Source: Prevotella sp. | GTDB lineage: Bacteria > Bacteroidota > Bacteroidia > Bacteroidales > Bacteroidaceae | DNA: 43,512 nucleotides | NCBI GenBank assembly: GCA_017428925.1 | Contig: JAFRPY010000091.1 | Location: 1 to 43,512, forward strand | Reading direction: 5' to 3' | In this document: positions 1-43,512 of the stretch, one piece after another | How positions within the stretch are numbered: the first letter of the stretch is position 1 | Layout of the letters: the number at the start of each line of letters is the position of its first letter | Position numbers and translations under genes: made by a program | The notes under the pieces: generated by a model | What the model saw: the letters and a program-made list of their open reading frames with translations, nothing else | Told to the model about the DNA's origin: nothing | The model's database searches: none

Positions 1-29
1 TAATCATATCATTTATAGTTTGGTCGCTA

Positions 30-37
30 CAAAGATA
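30..37 (-). promoter_or_regulatory. -7 element for a gene leaving the left edge
   Basis: On the minus strand these eight bases read TATCTTTG, a perfect Bacteroidetes -7 element (TAnnTTTG). ATG triplets follow at 10-12 and 5-7 on the same strand, so a gene probably begins here and runs off the left end. No clear -33 TTTG was seen at the usual 19-20 bp distance. Confidence 0.4.
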
Positions 38-395
38 AGATTTTTCCAGCTATTTCTTTATGTACCAGCTCCACATCACGTCATTTCTCGGATGAACCTT
101 TAAAGTTCGGGGAATTAAAAATGAAAGCCTAAAAACAAAATCTTCCACGTAAAGATTTTATTATCAACAACTTGCAGAAAACGCCTCAAAACTCGCATAT
201 TTGCCGCCAAAACCCCGTTTGCTGACTCTCGCGCAATTCTCAGCACACGAAAATTCAGAATTTTCTTGACGTTTCACCAACTGGACGAACATTTTACTTC
301 TTACTCGCAGCGAAGCGAGAACACATCAAAATTCCAAATTATTCACTATCGTTCATCAACACGTCAAAATTTATGCAAATATACCCCTCTACTGC
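38..395. other. Intergenic stretch with no recognised gene
   Basis: No open frame here resembles a protein I know. The sequence is AT-rich with a few GC-rich patches. It separates the decayed end of the accessory island from whatever lies left of the window, so an island boundary may fall here, but I could not identify an att site or an integrase remnant. Confidence 0.4.
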
Positions 396-557
396 CTAAT
401 GAGTTTGGGCGATATCAATAAAACGGCAAACAGCACTAAACAGTAACAAGTTCATGGCCATCTCACGGAAGGTGTCAAGAATTCGTTTAAGCCAGGATCC
501 ACTGGCTTTCTTTTTTCCACTGATATATTGTGCCATTACGCTTTGAGAGATGCCCAT
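396..557 (-). pseudogene. C-terminal fragment of a helix-turn-helix protein
   Basis: This 53-codon minus-strand frame starts MGISQSVMAQYISGKKK, which resembles the recognition helix and turn of small XRE-type antitoxin or repressor proteins in Bacteroidales. The first half of such a domain is absent. The frame begins inside the end of the DprA-like fragment (536-820), in another reading frame, as expected if a deletion fused the two genes. The last 15 or so residues do not look like a natural C-terminus. The reading rests on motif resemblance only. Confidence 0.4.
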
Positions 558-820
558 TTCAATTCATCGGGAATATTCCGATACATTCGTCGGGCCAAGA
601 CGAGGATGATAGGCTGGCAACCTTTCAGCAGGAAGTGAAGGACATCTTGCTCTAACTTGGAACTAAATCCGCTGACGACACATTCCCCTTGATTGCGCAT
701 CTCCGTTGCCCAGTCATAGCACCGCAGCACCGTCTCCGACGAGATGGTGCTCGATGCCATGAAAGCCGTCTTCTTCAGTTTCAGCAGTTCCCGATTGCCA
801 AGACACTCCACTTTCAACAT
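536..820 (-). pseudogene. N-terminal fragment of a DprA-like Rossmann-fold protein
   Basis: The 94 residues begin MLKVECLGNRELL and include CVVSGFSSKLEQDVLHFLLKG and QPIILVLARRMY. This pattern resembles the N-terminal half of Bacteroidales proteins related to DprA/Smf, where a Rossmann-like core recognises nucleic acid. The frame stops just after IPDELK, where the family would continue with its second half (typically a LLIISPF-like strand), so roughly half is missing. It lies 24 bp after the RhuM remnant on the same strand. The fragment is probably non-functional; the family assignment is from memory of the motif pattern. Confidence 0.45.
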
Positions 821-844
821 CTGGTATTCTATTCCATCAAACAG

Positions 845-1554
845 TTATTCCACACCAAACAGTCCCCGGATTTCTTTGTCAAAATCAGAGTCGATGCGCT
901 GTGTCGGATTAAACAAACGATATTCTTCTTCCGCCTTACGGTCAGCCTCTTCCCCGCTCACCTTTCCCTTATCAGGCAGTAGCGCATATCTGCGGAAAGA
1001 CAGAAACTCGTTGACAGAAGCGGCAAACTGCTCCATGTTAAAGGCATTCTCCCGTTCTATCAAATCTTCTATATAGTCAAAATAGCCCGTCACGGCTCTT
1101 TCCAATTGTCGTATCTCCTTTTCTGGCAAATAGTTCTTGGCAACCTTCGTGTCACTCAGCAACACTCTCCCTTCTGGTGCATTCTTCCAGGTCTGCAACC
1201 CCATGTGCTCCTTAGTATGGTCTGCACGAGTGAAGATGATTTCTGGAGCCGTCCGTCCTGTAATGGCATAATGGAAGCGGTTCTGTATCATCTGGTAAAA
1301 CTCACGTGTTCGGATACTTCCCCTCGGAACCCCCTGTTTACGACTATTTCCATTTTGGAAACAGTCGTGCTTTTGTCAAGTTCCCCCTCGTCAAAGATGT
1401 GTGTCAGATGTTTGCTGATAGCAGGCACACCCACGCCAAACAACTGCGCCATCGCTTTCTGCGTAGCCCATATCGTCTCATCTTTTATCACCACCTGCAC
1501 CCTGCCTTCCTCATCAGGCAATTGATACAGTATGAATTGTATCTCGTTGTTCAT
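845..1554 (-). pseudogene. RhuM-family gene with an internal deletion and frameshift
   Basis: Two minus-strand frames make up one damaged gene. The frame at 1288-1554 encodes a RhuM N-terminus (winged-helix-like, with an AQLFGVGVPAISKHL segment) ending VSEHVSF. The frame at 845-1291 encodes a RhuM C-terminus starting MIQNRFHYAITGRTAPEI. Compared with the intact RhuM at 2172-3197, about 110 residues containing the YNLDMIISVGYRV core are absent. The two halves meet around 1288-1300 in different frames, with TTTTAC at the junction. RhuM proteins were named from a Salmonella pathogenicity-island gene and have no firmly known function. This copy is probably inactive. Confidence 0.75.
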
Positions 1555-1576
1555 ATTCCGTTATTCTTCTTTTTAG

Positions 1577-1618
1577 TTCAAAACCATCTCATTTCGAGTT
1601 ACCCACTATCTATATTGC
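1577..1618. repeat. 42-bp direct repeat, copy 1 (upstream of rhuM remnant)
   Basis: These 42 bases are identical to 3220-3261. Each copy lies 20-25 bp upstream of a RhuM start codon on the minus strand. The position suggests a conserved promoter or operator segment of RhuM genes, or a duplication boundary. Read on the minus strand it contains TAGTGGGTAACTC and ends with TGGTTTTG, a near match to the -7 consensus. Confidence 0.85.
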
Positions 1619-1651
1619 TGATGAATACATATTGAGTTCCTTTCAAAGAGT

Positions 1652-2168
1652 TTATTCCTCTTGCTCGTAGTAGTACGAGTAATCGATGCCCTTCATGAAA
1701 ATCTCACGATCATCAATCCTATCGGTCAAGGCCTGTTTCAATAGCTCGCGGATTCGTGTGCTGTCCAATTGGCTGGCAATCATGGCGTCCAGATAGTCTT
1801 TCTTGTTTATCTTGCTCCAATCCACACACTTTTTCATGCGCTTCTTGAAAATAAGGTCAAGCTTATCCACTATCTCGTCGAAGGTTGTTTCAGGCATCGT
1901 TTCTACGGTCTTCAGATAGCTGTGTAAATGCCCGGTTAGGCAGAACAGCATATTACCCTTGGCAATGGTCTTGGTGCGAATCTTACCAGCAAAGTCGTAT
2001 AGTCCGCCAAAAAGGTATGCATGAATCTGCTGTAGAGCCTTTACCTTGCCCACATCTTTGTCGGCCACCAGATCGCTTTCCCATAGCGTATAGGCTTTCT
2101 TCCTGCTCTTCGTTCCATACAGCACGTACCTTATGGTCTTTATAAAACCGAATTGATACCTTACTCAT
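1652..2168 (-). pseudogene. BRO-N/Fic hybrid remnant lacking the Fic active-site loop
   Basis: The first codons (2106-2168) encode MSKVSIRFYKDHKVRAVW, a typical start of BRO-N/virulence-type proteins. A frame change near 2110-2125 leads into a Fic-family body (1652-2125) with TKSRKKAYTLWESDLV and YDFAGKIRTK. Fic proteins transfer AMP or other groups using an HPFxxGNGR loop after a helix. Here the sequence jumps from TTFDEIVDK straight to LDLIFKKRMKKCVDWSK, so roughly 20-25 residues including the whole HPF loop are missing in frame. The C-terminus (ALTDRIDDREIFMKGIDYSY) is intact. It sits 3 bp after rhuM. It cannot be an active Fic enzyme. Confidence 0.7.
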
Positions 2169-2171
2169 ATT

Positions 2172-3197
2172 TTATTGATTCCTCTTGTCGCTCAGTTTCT
2201 TCTGTTCCCGTTCAAATTGATCTATGAAATGAATCTCAACAGGTGTCAGTTCGTTCTTTGTCCGCTCCTTGAACTTGCCGTATTCCGCATCAGCCTTCGC
2301 CTTGGCGAGTTGTGCAGAAATCTGTCCTGCATGAGTCAGGATGTCCTTGCGGGATATACGCAGGAAGTCATCGAGAATTGCAATCCAGTCTTTCATATAC
2401 ATAGGCCGATGCTCCTCTGCCTGTAGTTCAGCGAAGTCCAGATACAGGCTGACGATACGGTTGAGCGTCGTAATCTCTTCTTGTGACAGGTAGTTCTTTG
2501 CAATCTCGGCATCAGTCTTCTTGGGCATCGCACCAGTCCATGTTGTCAGTCCCATAAAGTCTTTCTGTGCATCAGCACGCTCATAGACGATTTCTGCTGC
2601 CGTATGTCCATGCACCGAATAGTGCATCTTGTTCTGTACCGTCTTGAAGAACTCCTGTGTCATTTCTACCCTCGGGTCGTAGTCAATGCTAAGCGCATAT
2701 ATCTCCAGCACCTTCCTATAGAAAACCTTTTCCGACGAGCGGATATCACGAATACGGGCCAGCAGTTCATCGAAGTAATTGCCGCCACCAGCCCGTTTCA
2801 ACAGGTCGTCGTTCAGCGCAAAGCCTTTAACGATATACTCTTTCAGAACTTTCGTTGCCCACATTCTGAACTGCACGCCACGATAGGAATGAACACGATA
2901 GCCCACGCTGATAATCATATCAAGGTTATAAAACTCCACCTGATGCGTCTGTGATTTACCCTCAATGGCACCGTGCTGAGTGGTAGTTGCATATTTTGCA
3001 ACTACCACTTCCCTGTCCAGTTCCCCCTCCTCGAACACATTTTTGATGTGTCGGGAAATGGTAGACTTGTTGCGCTGAAACAGTTCAGCCATCTGCTCCA
3101 GACTGAGCCATACCGTTTCCCCTTCCAGCCGCACTTCTATGCGCGACTCCCCGTCAGGAGTTTGATAGAGTAATATCTGCCCTTTGTTTTCTTCCAT
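2172..3197 (-). CDS. rhuM: RhuM family protein (intact)
   Basis: This 341-residue protein has the full length of the RhuM family (about 330-350). Residues 1-70 form a winged-helix-like region (EQMAELFQRNKSTISRHIKNVF). The diagnostic core EFYNLDMIISVGYRVHS follows at about 88-104, then a conserved C-terminal half with EIVYERADAQKDFMGLTTW and EIAKNYLSQEEI. The biochemical role is unknown; RhuM genes are common in defence and mobile islands beside restriction systems and Fic proteins, as here. A 42-bp repeat shared with the damaged second rhuM copy lies just upstream. It follows the TIR gene by about 110 bp and precedes the BRO-N/Fic remnant by 3 bp. Confidence 0.85.
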   Translation of the reverse strand: MEENKGQILLYQTPDGESRIEVRLEGETVWLSLEQMAELFQRNKSTISRHIKNVFEEGELDREVVVAKYATTTQHGAIEGKSQTHQVEFYNLDMIISVGYRVHSYRGVQFRMWATKVLKEYIVKGFALNDDLLKRAGGGNYFDELLARIRDIRSSEKVFYRKVLEIYALSIDYDPRVEMTQEFFKTVQNKMHYSVHGHTAAEIVYERADAQKDFMGLTTWTGAMPKKTDAEIAKNYLSQEEITTLNRIVSLYLDFAELQAEEHRPMYMKDWIAILDDFLRISRKDILTHAGQISAQLAKAKADAEYGKFKERTKNELTPVEIHFIDQFEREQKKLSDKRNQ

Positions 3198-3219
3198 ATC
3201 GTTTTGTCCATTTTTTTAT

Positions 3220-3261
3220 TCAAAACCATCTCATTTCGAGTTACCCACTATCTATATTGCA
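3220..3261. repeat. 42-bp direct repeat, copy 2 (upstream of intact rhuM)
   Basis: Identical to 1577-1618. Here the repeat is followed by a second, partial copy of the AGTTACCCACTA motif at about 3262-3274, which is missing from copy 1. Reading toward rhuM, this leaves two tandem GTGGGTAACT elements, a layout that would suit a repressor or activator site. Confidence 0.85.
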
Positions 3262-3305
3262 GTTACCCACTAACTCTGATGAATTAACCAGTAACTCAGT
3301 ATCGT

Positions 3306-4133
3306 TTAAGAAGAAACGTATTTATTAACCACATTTATAAAATCGGCTTTCCTTTGATTGAAATTAATCAAATCTTGTTGCAAGTCATAGTATTTGCAAA
3401 GTTCCACATATAGTTCATCCAATTTGGATTCATCTGTAATATCTGCCGCTTGCTTGACTACATTCAAGAAGCCAATTTCTTTGAATGATAGATTAGGAAA
3501 CTTAAAAGGCAATACCCTTTTATTTTCCATAGCCCATGCTGCACCCATTTCATTCTGGCACACTTCACTCTTTCTATAGTTCTCAGAAATAATGCAAATA
3601 ACATAATCGCAGCTTTTCATATTATCTACAATTATATCTCTAAAGTCATCTCCTGTACGAATAGCCGTATGGTCTAATGTACAGAATATATCTTGAGTGG
3701 AAAAACGGCATCCCAGCATTAAAATTTCTTTTATGAAGGCTTTAACTATTGTTTCATCATCCGATGCATGACTAATGAATATCTTTCGCCCGACTCTTGC
3801 ATTTAGCGATTTATCTGAATACAAAGAGTCTATGACTTTAATAGCAGCCTTTAACTCTCCAAAAGAATACGCATTTATAAAATCTTTATAGACCATCTGG
3901 CCATACGGTCCAATTGGAACAGCTTGCCTATTAACAATAGTTCGAGTTGCATTTTGCAGAATATCAGCAATTGTGGGGTGGTCTTCTTTCACGATAGGAA
4001 ATATTTGGTTAGAGAACTCTACAAGTTGCCTCGTCCGTGGGCCTATTTCAGTATTATAGTTTATGGAGATTCCTGTCAGCAAAGTTTTTGCCGAATCTAT
4101 CAGATTTCGAAGGTGGCTGTATTCTTGTTTCAT
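3306..4133 (-). CDS. TIR-domain protein
   Basis: This 275-residue protein has a C-terminal TIR domain. GRKIFISHASDD (115-126) is the first strand and loop, DHTAIRTGDDFRDII (154-168) fits the BB-loop region, and SENYRKSEVCQNEMGAAW (183-200) places a glutamate at 195 in the position of the catalytic Glu of NAD-cleaving TIR domains. Residues 1-113 are a predicted helical domain that I do not recognise. Bacterial TIR domains usually act as NADases or signal-producing enzymes in abortive anti-phage defence. It starts 14 bp after the membrane-protein gene, so the two are probably co-transcribed. NADase activity is inferred from the retained Glu. Confidence 0.85.
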   Translation of the reverse strand: MKQEYSHLRNLIDSAKTLLTGISINYNTEIGPRTRQLVEFSNQIFPIVKEDHPTIADILQNATRTIVNRQAVPIGPYGQMVYKDFINAYSFGELKAAIKVIDSLYSDKSLNARVGRKIFISHASDDETIVKAFIKEILMLGCRFSTQDIFCTLDHTAIRTGDDFRDIIVDNMKSCDYVICIISENYRKSEVCQNEMGAAWAMENKRVLPFKFPNLSFKEIGFLNVVKQAADITDESKLDELYVELCKYYDLQQDLINFNQRKADFINVVNKYVSS

Positions 4134-4147
4134 TTTTATAGCTGCCT

Positions 4148-4876
4148 TTAATTTGTTGAATTATGTTGCAGTATTTGTTCCACAATGCTGTTGTTTTTAT
4201 GGATTACCTCAGACAATTTTTTCATTGGATATTCCTCTATTGGCACATCAAGCATGAACCTATACATAAACACAAGTTTATCATACGTTTCTTTCATTGC
4301 TTCCAAACTATCTGCTGTAAATGTTGATATTGCAGCCAACATGTTTTCTTTATGGGTGCTTTGAACATTGACACCTTTCTCAATAGCCTTTCTTCTCATA
4401 GCAGTTACAAGCATGATATATGATTTTAATGTTAGTTCGGCACTGTCTGAAAGTAATGGCATAACACTTGTAACATATTCATCAAACGAACGGATGTCTT
4501 CATTTAATTTGCATATATATTTCCATGAATTGACAATACAGTTTTTGTCACATTCATGGTTGCACATCTCCTTCTTTGTAAACTTCACATTGCCTTTACA
4601 TTCATAAAGGTTAAAAGAGTATAGCCGGTTGACGTCTTGGTTTAGCTTCGCAATAGAACGAAGAACTTCCTTCATCACCTTGATTCGTTCTTCTAACGTT
4701 GTACTACTTCTTGCAATGTCTTTTGCTAGTTTGGCTTTATGCGATTCCAGCTCTCTGTCAAACTTGTTAATAATTGACTGACGTTTGTAGAAAAACAAAG
4801 CTGTGCAAGTAGCAGTGATTAAAGAAGCCACGATGCTTGCAATTGAAATCCAATCTTTTACTTCTAACTCTATCAT
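4148..4876 (-). CDS. Single-pass membrane protein with a coiled coil, partner of the TIR gene
   Basis: The 242-residue protein has one clear transmembrane segment at about 10-30 (ISIASIVASLITATCTALFF) near the N-terminus, followed by a charged helical, coiled-coil-like stretch at 31-80. A cysteine/histidine cluster follows (C93, then C105, H107, C109 and C113 in MCNHECDKNC), which could bind a metal. The rest looks helical. I do not recognise the family. It lies 31 bp after hsdS and 14 bp before the TIR gene on the same strand, so it may be a membrane anchor, sensor or effector for the TIR protein. The coding call is good; the function is unknown. Confidence 0.75.
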   Translation of the reverse strand: MIELEVKDWISIASIVASLITATCTALFFYKRQSIINKFDRELESHKAKLAKDIARSSTTLEERIKVMKEVLRSIAKLNQDVNRLYSFNLYECKGNVKFTKKEMCNHECDKNCIVNSWKYICKLNEDIRSFDEYVTSVMPLLSDSAELTLKSYIMLVTAMRRKAIEKGVNVQSTHKENMLAAISTFTADSLEAMKETYDKLVFMYRFMLDVPIEEYPMKKLSEVIHKNNSIVEQILQHNSTN

Positions 4877-4907
4877 AATTTATTTTATCTCTTGAATCAT
4901 AGAATAA

Positions 4908-6335
4908 CTATTGTAAAATCATTCGTTCTACTTCTCTCTTTGCTTGCTCCAATATGTCTTTTCCTTCTTCCTGCAAGGCTCTTGCCTTTTTGCGAATGTC
5001 TGCGATGTGTTCGGCGATTTCCTGTTGTTTGTCCAATGGAGGTAAAACCACCTTAATGGTAGATATTTCCTCTAAATTGATATTGGCTCTAGCAACAGGA
5101 CGCTTCAGTCGATTAAGAGAAAGTTGACCTATACTTGACTTTATCAATTCCTTTATGAATTGAACATTATATCCATCTTTTAATCGTACAAGTGCTATTG
5201 CCTGATTAATGTTGGCTTCACCATCATAAGGATAGATTCCAACCTGCCCAATAGTAGCACCTACAATGGCTATAAGAATATCATTCTTTTGTAATTGAGA
5301 TGAGCACATCAATGTTTCATGAATTTCAGGATTTAAATACAACAAGTCATCAAAGTCTAATTCACCTTCAATCGAAATGTTTCCGCTTCGAACAAAAGGA
5401 ACACCGTTCTCTTTGTCCTTAGTATATGCGTCACCTCCTGATTTTGGAGTGACACCGCTCGTAATGAGTTTTGCAATTTTTTTTAGATTAACGATGGGAT
5501 ATTTACATGATTCTAATGCAGCAAATGCGTCTCTGAAATATTGTTGTGAATAATAGGGATCCCAACGACTATCTAAAGACTTTCGATTTATAATAAACGT
5601 TCTATCCTTTAAAGTAGTATTATATTCTGGCAACGAAACACCAATCTCGTTAAGTATAAATGTATCAATGCTTTCAAGGAGTTTCTTGGCCTCCGATTCC
5701 TTTTCTTGCTTTTTTGAATATGCAGTTTGGATTATCGAGACAATTTCATTTTGAATGTTTGTTGGAGGAAGTGGTATTTCAAGAGACTGATATTCTTCAG
5801 AATTAATATTAGGTTGTCCGCTTGGGCGCTGAACAGCACTTACCCATTCTTTATATGTATTTGTTTGCGTAAATGCAAAGACATAGTCAGGCAATGCAAT
5901 CTGCGGATTTATAACAAATCGAATCAGGTATCCCGCAAAGAAACATGTATAAGGACAGTCTTTATGGATATAAGCTTTGCCAACAGTAGCCCCGCTGCGT
6001 GCTATCAAGAGATCATTTTTATGAAGAATATATTGATCTTCTATCGTATTGGCAGTTGCTCCTAAATCATTATGAGAAATCAGACCATATTCATCAATGT
6101 CGGTAATTCTGATATACCGAGGTGACTTTATATCGGTTCTGGTTATCCCTGACTCTGCGGCACCATATTGCGGTTTACCCAATAAAAGGTCTTTCAATCG
6201 AACCTTGGGGTATGACCAATTCTGCACTTTACGATTGTACAATGCCATTTTGGGATCTAACCTTCCTTCAATCTCCGACCGATTGACGATGAAGATTTTG
6301 TTTTTGCTAATATGTTGGGGAACTTGGTAACTCAT
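4908..6335 (-). CDS. hsdS: Restriction-modification specificity subunit (HsdS-like)
   Basis: The 475-residue protein shows the two-repeat layout of specificity subunits. A first target-recognition domain covers about 40-195, a conserved helix with PLPPTNIQNEIVSII 190-230, a second target-recognition domain about 270-430, and a terminal helix with PPLDKQQEIAEHIADI 430-475. Two complete recognition domains imply a bipartite target. Its ATG overlaps the hsdM stop (ATGA), so translation is coupled. It supplies DNA sequence recognition for the adjacent nuclease-methyltransferase. No truncation is visible. Confidence 0.9.
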   Translation of the reverse strand: MSYQVPQHISKNKIFIVNRSEIEGRLDPKMALYNRKVQNWSYPKVRLKDLLLGKPQYGAAESGITRTDIKSPRYIRITDIDEYGLISHNDLGATANTIEDQYILHKNDLLIARSGATVGKAYIHKDCPYTCFFAGYLIRFVINPQIALPDYVFAFTQTNTYKEWVSAVQRPSGQPNINSEEYQSLEIPLPPTNIQNEIVSIIQTAYSKKQEKESEAKKLLESIDTFILNEIGVSLPEYNTTLKDRTFIINRKSLDSRWDPYYSQQYFRDAFAALESCKYPIVNLKKIAKLITSGVTPKSGGDAYTKDKENGVPFVRSGNISIEGELDFDDLLYLNPEIHETLMCSSQLQKNDILIAIVGATIGQVGIYPYDGEANINQAIALVRLKDGYNVQFIKELIKSSIGQLSLNRLKRPVARANINLEEISTIKVVLPPLDKQQEIAEHIADIRKKARALQEEGKDILEQAKREVERMILQ

Positions 6336-8500
6336 AACGTAGCAATAAACTTCTTAAGTTCTTCACCAATCACATCCAACTCATTCGTGGCAGTTTTCTT
6401 GCCAGTAGCATCATAACCAATCTCTTCGGCAATTGCCATGAAGATAGGATAATTAGGAAGTTTCTTTTGTTTTGCTTGTTGGTACTGCTCCGTCAGACTT
6501 GTTTTCAATGTGTCAATCTTTGTGGCATACTCTTCGAGTATTACTGAGTTCCAAGACTTGTATTCTTCCGTTTGTTTGGCTGCGGTCGTAGAGATACGTT
6601 GCTTGTCTTTTATCTCATCAGCTTTGAGTTTTTGCTTTTGTTTTATCTCTTTGTCCCACTGGGTACGTAAAGCCAAATAATCGCTATCCCTCAAAAGTTC
6701 GTTTTCAATATTCTTTTTGGTTTCAACGAGTTCTTTTGTCTCTTCGTTCTTCCATTTACGAAGGAAGAGCACAGAACTTTTCACGCCTGCGCCATTCGCA
6801 GCAAATGCAGTTTGGGGCATACTGACAACTGCAACAATACGGAACCAGTCTTCAATCTGGGTTCTGACATATTGCATACTGCTATTTGTAAGGATACCAT
6901 CTGGAAGGACTATAGCCAAATAGCCACCCTCTTTCAGGAACTTATAATCCTGTTCAATAAAAAGAACTTCTGTTGACTGGCTATCACGAGTGCTCTTTGG
7001 TTGCGCTTTTACCGCTAACCAATCTTCTTCTTTCTTTCCTAATTGATAATTTTTTAAATATGCTTGTTCGCTTTGACGAATACTGCTCCCAAAGGGGGGA
7101 TTTGTAATAATGAAATCAAAACTGTCATATAAGAAATTACCATTATCCGTGTTTTGCTTTATTTGTGACGGTGATTCCAGTCCATCATTCCTTACCACGT
7201 TAGTATGGCCATCATCATGAATAATCATATTCATTTTTGCAGTCCTGGAGATTTTTTTACTTAATTCAATTCCATAAAGATTGTTTTCTGCAAATCCATG
7301 CCAATGATTATGCCATCTTAGTCTATCTTCTGGATCTTTTTCGTATTCAGGGTAATAAGAAGTAGCTTGTTCTCGAACCTTGTTTAGTGCATACAAAAGA
7401 AATCCTCCACTTCCGCATGAAGTATCCAAAACCCTTGATTGATTGTTAATAGGCAATACATCGACAATAAAATCTACTATAGGTCTTGGTGTAAAATATT
7501 GACCAAAATCACCTCTAAAGAAAGAGCCAATGAAGGTTTCGAAAGCCCTTCCTTTTGCATCAAGATCTGTCTTGTTTAGATTAACGCCTTCAATATATCC
7601 GACGACGGCTCGCAACTTCTCTGGGGAAAGCTGAATGTCATCACGAAATACTTCTTTGTCTCTTTTACGACCTTCTTCATAAAGAGTTGTAATACGTTTG
7701 TACAAATCTTCGTTTTCTTTTTTCCGGCGTTTATCTTCATCCTTTATGTCTTCTTTGTTAATATAGAAAATTTGAAAGTCATAAGGATCGCCTGCATGTC
7801 TGTCTTTTCTTTCGTCCCATATTTTACAAAAGATAAGCTTGTCTAATTCGTCAAAAGCATCAGATGGCTCAAGTTCGCCACCATTCCATAAAGTTTGATG
7901 AGCCAGTTTAAAACGTCGTGTTAAGTCAGCCTGATCTATTGTTTCGATATCTCTTAACAACTCACAGCCTTCTTGATCATGAACGCTTGCAGCCTTGTAC
8001 ACATATCTATAAGGCTTCCTATTCAATATATTATGTCCGAAACTGGGTATATCTGGAATTTGATTTCTCGTATTTAAGTTCTTATCAACTTCATAGAACT
8101 CGTTTCGAATTCCTGACGTAACCCATATATATTTGACGTTACAAGGTAATGAGAATGCGTAACTATATGCTTGTTCTATTGCTTGCAAAAATTCTGCCTC
8201 ACTAATATCATGACGTTTGCATTCGACTACGATGTGTGGTGCTAAACACATATCATCATCATATACAATAATATCAGCTTCTTTAATTTCGCTGCCCATT
8301 GTAACAGGAACAAACAGCCTGATTCGGCTTACTGGGTAATTATAATCCAAAATCAGCCTAAGGAACGTCTCAGCCTGTACTTTCTCTTCTGGATTGTTGT
8401 AATTGCGTTCCTTCTTTTGGAAAATGTATGTAATCCTGGACTTATCTTCATTAAACGAGATAAGACCTTTTTCAATTCCTATTTGTATATAGTCCTTCAT
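6332..8500 (-). CDS. Fused restriction nuclease and adenine-N6 DNA methyltransferase
   Basis: The 722-residue protein joins two activities. Residues 40-135 form an HsdR-N-like PD-(D/E)xK nuclease, with D76 in EADIIVYDDD and E93-C-K95 in HIVVECKRHD. Residues 290-580 form an N6-adenine methyltransferase of the HsdM type, with motif I DTSCGSGGF at 359-367, motif IV NPPF at 467-470 and DFGQYFTPRPIVDFIVD ahead of motif I. The C-terminal 130 residues are charged and helical. No DEAD-box translocase is encoded here or nearby, so together with HsdS this resembles BcgI-like (type IIB/IIG) enzymes more than a classic type I system. It follows the GIY-YIG remnant by 19 bp. Confidence 0.88.
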   Translation of the reverse strand: MKDYIQIGIEKGLISFNEDKSRITYIFQKKERNYNNPEEKVQAETFLRLILDYNYPVSRIRLFVPVTMGSEIKEADIIVYDDDMCLAPHIVVECKRHDISEAEFLQAIEQAYSYAFSLPCNVKYIWVTSGIRNEFYEVDKNLNTRNQIPDIPSFGHNILNRKPYRYVYKAASVHDQEGCELLRDIETIDQADLTRRFKLAHQTLWNGGELEPSDAFDELDKLIFCKIWDERKDRHAGDPYDFQIFYINKEDIKDEDKRRKKENEDLYKRITTLYEEGRKRDKEVFRDDIQLSPEKLRAVVGYIEGVNLNKTDLDAKGRAFETFIGSFFRGDFGQYFTPRPIVDFIVDVLPINNQSRVLDTSCGSGGFLLYALNKVREQATSYYPEYEKDPEDRLRWHNHWHGFAENNLYGIELSKKISRTAKMNMIIHDDGHTNVVRNDGLESPSQIKQNTDNGNFLYDSFDFIITNPPFGSSIRQSEQAYLKNYQLGKKEEDWLAVKAQPKSTRDSQSTEVLFIEQDYKFLKEGGYLAIVLPDGILTNSSMQYVRTQIEDWFRIVAVVSMPQTAFAANGAGVKSSVLFLRKWKNEETKELVETKKNIENELLRDSDYLALRTQWDKEIKQKQKLKADEIKDKQRISTTAAKQTEEYKSWNSVILEEYATKIDTLKTSLTEQYQQAKQKKLPNYPIFMAIAEEIGYDATGKKTATNELDVIGEELKKFIATL

Positions 8501-8519
8501 TTGTTAACTATTGTTTGAA

Positions 8520-9163
8520 TTATTCTTCTATTTCTTTCCTTATTTCATCCAACACTTTCTCGTTATACGAGAAATACTTGGCACCTTGATAGGCGCCAGA
8601 AGTGTTGCGGTGTTCCTCTGGCATAAAAGTTCCGACAAATGGGGAGAGCTTATATATACGCCCTTCGTACTCGATGCTGTCATCGGAAGCAACTTTTACG
8701 ACGATACCCGTAGGATCAAAAGTGACCTGTTCGCCAATCTTGATGCCACACATAGAGAACTTGAAGCGGGGCGTTTCACCTCACGCTTCTGGGGTTCCTT
8801 GTGTTCATTTTCCACGATGGGTTTGTTGTCTTCGTAGAGTGTCACCTCTGCATTGTCTATCGTCATGGCAATATCACGGAAGATGTCGAGTGCCATCTGT
8901 GGAGCGACATTGAAGAACTCGCGGTTTTGACGGATGCGAAGGTCAGTGAGGCGATCGATGGTTTTATGTACCAGTTTTTCTACCTCATTGTATTTCGTGG
9001 TCTTCATCGTGGCGAATATCTCGAAAGGCAAAGGGACGGCAGTATTATCCAGTTCCTTTGAGCGCACATCCACAGGACGACTGCTTTTGCCAATCTTCAC
9101 CCAATCCTCGCGGAAGCTGGGATTGGTCAGTATATATACGTAACCGGATTCTTTGTTGCTCAT
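8520..9163 (-). pseudogene. GIY-YIG (T5orf172) nuclease-like gene broken by a frameshift
   Basis: The N-terminal frame reads GYVYILTNP, then WVKIGKSSRPVDVR, and later NREFFNV, the pattern of the T5orf172 branch of GIY-YIG domains. It stays open to 8696 but becomes unrelated after KREVKRP. The second frame (8520-8753 and just upstream) continues with PRFKFSMCGIKIGEQ and FDPTGIVVKVASDD, the usual C-terminal domain of these proteins. Adding one C to the CCCC run at about 8767-8771 would restore a single protein of about 213 residues. The ATG at 9163 (MSNKES) is preferred because the one at 9193 overlaps the end of the XRE gene. A sequencing error or phase-variable tract is possible. Confidence 0.75.
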
Positions 9164-9177
9164 ATTGTTCTCTTGTT

Positions 9178-9384
9178 TTAATCTTCTGTCCAAAGTAAAT
9201 CATCTACACTCACACCCAATATCTTCGATAATTGGATGAACATCTCAACATTGGGCTGGGCGGCATTGGTCACCCATTTAGAAATAACAGCAGGGTCTTT
9301 ATCAAGGATTTCCGACAGCTGTTTGTTGGTCATTCCTTTCTCTGCCAGTACCACCTTTAGGCGGTTTATTCGTTTACGTTCCAT
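9178..9384 (-). CDS. XRE-family helix-turn-helix regulator
   Basis: This 68-residue protein is a single Cro/C1-type helix-turn-helix domain: KGMTNKQLSEILDKDPAVISKWVTN (about 16-40) with the family tail KILGVSVDDLLW. Small stand-alone XRE proteins typically repress their own promoter and the genes after it. It is the first gene of the GIY-YIG / restriction cluster and its end overlaps the longest possible start of the next gene, so it may control the restriction operon in the manner of a controller (C) protein. That role is inferred from position. Confidence 0.85.
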   Translation of the reverse strand: MERKRINRLKVVLAEKGMTNKQLSEILDKDPAVISKWVTNAAQPNVEMFIQLSKILGVSVDDLLWTED

Positions 9385-9403
9385 TTCATTCTTTATTTGG
9401 CTA

Positions 9404-9411
9404 CAAATTTA
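9404..9411 (-). promoter_or_regulatory. -7 element for the XRE regulator and downstream cluster
   Basis: The minus strand reads TAAATTTG, matching TAnnTTTG, 19 bp before the XRE start codon. Two TTTATGTA repeats lie just upstream (about 9411-9428), a plausible operator for autoregulation. No good -33 element was found. Confidence 0.45.
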
Positions 9412-9484
9412 CATAAAAATACATAAAGACAGTGTTATTTGAGCAAAAATCTAGTATTACTAAGTAGAAAAAATGTTTTTATCT

Positions 9485-9820
9485 TCAATTTTGCTTACTG
9501 TTTACACGTTCTTTATACTCGTCTGTCAATTCTGTAACTATGCTTATTACCTGCACCAACTGCATCATGTACTTCTCCAACTTACATACAAGTGCCATTG
9601 CCCTACGCTCTGAGAAGTGGTTTTTCAGTTCCTTCAAAGTCTGATTGTAATTGTTGCCCACCATTATGAACTGGGCATGAAAGTCACTTAACTTCGTATA
9701 ATATCCATGTTGACTCTTGTCAAATGACACCAAATGGAATGGTTCCCCGAAGATTCGCGACTTGATAAATGCGGACTTGTTTGTCATGCCAGAACGCTCA
9801 TACATCTTCAAAAAGCACAT
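9485..9820 (-). CDS. Mobilisation (MobC/BmgB-like) protein, N-terminus uncertain
   Basis: The 111 residues contain YERSGMTNKSAFIKSRIFG and FHAQFIMVGNNYNQTLKELKNHFSERRA, the pattern of Bacteroidales mobilisation accessory proteins that help a relaxase at oriT. The family normally has about 20 more residues at the N-terminus. The frame stays open upstream of the ATG at 9820 and encodes KAVRRIEKNRYYVNFSSEED, which fits that missing part, but no ATG precedes it before a stop near 9919. Either a non-standard start is used or the start codon has been lost. No relaxase gene is present in the window, so this looks like a relic of a mobilisable element. Confidence 0.6.
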   Translation of the reverse strand: MCFLKMYERSGMTNKSAFIKSRIFGEPFHLVSFDKSQHGYYTKLSDFHAQFIMVGNNYNQTLKELKNHFSERRAMALVCKLEKYMMQLVQVISIVTELTDEYKERVNSKQN

Positions 9821-10129
9821 ATCTTCCTCACTGCTAAAGTTTACGTAATAGCGGTTTTTCTCAATCCTCCGAACAGCCTTTAATAAAGAAAGATTACTTT
9901 TTTCCCAAGTTACAAAATTAATTTAAAACATCTAAGAAAACGACAAAGTTTTTATTTGATGATGTCATTTTCCTTTTTCAAAAAGCCATTTCCAGCATGA
10001 CTGTTTCACCTTGACATAACGTTCTAATATACAAAGTGATACGAGTGAAACTGCATTTTCACATCAGTTTCACTCGCAATCACCATCAGAAACTTCGGCA
10101 GGTCTTTTAAAAGGCAAAAGGCATTTTTT
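9821..10129. other. Intergenic stretch between the island and the core genome
   Basis: The first 80 bp or so hold the likely upstream coding extension of the mobilisation gene (minus strand). The remainder has no gene. It contains the perfect 12-bp inverted repeat listed separately and an A/T tract beside the GH43 stop codon. The right edge of the accessory island probably lies here. Confidence 0.5.
10042..10076. repeat. Perfect 12-bp inverted repeat
   Basis: CGAGTGAAACTG (10042-10053) and its exact complement CAGTTTCACTCG (10065-10076) flank an 11-base loop. There is no T tract on either side, so it is not a standard intrinsic terminator. It lies 54 bp beyond the end of the GH43 gene. Confidence 0.75.
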
Positions 10130-12181
10130 TTAGTTAATCAGGAATATCTTCTCCTTACCCCTATAGGTAGCCTTGACCGTAGCACGACCAGCGGACACAG
10201 GACTAACCTCAAACTGGACTGCATCAGGAGCCTTCTCGCAAGTGGCCTGCACCTTGGAGCCTTCCTTGATCGGGGCATAGAGTTGATAGTGGTTACACTC
10301 GGTATAACCGTTGGCGTTGGTGGACATGACGGGCCTCTCAGGAATGTTCAGTTTCTTGCCATCAACCGTAATCGTTACCTCGGGAACGAAAGCGGGCTGT
10401 GCACCAGATTCCTTCTTAAAGCCGATGCCGTGGAGGTCGAAGAGACCCTGTGGGCGTTGTGGCTCTTGCGGACGACGGCCCCAAGGACCGCGTTGTGGCT
10501 GTTCGGGCTGCTTTATCTCCGGGCCGTCAACCACCAGATAAATGGCATGTTTACCAGTCAGACCCTCCAAAGCAGGAATTAAGTGAGAAATGGTGAGTGG
10601 CTTGTTAGCGGGGAAGTTGTCGGGAACATCAACCACAGCCACCTCTTTACCTTTCCAGGGATTATCCAAAAGCACATGAATCTTAAATGCGCCCTTGCCA
10701 CTTGTCGTCAAGTTAATGTTAAGGTGGACATTGTCACCCTTCTTGACACCCTCGAAGGCCTTCACGCCCTTGGTGTCCTTGGCAAGACCACCGAAGCCGA
10801 AGTATTTGAAGCCGATGATGCCACCATTCTGGATACCGGCCAGGTCCATGGAGTTGTTCCATACGTCGTGGTTATCCTGCATCCAGTTATTGCTGTTGGG
10901 GCCATACATAAAGCAGGCATAACCGGCACTATAATAATTATAAGGTGGCAGACCGAAGATCTGGAAACCCTCGCTGGTCACTTCGGCACCTGTATAGGTA
11001 TTGCCGTCAGCGGCAGCAGCCACCCACTCATTATTCTTGGCATAGGGGTCATAACCTGTAATCTTCACCACGCCGCCTTTGGCAACGGGTTTCTTGTCCC
11101 ACGTAATCTTGACGGGAGCGACCATAGCCTGACGGGCATTGCCGAAACCACGGGGAGGACGATGATAGAACACATACCACTGGCCGTTGATCTCCTGCAG
11201 GGAGCCGTGGGTGTTGTGGGCGGCATTGGTCTCAATCAGTTTCGAGCCGTCCTCGTTGAGCACGATACCACGGGAATCCACCAATACGCCACCAGAACGC
11301 CAGGGGCCGAGAGGAGAGTCGCCGAAGGCATAGCGGAGGGCGGAATTGGTGTTGCCCATACCATACTCCTTGCCGCTATAACCGGAAAACACCATCACGT
11401 ATTTGTTGCCCACCTGACGGATGCTGCTGGCCTCGAAGAAGTTGAAGTCCAACGGGTTCTGCCCTTCATAGAGCGCCTTGTACTCACTGCCTGGCTTGTC
11501 GAGCAGTCGGCCATCGGCACTGCTGGCAGGGATGAAGGGATCGATGGGCTCTGTGCCTTCGCGCTTGGAATACATGGTGTTCTGGTCCAGTTCGACAGCC
11601 GTGGAATGCTGGAAGCCGTAGAACACATAGGCACGGAAACCCTTGTCGTAGTCCTTGTCTTTCTTGTCGGTGACAGGCTCGATAAACACCGAGGGGTCGA
11701 AGTCGATAAACGAACCCGGCAGGCATTGTGTTCCATCTTCTGTAAGGTTGACGGGCACGAAGGGACCATCGGGACGATCGCTCTTGCATACCATCGGGGT
11801 ACGACGCCATCCGCGGCTGTGGGGATAGAGCCAGTAGGTCTTCTTGCCCGTGGCCTTGTCTTTGACTTCTACGAGGTCGGGGGCATACATGGTGTCCCAT
11901 TGTCCGTTGACGAACCACGAGAAGATGGGGCCTTCGTCGCGCCACTGGGTGAGGTCTTCGACGGGTGCCGACCACATACGGATGTCAGGACCGCAATAAG
12001 CGGTGTAGGTCACATCGTGCGAACCGATGATGTAGGCACGAAACTTCCCTGGATTGTCGGGATCTTCAAATACCCGGGGTTCTCCGTCGGGCAAATGTTC
12101 CCAAAGGGGGAGGTAGGGGTTCTGTGCTGAAACTGACAGGCTGCAGAGCAGTCCCATGATCAGCAGGTTGATTTTCTTCAT
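10130..12181 (-). CDS. Secreted GH43-like glycoside hydrolase
   Basis: The 683-residue protein has a signal peptide (1-20, cleavage after SVSAQ) and a five-bladed beta-propeller-type domain typical of GH43. Candidate catalytic acids are D40 or D41 (RVFEDPD), D102 (YAPDLVE) and E250 (FFEASSIRQVG), the last in the usual general-acid context. Residues 380-545 look like a carbohydrate-binding, CBM6-like beta-sandwich. A proline/glutamine-rich linker (about 565-585) leads to a final beta domain. GH43 enzymes remove arabinose or xylose units from plant polysaccharides; the exact substrate cannot be told. It is a single gene with no SusC/SusD beside it. Confidence 0.75.
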   Translation of the reverse strand: MKKINLLIMGLLCSLSVSAQNPYLPLWEHLPDGEPRVFEDPDNPGKFRAYIIGSHDVTYTAYCGPDIRMWSAPVEDLTQWRDEGPIFSWFVNGQWDTMYAPDLVEVKDKATGKKTYWLYPHSRGWRRTPMVCKSDRPDGPFVPVNLTEDGTQCLPGSFIDFDPSVFIEPVTDKKDKDYDKGFRAYVFYGFQHSTAVELDQNTMYSKREGTEPIDPFIPASSADGRLLDKPGSEYKALYEGQNPLDFNFFEASSIRQVGNKYVMVFSGYSGKEYGMGNTNSALRYAFGDSPLGPWRSGGVLVDSRGIVLNEDGSKLIETNAAHNTHGSLQEINGQWYVFYHRPPRGFGNARQAMVAPVKITWDKKPVAKGGVVKITGYDPYAKNNEWVAAAADGNTYTGAEVTSEGFQIFGLPPYNYYSAGYACFMYGPNSNNWMQDNHDVWNNSMDLAGIQNGGIIGFKYFGFGGLAKDTKGVKAFEGVKKGDNVHLNINLTTSGKGAFKIHVLLDNPWKGKEVAVVDVPDNFPANKPLTISHLIPALEGLTGKHAIYLVVDGPEIKQPEQPQRGPWGRRPQEPQRPQGLFDLHGIGFKKESGAQPAFVPEVTITVDGKKLNIPERPVMSTNANGYTECNHYQLYAPIKEGSKVQATCEKAPDAVQFEVSPVSAGRATVKATYRGKEKIFLIN

Positions 12182-12220
12182 TTTACTCTATTGGTTAATA
12201 ATAATTCTGGTTTTTGAGTG

Positions 12221-12228
12221 CAAAATTA
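12221..12228 (-). promoter_or_regulatory. -7 element for the GH43 gene
   Basis: The minus strand reads TAATTTTG, matching TAnnTTTG, 40 bp ahead of the GH43 start codon. A -33 element is not obvious. Confidence 0.45.
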
Positions 12229-12442
12229 CATAATAACCGAAGAAAAACGATTGTCTTTTGTTTCACAGGCTTTCCTGTATGTTTCCTGCTGTTGGTTATT
12301 TGATTCTTTTTCTTTTTCTAATGACATATCTTAAACGCAATTTGTTATTTTTCCAAATAATTGAGAAATGCGAAAAGATAATACAATATGTAAGGAAAAA
12401 ACAAAAAATAAAAACAAAATGCGTAAATTTTCAGGATAAATG

Positions 12443-12473
12443 TTTGCAAGTTAATAATTAATGTGTACCTTTG
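12443..12473 (+). promoter_or_regulatory. asnA promoter (TTTG / TACCTTTG)
   Basis: TTTG at 12443-12446 and TACCTTTG at 12466-12473 are separated by 19 bp, the classic Bacteroidetes housekeeping promoter. Transcription would begin near 12478, giving a leader of about 70 nt before the asnA ATG at 12547. Confidence 0.75.
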
Positions 12474-12546
12474 CACCCGAAATTGCAGTTCGGTGAGCAA
12501 ACTGATGTTACGAATTGCGATGAAAAGCTATAATTCAAGCAAGAAA

Positions 12547-13584
12547 ATGAGTAAGATTTTAAAGCCTGTCGACTATCAGCCTGTACTCGACATGCGACAG
12601 ACAGAGCAGGGTATCAAGCTGATCAAGGAGTTTTTCCAGCAGAACTTGAGCACGGAGTTGCGTTTGCGCCGTGTGACGGCTCCGCTCTTTGTGCTGAAAG
12701 GATTGGGCATTAATGATGACTTGAACGGAGTGGAGCGCCCCGTGACATTTCCCATCAAGGATTTGGGCGACCAAAAAGCAGAGGTTGTTCACTCGCTGGC
12801 TAAGTGGAAACGACTGACGCTGGCTGAGTATGAGGTGGAGCCGGGCTACGGCATCTATACCGACATGAATGCTATCCGAGCCGACGAGGAACTGGACAAC
12901 CTGCATTCGCTCTATGTGGACCAGTGGGACTGGGAAGCCGTTATCTGCAAGAAAGACCGTTCGCTGAAATGCCTTAAAGATATCGTTAGCCGCATCTATG
13001 CCTCCATTTTGCGAACAGAGTTTCTGGTATGTGAGCGCTATTGCAAGCTGAAGCCCTTCCTTCCTCAGGAGATACATTTCATTCATGCTGAAGAGTTGCT
13101 CTGCATGTATCCTGATAAAACGGTGAAAGAGCGTGAGGATTTGATAGCCAAAGCCTATGGTGCGGTGTTTATCATTGGTATAGGCGGCAAGCTCTCGAAC
13201 GGAGAGCCGCACGATGGTCGAGCTCCCGACTATGACGACTGGACAACACCCAACGAAGACGGTTTCTTGGGACTGAATGGTGATATCTTGATTTGGTATC
13301 CCGTTTTGGGGCGTTCGGTAGAACTGTCGTCAATGGGAATACGTGTCGACAAGGAGAGTCTGCTGCGACAGTTGAAGTTGACGGGAAAAGAAGAGCGCGA
13401 GCAGCTGTTCTTCCACCAGAAACTGCTGAACGACCAGCTGCCGCTGAGTATTGGTGGCGGTATCGGTCAGAGTCGTCTTTGCATGGTGCTTCTCCATAAG
13501 GCGCACCTCGGAGAGATTCAAGCCAGTATCTGGCCCGACGATATGCGCAAAGAATGTGAGAAATTGGGTATAAAAATAATTTGA
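12547..13584 (+). CDS. asnA: Aspartate-ammonia ligase
   Basis: AsnA makes asparagine from aspartate, ammonia and ATP in the cytoplasm and resembles the catalytic core of class II aminoacyl-tRNA synthetases. The 345-residue length matches the family. Recognisable segments include RLRRVTAPLFV, the VERPVTFPI and HSLAKWKR motifs, GIYTDMNAIR, LHSLYVDQWDWE and the C-terminal SIGGGIGQSRLCMVLL. The ATG at 12547 (MSKILKP) is chosen because the promoter at 12466-12473 rules out the longer reading that would begin upstream. Its stop codon abuts the dnaX stop, and its terminator lies inside dnaX. Confidence 0.95.
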   Translation: MSKILKPVDYQPVLDMRQTEQGIKLIKEFFQQNLSTELRLRRVTAPLFVLKGLGINDDLNGVERPVTFPIKDLGDQKAEVVHSLAKWKRLTLAEYEVEPGYGIYTDMNAIRADEELDNLHSLYVDQWDWEAVICKKDRSLKCLKDIVSRIYASILRTEFLVCERYCKLKPFLPQEIHFIHAEELLCMYPDKTVKEREDLIAKAYGAVFIIGIGGKLSNGEPHDGRAPDYDDWTTPNEDGFLGLNGDILIWYPVLGRSVELSSMGIRVDKESLLRQLKLTGKEEREQLFFHQKLLNDQLPLSIGGGIGQSRLCMVLLHKAHLGEIQASIWPDDMRKECEKLGIKII

Positions 13585-15336
13585 TCAGGCAAACTCCAGA
13601 TCGAGCAATCCCCGCAATTTTTCAATTGCGGGATTTTTTTTGCTGATAACCTCGAACAGTTCTTTTCTTGTCAGCACTTTAGTGACTTCATCAACACTTG
13701 CCAGACGGAGCTTAAGGGTGATGCCGTCGTTGTGGAGATATTTCGCCAGAGTGTTGCGGATTCTTCCCTGGATGCGGTTCATCTGCTCGAGTAGAATCTG
13801 ATTTTCAACGATGACCTCAATGTGGGGGTAGTCGACGATGGTGGGCTTCATGTTGCGCATTCGGGCACTTATTCCTGCCATTTGCTGGGGCATACGTTGG
13901 CACATGTCCACCCATTGGGTAATCAGTTCCGTCTCGGTGAACTGTTTCTGCTCGCCTTCTCCGGTGGCGGGTGCTGCTTCTTCGATATCGGAAGTTTGTT
14001 GTTTGTTCTTGTCTTTTTGCAGACTGGCAAACGAAACGCCAACTGACTTGAGTCTTATCTTGGGCGTTTCGGGTTCCGGGGCTTTGGTTTCGGGCGTAGT
14101 CGGTTGTTCCTTTGCGGTTGGCAAAGGTTTCTGTTCAGCCGCAGCCACCTGCTGAGCCGCTTTTCTTGGCTGAACGTTTCTGGAAAGTCTTTTGAACAGG
14201 GATTTTAATCGTTTAGGGCTACGCCCCGCCTCAGGCGAATCTTCTTCCTGGGTAATCTGGGCAATCTCGATGAGCGTGAGTTCCACGAGCAGTCTCTTGT
14301 TGCTGCTCTGCCTGTAACCCTGGTCGCATTGGTTCATCAGCCTCAAAGCGGTATAGAGGAACTTGGTGGGGCATTTCTTGGCCTGCTCCTTGAATCTCTC
14401 TGCCTGTTGCTGGCTTACCTCGAGTAGGGGCAGTGTTTGTTCATCTTTGGCCATCAGCACGTTGCGCACGTGTTGTGCCAGTCCGTTGATGAGATGGCCG
14501 CCGTCGAAACCTTTCGAAATGACATTGTTGAGCAACACCATCACATCGCTGACTTTGTTCTCAAGCGAATAGTCGATAATATTGAAATAGTTCTCGGCAT
14601 CGAGCACGTTGAGGTCTTCGATGACTTTCTGGTAAGTGATGTTCCCCTGGCAGAAAGAGACGGCCTGGTCGAAGATGGAGAGGGCATCGCGCATACCGCC
14701 GTCGGCTTTCTCGGCAATCACGTTGAGGGCTTCTTCCTCGTAGGTCACGTTTTCATTGTTTGCCACCATCTTCAGGTGGTTGATGATGTCGTTGACGGTC
14801 ATCCGCTCGAAATCGTAGATTTGGCAACGCGAGATGATGGTGGGCAGAATCTTGTGTTTCTCGGTGGTGGCCAGGATGAAGATGACGTGTGCTGGCGGCT
14901 CTTCAAGTGTCTTCAGGAATGCGTTGAAAGCATTCGATGAGAGCATGTGCACCTCGTCGATGATAAACACCTTGTAGCGTCCCACCTGGGCCGGGATGCG
15001 CGTTTGCTCCATGAGCGCCTTGATTTGTTCGACGCCGTTGTTGGAAGCACCGTCGAGCTCAAACATGTTATATGAGCGCTGCTCCAAGAATGCCTTACAG
15101 CTTTCGCACTCGTTGCAGGCATCTCCTTCGGCTGTCGGGTGCTCGCAATTGATGGCTTTGGCGAAAATGCGGGCACAGGTGGTCTTGCCCACACCACGGG
15201 GACCACAGAACAGATAAGCATGCGCCAGCTTTCCGCTTTTCACCGCATTTTTCAGCGTGGTGGTCAGAGCCGACTGTCCCACCACAGAGTCGAAAGTCAT
15301 GGGCCGGTATTTGCGCGCTGAGACTATATAATCCAT
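13585..15336 (-). CDS. dnaX: DNA polymerase III subunit gamma/tau
   Basis: DnaX is the clamp-loader ATPase of the replisome. The 583-residue protein has Walker A GPRGVGKT (45-52), a zinc cluster with C64, C74, C77 and C80, Walker B IIDEVHML, and the ATPase SRC motif in ILPTIISRCQIYDF. Domain III follows to about 365, then a proline/glutamine-rich linker (about 375-450) and a C-terminal tau-like domain (about 460-583). It is convergent with asnA with no bases between the stop codons (TGATCA). No slippery A-run suggesting a programmed gamma frameshift was noticed. Confidence 0.95.
   Translation of the reverse strand: MDYIVSARKYRPMTFDSVVGQSALTTTLKNAVKSGKLAHAYLFCGPRGVGKTTCARIFAKAINCEHPTAEGDACNECESCKAFLEQRSYNMFELDGASNNGVEQIKALMEQTRIPAQVGRYKVFIIDEVHMLSSNAFNAFLKTLEEPPAHVIFILATTEKHKILPTIISRCQIYDFERMTVNDIINHLKMVANNENVTYEEEALNVIAEKADGGMRDALSIFDQAVSFCQGNITYQKVIEDLNVLDAENYFNIIDYSLENKVSDVMVLLNNVISKGFDGGHLINGLAQHVRNVLMAKDEQTLPLLEVSQQQAERFKEQAKKCPTKFLYTALRLMNQCDQGYRQSSNKRLLVELTLIEIAQITQEEDSPEAGRSPKRLKSLFKRLSRNVQPRKAAQQVAAAEQKPLPTAKEQPTTPETKAPEPETPKIRLKSVGVSFASLQKDKNKQQTSDIEEAAPATGEGEQKQFTETELITQWVDMCQRMPQQMAGISARMRNMKPTIVDYPHIEVIVENQILLEQMNRIQGRIRNTLAKYLHNDGITLKLRLASVDEVTKVLTRKELFEVISKKNPAIEKLRGLLDLEFA
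13611..13641 (+). terminator. Intrinsic terminator of asnA, inside the dnaX coding region
   Basis: A 9-bp perfect stem (CCCGCAATT at 13611-13619, AATTGCGGG at 13624-13632) with a 4-base loop is followed by A and eight T. It starts 27 bp after the asnA stop and lies over codons for the last residues of DnaX (around NPAIEK). Confidence 0.85.
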
Positions 15337-15401
15337 CTTTTTATATTAGAGGTTTGACAATTTGTTGATTCGTGTTTTGTTTATCTTTTCCGATTTGACC
15401 G

Positions 15402-15409
15402 CAAAGATA
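15402..15409 (-). promoter_or_regulatory. -7 element for dnaX
   Basis: The minus strand reads TATCTTTG, 65 bp before the dnaX start. It lies back-to-back with the ftsB promoter at 15442-15472. Confidence 0.55.
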
Positions 15410-15441
15410 ATCATTTTTTTTCAAATTTATCCATTGAAGTG

Positions 15442-15472
15442 TTAGATAATCAAAAATATTTTTCTACCTTTG
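15442..15472 (+). promoter_or_regulatory. Promoter of the ftsB-like gene
   Basis: TACCTTTG at 15465-15472 is a perfect -7 element, with a weak TTAG at 15442-15445 at 19-bp spacing. Transcription would start near 15477, about 27 nt ahead of the TTG start codon. Confidence 0.6.
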
Positions 15473-15503
15473 CACAAAATTCAATCATCAAACAGTACGT
15501 AAA

Positions 15504-15836
15504 TTGAGTCGTTCAAACCCTATATGGAGCTTCCTGAGTCACAATAAATATTGGCTTGTGATTATTATTGGTGTGCTGATAACGGTGGTCATCGATGAGA
15601 ATAGCGTGATGCAGCGCCTGAAATTGGAGATGCAGATTCGCGATTTGAAGGAACAGATTGCCGACTATAATGGCCAATACGAGAGAGACCAGGCCAAGCT
15701 GAAGGATCTCCGCCGCAATCCGCATGCTATCACGAAGATAGCCCGCGAGCGTTATTTTATGAAGGCCGACGATGAAGACATCTTTGTGTTGAGCGACGAT
15801 ATAACCCCCGTATCTACAAATGAGACAGCTAAATAG
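15504..15836 (+). CDS. ftsB: FtsB/DivIC-like septum formation initiator
   Basis: This 110-residue protein has a short cytoplasmic N-terminus, one transmembrane helix (about 17-31, YWLVIIIGVLITVVI), then a periplasmic coiled coil (about 35-75, VMQRLKLEMQIRDLKEQI). It ends with the family signature KIARERYFMKADDEDIFVL. FtsB/DivIC acts in the divisome with FtsL and FtsQ. TTG at 15504 is the only reasonable start, since the next Met is inside the coiled coil and would lose the membrane anchor. Its end overlaps the next gene by 17 bp. Confidence 0.88.
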   Translation: MSRSNPIWSFLSHNKYWLVIIIGVLITVVIDENSVMQRLKLEMQIRDLKEQIADYNGQYERDQAKLKDLRRNPHAITKIARERYFMKADDEDIFVLSDDITPVSTNETAK

Positions 15837-16251
15837 CCTGCAAAACATCATCTTTATTGCAGGAGGCTTGCTGATGGTTATCGGCATAGCCTTGAATTTC
15901 TTCAGTTACCCGATGGTTGGTTCATGGATGTTCCTCGTGGGAGCCGTCTGTTTCGGCGTGTTGCAGATGATGCAGCAATACGACGGGAAGAGCGTGGTGA
16001 TTCGCCGGTTGCGCCGGATGATGATTCTGGCCGACGTGCTTTTCATCGTCGCGGGCCTGCTCATGGTCGAGCAGACTTGCCAGTTCCTGCTTCCGCTTTT
16101 CCAGAAGAACGGCATTCAGGGATTAACCTATTATGCTCAATATGTGGCTCACAACAACTGGGTGCTGGTGCTTTTCGTGGCGGCTGTTCTTGAACTCTAT
16201 TCAATGCACAGAATCTCCAATGAGCTCTCAAAAGAGGCAAAAAAACTATAA
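15820..16251 (+). CDS. Four-helix inner-membrane protein of unknown function
   Basis: The 143 residues contain four hydrophobic helices at about 8-27, 32-51, 68-86 and 110-128, with a short charged C-terminus. I do not recognise a named family beyond small Bacteroidales membrane proteins found after the septum initiator gene. It overlaps the ftsB-like gene by 17 bp and is surely co-transcribed and probably translationally coupled. No catalytic motif is visible. Confidence 0.8.
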   Translation: MRQLNSLQNIIFIAGGLLMVIGIALNFFSYPMVGSWMFLVGAVCFGVLQMMQQYDGKSVVIRRLRRMMILADVLFIVAGLLMVEQTCQFLLPLFQKNGIQGLTYYAQYVAHNNWVLVLFVAAVLELYSMHRISNELSKEAKKL

Positions 16252-16309
16252 AAGTTGGGGAATTGTTTTAAATTGAATAAAAATTTTTCCTTTCTTCGAT
16301 AATAGATTG

Positions 16310-16317
16310 TACATTTG
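16310..16317 (+). promoter_or_regulatory. -7 element for the DUF4369 lipoprotein
   Basis: TACATTTG matches TAnnTTTG. Transcription would start near 16322, so the lipoprotein must start at the ATG at 16347 and not further upstream. Confidence 0.55.
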
Positions 16318-16346
16318 TGGCGGTTTTAAGACTACCATATATTATT

Positions 16347-17138
16347 ATGAGCAGAATTCTCTACGCACTCTTGGCTTTTGCTACGCTGACTTCGTGTGCT
16401 AACTACTACAATATTCAGGGATCGAGCAACGTCTCAATCCTCGATGGACGTATGTTGTATCTGAAGGTCTATAATGATGGCGAACTAAAGAACGTAGACT
16501 CTTGTGAGGTGATTCACGGACAGTTCCACTTCCAGGGCACCGTAGACAGCGCAAAGATGACCACGCTTTTCATGGACGACAAGAGCGTGATGCCGGTGGT
16601 GCTGGAGAGTGGAGACATCACGGTGAAGATTGACAACACCCAGCTTAGCGCGACAGGTACGACGCTCAACGAGAAATTGTTCAAGTTCATTGATGAATAC
16701 AATAGGTTGGACAATCAGGTGGTCGACTTGGGCCACAAGCAAAGCCAAGCCATCATGGATGGTGAAGACGAGAACGAAGTGAACGAGCGGCTGAACAAGG
16801 AAGCCATGGAAATAGCACAGAAGAAAGATGAGTTGCAGACCACTTTCATCGAAGAGAACTTCGACAATGTGCTTGGTCCCGGGGTTTTCTTTATCATCAC
16901 GGCTGGCTATCCTTATCCCGAGTTGTCACCTTGGATAGAAGCGCTGATGAGCAAGGCCACCGACAATTTCAAGAACGATTCATACGTGAAGGACTACTAT
17001 GAAAAGGCAAAACAGAACGAGGCTATCATGAACGGAACGGCCGACCAGCCGATGCCCGAAGCCCAGCCGATGCCATCTATTCCGGCTCCGCCCACACCCA
17101 ACCAGTTGGGCGCGCCCATAGATTCCCTCACCAACTGA
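16347..17138 (+). CDS. DUF4369-type lipoprotein
   Basis: From the ATG at 16347 the protein has 263 residues with a lipoprotein signal (MSRILYALLAFATLTSC, lipidated Cys at 17). Residues 20-120 form a beta-rich domain of the DUF4369 type (VSILDGRMLYLKVY, then GQFHFQGTVDS and VVLESGDITVKID), often found at the front of thioredoxin-like lipoproteins. Residues 120-190 are helical and charged. No thioredoxin CxxC is present, so the usual second domain is missing or replaced. The last 35 residues are proline-rich with PMPEAQPMPSIPAPP. It probably sits in a membrane facing the periplasm. Function unknown. Confidence 0.8.
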   Translation: MSRILYALLAFATLTSCANYYNIQGSSNVSILDGRMLYLKVYNDGELKNVDSCEVIHGQFHFQGTVDSAKMTTLFMDDKSVMPVVLESGDITVKIDNTQLSATGTTLNEKLFKFIDEYNRLDNQVVDLGHKQSQAIMDGEDENEVNERLNKEAMEIAQKKDELQTTFIEENFDNVLGPGVFFIITAGYPYPELSPWIEALMSKATDNFKNDSYVKDYYEKAKQNEAIMNGTADQPMPEAQPMPSIPAPPTPNQLGAPIDSLTN

Positions 17139-17154
17139 TTTTATAATGAAACCC

Positions 17155-17230
17155 TAAGACACGAAGACGCAAAGGAGACGGCGTAACATGTAGATTGCTG
17201 CTCGTAGACTTTGCGTTTTCGTGTTTCTTG
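17155..17230. repeat. Imperfect inverted repeat, REP-like
   Basis: AAGACACGAAGACGCAAAG (from about 17156) and the complement of CTTTGCGTTTTCGTGTTTCTT (to about 17230) match over about 18 positions with two or three differences, leaving a loop of about 32 bases. It separates the lipoprotein from pyrC. I recall similar ACACGAAGACGCAAAGG strings as dispersed repeats in Bacteroidetes genomes, but could not check this. Confidence 0.55.
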
Positions 17231-17245
17231 TTAAAACGAATACAG

Positions 17246-18577
17246 ATGAAAACACTTGTCAAGGACGCTACGCTGGTTAATGAAGGACGCTCCTTCAAGG
17301 GGCACCTGCTCATTGAAGACAATCGTATAGCAGAGGTTATCGAGGGGACGCCCGATAACTGTAGTCCTGATTGTGTTGTCGATGCTTCCGGCTGCTATGT
17401 CATCCCGGGCGTTATCGACGACCATGTGCATTTCCGTGAGCCTGGACTTACCCATAAAGCCGACATCGAGAGTGAGAGTCGTGCGGCTGCCTACGGGGGC
17501 GTGACCACCTATTTCGACATGCCCAACACCAATCCCCAGACCACAACCCTGGAAACGCTCGACGAGAAGTTCCGGCTCGGAGCCCGGAATAGTCACGTGA
17601 ACTATTCCTTCTTCTTCGGTGCCACCAACGACAATTACCCTTTGTTCGCCAGTCTTGACCCTCATCGTATTCCTGGCATCAAGCTCTTCATGGGCAGCAG
17701 TACCGGCAATATGCTGGTAGACCGCGACGAGGCGCTCAACCATATCTTTGCCAGCGCCGCTCCGCTGCCTATCATGGCCCATTGCGAAGATACGGGCATT
17801 ATCAATCGTAACATGGCCGATTTCAAGGCTCGTTACGGCGACGATCCCGAGATTTGGTCTCATCCCCTAATACGCAGTGAGGAAGCCTGTCTGGAATCCA
17901 CCGTGAAAGCCATCGAACTGGCCATCCGCCACGATGCCCGCCTGCATGTTGCCCATGTGACGACGGCTGCCGAACTTGAACTTTTTCCCCCATTTACTTC
18001 GATGATTACCGCCGAGGCTACCGTTGGGCATCTCGTTTTCTCGATGGTTGACTACAAGCGGCTGGGGGCACGGATAAAAGTCAATCCCGCCATCAAGAAC
18101 TTCTGGGATTGCCAAGCGTTGCGCGATGGATTATCCGATGGGCGTATTGCCGTTGTCAGCACAGACCACGCCCCCCATCTGCTTAGCGAGAAACAGGGTG
18201 GGGCAGCACGTGCGGTTTCAGGTATGCCGATGATTCAGTTCTCGCTCCTGACGATGTTGGAACTTGTCGATCAGGAAGTGCTGGGCATCGAACGCCTGGT
18301 AGAACTGATGTGTCATAATCCGGCGCGCTTGTTCGATGTCTCCGGTCGCGGATTCCTCCGTCCGGGATATCGTGCTGATATCGTTATTATCCGCCGAACG
18401 GAGCCCTGGACCGTCACTCCCGAAATCATACAGAGCAAATGCAAGTGGAGCCCGATGGAGGGCCATGAGTATCGTTGGCAGGTTCGCGATGTGTTCTGCA
18501 ACGGACATCATCTGCTGAGCCCGGCAGGCTTCGACGACGCATATCGGGGCGAGGCCGTAAGGTTTAGACAGGGATGA
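17246..18577 (+). CDS. pyrC: Dihydroorotase
   Basis: Dihydroorotase closes carbamoyl-aspartate to dihydroorotate in pyrimidine synthesis. The 443-residue length fits the class I (amidohydrolase) type. Metal-binding motifs are present: DDHVHFREPG near the N-terminus, MAHCED mid-protein, HVAHVTT and STDHAPH, with NPAIK for substrate binding. The start at 17246 (MKTLVKDA) is preferred because the upstream extension would read through the inverted repeat. The stop overlaps the next ATG (ATGA), so it is coupled to the MetH activation-domain gene. Confidence 0.93.
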   Translation: MKTLVKDATLVNEGRSFKGHLLIEDNRIAEVIEGTPDNCSPDCVVDASGCYVIPGVIDDHVHFREPGLTHKADIESESRAAAYGGVTTYFDMPNTNPQTTTLETLDEKFRLGARNSHVNYSFFFGATNDNYPLFASLDPHRIPGIKLFMGSSTGNMLVDRDEALNHIFASAAPLPIMAHCEDTGIINRNMADFKARYGDDPEIWSHPLIRSEEACLESTVKAIELAIRHDARLHVAHVTTAAELELFPPFTSMITAEATVGHLVFSMVDYKRLGARIKVNPAIKNFWDCQALRDGLSDGRIAVVSTDHAPHLLSEKQGGAARAVSGMPMIQFSLLTMLELVDQEVLGIERLVELMCHNPARLFDVSGRGFLRPGYRADIVIIRRTEPWTVTPEIIQSKCKWSPMEGHEYRWQVRDVFCNGHHLLSPAGFDDAYRGEAVRFRQG

Positions 18578-19404
18578 ACAGCAAAGTGCACCATATAATA
18601 TATAATTTTGGCGAACTAAAGCCATATATCAACTGGCCTTACTTCGACTACGCATGGGGTGTGGGCAGCAAGGGTAGGAACGAGCGTTCGCGCCTGCGCC
18701 ATGAGGCCGACGCCATGCTGGCTGAGATTGATGGCCGCTATTCGGCCCATGCGCTGTTCGGCATATTTACGGCCAATAGTGATGGCGACGATATCCTGAT
18801 AGACGGCGTGCGCGTTCCGATGCTACGCCAGCAGCACGAATCTGATGCCCGGCATTCCAACCTCTGTCTGGCCGATTTCGTCCGTCCGCTCTCAAAAGGA
18901 ATACCTGACCAAGTGGGGGTGTTTGCCACAACCGTAGATGCCGCTCTTGAAAAGGATTTCGCCACCGACGATCCTTACCGTAAGATGATGTCCCAGACGT
19001 TGGCCGACAGACTTGCTGAGGCGGCGGCAGAGAAAATGCACCAGGAGGTTCGCACCTGCTATTGGGGCTATGCCCCTGACGAGCGGCTCACCATCCAGCA
19101 ACTCCATATTGAGGCTTTCCAGGGCATCCGTCCTGCCATCGGCTACCCGTCGCTTCCCGATACTAGCATCAACTTCATCCTGTCGGACTTGCTTGACATG
19201 AAGCAGATAGGGATTCGCCTGACCGAAAGCGGGATGATGATGCCCCATGCATCGGTGAGCGGACTGATGATTTCACACCCCAAAGCCCGTTATTTCAACC
19301 TCGGGATAATCGGTGAAGACCAGTTGCGCGACTATGCTGCACGCCGCGGTGTGCCCGTCGAGCTGATGCGCCGGTTTCTTTCCAATAGCCTAATAAATGA
19401 TTAG
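18574..19404 (+). CDS. Stand-alone activation domain of B12-dependent methionine synthase
   Basis: The 276 residues correspond to the C-terminal AdoMet-binding reactivation domain of MetH: PYINWPYFDYAWG, FGIFTANSDGDDILI, LCLADFV, RPAIGYPSLPDTS and LTESGMMMPHASVSGLMIS with SHPKARYFN. In complete MetH this domain remethylates oxidised cob(II)alamin using AdoMet and flavodoxin. Here it is a separate protein, so the MetH of this organism probably lacks its own C-terminal domain. The ATG overlaps the pyrC stop, and the metallophosphoesterase begins 3 bp after it. Confidence 0.88.
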   Translation: MNSKVHHIIYNFGELKPYINWPYFDYAWGVGSKGRNERSRLRHEADAMLAEIDGRYSAHALFGIFTANSDGDDILIDGVRVPMLRQQHESDARHSNLCLADFVRPLSKGIPDQVGVFATTVDAALEKDFATDDPYRKMMSQTLADRLAEAAAEKMHQEVRTCYWGYAPDERLTIQQLHIEAFQGIRPAIGYPSLPDTSINFILSDLLDMKQIGIRLTESGMMMPHASVSGLMISHPKARYFNLGIIGEDQLRDYAARRGVPVELMRRFLSNSLIND

Positions 19405-19407
19405 ATT

Positions 19408-20562
19408 ATGATTGCCCGAATACTGATACCTCTCGTGCTGCTCATCGCATTGCCCGACCTCTACGTCTACTGGCACTACAAGCGCCGTAAGAAGCATTAT
19501 GGTTCGCTCAGACGGCTGCTATGGTGGATGCCCTGTCTGCTGATGCTTGCCTATACATTTGTGTTGGCTTGCCAGCCCCACTTTGCCCCCGAGAACCATT
19601 ATCTCCTTGACATCTACCTCTTGTTGCTGGGCGTTTTGGTTATTCCCAAGGTTCTGTTTGCCATCTGTTCGATGACCGGACTGATTTATTGCCGCCTGGT
19701 CCACTCAAAGCAGAACTACGGCAACCTCATCGGGTTCTTGCTGGCGGTCTTCGCAGTCTATGTTTCGCTTTACAGCTATTTCATCGGTTCCCGTCGGCTG
19801 GAAGTGCGCCACGAGACATTCGTCTCGAAGGAACTGCCCCAGGCCTTCGACGGCTATCGCATCGTTCAGTTCAGCGATGCCCACGTGGGAAGCATTCCCG
19901 TCAGCCTGCTCGAAAGGGCAGTCGACAGCATGAATGCTCAGAAGCCCGACCTGATTGTTTTCACGGGCGACCTGCAGAACTTGCGCCCCAGCGAGCTCGA
20001 TGCCGTGATGCCTATTCTGAGCCGTCTGGAAGCTAAAGACGGCGTCTACAGCATTTTGGGCAACCACGATTATTCTTTCTATTTGGATGTCGATTTTCCC
20101 ACGGCTTCCATCAACGAGGAGATGATGAAGCAGAAGCAGCACGCTATGGGATGGCACTTGCTGCTCAACGAGAGCACCGTCATCAAACGCGGCAGCGACA
20201 AGATTGTACTGGCGGGTATGGAGAATCTCAGCCTAAAACCAGAGCAGACGCGTGGTGACTTGGAGAAGACGATGGAGGGTGTGAAAGACGATGCCTTCGT
20301 GATTATGTTGCAACACGATCCGTCGGCGTGGAAACGTGCCGTTCTTCCCGAAACGAATGCCCAGCTGACGCTTAGCGGGCATACCCACGGAGGACAAATC
20401 CAGCTGTTCGGATTAAACCCCGCGATGATTACCTACGATGAGTATGGTGGAATGTATCAGGAGAATAAACGGGCGATATGCGTCAGTTCGGGACTGGGCG
20501 GGCTTGTTCTATTCCGTTTTGGCGTTACGCCTGAATTTGTTGTCCTTACGCTCCAGCGTTGA
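19408..20562 (+). CDS. Membrane-anchored metallophosphoesterase (YaeI-like)
   Basis: The 384-residue protein has about four N-terminal transmembrane helices (roughly 2-22, 36-56, 64-90 and 106-126). The calcineurin-like domain follows (150-384) with all metal motifs: FSDAHVGS, FTGDLQN, LGNHDY, MLQHDP and SGHTHGGQ. The family includes YaeI-type enzymes that act on phospholipid-linked phosphates such as UDP-diacylglucosamine, but the substrate here is unknown. It starts 3 bp after the MetH activation gene, so it ends a three-gene run. Confidence 0.88.
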   Translation: MIARILIPLVLLIALPDLYVYWHYKRRKKHYGSLRRLLWWMPCLLMLAYTFVLACQPHFAPENHYLLDIYLLLLGVLVIPKVLFAICSMTGLIYCRLVHSKQNYGNLIGFLLAVFAVYVSLYSYFIGSRRLEVRHETFVSKELPQAFDGYRIVQFSDAHVGSIPVSLLERAVDSMNAQKPDLIVFTGDLQNLRPSELDAVMPILSRLEAKDGVYSILGNHDYSFYLDVDFPTASINEEMMKQKQHAMGWHLLLNESTVIKRGSDKIVLAGMENLSLKPEQTRGDLEKTMEGVKDDAFVIMLQHDPSAWKRAVLPETNAQLTLSGHTHGGQIQLFGLNPAMITYDEYGGMYQENKRAICVSSGLGGLVLFRFGVTPEFVVLTLQR

Positions 20563-20602
20563 CGGTTTGTGGCAACGGTTCAACAGAATTTTGCAAAAAA
20601 AG

Positions 20603-20633
20603 TTGCAGGTTACGAAAATTAGTATTACCTTTG
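20603..20633 (+). promoter_or_regulatory. Promoter of tRNA-Val
   Basis: TTG at 20603-20605 and TACCTTTG at 20626-20633 are spaced 20 bp apart. Transcription would start near 20638, about 27 nt before the mature tRNA. Confidence 0.7.
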
Positions 20634-20664
20634 CATCCGCAAAAGGCGAATCGTCTATCTGATT

Positions 20665-20739
20665 GTTCTGCTAGCTCAGTTGGTTTAGAGCGCCGCCTTG
20701 ACAGGGCGGAGGTCACTGGTTCGAACCCAGTGCAGAACA
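20665..20739 (+). tRNA. tRNA-Val (anticodon GAC)
   Basis: The cloverleaf is complete. The acceptor stem GTTCTGC pairs with GCAGAAC, the D arm contains GCTCAGTTGGTTTAGAGC, and the anticodon stem CCGCC/GGCGG holds loop TTGACAG with anticodon GAC. The T arm is CTGGTTCGAACCCAG. CCA is not encoded. It has its own promoter and terminator. Confidence 0.97.
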
Positions 20740-20745
20740 CACAAG

Positions 20746-20772
20746 AAGCATCTCACACGAGATGCTTTTTTT
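20746..20772 (+). terminator. Intrinsic terminator of tRNA-Val
   Basis: AAGCATCTC and GAGATGCTT form a 9-bp stem with loop ACAC, followed by a T run. It begins 7 bp after the tRNA. Confidence 0.88.
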
Positions 20773-20915
20773 ATTTTAGGAAGTTTTTTTGGAGTCGCCT
20801 TCGGCGAGAAATTATACAAATCTAATCAAAATGCCAATAACTAAGAGATAATATTTTGTCTAAAATTGTCAGATTTCTGCCCGAAGGGCACTATAAAAGA
20901 ACGTATTAACAATCT

Positions 20916-20951
20916 ACTCCCCTCCATATAGGGAGGGGCAGGGGGAGGGTC
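20916..20951. repeat. GC-rich palindromic repeat (REP-like)
   Basis: CTCCCCTCC, a short centre, then GGGAGGGGCAGGGGGAGGG. The same design (a CCCTCCC palindrome with a G-rich tail) recurs at 23144-23174 inside mfd and twice at 42631-42720. It lies just past the 3' end of plsC. Confidence 0.7.
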
Positions 20952-20969
20952 TGTTGGGTTTGTTGTTAA

Positions 20970-21731
20970 TTACTGATCCGGATTCTCCTGATACCCCTGC
21001 AATTCTTTGGGCAGCGCCGACATAATCGTTTTATAACTCTCGTCCATAGCGTGTTTCACGTTCTCCGGTCCCTGGCCCTGCGGTGGGATAGGGGTGTGGA
21101 TGGTGAGGTGTAGGGGGTGCCAGATGGCAAAGCGCCAGTCGCGGGTTCGTGGCATCACGTTGATGCTTCCGTTGATGGTCAGCGGAACCACGGGCAGCTG
21201 CAGCTCGTCGGCAAGCATGAAGGCACCGCGGCGGAATATTCCCATGTGGCCCGTAAACGAGCGGGCACCTTCGGGAAATACCGTCACCGAAATGCCGTCT
21301 TTCAGGATTTCACGCGCCTGATCGTAGCTGGCCTTGATTTTCTTCACACCGCTGCGGTTAATGAATATCTGGTGACTCTTCTGGCAGGCATAGCCCACAA
21401 ACGGAATCTTGCCAATCTGGTATTTCATCATCCACTTGAAGTTGCGATGCAGGAAGCCGTAGATGAGGAAAATGTCGAATGCCCCCTGATGGTTCGAAAC
21501 AAACACATACGACTGTCCTTCCTTCAGGTTCTCGCGGCCTTCCACCTTCACCGGCAGCAACAGAATGCGGCAGATAAATGCACCCCACCACTGTCCCGGG
21601 TAGAATCCCCAGAAATGGGCGTTGCCCAAGGTGGTGCCGAGACTCACGATGATGGCCGTGAATATCGTGTGGAGCACAATCAGCGGGATGGCAATAAACA
21701 ACTGATAAATTCTATATAGTAAGGTAACCAT
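20970..21731 (-). CDS. plsC: 1-acyl-sn-glycerol-3-phosphate acyltransferase
   Basis: PlsC adds the second acyl chain to lysophosphatidic acid in membrane phospholipid synthesis. The 253-residue protein has an N-terminal hydrophobic segment (about 5-33). The acyltransferase motifs follow: NHQGAFD (the H-x4-D catalytic pair, about 81-87), FINRSGVKK, VFPEGARSF (about 150-158) and VVPLTING. It lies 64 bp after the glycosyltransferase gene on the same strand, with low-complexity repeats between them, and is probably read from the glycosyltransferase promoter. Confidence 0.92.
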   Translation of the reverse strand: MVTLLYRIYQLFIAIPLIVLHTIFTAIIVSLGTTLGNAHFWGFYPGQWWGAFICRILLLPVKVEGRENLKEGQSYVFVSNHQGAFDIFLIYGFLHRNFKWMMKYQIGKIPFVGYACQKSHQIFINRSGVKKIKASYDQAREILKDGISVTVFPEGARSFTGHMGIFRRGAFMLADELQLPVVPLTINGSINVMPRTRDWRFAIWHPLHLTIHTPIPPQGQGPENVKHAMDESYKTIMSALPKELQGYQENPDQ

Positions 21732-21733
21732 AA

Positions 21734-21798
21734 CCTTAACTCAAAATTCTTAATTCTTAACCTTAATTCTAAATTCTAAACTCTAAATTCTAAATTCA
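21734..21798. repeat. Degenerate tandem repeat (TTCTAAA/TTCTTAA units)
   Basis: Short units such as AATTCTTAATTCTTAACC and AATTCTAAATTCTAAACTC repeat with a period of 7-8 bases and fill the whole gap between plsC and the glycosyltransferase gene. A related string of GAATGAA units occurs at about 33838-33872. Confidence 0.7.
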
Positions 21799-22542
21799 AC
21801 TGATCTTCGGATACTTACGGAACCATCCGTCCCAGCGCAGTCGCATCACGCCAAAGAAAGCCTCACCGAAGATGCCTCCGCTCATCTTGCTGGTTCCCTC
21901 GCGCCGGTTGACGAAGATGACGGGAACCTCCTTGATTTTGAAGCCGATTTTATAGGCCGTGTATTTCATCTCAATCTGGAATCCATAACCCTTGAAGCGG
22001 ATTTTGTCAAGTTCGATGGTTTCCAGCACCCTGCGCTTGTAGCACTTGAAACCGGCCGTGGTGTCGTGAATCTTGAAACCCGTCACGAAGCGCACGTATT
22101 TCGACGCGAAGTAACTCATCAGCACCCGTCCCATGGGCCAGTTCACCACGTTCACACCCGAGATGTAGCGCGAGCCGATGGCCAGGTCGAAGCCTTCGTC
22201 GTGACAGGCGGCGTAGAGCCGTGGCAGGTCGTTGGGGTCGTGGCTGAAGTCAGCATCCATTTCGAAGATGTAGTCGTATTGGTGTTCCAGTGCCCATTTG
22301 AAGCCCATGATGTATGCCGTTCCCAGTCCGAGCTTTCCGCTCCGCTCCAGGATGAAGAGCCGGTCGGCAAATTCGCTGCCCATCAGGCCTTTCACGATTT
22401 GAGCCGTCCCGTCGGGCGAGCCGTCATCGATGACCAGAATATGGAAACATTTTTCCAGCCCGAACACCGCCCGGATAATCTTCTCAATGTTCTCCTTCTC
22501 GTTGTAGGTTGGGATGATGACAATGCTGTCGCTTTCGTTCAT
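21796..22542 (-). CDS. Polyprenol-phosphate mannosyltransferase-like glycosyltransferase (GT2)
   Basis: From the ATG at 22542 the protein has 248 residues. GT-A motifs are present: VIIPTYNEKENIEKII, VIDDGSPDGTA, EMDADFSHDP (the DxD metal site) and HDTTAGFKCYKRRVL. The pattern matches dolichol/polyprenol-phosphate mannose synthases, which load a lipid carrier with mannose at the cytoplasmic face for extracytoplasmic transfer. The longer reading starting at 22572 would use a TTG that is part of the -7 promoter element, so it is rejected. It is upstream of plsC in the same direction. Confidence 0.88.
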   Translation of the reverse strand: MNESDSIVIIPTYNEKENIEKIIRAVFGLEKCFHILVIDDGSPDGTAQIVKGLMGSEFADRLFILERSGKLGLGTAYIMGFKWALEHQYDYIFEMDADFSHDPNDLPRLYAACHDEGFDLAIGSRYISGVNVVNWPMGRVLMSYFASKYVRFVTGFKIHDTTAGFKCYKRRVLETIELDKIRFKGYGFQIEMKYTAYKIGFKIKEVPVIFVNRREGTSKMSGGIFGEAFFGVMRLRWDGWFRKYPKIS

Positions 22543-22569
22543 TGGTGGATTGAATTTTTCATTGCAATG

Positions 22570-22577
22570 CAAAGGTA
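22570..22577 (-). promoter_or_regulatory. -7 element for the glycosyltransferase-plsC pair
   Basis: The minus strand reads TACCTTTG, 27 bp before the ATG at 22542. This fixes the start codon choice for the glycosyltransferase. Confidence 0.65.
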
Positions 22578-22737
22578 GGTAATTTTTTTGTCCGCCGCAA
22601 ACTTTTCCACTTCTATTTTAAGTTTAGTTCTATAATTAGACATGATTTTTTCGAATGTTTTTCGCGCTTATTACATAAATTACACCCGTTCTACAGAAAA
22701 ATCCATTTTTCTGCTCTTACTTAATCGTATTTTTTTG

Positions 22738-22745
22738 TATCTTTG
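22738..22745 (+). promoter_or_regulatory. -7 element for mfd
   Basis: TATCTTTG matches the consensus exactly. Transcription would begin near 22750, only about 5 bases before the likely TTG start of mfd. Confidence 0.6.
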
Positions 22746-22754
22746 TGGACTGTT

Positions 22755-25700
22755 TTGAAGATAGAGGAACTGATAGACCTTTATGCCCGTTCGCCTCAGT
22801 CGGCGGCCCTGGCAAAAGCACTCGGGAATGTTTCGGTGAAAAACATTTTCGTGCAGGGACTAACTGGCTCTGCCGCTGCCGTGCTTTTCGCGTCGGTTAC
22901 TCGTCGCACTCCACAAACCATTCTCTTCATTCTTCCTGATGCCGACGAGGCCGGCTATTTCTATCAGGATTTGGTGCAGATGCTGGAGACACACCAGAAG
23001 AAAGAGGGGAGTGATAACTCTCAGCATAATAATTCTCCGAGTGTTTTGTTCTTCCCGTCGAGCTATCGACGGCAGGTGAAATACGGGCAGCGCGACGCAG
23101 CTAACGAGATCCTGCGTACGGAAGTGCTGTCACGGCTTTCCAATTCCCCCTCTACGGGAGGGGGCAAGGGGGAGGCTCTCTATATCGTCACCTACCCGGA
23201 TGCTCTTTCGGAACTGGTGGTTTCCAAACGGAAGTTTGAAGAGCGGTCGATGCAGCTGCACGTCGGTGATGTCTTGGCGGTGACGGCACTTGAGCAACGG
23301 TTGCGCGAGTTCGGCTTTCAGGAAGTGGACTATGTTTACGAACCTGGGCAGTTCGCTCTTAGAGGCAGTATCCTGGATATCTATTCGTTCAGCCACGAAC
23401 TGCCGTTCCGCATCGACTTTTTCGGTGACGAGGTGGATTCCATCCGCACCTTTGAGGTGGAAAGCCAATTGTCGCATGAACGCCGCGACATGATTGAGAT
23501 TGTACCTGAACTAGTTGCCACGAGTTCCGAACTTATCCCTTTCACGAAGTTCCTTCCTGCCGGCACTGTGCTGGCCGCCAAGGACTTCAACTTTGTCACC
23601 GACACCATCTGCCGCATCTATCAGGAGGGCTTCTCTTCCCAGGCATTGACGGAGCGCTTGGAAGGGGTGACCGAGATGGAGAAACAGCAGATTCTTCAAG
23701 AGATGAATGCCGAGCGTAAGTTGATAACAGGCACCCGGTTTGAAGCTGAGACAAGTGCTTTCCGCCATGTATGTTTTGGCGTGAAACCTTCCGAGCGGCC
23801 CGACGCCACGGTTCGGTGCGACATCACTCCCCAGCCGTTGTTCCACAAGAACTTTGAACTGCTGATACCCACTCTTCAGGATTATCTTCAAAAGGGTTAT
23901 CGGCTGTATATTCTGGCCGACAGCCAGAAACAGCAGGAACGTCTGCGCGACATCTTCGACTCGCTTGTGCCCCAGTCGTCTACCGACACCCAACACCCAA
24001 CACCCAACACCCCGATTACCTTCACCCCCGTAGACCATACGTTGCACGAGGGTTTTGCCAACAATGCCCTGAAGTTGTGCTTCTTTACCGACCATCAGAT
24101 TTTCGACCGCTTTCATAAGTACAACCTGCGTTCGGATGCTGCCCGCAACGGTAAGATGGCACTCACGATGAAGGAATTGCAGGAGATGGAGCCAGGTGAT
24201 TATATTGTCCATGTGGACTTGGGAATCGGAAAGTTTGGTGGATTGGTCAGGGTGCCTCTGCCCAACAGTACGCAATATCAGGAGGTAATCCGCATCATCT
24301 ATGCCAATAACGACAAGGTGGACGTGAGTATCCATTCGCTCTACAAGATTTCGAAATACAAGCGGAAGGATAGCGAAGTACAGCCGCGCCTGTCTACGCT
24401 TGGCACCGGTGCATGGGAGCGGCTGAAGGAACGAACGAAGACGCGCATTAAGGACATTGCCCGCGACTTGATAAAACTCTATGCCGCACGCCGCCGCGAG
24501 AAAGGTTTTTCGTTTAGTGCCGATACGTTCATGCAGCACGAATTGGAGGCTTCGTTCCTCTATGAAGACACCCCTGACCAGTTGAAAGCCACCAACGAGG
24601 TGAAGGCCGATATGGAGAGCCACCGCCCGATGGACCGTCTGGTTTGCGGCGATGTGGGATTTGGAAAGACCGAAGTGGCCGTCCGTGCTGCCTTTAAGGC
24701 TGCCTGCGACTCCAAACAGGTGGCTGTGCTGGTGCCTACCACGGTACTGGCCTATCAGCATTCCCAGACCTTCAAGTCGAGGCTTCAGAATCTTCCCGTA
24801 CGCGTTGACTATCTGTCGAGGGCACGTAGTGCGAAGCAGACGAAGGAAGTGCTTGCCGATCTGGAAGCCGGAAAGATTGACATATTGATTGGTACGCATA
24901 AACTGATCGGCAAGGCCGTGAAGTGGAAGGACTTGGGGTTGCTCATCATAGATGAAGAGCAGAAGTTTGGTGTATCAGTCAAAGAGAAATTGCGCAAGAT
25001 GAAGACCAATGTCGATACCCTCACCATGAGTGCGACGCCCATACCCCGCACGTTACAGTTCTCGCTGATGGGTGCACGTGACATGAGCATCATCCAGACT
25101 CCGCCTCCCAACCGTTATCCTATCCAGACGGAAGTACATTCTTTCAACAGTGAAATCATCGCCGAAGCCATCAATTTCGAGATGTCGCGCAACGGACAGG
25201 TGTTCTTCGTCAACGACCGTATCTCCAATCTTCCCGAGCTGGCGCTGCTTATTCAGAAGCACGTTCCCGATGCGCGGGTGGCTATCGGTCACGGCCAGTT
25301 GAAGCCCGAGGAACTGGAGAAGATAGTGATGGGATTCATGAACTACGACTACGATGTGCTGCTATCCACCACTATCGTGGAGAACGGCATCGACGTCTCG
25401 AATGCCAATACCATTATCATCAACGATGCCCATCGATACGGGCTGTCGGACCTTCACCAGATGCGTGGCAGGGTAGGGCGCAGCAACAAGAAGGCTTTCT
25501 GCTATCTATTAGCTCCGCCATTGGCTAATCTTACGGCTGAGGCCCGCCGCAGGCTGGAGGCTCTGGAGACATTCTCCGGACTTGGATGTGGTTTCAACCT
25601 TTCCATGCAGGACCTCGACATTCGCGGGGCGGGCAATCTGCTGGGTGCCGAGCAGAGCGGTTTCATGGAAGACCTGGGCTACGAGACCTACCAGAAGATT

Positions 25701-26261
25701 CTCTCGCAGGCCGTCACCGAACTGAAGAACGATGAGTTCAGCGACATGTACGAGGAGAAGATAAGCGAAGGGCAGCAAGTGTCGGGCAACGATTTCGTAG
25801 ACGACTGTTCGATTGAGAGCGACTTGGAGATGTATCTTCCCGATCAGTATGTTCCATCGTCGAGCGAGCGCATGTTGCTTTATCGTGAGCTGGAGAACAT
25901 CAAGAACGATGATGACCTGGAGAAATACAAGTCGCGGCTTCGGGATCGTTTCGGCGAGATTCCCCATGAAGGACTGGAGTTGCTTCAGGTGGTTCCACTC
26001 CGGCGCCTGGGGCGTGAACTGGGGTGTGAGAAAATCACGCTGAAGCAGGATCAGATGATGATGTATTTCGTGAGCAATCCCTTGAGTGCTTTTTACAGGA
26101 GTAAGGCTTTTGGCGATGTGCTAGACTATGTGGCTGAAAATCCCAGGGCTTGCAGCCTTCGCGAAATCAAGGGCAAACGGAGTATGGTGGTCAAAGGCAT
26201 CAGTTCGGTGGAATCGGCCGTGAATATAATGAGGAGCATCGCCAAATCGGTCGAAGGATAA
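22755..26261 (+). CDS. mfd: Transcription-repair coupling factor
   Basis: Mfd removes RNA polymerase stalled at DNA lesions and recruits UvrABC. From TTG at 22755 it has 1168 residues, the usual size. In order: a UvrB-like N-terminal region (about 1-350), an RNA-polymerase-interacting region (about 480-560, with GDYIVHVDLGIGKFGGLVR), and the RecG-like helicase with Walker A DVGFGKTE (about 633), DEEQ (about 733), TMSATPIPRT and QMRGRVGRSNKKAFCY. A C-terminal TRCF domain completes it. The TTG at 22755 (read as MKIEEL) is chosen because the TTG at 22743 lies inside the promoter. Two in-frame repeat insertions occur near residues 131-140 and 411-420. Confidence 0.95.
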   Translation: MKIEELIDLYARSPQSAALAKALGNVSVKNIFVQGLTGSAAAVLFASVTRRTPQTILFILPDADEAGYFYQDLVQMLETHQKKEGSDNSQHNNSPSVLFFPSSYRRQVKYGQRDAANEILRTEVLSRLSNSPSTGGGKGEALYIVTYPDALSELVVSKRKFEERSMQLHVGDVLAVTALEQRLREFGFQEVDYVYEPGQFALRGSILDIYSFSHELPFRIDFFGDEVDSIRTFEVESQLSHERRDMIEIVPELVATSSELIPFTKFLPAGTVLAAKDFNFVTDTICRIYQEGFSSQALTERLEGVTEMEKQQILQEMNAERKLITGTRFEAETSAFRHVCFGVKPSERPDATVRCDITPQPLFHKNFELLIPTLQDYLQKGYRLYILADSQKQQERLRDIFDSLVPQSSTDTQHPTPNTPITFTPVDHTLHEGFANNALKLCFFTDHQIFDRFHKYNLRSDAARNGKMALTMKELQEMEPGDYIVHVDLGIGKFGGLVRVPLPNSTQYQEVIRIIYANNDKVDVSIHSLYKISKYKRKDSEVQPRLSTLGTGAWERLKERTKTRIKDIARDLIKLYAARRREKGFSFSADTFMQHELEASFLYEDTPDQLKATNEVKADMESHRPMDRLVCGDVGFGKTEVAVRAAFKAACDSKQVAVLVPTTVLAYQHSQTFKSRLQNLPVRVDYLSRARSAKQTKEVLADLEAGKIDILIGTHKLIGKAVKWKDLGLLIIDEEQKFGVSVKEKLRKMKTNVDTLTMSATPIPRTLQFSLMGARDMSIIQTPPPNRYPIQTEVHSFNSEIIAEAINFEMSRNGQVFFVNDRISNLPELALLIQKHVPDARVAIGHGQLKPEELEKIVMGFMNYDYDVLLSTTIVENGIDVSNANTIIINDAHRYGLSDLHQMRGRVGRSNKKAFCYLLAPPLANLTAEARRRLEALETFSGLGCGFNLSMQDLDIRGAGNLLGAEQSGFMEDLGYETYQKILSQAVTELKNDEFSDMYEEKISEGQQVSGNDFVDDCSIESDLEMYLPDQYVPSSSERMLLYRELENIKNDDDLEKYKSRLRDRFGEIPHEGLELLQVVPLRRLGRELGCEKITLKQDQMMMYFVSNPLSAFYRSKAFGDVLDYVAENPRACSLREIKGKRSMVVKGISSVESAVNIMRSIAKSVEG
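23144..23174. repeat. REP-like GC-rich palindrome inside mfd
   Basis: TTCCCCCTCTACGGGAGGGG, then CAAGGGGGAGG. This is the same design as the intergenic copies at 20916 and 42687. It is read in frame as SPSTGGGKGE, a probable surface loop in the UvrB-like part of Mfd. Confidence 0.65.
23985..24012. repeat. CACCCAA tandem repeat inside mfd
   Basis: Three to four direct copies of a 7-base unit (ACACCCA) are read in frame as DTQHPTPNTP. They lie in a linker region of Mfd before the helicase half. Confidence 0.7.
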
Positions 26262-26645
26262 AAATGAACAAAGCGGATCGCTCCACAGCGCTCCGCTTGT
26301 TACTTAAACTTTAACCAAATTACTCGATACAACGAGTCTTTTATGTGTACTTGTGGAATAGCTTGTTTTTTGAGATTCCAACCACGTTTTATTGATAGTG
26401 TGTTTTTGTATGATGCAAAGATAATATTTTTGATTTATTTATACAAATGAGATGCTTTTTCACACTCAAAACTGTGTGCGATTACAGTGTTTATCGGCTT
26501 TTTCATCATTCGCAACAAAATACAAAAAACGGTCATTGTGTTCGGAAACAATTCCAAAATTCGACTTCTTTCCCATAAAATATAAATTAATGTTAAAACT
26601 CGTTATTATAGGCTTTTTCAGCCATTATTATTGGCTTGAATTAAT
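26262..26645. other. Intergenic region after mfd
   Basis: An imperfect hairpin at 26267-26301 (AACAAAGCGGA against TCCGCTTGTT) follows the mfd stop by 5 bp and may end its transcript, although no T run follows. The rest is very AT-rich. A 70-codon frame at 26452-26664 shows no protein-like features and I do not call it a gene. Confidence 0.5.
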
Positions 26646-26678
26646 AAAAAGCGCAAGATTGTGAGTCTTGCGCTTTTT
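26646..26678 (-). terminator. Intrinsic terminator of trpB (works on either strand)
   Basis: AAAAAGCGCAAGA (26646-26658) and TCTTGCGCTTTTT (26666-26678) form a perfect 13-bp stem with a 7-base loop. On the minus strand it follows trpB by 60 bp and ends in TTTTTATTAATT. Confidence 0.88.
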
Positions 26679-26737
26679 CTATGTTTGCTCCGTTTTTGTT
26701 CGTTCGGAGTGGTAGGCTTGTCGTAAGGATTATTCCA

Positions 26738-28096
26738 TTAAATCTTTGGAACTGACTCCAGGAAGCCTTCAATTTCCTCGTCGGTGACGGTGTAGTTACG
26801 CAGGTCGCCGTTGATGTACTGGTCGTAGCTCGGCATGTCGATAAGTCCGTGGCCCGAGAGATTGAAGAGTATAACCTTCTCCTCGCCGCTCTCCTTGCAT
26901 TTTTTTGCCTCGCGGATAGTGGCTGCAATGGCGTGGCAGCTCTCAGGTGCCGGTATGATACCTTCTGTACGGGCAAAGAGAATACCGGCATCGAAGGTCT
27001 CAAGCTGTGGGATATCCACGGCCGACATCATCTTGTCTTTCAACAGTTGGCTCACGATGGTTCCTGCACCATGATAGCGCAGTCCGCCGGCATGGATGTT
27101 AGCGGGCTTGAATTTGTGTCCCAGTGTGTACATCGGCAGCAGTGGAGTGTAGCCTGATGAGTCGCCGAAGTCGTATTCGAATTTTCCGCGTGTAAGTTTC
27201 GGACAACTGTTAGGCTCGGCAGCGATAAACTGAGTCTTGTAGCCGTCGAGGATGTTGTGACGCATGAAGGGGAACGATATGCCGCCAAAGTTACTTCCAC
27301 CGCCAAAGCAGCCGATGATAATGTCGGGATATTCGCCGGTCATGGCCATCTGCTTCTCAGCTTCCAGACCGATAATCGACTGGTGGAGCGTAACGTGGCT
27401 GAGCACCGAACCTAAGGTGTATTTACAGTTTGGCGTCGACATGGCCAGCTCGATGGCTTCCGAGATGGCTGTGCCTAACGAACCGGGATGCGTCGGGTCG
27501 ACGGTGAGTATATCTTTACCAGCACGGGTAGACATCGAAGGTGAACCTTCTACGGATGCGCCGAAAGTGCGCATGATGCTGCTGCGGTAAGGTTTCTGCT
27601 GCATGGTGAGCTTCACCTGATAGACAGCTGCCTCAATACCGAATATCTTGGCGGCATAAGCCAGGGCAGCACCCCATTGTCCGGCACCAGTCTCGGTGGT
27701 AACATTGGTCACTCCCTGTTTCTTGCAGTAGTAGCACTGCGGGATGGCAGAGTTCACCTTGTGGGAGCCCAGCGGATTGGTACTTTCGTTCTTGAAGTAG
27801 ATGTGGGCTGGTGTGTCGATGGCTTTTTCCAGTTCGTAAGCGCGTACAAGCGGTGTACTGCGGTAGAAGCGGTATTTCTCCTGCACTTCCTCGGGAATAT
27901 CAATCCAGGCATGTTCCTGGTCGAGTTCCTGACGACAGCACTCTTCGGCAAAGATGGGGAAGAGATCCTCGGCCTTGAGCGGCTCGTGGGTTGCAGGATT
28001 CAGCGGCGGTAATGGCTTGTTCACCATGTCGGCCTGGATGTTGTACCACTGCGTAGGCAGTTCACTTTCTTGGAGAATGAATTTCTTTTGTTTCAT
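26738..28096 (-). CDS. trpB: Tryptophan synthase beta chain, TrpB2 type
   Basis: The 452-residue protein is a PLP enzyme that makes tryptophan from indole and serine. The catalytic lysine is in NPLGSHKVNSA (K about 113) and the phosphate-binding loop is GCFGGGSNFGG. Other family segments are TETGAGQWGAALAYAA, HAGGLRYHG and LFNLSGHGLIDMPSY. The long N-terminus (WYNIQADM, LPPLNPATHEP) and total length mark the TrpB2 class, which works without a tight TrpA partner and may salvage indole. No trp genes adjoin it. It has its own promoter and terminator. Confidence 0.93.
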   Translation of the reverse strand: MKQKKFILQESELPTQWYNIQADMVNKPLPPLNPATHEPLKAEDLFPIFAEECCRQELDQEHAWIDIPEEVQEKYRFYRSTPLVRAYELEKAIDTPAHIYFKNESTNPLGSHKVNSAIPQCYYCKKQGVTNVTTETGAGQWGAALAYAAKIFGIEAAVYQVKLTMQQKPYRSSIMRTFGASVEGSPSMSTRAGKDILTVDPTHPGSLGTAISEAIELAMSTPNCKYTLGSVLSHVTLHQSIIGLEAEKQMAMTGEYPDIIIGCFGGGSNFGGISFPFMRHNILDGYKTQFIAAEPNSCPKLTRGKFEYDFGDSSGYTPLLPMYTLGHKFKPANIHAGGLRYHGAGTIVSQLLKDKMMSAVDIPQLETFDAGILFARTEGIIPAPESCHAIAATIREAKKCKESGEEKVILFNLSGHGLIDMPSYDQYINGDLRNYTVTDEEIEGFLESVPKI

Positions 28097-28131
28097 GATT
28101 TTGTTGGATTGTGTTATAGGAATCTCCGTTG

Positions 28132-28139
28132 CAAATGTA
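28132..28139 (-). promoter_or_regulatory. -7 element for trpB
   Basis: The minus strand reads TACATTTG, 35 bp before the trpB start. It is divergent from the symporter promoter at 28172. Confidence 0.55.
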
Positions 28140-28171
28140 GCAAAATAATTTTATATATCAGCATTTTTTTG

Positions 28172-28179
28172 TAATTTTG
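28172..28179 (+). promoter_or_regulatory. -7 element for the sodium:solute symporter
   Basis: TAATTTTG matches the consensus and ends only 8 bp before the symporter ATG, which implies a leader of a few bases. Confidence 0.5.
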
Positions 28180-28187
28180 TCGCCAAT

Positions 28188-29618
28188 ATGTTGATATTTC
28201 TTACTATTATTGCATATTTTCTCTGTTTATTTGCTTTTAGCAGATGGACTTCAAGGCATGCCAACAACGATACTTTCTATCGCGGCAACCGGCAGTCGCC
28301 CTGGTACATGGTGGCGTTCGGCATGGTGGGAGCCTCTATTTCGGGCATCACGTTCGTCTCGGTGCCCGGGATGGTGCTCAAAATGGATATGACCTATTTG
28401 CAGACCTGCCTCGGATTCATCTTCGGCTATTATCTGGTGGCCTTCTTGTTGCTGCCCGTCTATTATCGCCTGAACCTTACCACCATCTATAGTGTGCTCG
28501 ACCGCCGCTTGGGTCGCCATAGCTATCATATCGGAGCCTGGTTCTTTCTGTTATCGAAGATGACGGGTGCCGCCGTGCGATTCTATGTGGTCTGCATCAT
28601 CCTCCAGCGGTTTGTGTTCCAGCCCCATGGTGTTCCTTTTGCCGTAACCGTGGTGGGCATGGTGCTGCTGATATGGCTTTATACGCGCAGGGGAGGCATC
28701 AAGACGCTGGTTTGGACCGACACTTTCCAAACCGTTTGTATGTTCACCGCCCTGATCCTCATCATTTATAATGTGATGGGCGATCTCAACATGTCGGTGG
28801 GCGATGCGGCCAGGGCCATTGCTGCCGACAGCCATAGCCGGGTGTTTGTCTTCGACGACTGGGTGTCGCGCCAGAATTTCTGGAAGCAGTTTCTCAGCGG
28901 TATCTTTATCGTTATTGTCATGACGGGACTCGACCAGGACATGATGCAGAAAAACCTGACCTGCAAAACGCTACGCGAAGCCCAGAAAGATATGTGCACC
29001 TACGGTTTTGCCTTCGTGCCTGCCAACTTGTTGTTCATGGCGCTGGGCGTGCTGCTTGTTATTTTGTTCCGCCAGCAGGGGCTGGAACTTCCAGCCAAGG
29101 GCGACGACCTGCTGCCGATGTATGTCGAAGGGGCAGGCGGTGCATTGACCGTTCTGTTCACCATAGGCATCGTGGCGGCTTCGTTTTCGAGTGCCGATAG
29201 TGCCCTGACGGCTATGACCACCAGCTTTTGTGTCGACATTAAGGGCAGGGCCAACGACGAACGGTTGCGCAAGCGCGTGCATATCGGCATGGCCGTTGTC
29301 TTTGCCATATTGATTTTGATGGTGAAGGCTGTAGATTCCCCCAGCGTCATTGATGCCATCTACATTCTCTGCTCCTACACCTATGGTCCGCTTCTTGGAC
29401 TCTTTGCATACGCCTTGCTGACTCGCCGTGGTGTCAACGGGCGCCTTGTTCCATATATTGCCGTGGCCTCTCCGATTGTATGCTTTCTATTAGACCAAAT
29501 AGTGTCGCATGCCACCGGCTACAGTTTCGGCTACGAGCTGCTGATGCTCAACGGCCTGCTCACCTTCGTCGGTCTTTGGCTAAGTGGCAGTAATTTTTCC
29601 ATAGAAATGAAAAAGTGA
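28188..29618 (+). CDS. Sodium:solute symporter family transporter
   Basis: The 476-residue inner-membrane protein has about 13 hydrophobic helices. It shows sodium/solute symporter (SSS) features: FYRGNRQSPWYMVAFGMVGASISGI-like N-terminal helices, SVLDRRLGRHSYHIGAWFFL and FSSADSALTAMTTSFCVD, the last close to the family's sodium-binding helix. The substrate cannot be told; the family carries sugars, proline, sialic acid, iodide and others. It is monocistronic, with trpB divergent upstream and a convergent DUF4421 gene ending 9 bp after it. Confidence 0.88.
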   Translation: MLIFLTIIAYFLCLFAFSRWTSRHANNDTFYRGNRQSPWYMVAFGMVGASISGITFVSVPGMVLKMDMTYLQTCLGFIFGYYLVAFLLLPVYYRLNLTTIYSVLDRRLGRHSYHIGAWFFLLSKMTGAAVRFYVVCIILQRFVFQPHGVPFAVTVVGMVLLIWLYTRRGGIKTLVWTDTFQTVCMFTALILIIYNVMGDLNMSVGDAARAIAADSHSRVFVFDDWVSRQNFWKQFLSGIFIVIVMTGLDQDMMQKNLTCKTLREAQKDMCTYGFAFVPANLLFMALGVLLVILFRQQGLELPAKGDDLLPMYVEGAGGALTVLFTIGIVAASFSSADSALTAMTTSFCVDIKGRANDERLRKRVHIGMAVVFAILILMVKAVDSPSVIDAIYILCSYTYGPLLGLFAYALLTRRGVNGRLVPYIAVASPIVCFLLDQIVSHATGYSFGYELLMLNGLLTFVGLWLSGSNFSIEMKK

Positions 29619-29627
29619 TTTTTTCCA

Positions 29628-30752
29628 TCATTTATTCCGTTTTCCGAAATAGAAGCCGGCGAAGAGATTTACCGAACCGTATGTGTTGCGCAGGTGGTAG
29701 TCGTGGGCGTTGTAGTGGTTGTCATAAAATGCAGCGGTGGCACCGGCATACCAGTGCGAGTTGTTGTAGGTGATGCCCAAATGTGCTTTGAAATCGAGGT
29801 TAATGCCCGTGTGGTGATATTCTTCTACGGTTAGATATTCGTTACTGCCATGATTCCCGGTGATTACGTTGTTGGTGACGTCACTTAATTTCTCGAAATG
29901 TGCTTCGCAGGTCTTCAGTCCCGGACTTGCGAAGGCAGCGGCACCCATCACCCAGTTGTGTGCAAACACCCAGTTATAGCCATAGCCGCCGGTGAGCGAA
30001 ATGGTGTTGAAACGGGCATTTCTTGTCACCAACATGTCGCCTTCCAGTTCTGTCGATGAGTCTGGATTATCCATATCATTCTGTACCAGTTCGTCAAAGG
30101 TTCCGTCGTGGAAGGTTTTCTTCATCATGTCGACGACCAACTCTGAAATGTTCAGGTCGAATTTTGTCCGCATAAATCCCGCCCCCAGAATCAGCGAGCC
30201 GGCATTGCGCAGCTGGTTGGTGGACTGTCCGAAGGCAGCAGCTGCAGAATAGCGTTTGTGGTTGAGTATATAACTGAACGTGACGCCCGCGTTTCGCGTT
30301 TTTATAGCGGTGCATTCCATGCCTTCGATGATTTTCAGGTCATCATCGGTTATTTTCCGCAGTTTAAAGTCGTTGCCCGCTTTTCTGTAGAAAACGTCGA
30401 TAATGAAGGGGTTGGTGAAGATTGAAAAAACAAAGTTCGTGCGGTCTTTCGACTTGAAGAAAGACTTCAAATCGACGGAATAGCCGCCGAAAAAGTATTT
30501 GTAGCCACCAAAGGGTCCCAGCTCGACTGACAAATCGGGCGCGAAGACCATCTTGTCTTTTCCATCGTCCAGACAAATACGGTCGAACACGTATGAATTC
30601 TGAAGCATCAGCGTGCCCGGATAGTGTTGTGGTTCGATGTAGGCGGAATCGATATCATCCAACTGGTCGATGAAGCGCACCAACCAATTGTCGGCAAACA
30701 TGTTGGTTGCCGAGAGGAAAAGGAGCAGAATCAGCGGAATTCTTTTCAGCAT
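29628..30752 (-). CDS. DUF4421-family outer-membrane-type protein
   Basis: From the ATG at 30752 the protein has 374 residues with a signal peptide (MLKRIPLILLLFLSATNMFA). The mature part alternates aromatic and polar residues, as in outer-membrane beta-barrels, and ends in FAGFYFGKRNK. Segments such as YIEPQHYPGTLMLQNSY, GPFGGYKYFFGGYSVDL and KTRNAGVTFSYILNHKRYS match my memory of DUF4421. An ATG at 30788 would add 12 residues (MRMLWIFKKSRI) ahead of the signal peptide. It follows a -7 element by only 8 bp and cannot be excluded. Function unknown. Confidence 0.75.
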   Translation of the reverse strand: MLKRIPLILLLFLSATNMFADNWLVRFIDQLDDIDSAYIEPQHYPGTLMLQNSYVFDRICLDDGKDKMVFAPDLSVELGPFGGYKYFFGGYSVDLKSFFKSKDRTNFVFSIFTNPFIIDVFYRKAGNDFKLRKITDDDLKIIEGMECTAIKTRNAGVTFSYILNHKRYSAAAAFGQSTNQLRNAGSLILGAGFMRTKFDLNISELVVDMMKKTFHDGTFDELVQNDMDNPDSSTELEGDMLVTRNARFNTISLTGGYGYNWVFAHNWVMGAAAFASPGLKTCEAHFEKLSDVTNNVITGNHGSNEYLTVEEYHHTGINLDFKAHLGITYNNSHWYAGATAAFYDNHYNAHDYHLRNTYGSVNLFAGFYFGKRNK

Positions 30753-30796
30753 TATTCGTGACTTTTTAAATATCCATAACATTCTCATTTTTAACG

Positions 30797-30804
30797 CAAA
30801 AGTA
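30797..30804 (-). promoter_or_regulatory. -7 element for the DUF4421 gene
   Basis: The minus strand reads TACTTTTG. The leader would be about 40 nt with the 30752 start and a few nt with the 30788 start. Confidence 0.5.
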
Positions 30805-30816
30805 TGTTTTTTATAG

Positions 30817-30855
30817 AAATTATCCTAATTTGAATAATCCTATTTAGGATAATTT
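30817..30855. repeat. Inverted repeat upstream of the DUF4421 promoter
   Basis: AAATTATCCTAA (30817-30828) and its exact complement TTAGGATAATTT (30844-30855) flank 15 bases that hold another AATAATCCTA. Three related ATCCTA elements within 40 bp just upstream of a -7 element look like an operator. Confidence 0.65.
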
Positions 30856-30933
30856 AAGAGGAATCCCCTCCTGTTTACATTCCTAAAACGAAAGAAGTGT
30901 GGCTTTGTCCAAACTCATTGGGCACTTACACCT

Positions 30934-30941
30934 TATCTTTG
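30934..30941 (+). promoter_or_regulatory. -7 element of a short transcription unit
   Basis: TATCTTTG is a perfect -7 match. No annotated gene follows on the plus strand, but a strong terminator lies at 31118-31154. The -33 position has no TTTG. Confidence 0.5.
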
Positions 30942-30945
30942 TATA

Positions 30946-31154
30946 AAAAAAAGGATATAAAAATGAAAACAAAAACCTGATACTTTTATGAAAATACACG
31001 ACAAGTCTGGCTTGAAGAAGGTTGCCGTGATGATGAGATGTTCCCGTCATCTGTAACCACAAAACAACCTCTTAACAACCCCATAACAGCCCCATTCTTC
31101 CTTTGTTTTCGCCCAGTAAAACCCTATGATTTCATCTGCAAATCATAGGGTTTT
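30946..31154 (+). ncRNA. Candidate small RNA or small-peptide transcript
   Basis: The approximate 5' end is inferred from the -7 element and the 3' end from the terminator, giving about 210 nt. It contains a five-codon frame (30963-30980) preceded by AAAAGGATATAAAA, and a 22-codon frame (30988-31056) beginning MKIHDKSGLKKVAV. Neither resembles a protein I know. It could be a regulatory RNA, a leader-peptide unit or a decayed gene. Confidence 0.4.
31118..31154 (+). terminator. Intrinsic terminator with a 15-bp perfect stem
   Basis: AAAACCCTATGATTT and AAATCATAGGGTTTT pair fully around a 7-base loop, followed by GCTTTG. No gene of normal size ends before it on the plus strand, so it most likely ends the transcript starting near 30946. 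It could also act on the minus strand. Confidence 0.8.
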
Positions 31155-31184
31155 GCTTTGTAACTCTGTCTGAGTTGCACATCA

Positions 31185-31294
31185 AATCCTAATCTTTTGA
31201 AAATGAAATCCTATTTATTTCGAGTTCAAATCCTTATTATTTGCCCACAAAATCCTTATTATTTGCTCTCAAAATCCTTATTTTCCCTATCTCC
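31185..31294. repeat. Tandem 22-bp repeat, four to five units
   Basis: Units begin with AATCCT at 31185, 31207, 31229, 31251 and 31273, exactly 22 bp apart. Units 3 and 4 differ at only four positions (AATCCTTATTATTTG, then a variable part and CAA). The outer units are more diverged. The 22-bp spacing is two turns of DNA. Confidence 0.8.
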
Positions 31295-31368
31295 CAAGCT
31301 TCTTTTTCTTTCAAAAATGGTATCAAAAAACAGGACAAATTTTTCAACAATAAATGACGTCGTCGTTT

Positions 31369-32262
31369 TTATTCGTCGGCCAGATTAGGTTGTTCGAGCC
31401 AGGCAAGGGTGGGGTGAATGGCCAGGTAGCGGTTGCGCAAGTCCCAACGTTCACCGAATATCCAGTTGCGATAGAAACGAATGAGGAAGAGGGGATTCAC
31501 CTTGATGTTCTTGAGCTCGTTCATGTAGTTGGCGCGGACCATTGCATTGCGGAAATACCAGGAATGGTCGGCAAAGACATCGGTGTGGATGCCGAAGCCG
31601 AGGGGACGGAGCAGCAGGATGGCGAGCACGGCGGTGGTTCGGGTGTTGCCCTCGTTGAAGGGGTGGATGTGCCAGATGCCGGCCGTGAAGAGCGATATCC
31701 ATTCCACCAGTTCTTCGCCACGCAGCTCGTGGTAGTTGATGTTGCGGTCGAACTCGAAGTTACAATCGAGGGCGATGCGCAGTTCTTCCCAATGCAGATA
31801 GACGACGGTGTCTTTTTCGAGCACCCATTCGTTTTTCACGAGGTCGTTTTCACGCAGTTGTCCGGCATGTTCGTAGACGCCGTCGAATATCTGGCGGTGC
31901 AGGTTCAGATAGCCTTCGGTGGAGAAATCCAACTGCTTGTTGAAAAGAACGTCGGCAATGTTGCAGGCCGTCTTGTCGGCTTCCTGCTCCTTGGCTTTTT
32001 CTGGAGTTGCGGGCGGATTTTCGTCGTAGAAACTCCACACTTGCCGTTTGGCCTCGTCAAGAGTGATGAGGCTCTCGATATGCTGGCGAGCTGTCTGCCG
32101 CAGCATATTGGAGGTTCTCAGTCCGTCGGTGGCCTGCAGTCCGATGGCTGCTGCCCAAACATAGGCTCTTTCGGTGATTTCTTTGTCGCCTTGGTTAAGG
32201 TATTCCCCGAAATCGTCTAATTTGAATTTCTCGTTTCTTTTTTCTTTTCCTACAGTTTTCAT
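31369..32262 (-). CDS. Fic-family protein (intact active site)
   Basis: The 297-residue protein has the complete Fic motif HPFNEGNTR (200-208) preceded by FTAGIWHI, and the flap EWVLEKDTVVYLHW (145-158). Fic enzymes usually transfer AMP from ATP to a target protein hydroxyl. Residues 28-80 are helical with SLITLDEAKRQVWSFYD, resembling a built-in antitoxin-like segment, but I see no clear S/TxxxE(G/N) inhibitory motif. It is independent of trxB, which begins upstream on the same strand. The target is unknown. Confidence 0.85.
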   Translation of the reverse strand: MKTVGKEKRNEKFKLDDFGEYLNQGDKEITERAYVWAAAIGLQATDGLRTSNMLRQTARQHIESLITLDEAKRQVWSFYDENPPATPEKAKEQEADKTACNIADVLFNKQLDFSTEGYLNLHRQIFDGVYEHAGQLRENDLVKNEWVLEKDTVVYLHWEELRIALDCNFEFDRNINYHELRGEELVEWISLFTAGIWHIHPFNEGNTRTTAVLAILLLRPLGFGIHTDVFADHSWYFRNAMVRANYMNELKNIKVNPLFLIRFYRNWIFGERWDLRNRYLAIHPTLAWLEQPNLADE

Positions 32263-32292
32263 GCTTTATGGATGGTGGTTAGCGTTTTGAGG

Positions 32293-33225
32293 TCAGAGCG
32301 TCTGCAAATAACGCTCTGCCTCGAGTGCTGCCTTACAGCCACTGCCGGCGGCTACAATGGCTTGGCGGTAGTGCGGGTCGGCACAGTCGCCGGCGGCAAA
32401 CACCCCGGGAATGTTGGTGCGGGGAGAGTCGCCCTGGGTTTTGATGTAACCAGTCTCGTCGAGTTCCAGCCATTGGCTGAAGACTTCGGTGTTGGGTTTA
32501 TGGCCGATGGCCAGGAAAAATCCGTCGATGGGCAGGTCGTAGAACGATTCGTCGGACTCGCCCTTGCGCTTGACAAGATGGACACCTTCCACGCCGTTTT
32601 CTCCGTAGAGTCCCACGGCATTGTGCTCGAACAATATCTCAATCTTAGGATTGTCGGCCACGCGTTGCTTCATGATGTCGGATGCGCGCAGGTAGTTCTT
32701 GCGGACAATCATGTAGACCTTCGAGCAGAGTTGTGCCAGATAGGTGGCCTCTTCGCATGCAGTGTCGCCTCCGCCAACTACGGCCACCACTTTTTTGCGG
32801 TAGAAAAAGCCGTCGCAGGTGGCACAGGCCGAAACGCCCTGACCGTTGTATTTTTTCTCGTCTTCCAGTCCGAGATATTTGGCCGATGCCCCGGTGGCGA
32901 TGATCACCGTGTCGGCTTCCAGCTGGGTGCCGTCGTCGGTGGTCAGCACGTAGGGGCGGGCTGAGAAGTCGGCCTCTGTGATGACCCCGTCGCGGATGTC
33001 GGCTCCGAATCGTTCAGCCTGCTGGCGCAGTTCCATCATCATCTGGTTGGCGTCCACACCGTCGGGGTAGCCCGGGAAGTTTTCAACGATGGTGGTCTGT
33101 GTGAGCTGACCGCCCACTTGCAGTCCACAGTATTGCACAGGGGCCAGGTTGGCTCTTCCTGCATAGATGGCAGCCGTATAGCCGGCAGGGCCGCTGCCTA
33201 TAATCAGACATTTGATGTGTTCCAT
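32293..33225 (-). CDS. trxB: Thioredoxin reductase
   Basis: TrxB passes electrons from NADPH through FAD to thioredoxin. The 310-residue length is typical. The FAD motif GSGPAGYTAAIYAGRANL begins at 10, the redox pair CATC is at 134-137, the NADPH motif is VGGGDTACEEATYL, and the FAD-binding C-terminus is GVFAAGDCADPHYRQAIVAA. Its ATG overlaps the stop of the glutathione peroxidase gene by one base (TAATG), so the two form an antioxidant operon. Confidence 0.95.
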   Translation of the reverse strand: MEHIKCLIIGSGPAGYTAAIYAGRANLAPVQYCGLQVGGQLTQTTIVENFPGYPDGVDANQMMMELRQQAERFGADIRDGVITEADFSARPYVLTTDDGTQLEADTVIIATGASAKYLGLEDEKKYNGQGVSACATCDGFFYRKKVVAVVGGGDTACEEATYLAQLCSKVYMIVRKNYLRASDIMKQRVADNPKIEILFEHNAVGLYGENGVEGVHLVKRKGESDESFYDLPIDGFFLAIGHKPNTEVFSQWLELDETGYIKTQGDSPRTNIPGVFAAGDCADPHYRQAIVAAGSGCKAALEAERYLQTL

Positions 33226-33779
33226 TAGTCTTTCAGCAGTTCCTCAATCTGCTTCTCAATGTTCTCCATTTTCTCGGTGGGCTCGAAGCGTGCTACCACC
33301 ATTCCCTTCTTGTTGACGAGGAACTTGGTGAAGTTCCACTTGATGTCGGGCTTCTGAGCATAGTCGGGGTCGGCCTTCGAGAGCATGTCGTCGAGGATGT
33401 GGGCAATGGGGTGTTCCATGTCCCATCCGGCAAAACCTTTCTGTTCCTGCAGGAACTTGAAGAGCGGGTCGGCATCTTCGCCGTTCACCTTAACTTTCTT
33501 GAAACGCGGAAATTCGGTGCCAAAGTTCAGCTTGCAGAATTCGTGGATGCTCTCGTCGGTGCCTGGTGCCTGTTGGCCGAACTGGTTGCATGGGAAGTCA
33601 AGGATAGTGAATCCCTGTGAATGATACTTCTCGTAGAGGGCTTCAAGTTCGTCGTACTGAGGGGTGAATCCGCACTTGGTGGCGGTGTTCACGATGAGCA
33701 ACACTTCGTTGGCATACTCTTTGAGGGAAACGGTGCCTCCCTTTCTGTCCTTGACAGCGAAATCATAAACTGTTTTCAT
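33225..33779 (-). CDS. Glutathione peroxidase-family thiol peroxidase
   Basis: The 184-residue protein reduces peroxides using a catalytic cysteine in NTATKCGFTPQY (C36), with the Gln and Trp of the catalytic set in LDFPCNQFGQQAPG and DIKWNFTKFLV. Bacterial members generally take electrons from thioredoxin, which fits the overlapping trxB gene. The ATG at 33779 (MKTVYDF) is preferred: the longer reading from 33818 would use a GTG whose first base is part of the -7 element. Length fits the family. Confidence 0.92.
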   Translation of the reverse strand: MKTVYDFAVKDRKGGTVSLKEYANEVLLIVNTATKCGFTPQYDELEALYEKYHSQGFTILDFPCNQFGQQAPGTDESIHEFCKLNFGTEFPRFKKVKVNGEDADPLFKFLQEQKGFAGWDMEHPIAHILDDMLSKADPDYAQKPDIKWNFTKFLVNKKGMVVARFEPTEKMENIEKQIEELLKD

Positions 33780-33817
33780 TTTCTTTAGTCGTGTTTGTTT
33801 GAAATAAATTTCACCCA

Positions 33818-33825
33818 CAAAGATA
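33818..33825 (-). promoter_or_regulatory. -7 element for the gpx-trxB operon
   Basis: The minus strand reads TATCTTTG, 38 bp before the ATG at 33779. It rules out a start at 33818. Confidence 0.65.
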
Positions 33826-33964
33826 CATTAAATAAATGAAGAATGAAGAATGATGAATGAAGAATTATTGAATTTTAAGGTTTTAGGCGTCTATGAATCC
33901 CCTTTTTCCTGTTCTTTTGCAGAAAGTAAATGGGGATTTCCCTATGAAGAATATGGTTTTTCTC

Positions 33965-33995
33965 TTGGCCTTTAACATTTTTAGCCTTATCTTTG
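33965..33995 (+). promoter_or_regulatory. Promoter of the Tyr/Trp-rich lipoprotein
   Basis: TTG at 33965-33967 and TATCTTTG at 33988-33995 are spaced 20 bp apart. The start codon follows at 34026. Confidence 0.65.
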
Positions 33996-34025
33996 CATTG
34001 TAAATAACATTAATACTTTTGAGAT

Positions 34026-34619
34026 ATGAAAAGATTACACACTTTATTGACAATGGTTGCGATAGCAGCTCTGTCGTTTACTTTCACGTCATGCGACGAG
34101 GATGAAGCAATTGCCTATACCCTCGATGGTACTTGGGAAGGTAATATCTATGTAAGCCATAGGTGGGATGGTCGGTATTATGATGCCTCTCATTCCTATA
34201 TCTATTTCGATCGTGATATATACAGAAATGCGCGAGGCTATGGGTATTGGGTAGACGAATACAGGAATGCACCTTGGGGCAGCTATATTGCCAACCATAT
34301 CAGCTGGAAGGTCAGAAATAGGGATATAATAGTTTATTTTGAGGAGGATGATTATGAAGTGACAATCTATGACTACTCTTTGAATGACCGCTATTTTGAA
34401 GGGTATATCTATACTTATGACAATAAAAAGGTTAGTTTTAGCCTGCGCAAAACTTCCTCTCGAAATTGGGATAACTATTATTATGGATGGGATTACTGGG
34501 GAGACTACTACTGGAATGATTACTATTATTACGGCAAGCAGAACAGTGTAGTTGACGAAACCCGTGCGACACCACATACTTTGGAAAAACCTGAGCGCGT
34601 GTTCCGTATGAGGGAATAA
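34026..34619 (+). CDS. Tyrosine/tryptophan-rich lipoprotein
   Basis: This 197-residue protein has a lipoprotein signal with lipidation at C23 (LSFTFTSC followed by DEDE). The mature protein is mostly beta and very rich in Tyr, Trp and Asp (for example NYYYGWDYWGDYYWNDYYYY near residues 151-170). Residues 30-145 resemble a single lipocalin-like or jelly-roll beta domain starting TLDGTWEGNIYV. The C-terminal 30 residues are polar. I do not recognise a named family. It has its own promoter and terminator, so it is expressed alone and should be anchored in a membrane, probably the outer one. Confidence 0.8.
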   Translation: MKRLHTLLTMVAIAALSFTFTSCDEDEAIAYTLDGTWEGNIYVSHRWDGRYYDASHSYIYFDRDIYRNARGYGYWVDEYRNAPWGSYIANHISWKVRNRDIIVYFEEDDYEVTIYDYSLNDRYFEGYIYTYDNKKVSFSLRKTSSRNWDNYYYGWDYWGDYYWNDYYYYGKQNSVVDETRATPHTLEKPERVFRMRE

Positions 34620-34652
34620 ACAAGAATTCTTTTCTCAAATGGAATATTGATA

Positions 34653-34687
34653 AAAGCCCCATGAAGCATATCGCCTCGTGGGGCTTT
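34653..34687 (+). terminator. Intrinsic terminator of the Tyr/Trp-rich lipoprotein
   Basis: AAAGCCCCA and TGGGGCTTT form a 9-bp stem with a loop of 17 bases, 33 bp after the stop codon. The T run is short. Confidence 0.65.
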
Positions 34688-34744
34688 CCGTGTCTCGCAA
34701 TCATACTTTGATTGCAGACGAATGATTTTGTCGTTTTTTTTCAG

Positions 34745-35719
34745 TCAATTAAACTGACCGTAGTTTTTCCAGGCCGTACAGATCTGTTCAGCGGTCATGG
34801 CCTCGCATCGGTTCTCAACGTCATCAGGGAAGTTGCAGAAGAAGTCAATGCCCGTGCGCTGTTCCAGTTCGTCGATGCTGATGATGTAGTCGTTTAGGGC
34901 TTCGTAGCTGCGGTTGCTATTTTCGTTCTGGGCCCAGAAGGCGAAAGCTCCATATTGTCCGTTTTTCTTCACGATGAAGGTGGCAAAGAAATACTTGGGA
35001 ACGATGAGCTTATTGCTGATGTATTGCAAGATGCCGTATTCTTCTTTCCCATTGAGTTTCACATTGGCGATGGTGCCTCCCTTGCATACCCACATGGTGT
35101 CGGCAGATGTCAGCGAATTGGCCACTTTCTGCACGAAATTCTCCATGTAGAGCCAAAGGCCGGCATTGAACTTGTTGTATTGTGGCTGCATGTTGGTCAG
35201 GTAGAACGTCTGGTAATTAGCGTCCTTTGAGTACAAGCGGTCGTAGGAAGCACAGATGTGGCCGTGGTCGAAACCTGAGTTCCAGAAGTAGTCGCGTGTG
35301 GTGTAGTCGGCCGACGGGGCATCGAAATAGTAGCTGGGATTGATTTTTGCCAGGTCGGGATCGATGGGATATTGTGGGTTGCCCTGATAGCGATTGGTGT
35401 TCTGAATGGTGGTGGCCTTGGTCATTTGATAGCATGTCCATCGCTGGGACTTCTTCGAGTAGTCCCATTCCACGCTGTAGTTCACACGGTCGGGGTCGAC
35501 GTTGTCGGAAGTGGTATGGATGACGATCACGCTATTAGTTGCAGCAAGCTTGGGAAACTCCAGCCGGCCGTAGCGGGCATCATAACCAGTGTCGTTCTTG
35601 TTGGCGTTTATGGTAGTGGGCGTGCTGCTGCCGCCGTTGCCACCAGAACTGTCTTCGTCGCTTCCGCCGCATGCTGCCAGCGTGACGAAGAGGATGGGGA
35701 ATAGGCGTTTGTAATTCAT
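34745..35719 (-). CDS. Secreted DNA/RNA non-specific endonuclease (lipoprotein)
   Basis: The 324-residue protein has a lipoprotein signal (FVTLAAC, Cys 17) and a Ser/Gly-rich linker to about 38. The His-Asn metal-dependent nuclease fold of the NUC1/NucA type follows. The catalytic segment reads FDHGHICASYDR, where the family usually has DRGH, so the Arg is a His here while the catalytic His is kept. The metal-binding Asn is in LTNMQPQYNKFNAGLW. Such enzymes cut DNA and RNA outside the cell. It lies downstream of rpmE2 and near other nucleic-acid-related surface genes. Confidence 0.87.
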   Translation of the reverse strand: MNYKRLFPILFVTLAACGGSDEDSSGGNGGSSTPTTINANKNDTGYDARYGRLEFPKLAATNSVIVIHTTSDNVDPDRVNYSVEWDYSKKSQRWTCYQMTKATTIQNTNRYQGNPQYPIDPDLAKINPSYYFDAPSADYTTRDYFWNSGFDHGHICASYDRLYSKDANYQTFYLTNMQPQYNKFNAGLWLYMENFVQKVANSLTSADTMWVCKGGTIANVKLNGKEEYGILQYISNKLIVPKYFFATFIVKKNGQYGAFAFWAQNENSNRSYEALNDYIISIDELEQRTGIDFFCNFPDDVENRCEAMTAEQICTAWKNYGQFN

Positions 35720-35741
35720 AGTTGTCCGGTATGTGAAAAGG

Positions 35742-35783
35742 GAATGCGCCAGCGTGCATATGCAACTACACGCTGACGCATTC
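35742..35783 (-). terminator. Hairpin terminator between rpmE2 and the nuclease gene
   Basis: GAATGCGCCAGCGTG (35742-35756) and CACGCTGACGCATTC (35769-35783) pair over 15 bp with one G-T type mismatch. On the minus strand it follows rpmE2 by 28 bp and is followed by CCCTTTTCAC. It may be only partial, because no separate promoter for the nuclease gene is evident. Confidence 0.65.
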
Positions 35784-35811
35784 GGTTTTTGGTTTATCTT
35801 TTGAAAAGATA

Positions 35812-36066
35812 TTACTTCTTGGTGCTCTTACCGTAGCGGCTCATGAAGCGGTCGACGCGACCGGCAGTGTCAACGAGCTTGCTCTTACCAGTATAGAACG
35901 GGTGAGAGGTGCTGGAGATTTCGAGTTTTACCAGTGGGTAAGTTTCGCCTTCAAATTCCACTGTCTCTGAAGTCTTGCATGTGGAACGTGACAGGAACAT
36001 ATCGCCGTTGGACATGTCCTTAAACACGACGGGGCGATAGTTTTCGGGATGAATACCTTTTTTCAT
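35812..36066 (-). CDS. rpmE2: 50S ribosomal protein L31, type B
   Basis: The 84-residue protein is the L31 form without the zinc-binding cysteine set (type B): [41 protein letters not shown]. It has a single Cys (CKTS). L31 sits in the central protuberance at the subunit bridge. Type B forms replace zinc-containing L31 in many bacteria during zinc limitation, but in Bacteroidales this is often the only L31. Its promoter overlaps a strong hairpin. Confidence 0.96.
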
Positions 36067-36097
36067 TTTCTTGTTTATTGATTAATTAAAAATATTT

Positions 36098-36132
36098 CGG
36101 GCTGCAAAAGTACAAAGAATTTTGCAGCCCGC
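36098..36132 (-). terminator. 12-bp hairpin overlapping the rpmE2 promoter
   Basis: CGGGCTGCAAAA (36098-36109) and TTTTGCAGCCCG (36121-36132) form a perfect stem with an 11-base loop. On the minus strand it comes 21 bp after the OB-fold lipoprotein gene and can act as its terminator. The -7 element of rpmE2 (TACTTTTG on the minus strand, 36105-36112) lies across one arm and part of the loop. Confidence 0.75.
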
Positions 36133-36153
36133 CAAATATTTCAGAAGTTTTTT

Positions 36154-37914
36154 CTAATTTGCGTATGTAATTTCAATAGAAATAATACGTATCTGACTGG
36201 CAGCTCCTGTGGATGAAGATGTGTTTGTAATCGTAGAGGTCTTGGAATTGACTTGCTTTACTGTAACAACTTTTCCATCAACGGTCACGGTTCCAGGTGA
36301 AGCAGTAATATCTCCGCTTGCATTGCAGATGGTTCCTTGGTATTCATCACAGTTAAACACAACTTTTTCAATGTCCTTTGATGCTGTGATGGTTACGGAA
36401 TTCTTTGGATACATACGGATATTGGTGCCTGTGTCGTAGTATTTGGGGGCATTGCTATTACCGCCACCGTCGAATTCGAGTTTCGTACCGTCAGCCAGTG
36501 TCTGTGTACCCATGGCAACACCGTTGGACACTCCAAAGTCGATAGCGTTTACGGTGATGGTGTTGCCGGAAATTGTGCCAGGACCGCTCTGTTCGCCAGA
36601 TCCGCCATCTGTAGTCTTTCCGTTGAGTTTCACAATCTTGCTGTTTTTCACCTCGGGAACGACAGCGTTGCCGTTCTTAGTGTCGATATACTTCTGAAGC
36701 TGGCCATAGATGATAACCTCGTCGTTTTCTTTCAACTGCTCGTAATCAGTAAAGTCGGCTCCTTCGAGGTATTTGCCACGATAGACGTAAAGTTCGTACG
36801 ACTTTGAACCGTCGTCAGAGATGTAGTAGTTCATGTCCTTGTACTTCTTAGAGGAATTAGGACCAATCTCGTCGGCGGTGTTGGCCTTGCGGGTTACCTT
36901 GCCCTTGATGTAGAAGCTTTCGGTAGTTGATTCGTTGTCGCTCAGGGCGTTAATCATCTCCAAAGCTTTTTCCACCGTGTATGGATTGTCGATGGTCGAA
37001 CTGCCGGAAGGCTGCGGGGTATCACTGCCACCTTCGCTTGTTGCCTTTCCATTGACACTTACGATGTAAGCCGCACTCTTACCTGCGGTCTCGGGGGTAT
37101 TGCCGCTATAGTTGTAGATAGGTCCGCAGACCACCACTTCATCGCCCTTATTGACAGAGAAACCTTTGGGTAAATCTTTGCCGTCGGTGCCTTTCACTTG
37201 ATAACATTTGAACTTCGCACCACCATCTGTGTCGGCGATGTCGAAAGTAATATTGTTAAACGATTCATCAGCAGTTGCACCTTCCACAACAGTCCCCTTA
37301 ACATAGTACGTCTCACTTGGAGCAGTAGTTCCAATCTCCTTACACTTGGCTATAGCACCTGCCACATTGAACGGGTCAGCCTGTGTTCCGGAACCTTTTG
37401 CCTCACCGGCAGGCTCGTCGCCACCGGCTGTTTGTCCGTTGAGAGAGTAGATAGAACTTCCCTGGGTAAACTCTGGAGTCTTCTGGTTATAATAAACCAG
37501 TTGTCCATAGATGATTACTTTGTCGCCGACCTTGATATCCGTATTGCTCTTGAATTTTGCACCGCCGAGATTGTAGCCGCGAAATACTTCCAACTGGCTC
37601 GTAGTTGATCCGTCGTCGGAGATGTAGTAAGTGGCGTTGCCATATTGGGTGCTGGTGTCTATTTCGTCTATCTTCGAGATGGTACCCTCCACATAAACCT
37701 TATCCTCAGTAATTTTTCCTTCGGTAATGAGGTACAGCGCGCTTGCCACACTATATGGATTTTCCACTGTACCGTCTCCCGTAAGTAGTACCATCGGTTC
37801 GTCTGTCTCGGAAGCAAAACCTGGCTTGTCGTAAGGCATGGGCACGTCCTCACAACTGGTGAATGCAAAAGCCGCTATGGCCAGCATCAACAAGGAATAA
37901 ATTTTCTTTTTCAT
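36154..37914 (-). CDS. Lipoprotein with three OB-fold-like repeats
   Basis: The 586-residue protein has a lipoprotein signal (FAFTSC, Cys 20). Three repeats follow, each opening with a GTxxNPYSVASAL or ADPFNVAGAI type line, then a Y-x-KG-x-V strand, an ISDDGS-like hairpin and DxVxIYGQL, at about 48-160, 173-295 and 310-430. This resembles the OB-fold nucleic-acid-binding repeats seen in secreted nucleases. A Ser/Gly-rich linker leads to a C-terminal beta domain (about 445-586) of unknown type. It is the third gene after the TonB receptor and DUF5689 genes. The OB assignment is from repeat pattern. Confidence 0.75.
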   Translation of the reverse strand: MKKKIYSLLMLAIAAFAFTSCEDVPMPYDKPGFASETDEPMVLLTGDGTVENPYSVASALYLITEGKITEDKVYVEGTISKIDEIDTSTQYGNATYYISDDGSTTSQLEVFRGYNLGGAKFKSNTDIKVGDKVIIYGQLVYYNQKTPEFTQGSSIYSLNGQTAGGDEPAGEAKGSGTQADPFNVAGAIAKCKEIGTTAPSETYYVKGTVVEGATADESFNNITFDIADTDGGAKFKCYQVKGTDGKDLPKGFSVNKGDEVVVCGPIYNYSGNTPETAGKSAAYIVSVNGKATSEGGSDTPQPSGSSTIDNPYTVEKALEMINALSDNESTTESFYIKGKVTRKANTADEIGPNSSKKYKDMNYYISDDGSKSYELYVYRGKYLEGADFTDYEQLKENDEVIIYGQLQKYIDTKNGNAVVPEVKNSKIVKLNGKTTDGGSGEQSGPGTISGNTITVNAIDFGVSNGVAMGTQTLADGTKLEFDGGGNSNAPKYYDTGTNIRMYPKNSVTITASKDIEKVVFNCDEYQGTICNASGDITASPGTVTVDGKVVTVKQVNSKTSTITNTSSSTGAASQIRIISIEITYAN

Positions 37915-37946
37915 ATTTTTTTGTTTTTGTTTTTTTACTTCTTTAT

Positions 37947-38789
37947 TTAATATTGTATGTCGCTGGTCTTGCGAATCAGTATCTGCCAGTTGTTGTTATA
38001 GCGCGTGGCAATACCGGTGAGCGTGACGGCTCCCGTAGGCATCACCATGGCTCCGAAGTCGGCGTAGGTGCTGGTGCGTACCATCACGTTGCTGCCGAAC
38101 TCCTTCAGCGTTTGGTTCACATAGTTACCGCCTGTTGTAGTTCCTGTGGTCAGGGTGTTTTTTCCATCGGCATTGGCAAAATGCACATTCTTCAATACCA
38201 CAAGTTTTCCGCAGTTGTTGTCGTAGTCTTTGGCAAACTCTTTGGTGAACTCCACGGGCTGGATGGCATAGGGGTTAATGTCACTGATACTGCCTACAGC
38301 CTTGAAGTGCTGTTGCCAGATATCCTTCGACATACGTCCGATGCTGTTGCCGTTATAGGGCGCACCCAGTTCGGGCTGCTTGCGGTAACCGCCGATATAG
38401 AGTCCTTTCAGGTCGATGAGAATCTCCTGACCTTCTGCAAGATAACCGTTCAGACCATTCTGGTTGACGGCCACAATCAGTGCTCCCGAGGCATCCTGAA
38501 TGGCAAACTGCTTGTAGAGGTTACCCCCCAGGTCGTTACCTGTTACACGGGCTTTGATTTGGATGTTTTCGGTTATTACCTTGTTCTGGTCAGTGCTTGC
38601 GAACACATTGGGGTACATTTTAATGAGCTCGGCAATGGTAATGACATTGCTCTCCGTGATATTATTGTTGCCATAGAGAGATTTGTTCAAGTCTGGCTGG
38701 CTCCACCCGTCAGATTCCCAGTCGTTCTCCATGCATGCTGAAAGCGATGCACAGACCATAATCATCAGTATATATTTGATTGTTTTCAT
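37947..38789 (-). CDS. DUF5689-family lipoprotein
   Basis: The 280-residue protein has a lipoprotein signal (CASLSAC, Cys 19). The rest matches DUF5689 as I know it: ITIAELIKMYPN, then TENIQIKARVTGNDLGGNLYKQF with AIQDASGALIVAV, and GQEILIDLKGLYIG, an OB-fold-like arrangement. Proteins of this family are often encoded next to TonB receptors in Bacteroidetes. It starts 14 bp after the TonB receptor gene and ends 32 bp before the OB-repeat lipoprotein. It may be the surface partner of the receptor in place of a SusD protein. Confidence 0.82.
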   Translation of the reverse strand: MKTIKYILMIMVCASLSACMENDWESDGWSQPDLNKSLYGNNNITESNVITIAELIKMYPNVFASTDQNKVITENIQIKARVTGNDLGGNLYKQFAIQDASGALIVAVNQNGLNGYLAEGQEILIDLKGLYIGGYRKQPELGAPYNGNSIGRMSKDIWQQHFKAVGSISDINPYAIQPVEFTKEFAKDYDNNCGKLVVLKNVHFANADGKNTLTTGTTTGGNYVNQTLKEFGSNVMVRTSTYADFGAMVMPTGAVTLTGIATRYNNNWQILIRKTSDIQY

Positions 38790-38803
38790 ATTCTTGGGGA
38801 TTT

Positions 38804-41344
38804 TTAGAATTTGTAAGAGACAATGAGCATACCATTGATGCCGTTGGCATAGAACTTCTTGGGATTGTTCAAGAAAGAGTAGGTTCGGATGGACTCACCC
38901 TGAGCATCCACATCGCGGCGGCTCTGTTCGTAACCTCCGGTGCAGATTTTCGTATTGTTCAAAATATTGGTGAGCATCAGGTTGATGCTGAGCGAGCCTT
39001 TTTTGAGGTATATGCTGCGTCCGATGCTGGCATCGAGCATGAAACCGCCTTTACCCTTTGCCTGTTCGGGGCAGGTGGAATAGTCGCGTGTGCCGTCGCC
39101 AGAAAGACTCATGGGGAACTGGCTCTCGTAGCGTGTTACGGGAGTATAGCTCAGATAGATGCGGTCGTAGTAGTTTCCGATCAGGTCGATATACCAGCCT
39201 CGACTGTGGTAGCTTAAGTCAATGCTATAGGCCGAGAGCGGCGTGCCGCTTTCGCGCATATCCTTGCTGAGCACCACGTCGTCCTGATATTTTCCGTTGT
39301 TGGAGAGCATGTAGCGCACGTCGGCGTTGTTCTTGTAGAGCGCGTCGCTATAGGTGGCCAGTGCAATGACGTTGAAGGCAGAGTTGACTTTGAAGTTAAG
39401 TCCAAGTTCGGCACCATAGTACTGTTTCTTGATGCCTGTCATCGAAACGTAAGAAAAAGAGTTCTCGCTGTCGTAGTAGAACATGCTGTATTCGGTGATG
39501 TTCCTGATGTCGCTGAAGAATCCGTTCAGGTTGGCCTTTACCCAGTTGTTCTGCAGTTGGTAGCCTAACTCGAAGCTCATGATGTCTTCATTCTTCAGGT
39601 TGTTGACGAAGTCGTTGTTGATTTCAGGAGCGGTGAATGCTGTCCTGGCTTCAGGGGCGCGCTTCTCGTAGCCTGCACCGAAAATAATCGTGTTGCCGCG
39701 TCCGATGTTCAGCGTACCGCCAATCTTGCCGCCTCCGTCGAGGAACTTGGCCGTTCCGCTTTTGCCATAGGAGTTCTCGGGAGCCAGACCGTTGCGCATC
39801 TTACCGTCGCGCTGCATGGTGGTGCCGCCGAGACGTCCGGAAATATGGTAGTGGAGCGGTCCGACGTTATCGGCGTATGTAGCCCACAGATTGCCCTTGT
39901 TCACCAAGAGATTGTAGTCGTAGCCAAAGCGGTCGCCAACTTTGATTTCTTTATTGGGGTTGTTCATGTCGTATTGAATGGCATCAGACGCTAACGAGTT
40001 GGTTCCTACAAGATAATAGTTGGTGTTGTGGAAGAACGAAGCACCGAGCAGGTCTTCCATCGTCTGGTAGTGCATACCCTTGTTGGCTGCAAGATTCAAT
40101 CCGGCAGTAATCGTTGAATGATTGGTGAGCTGCTTGTGGAACGTGGAGGCAAGGCTAAGTGAGAGCATGTCGTTGTGATAGGCTTGCTGATAGTACATGG
40201 CGTCGGCTCCCTGAATACTGGCCATTCGGTTGGCGTAGTACAACTTGTCCCAGTTAAGCTGCCGGTTTTCTTTTGATGCGCTCAGATAGTCATAAGCGGC
40301 TTGCCAGTTGTCCACGTCGATAATCGCTCCAGAATGTCCCCAAACATCATAATAATAACTGGGCATCAGACTGTAGTAGTCGGGCTGCGGATTAGTGCTG
40401 TTGTTGTAGTTCAGCTTAGAACTGCTGTACATGGCATACTTGCCGAAAAGACTGGTGGTGAGTTTACTGTCTTCACTGATTTTCCAGTCCCATGTGAGCA
40501 GGGCCGAAGGTGCAAAGTCGTTCACGATGCGCGAATTACGCTTTTTGCCGTTTTGGTAGCCCCAATAGGGGTTGTAGTAGTTGTTGTTGGCCAGCCAGTA
40601 CATTTCGTCGGTAGAAGCGCCTTGCGAGGCACGTTCCGTGGGATTACCCCAGGTGACGAGTGATACCGAGTGCGAACCGTCTTCGCTGACTTTCTCCACA
40701 CCGAAGAAATAGGAGAGGGCATTATAGAAAGTACCCTCAATCTGGGCCGTCTCCATGTTAGCCCAGCGGTAGGTGAGGCTGGCACTCCAAGCCCATCCTG
40801 CGTTGCTCAGTCCGCTGTTGTAGGTGTACATGCCGCGAATGGTGTAGTTACGGTTGGCTCCTGCGAGCGAAACACGGTGGCCGGCGGCAAACTGCGACGG
40901 ACGGAAATTGTAGTTGTTGCTTCCGGCCATTCCAGGCATGGCAAACATGTTGTCTTCGAAGGGAAGCGAGGATTCGGCAGTACGCGTCTGATTGTTCAGA
41001 CCTCCAACGAGCGAGTATCTGAATTGTCCGCTCTCGGCATCGTTGATGGGGTTTCCGTTCACATATATGTGATTGTACTTCTGGTTGAAAGCCCTGTAGC
41101 GGAAACGGACAGGGCTGAACCTGTAGCCCACCTCGCTGGCATAAACATTGGAGTTTGATCCCACAATAGTTACGTTTTGCGACGAGTTGTCGTCTTCGCC
41201 CAATTGAGCCTCAGTGAACGTAAAAGCCGACTCGTTGATAGCAGCACCATTGTTTTGCCCCTCTGGATTGGTTTCCGTCGTTTGGGCGAAGGAGGTCAAC
41301 GCGCAACAGAGGGCGATGGCAGTCAATTTAAGCTTTTTCTTCAT
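38804..41344 (-). CDS. TonB-dependent outer-membrane receptor
   Basis: The 846-residue protein has a signal peptide (MKKKLKLTAIALCCALTSFA). A plug domain (about 35-165) contains YNHIYVNGNPINDAESG and LVGGLNNQTRTAES, and a long beta-barrel ends in GMLIVSYKF with the usual terminal Phe. There is no carboxypeptidase-like regulatory domain before the plug and no SusD gene beside it. It should import a ligand bound by the co-transcribed surface lipoproteins. The neighbouring secreted nuclease-type enzymes suggest nucleic-acid products or phosphate compounds as ligand, by inference. Confidence 0.88.
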   Translation of the reverse strand: MKKKLKLTAIALCCALTSFAQTTETNPEGQNNGAAINESAFTFTEAQLGEDDNSSQNVTIVGSNSNVYASEVGYRFSPVRFRYRAFNQKYNHIYVNGNPINDAESGQFRYSLVGGLNNQTRTAESSLPFEDNMFAMPGMAGSNNYNFRPSQFAAGHRVSLAGANRNYTIRGMYTYNSGLSNAGWAWSASLTYRWANMETAQIEGTFYNALSYFFGVEKVSEDGSHSVSLVTWGNPTERASQGASTDEMYWLANNNYYNPYWGYQNGKKRNSRIVNDFAPSALLTWDWKISEDSKLTTSLFGKYAMYSSSKLNYNNSTNPQPDYYSLMPSYYYDVWGHSGAIIDVDNWQAAYDYLSASKENRQLNWDKLYYANRMASIQGADAMYYQQAYHNDMLSLSLASTFHKQLTNHSTITAGLNLAANKGMHYQTMEDLLGASFFHNTNYYLVGTNSLASDAIQYDMNNPNKEIKVGDRFGYDYNLLVNKGNLWATYADNVGPLHYHISGRLGGTTMQRDGKMRNGLAPENSYGKSGTAKFLDGGGKIGGTLNIGRGNTIIFGAGYEKRAPEARTAFTAPEINNDFVNNLKNEDIMSFELGYQLQNNWVKANLNGFFSDIRNITEYSMFYYDSENSFSYVSMTGIKKQYYGAELGLNFKVNSAFNVIALATYSDALYKNNADVRYMLSNNGKYQDDVVLSKDMRESGTPLSAYSIDLSYHSRGWYIDLIGNYYDRIYLSYTPVTRYESQFPMSLSGDGTRDYSTCPEQAKGKGGFMLDASIGRSIYLKKGSLSINLMLTNILNNTKICTGGYEQSRRDVDAQGESIRTYSFLNNPKKFYANGINGMLIVSYKF

Positions 41345-41373
41345 AGGTTGATAATTTTGTTACTAATAATGGG

Positions 41374-41405
41374 CAAAGATAGTACATTTTTTGTAAAAAC
41401 GCAAA
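41374..41405 (-). promoter_or_regulatory. Promoter of the TonB receptor operon
   Basis: On the minus strand TTTG (41402-41405) and TATCTTTG (41374-41381) are 20 bp apart. It is back-to-back with the promoter of the exonuclease/phosphatase gene. Confidence 0.7.
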
Positions 41406-41423
41406 ATAAAAATAAAAAAATAT

Positions 41424-41454
41424 TTTGAGTTATCTGCTTTTTAATGTATCTTTG
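41424..41454 (+). promoter_or_regulatory. Promoter of the exonuclease/phosphatase gene
   Basis: TTTG (41424-41427) and TATCTTTG (41447-41454) are 19 bp apart, a full consensus match. The start codon follows at 41478. The two divergent promoters share about 20 bp between their -33 elements. Confidence 0.75.
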
Positions 41455-41477
41455 CCAGCAACAAACAACATATCAAT

Positions 41478-42626
41478 ATGAAAAACCTCAGACTACTATT
41501 CATTGTCATCCTTTGTGGCTTCGCTATGAATGCTTTAGCCCAAAAGAAATTTTCAGTTTATGCCGTCGGGTTCTACAACTTGGAGAACCTGTTCGATACT
41601 TGTCACGATGTGGGTAAACGCGATTTCGACTTCCTGCCCAACGGCTCTTACCGCTGGAATGCCCGTAAGTATAAGAGCAAGCTGCGCAACATGTCGCGAG
41701 CATTGGCTGATCTTGGTACTGATGTGCTTCCTAATGTAGGTTGTGCCGTCATCGGTGTCTCTGAGGTGGAGAACTGCAAAGCACTTGACGACTTGACGGC
41801 AGAGGAACCTCTACGCGCGCGCAATTTTAAATATATATTGGTGGAAGGTCCTGACATGCGTGGTGTCGACTGCGCTTTGCTCTATAATCCGGCATTGTTT
41901 ACTCCCACCGATACTGCCTACCATTATTATATCAATAAAGATGTGGCACCAGAAGAGGTCGAAGAGACAGTGAAACTCACTGATGAGCAGAAGGCAATGG
42001 CCGACAGTGCCAAACTTGACACGACCGTAGTGGAAACAGGGCTGCCGAAGAATGTGTCGCACACCCGTGGATTCCTTACCATCACCGGAAAGCTGGCAGG
42101 CGAGACCGTCACAATCATCGTGTGCCACTGGCCCAGCCGTTTCAATGGCTCTGAGCGCCGTGAATGGGCAGGACAGCAGGTGCATAAGATTGTGGAAGAC
42201 CTGCTGGCAAAGAACCCTGACAATAAGATTTTCGTGATGGGCGACCTTAACGACGATCCTACCAATAAGAGCGTGACCGAGGGACTCCGCGGAAAGGCTG
42301 AAATCAAGGATGTGAAAGAAGGTGACATGTATAATCCCTGGTATAACATTCTGGCAAAGGACGGACAGGGAACCCTGGCCTACGGAGGTTCATGGAACCT
42401 TTTCGACCAGATTCTGATGACGCCTAACGTGCTCGACTTTAGCGGGAAGAAAGACTACACCACGCTGAAGTACTGGAAATGCCAGATACAGCGTCGCAAC
42501 TATCTGATTCAGACCGAAGGCCGCTACAAGGGCAACCCCAAGCGTACACATGCCGGTGGCGTTTGGCTTGACGGCTACAGCGACCACCTGCCCACGGTTA
42601 TCTATCTGGTGAAGGAGCAGAGATAG
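41478..42626 (+). CDS. Secreted endonuclease/exonuclease/phosphatase-family enzyme
   Basis: The 382-residue protein has a signal peptide (MKNLRLLFIVILCGFAMNALA). All catalytic motifs of the EEP fold are present: FYNLENLFD, GVSEVEN (metal-binding Glu), GVDCALLYN, CHWPSR, MGDLNDDPTN (Asp/Asn) and YSDHLPTV (catalytic His). The family includes DNase I-like nucleases and phosphodiesterases. With no lipobox it should be periplasmic or released. It diverges from the TonB receptor operon, so the two may be controlled together. Confidence 0.9.
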   Translation: MKNLRLLFIVILCGFAMNALAQKKFSVYAVGFYNLENLFDTCHDVGKRDFDFLPNGSYRWNARKYKSKLRNMSRALADLGTDVLPNVGCAVIGVSEVENCKALDDLTAEEPLRARNFKYILVEGPDMRGVDCALLYNPALFTPTDTAYHYYINKDVAPEEVEETVKLTDEQKAMADSAKLDTTVVETGLPKNVSHTRGFLTITGKLAGETVTIIVCHWPSRFNGSERREWAGQQVHKIVEDLLAKNPDNKIFVMGDLNDDPTNKSVTEGLRGKAEIKDVKEGDMYNPWYNILAKDGQGTLAYGGSWNLFDQILMTPNVLDFSGKKDYTTLKYWKCQIQRRNYLIQTEGRYKGNPKRTHAGGVWLDGYSDHLPTVIYLVKEQR

Positions 42627-42630
42627 AAGA

Positions 42631-42720
42631 CCCACCCCAGCCCTCCCTATGAGGGAGGGAGCAGATAGCGTAAGAGGTGATAGAACTCCCCTCCCTTGTA
42701 GGGGAGGGGCAGGGGTGGGG
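42631..42720. repeat. Pair of REP-like GC-rich repeats in opposite orientation
   Basis: Copy A (42631-42659) reads CCCACCCCAGCCCTCCCTAT then GAGGGAGGG. Copy B (42687-42720) reads CCCCTCCCTTGTAGGGGAGG then GGCAGGGGTGGGG. They are reverse complements in layout with about 27 bp between, like the paired REP (BIME) units of enterobacteria. The pair lies 4 bp after the exonuclease/phosphatase stop and may also end its transcript. Confidence 0.75.
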
Positions 42721-42778
42721 TAATTCTCGCCTGTTGTCTTATCAGATTCGTGGTAGAAATAATAGCAACCGAATGTGA

Positions 42779-43417
42779 ATGGATAAAGAAATACAGTCTG
42801 CTGACGTTGAGCAGCACCCACTGAAACCATTTACTCCCCAGCATGCGCGATTGCTCATGCTGGGGAGTTTCCCGCCGGCCCGTAGTCGTTGGTCGATGGA
42901 CTTCTTCTATCCTAATTATATCAACGATATGTGGCGCGTTTACGGGCTTTGCTTTTTTGGCGACAAGGATTATTTTGTGGATGTGGAGCGGAAAACGTTC
43001 CGCAAAGATTTGATTGAGGAATTCCTCACGGAAAAAGGAGTCGCCCTATATGATACTGCATCAGCCGTGGTCCGCACAAAGGGGACGGCTTCGGATAAAG
43101 ATTTGGAAGTGGTGACACCTACTGATATCAAGGCCCTGCTTCGGCAGTTGCCTGAATGCCGGGCGGTAGTTGTCACGGGGCAGAAGGCCGCCGATGTCTT
43201 CGCTGCCCAGTTCCAAATCGTGCAGCCCAAGGTGGGTTCTTTCACAGAATTCAATTTTGAAGGCCGGCAGTTACGCCTCTATCGCATGCCCAGTTCGTCG
43301 CGCGCCTACCCCATGAAGTTGGAGCGCAAGGCCGACCGTTATCAGCGTATGTTCCACGATCTGGGTATGTGCTGGAAAAGCCGCGCGAGTTTGACCCCCG
43401 AGGGCAAGCGACGATGA
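42779..43417 (+). CDS. Uracil-DNA-glycosylase-superfamily protein
   Basis: The 212-residue protein has MLGSFPPARSRWSMDFFYPN with YINDMWRVYG near the N-terminus. This is the glycosylase-fold motif of a UDG-superfamily branch often named DNA glycosylase or G/U mismatch-specific. VVVTGQKAADVFA and YRMPSSSRAYPM follow, the latter taking the place of the usual substrate-loop HPS segment. It probably removes damaged bases such as uracil. The last eight codons run into a 24-bp-spaced repeat array, so the natural C-terminus may have been nearer GMCWKSR. Confidence 0.82.
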   Translation: MDKEIQSADVEQHPLKPFTPQHARLLMLGSFPPARSRWSMDFFYPNYINDMWRVYGLCFFGDKDYFVDVERKTFRKDLIEEFLTEKGVALYDTASAVVRTKGTASDKDLEVVTPTDIKALLRQLPECRAVVVTGQKAADVFAAQFQIVQPKVGSFTEFNFEGRQLRLYRMPSSSRAYPMKLERKADRYQRMFHDLGMCWKSRASLTPEGKRR

Positions 43418-43478
43418 CCCCTGTGGGCAAAAATTCATTGACCCTCTGCGGCAAAATAAAAATGACCCCTGAAAGCGA
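43392..43478. repeat. Short direct repeats starting TGACCC
   Basis: Copies start at 43392, 43415, 43439 and 43463 (spacing 23, 24, 24). The first three have the layout TGACCCC-nn-GGGCAA; the fourth keeps only TGACCCCTG. The stop codon of the glycosylase gene (TGA at 43415) is the start of the second copy. Confidence 0.7.
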
Positions 43479-43499
43479 TTGCTTTTCAGGGGCTTTTTT
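43466..43499 (+). terminator. Intrinsic terminator after the glycosylase gene
   Basis: CCCCTGAAAGC and GCTTTTCAGGGG pair over 11 bp with one bulged base around a 4-base loop, followed by C and six T. Confidence 0.85.
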
Positions 43500-43512
43500 G
43501 TAGTTTTGGGGA

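Follow-up and report, generated by a model that had tools for sequence, protein, structure and literature searches.

Does a gene for a TIR protein that follows a membrane-protein gene after 14 bp, directly behind a restriction system, form a defence unit with that neighbour, or do the two genes have separate histories? A first-pass annotation of the 43,512-nucleotide stretch of Prevotella DNA analysed here (the window) proposed a two-gene defence unit. The reading favoured by the present analysis, which we regard as probable on balance, is that the TIR protein works on its own as an SpbK-like abortive-infection NADase, its gene being cargo behind that of the specificity subunit, that it joins a sensor and a TIR domain brought together by exchange, and that the membrane protein travels separately as a passenger.

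The restriction island and its TIR protein

The island is read from the minus strand and comprises, in order, an HTH_3 regulator at its head (68 aa, 9178..9384), a T5orf172 ORF (165 aa, 8696..9193), a short ORF (8520..8753), a nuclease-methyltransferase fusion with HSDR_N_2 and N6_Mtase matches (722 aa, 6332..8500), a specificity subunit, S (475 aa, 4908..6335), the membrane protein, here called mem (242 aa, 4148..4876), the SpbK-like TIR protein (275 aa, 3306..4133) and, 3' of the TIR gene, a RhuM-family gene (2172..3197). Fusion and S overlap by 4 bp, while 31 bp lie between S and mem, 14 bp between mem and TIR, and 108 bp between TIR and RhuM. Both open reading frames of the candidate pair and the gap between them are as first described, and their location behind a restriction system was likewise right, the enzyme being the fusion plus S. 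BcgI-type enzymes combine a fused nuclease-methyltransferase with a separate S subunit, and the present enzyme resembles them in this architecture. G+C content is 35-37% in the fusion, S, mem and TIR genes versus 50% in the window beyond 10 kb, which points to an island of probably acquired DNA.

By family model, profile and fold, the best match of the TIR protein is SpbK, a TIR NADase of ICEBs1 from Bacillus subtilis that is switched on by the phage portal protein YonE. The PADLOC spbK model matches at E = 1.4e-24, and Pfam TIR_2 covers residues 118-239 at E = 4.9e-15, passing the Pfam cut-off. As in SpbK, a helical N-domain precedes a C-terminal TIR domain of the SpbK subtype (residues 116-275, 3309..3788, minus strand), with the catalytic glutamate and the N-E-x-G-x-x-W residues: N194, E195 (codon 3549-3551), G197 and W200 correspond to SpbK N191, E192, G194 and W197 and do not vary among the 10 aligned sequences, of which the window protein is one, in agreement with the earlier statement that the catalytic glutamate is kept. 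Of 13 NAD-contact and interface positions of SpbK that were compared, 7 are identical in the TIR protein, these four among them. Against an SpbK-like reading, the other six positions differ (among them SpbK D158, F162 and Y188, here G161, R165 and V191), and the structural model is weak near the active site, with pLDDT below 50 at residues 154-163 and 197-201.

The first-pass annotation saw no match of the pair to Thoeris, CBASS or TIR-pAgo; the TIR part is matched by a named defence model, spbK. ThsB models reach 2e-5 and weaker, far behind spbK, the ThcB4 model scores 32.7 bits against a cut-off of 220, and the Argonaute gene and APAZ domain that accompany the TIR in TIR-pAgo (SPARTA) systems were not found with this TIR gene. 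Likeness to SpbK, the retained catalytic and assembly residues and the restriction-island setting together give good support to the prediction that the TIR gene encodes a defence NADase. Setting and host differ from those of SpbK: the window gene belongs to a restriction operon, where it follows a membrane gene, and its host is from a family of Bacteroidales type. An NADase of the SpbK kind, described in Bacillus, would thereby be placed in restriction operons of a distant group. Relatives of the TIR protein occur in 22 of 301 family genomes (E 0.001) and in 7 of 295 order genomes (E 1e-12), the own genome being counted in both.

The N-terminal domain (residues 1-112, 3798..4133, minus strand) is the putative sensor. 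Its initial description as an unrecognised helical N-terminus is borne out by four modelled helices (2-21, 32-48, 53-64 and 88-105; mean pLDDT 80.6), but a beta-hairpin at 67-86 (strands 67-74 and 79-86) is also present, and the whole protein matches the spbK model. In sequence the domain differs from that of SpbK: searched alone against the PDB it found no SpbK chain, which together with the hairpin speaks against the SpbK-like reading, and the alignment between SpbK and a profile of all 10 TIR sequences begins at position 33. The same N-domain type is common to 7 of the 17 TIR neighbourhoods fetched (blastp).

Comparison with two relatives exposed a mosaic. Relative to the L043 protein, identity is 60% (67/112) in residues 1-112 and 40% (65/162) beyond, whereas relative to the L042 protein it is 38% (36/94) in the N-domain and 70% (112/160) beyond. 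Sites at which the window protein agrees with just one of the two are split accordingly, 7 with L042 and 29 with L043 in the N-domain versus 58 and 11 in the TIR domain; Fisher's p across both domains is 1e-10, a guide only, as the two relatives were picked for contrast and the sites are non-independent. Trees built from 8 sequences of the 10, without L046 and L048, whose N-domains diverge, group the window with L043 for the N-domain (95/99) and with L042 for the TIR domain (92/94), with a warning of long branches from the tool. We read these contrasting identities, split sites and trees as an exchange at the boundary between sensor and TIR domain, the change-over point lying between about residues 90 and 141. 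Such an exchange offers a naturally occurring test of which part determines the trigger in TIR immunity.

Genes behind the specificity subunit

At E 1e-60 the fusion protein has matches in 5 of the 301 family genomes, the own genome included, and the genes that follow S vary among the five operons: mem and TIR in the window, an AAA-ATPase of 585 aa and TIR in G148, TIR and a 603-aa protein in G087, proteins of 587 and 360 aa in G270, and a helicase-like protein of 493 aa followed by RhuM in G137. TIR is accordingly found behind S in three of the five (window included) and mem in one. The fusion gene of G270 shows up as two ORFs (137 and 550 aa) and may be broken. A further genome found through its TIR gene, and outside the count of five (G570), carries a fusion gene (71%) and S, with TIR following S after 2 bp.

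Neither the 603-aa protein of G087 (L048, 5012-6823) nor the 587-aa protein of G270 (L087, 7048-8811) has a Pfam family above cut-off. They are 62% identical, so that between S and the same gene TIR is present in one operon and absent from the other, and downstream of this gene the two operons diverge. Elsewhere, TIR relatives lie behind Schlafen-type helicase genes (L044, L047), a DUF2971 gene (L042) and a 644-aa gene (L045) that shares 31% identity with the 628-aa gene preceding mem in L011. Parts of these restriction islands are, judging by such homologies, reshuffled, and the TIR gene is probably exchangeable cargo behind S, where gene content varies. With three of five operons the sample is small, and defence genes tend to cluster in any case; both points weigh against the favoured reading. 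The varying slot is a place to seek further effectors. As a separate observation, a C-terminal stretch of the 603-aa protein weakly matches a PADLOC TIR effector model (0.00024).

For the membrane protein, a single span, as first described, is confirmed by one hydrophobic stretch (about residues 10-28; the best 19-residue window starts at residue 10) within a long modelled helix, 3-58, followed by helices at 61-90, 114-141, 144-168, 175-183, 188-210 and 218-237. The model, built from four sequences, has a mean pLDDT of 74.0, with five models ranging from 74 to 48, and in fold comparison it matched generic helical bundles only. According to the positive-inside rule for membrane-protein orientation, the acidic residues before the span and the basic ones after it predict that the remainder of mem is cytoplasmic. 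Of the cluster of C93, C105, H107, C109 and C113 reported earlier, all five residues are present, but H107 is replaced by proline in a distant relative, and what is conserved is therefore a Cys4 cluster (4538..4600, minus strand): C93, C105, C109 and C113 are the sole invariant cysteines in four aligned sequences, window included and two of them near-identical. The cluster falls in loop 91-113 of the model and is a putative metal site; we infer from the conserved cysteines that it may bind metal. That mem belongs to no recognised family also stood, with weak matches only (best PHROG E 0.004; Pfam SET 0.013, below cut-off), no match in PADLOC or the PDB, and no macro, SLOG or other ligand-binding domain in Pfam, PADLOC, NCBIfam or PHROGs.

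Relatives of mem are few. They were found in 3 of 301 family genomes (own, G113 and G200), while the order (393) and phylum (395) samples, each sharing genomes with the family one, gave full-length mem in the own genome only and partial matches in 2 and 1 genomes, respectively, among them L006, L007 and L008. A search of genome contigs gave three loci (L009, that is G113; L010; and L011, that is G200), and mem was absent from the viral contigs, plasmids and phages searched. In L009, a Prevotellaceae MAG and the closest mem locus (73% identical), a D12 methylase, DpnII and an N6/N4 methylase precede mem, and a 350-aa gene of no known family follows it before the contig ends; the 4.3-kb contig L010, assigned to Kiritimatiellae by binning, is near-identical and ends within mem. 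In L011, a Bacteroidaceae MAG (mem 25% identical), an Eco57I/ResIII-type enzyme and two more genes precede mem, a UPF0489 gene follows, and PADLOC gave a weak HamA match only (0.0045). In all three, mem again lies in a restriction island, and L009 and L011, which both reach past mem, have a gene other than TIR after it. The result is a small, unexplained Cys4 membrane family met only in restriction islands.

Window and L009 also share DNA in the same order and on the same strand, at 9065-9179 (77%, within the T5orf172 ORF), 8526-8609 (87%, within the short ORF and matching the L009 stretch that precedes the DpnII-type system) and 4152-4881 (74%, the mem gene), with different restriction genes in between and different genes after mem. 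Shared flanks around differing restriction genes suggest that one restriction system replaced another inside a common frame, of which mem is a part; this speaks for mem belonging to the frame regardless of the next gene.

As to the proposed two-gene unit, mem adjoins TIR only in the window. The gene-pair search across genomes, set by the first-pass annotation as its refuting test, found no conserved pair elsewhere, and no mem (blastp E 1e-3) was present among the predicted ORFs of 17 genome neighbourhoods (11 from the family, 6 from the order) and 12 viral loci around TIR genes; of these, L077 is truncated upstream, and the L044 and L073 sequences stop shortly after the TIR gene. In G200, weak TIR-domain matches lie on contigs other than that of mem. 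A fixed unit of mem and TIR is therefore not supported, the pair never being conserved elsewhere in the genome, contig, viral, plasmid and phage searches, although few mem relatives and contig ends limit this comparison and count to that extent against taking mem as a passenger. We infer that mem is a separate passenger of restriction islands rather than a fixed partner of TIR. The arrangement was not met in titles and abstract openings of literature on TIR proteins with membrane partners, TIR genes beside restriction genes, or restriction accessory cassettes.

Proposed mechanism and competing readings

The stand-alone reading starts from gene order, homology, conserved residues, the domain mosaic and the varying genes behind S, all of which were observed; NADase activity, trigger, abortive infection and the independence of mem are predicted. 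By analogy with SpbK, where the portal ring is bound, the N-domain would act as a sensor that binds a phage component, the trigger probably being an assembled phage protein; the bound sensor would cluster TIR domains head to tail, thereby forming the active site with E195, and cleavage of NAD+ would halt the infected cell ahead of phage release. Exchange of sensor and TIR domain would alter what is sensed, and mem would be a passenger lying here between S and TIR. SpbK works without partner genes, but the window TIR gene stands 14 bp behind mem in one row, which speaks against a stand-alone role.

In a competing reading, mem would be a modular membrane adaptor or sensor driving whichever effector comes next, namely TIR in the window, the 350-aa protein in L009 and the UPF0489 protein in L011. 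At all three mem loci with a visible next gene, a different gene each time lies on the same strand after a gap of 14-27 bp (counted in L009 from the first possible start, TTG); mem is 73% identical between window and L009 although both flanking genes differ, and its Cys4 cluster is invariant. Short gaps are, however, usual in these islands (S to TIR 2 bp in L073, 3 bp in L048), none of the 17 other TIR genes has mem nearby, and the next genes in L009 and L011 match no PADLOC model, with UPF0489 alone at the Pfam cut-off, so that we consider an adaptor role doubtful. A guard role, in which TIR is held inactive by the restriction enzyme and freed when a phage inhibits restriction, as PrrC is for EcoprrI, appears quite unlikely. 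It would fit the presence within a restriction operon of a gene that probably acts in abortive infection and that follows S of the same enzyme type in three of five operons (window included) and in G570, and guardians of restriction-modification systems such as PrrC and PARIS are established (PMC12707154). Unlike PrrC, a tRNase, the window protein is a predicted TIR NADase, and the genes behind S vary, two of the five operons (G137, G270) lacking TIR there; moreover, TIR proteins with the same type of N-domain are encoded in genomes where this enzyme has no match at E 1e-60 (L042, L044, L045 and L047, that is G249, G240, G207 and G158), and SpbK senses a phage protein. If the guard role were true, NAD depletion would join the known guard responses. 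A broader speculation, to which we give a low probability, is that the slot behind S, marked by tandem palindromes in several places, swaps abortive-infection effectors, with the membrane Cys4 protein as a modular transducer coupling the restriction island to the next effector and TIR-mediated NAD loss triggered at the membrane or on restriction failure.

Least probable by far is a Thoeris-like pair, in which TIR would make a signal nucleotide and mem would be the effector, as is the membrane TM-macro ThsA that accompanies the TIR protein ThsB in type II. The TIR gene does adjoin a membrane-protein gene, its TIR domain weakly matches ThsB and ThcB models, 6 of 10 TIR relatives also match a ThsB model (best 1.6e-9), which counts against the SpbK-like reading as well, and SpbK itself makes N1-cADPR (PMC12847820). 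For the window protein, however, spbK scores far above any Thoeris model, and mem, lacking a macro or other ligand-binding match and resembling generic helical bundles, has no conserved link to a TIR gene. None of the papers listed under the Thoeris type III names dealt with Thoeris.

Palindromes and minor features of the island

Tandem palindromes lie between the TIR gene and RhuM at 3239..3296 (minus strand), and a further one at 1597-1611; the unit is AGTTA-GTGGG-TAACT with variants, 21-22 bp apart, or GAGTTA-GTGGG-TAACTC and variants in gene direction. Similar palindromes, again between genes for restriction or defence, are found in L043 (about 7022-7085, between AAA and TIR), L009 (about 9897-9935, between methylase and mem) and L089 (about 1500-1560, between an Eco57I-type methylase and AlbA_2), near 1458-1545 in L114 (between methylase and RhuM), L117 (between GmrSD_C and a DUF1016_N match of 65 aa, under cut-off), L115 (before a cytosine methylase) and L118, and also in L113 and L050. 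Unit pairs numbered 4 in 23 sequences, mostly defence loci, versus 0 in 20 order-1 random sets, two of the four coming from near-identical L009 and L010 and the pattern being derived from these same sites. Single units were not in excess, with 10 sites versus 7 in the reversed control at up to one mismatch (11 genomes) and 7 versus 11 at up to two mismatches (own genome), and palindromes defined by single-unit count alone were rejected on this ground. Exact matches in viral contigs numbered 15. The palindromes may serve as an operator, RNA hairpin or exchange site.

Several smaller observations concern individual loci. L010 (4270 bp) resembles L009 over its whole length, which suggests mis-binning or recent transfer. 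L008 (G717) may be a distant mem relative, having the first part of mem in common with it (hhalign E 7e-7 for one pair) but not the Cys4 cluster; a partial match in L006 was dropped as lying, by eye, within a transporter-like ORF. In viral contigs L062 (3221-5407) and L063 (3361-5547), three genes in a row encode a protein that by eye is ThsB-like, a TM protein and a TIR protein. Beyond RhuM, short ORFs at 845-1291, 1288-1554 and 1652-2125 of the window resemble, by eye, fragments of a second RhuM and a Fic-type gene, an 88-aa piece among them having no Pfam match at 0.001; the G137 version of the operon also carries RhuM, a 51% relative of the window protein. Finally, at 9197-9384 the DNA of the HTH_3 regulator is 72% alike to that of a regulator two genes before the L042 TIR gene, and the 68-aa protein may control these cassettes.
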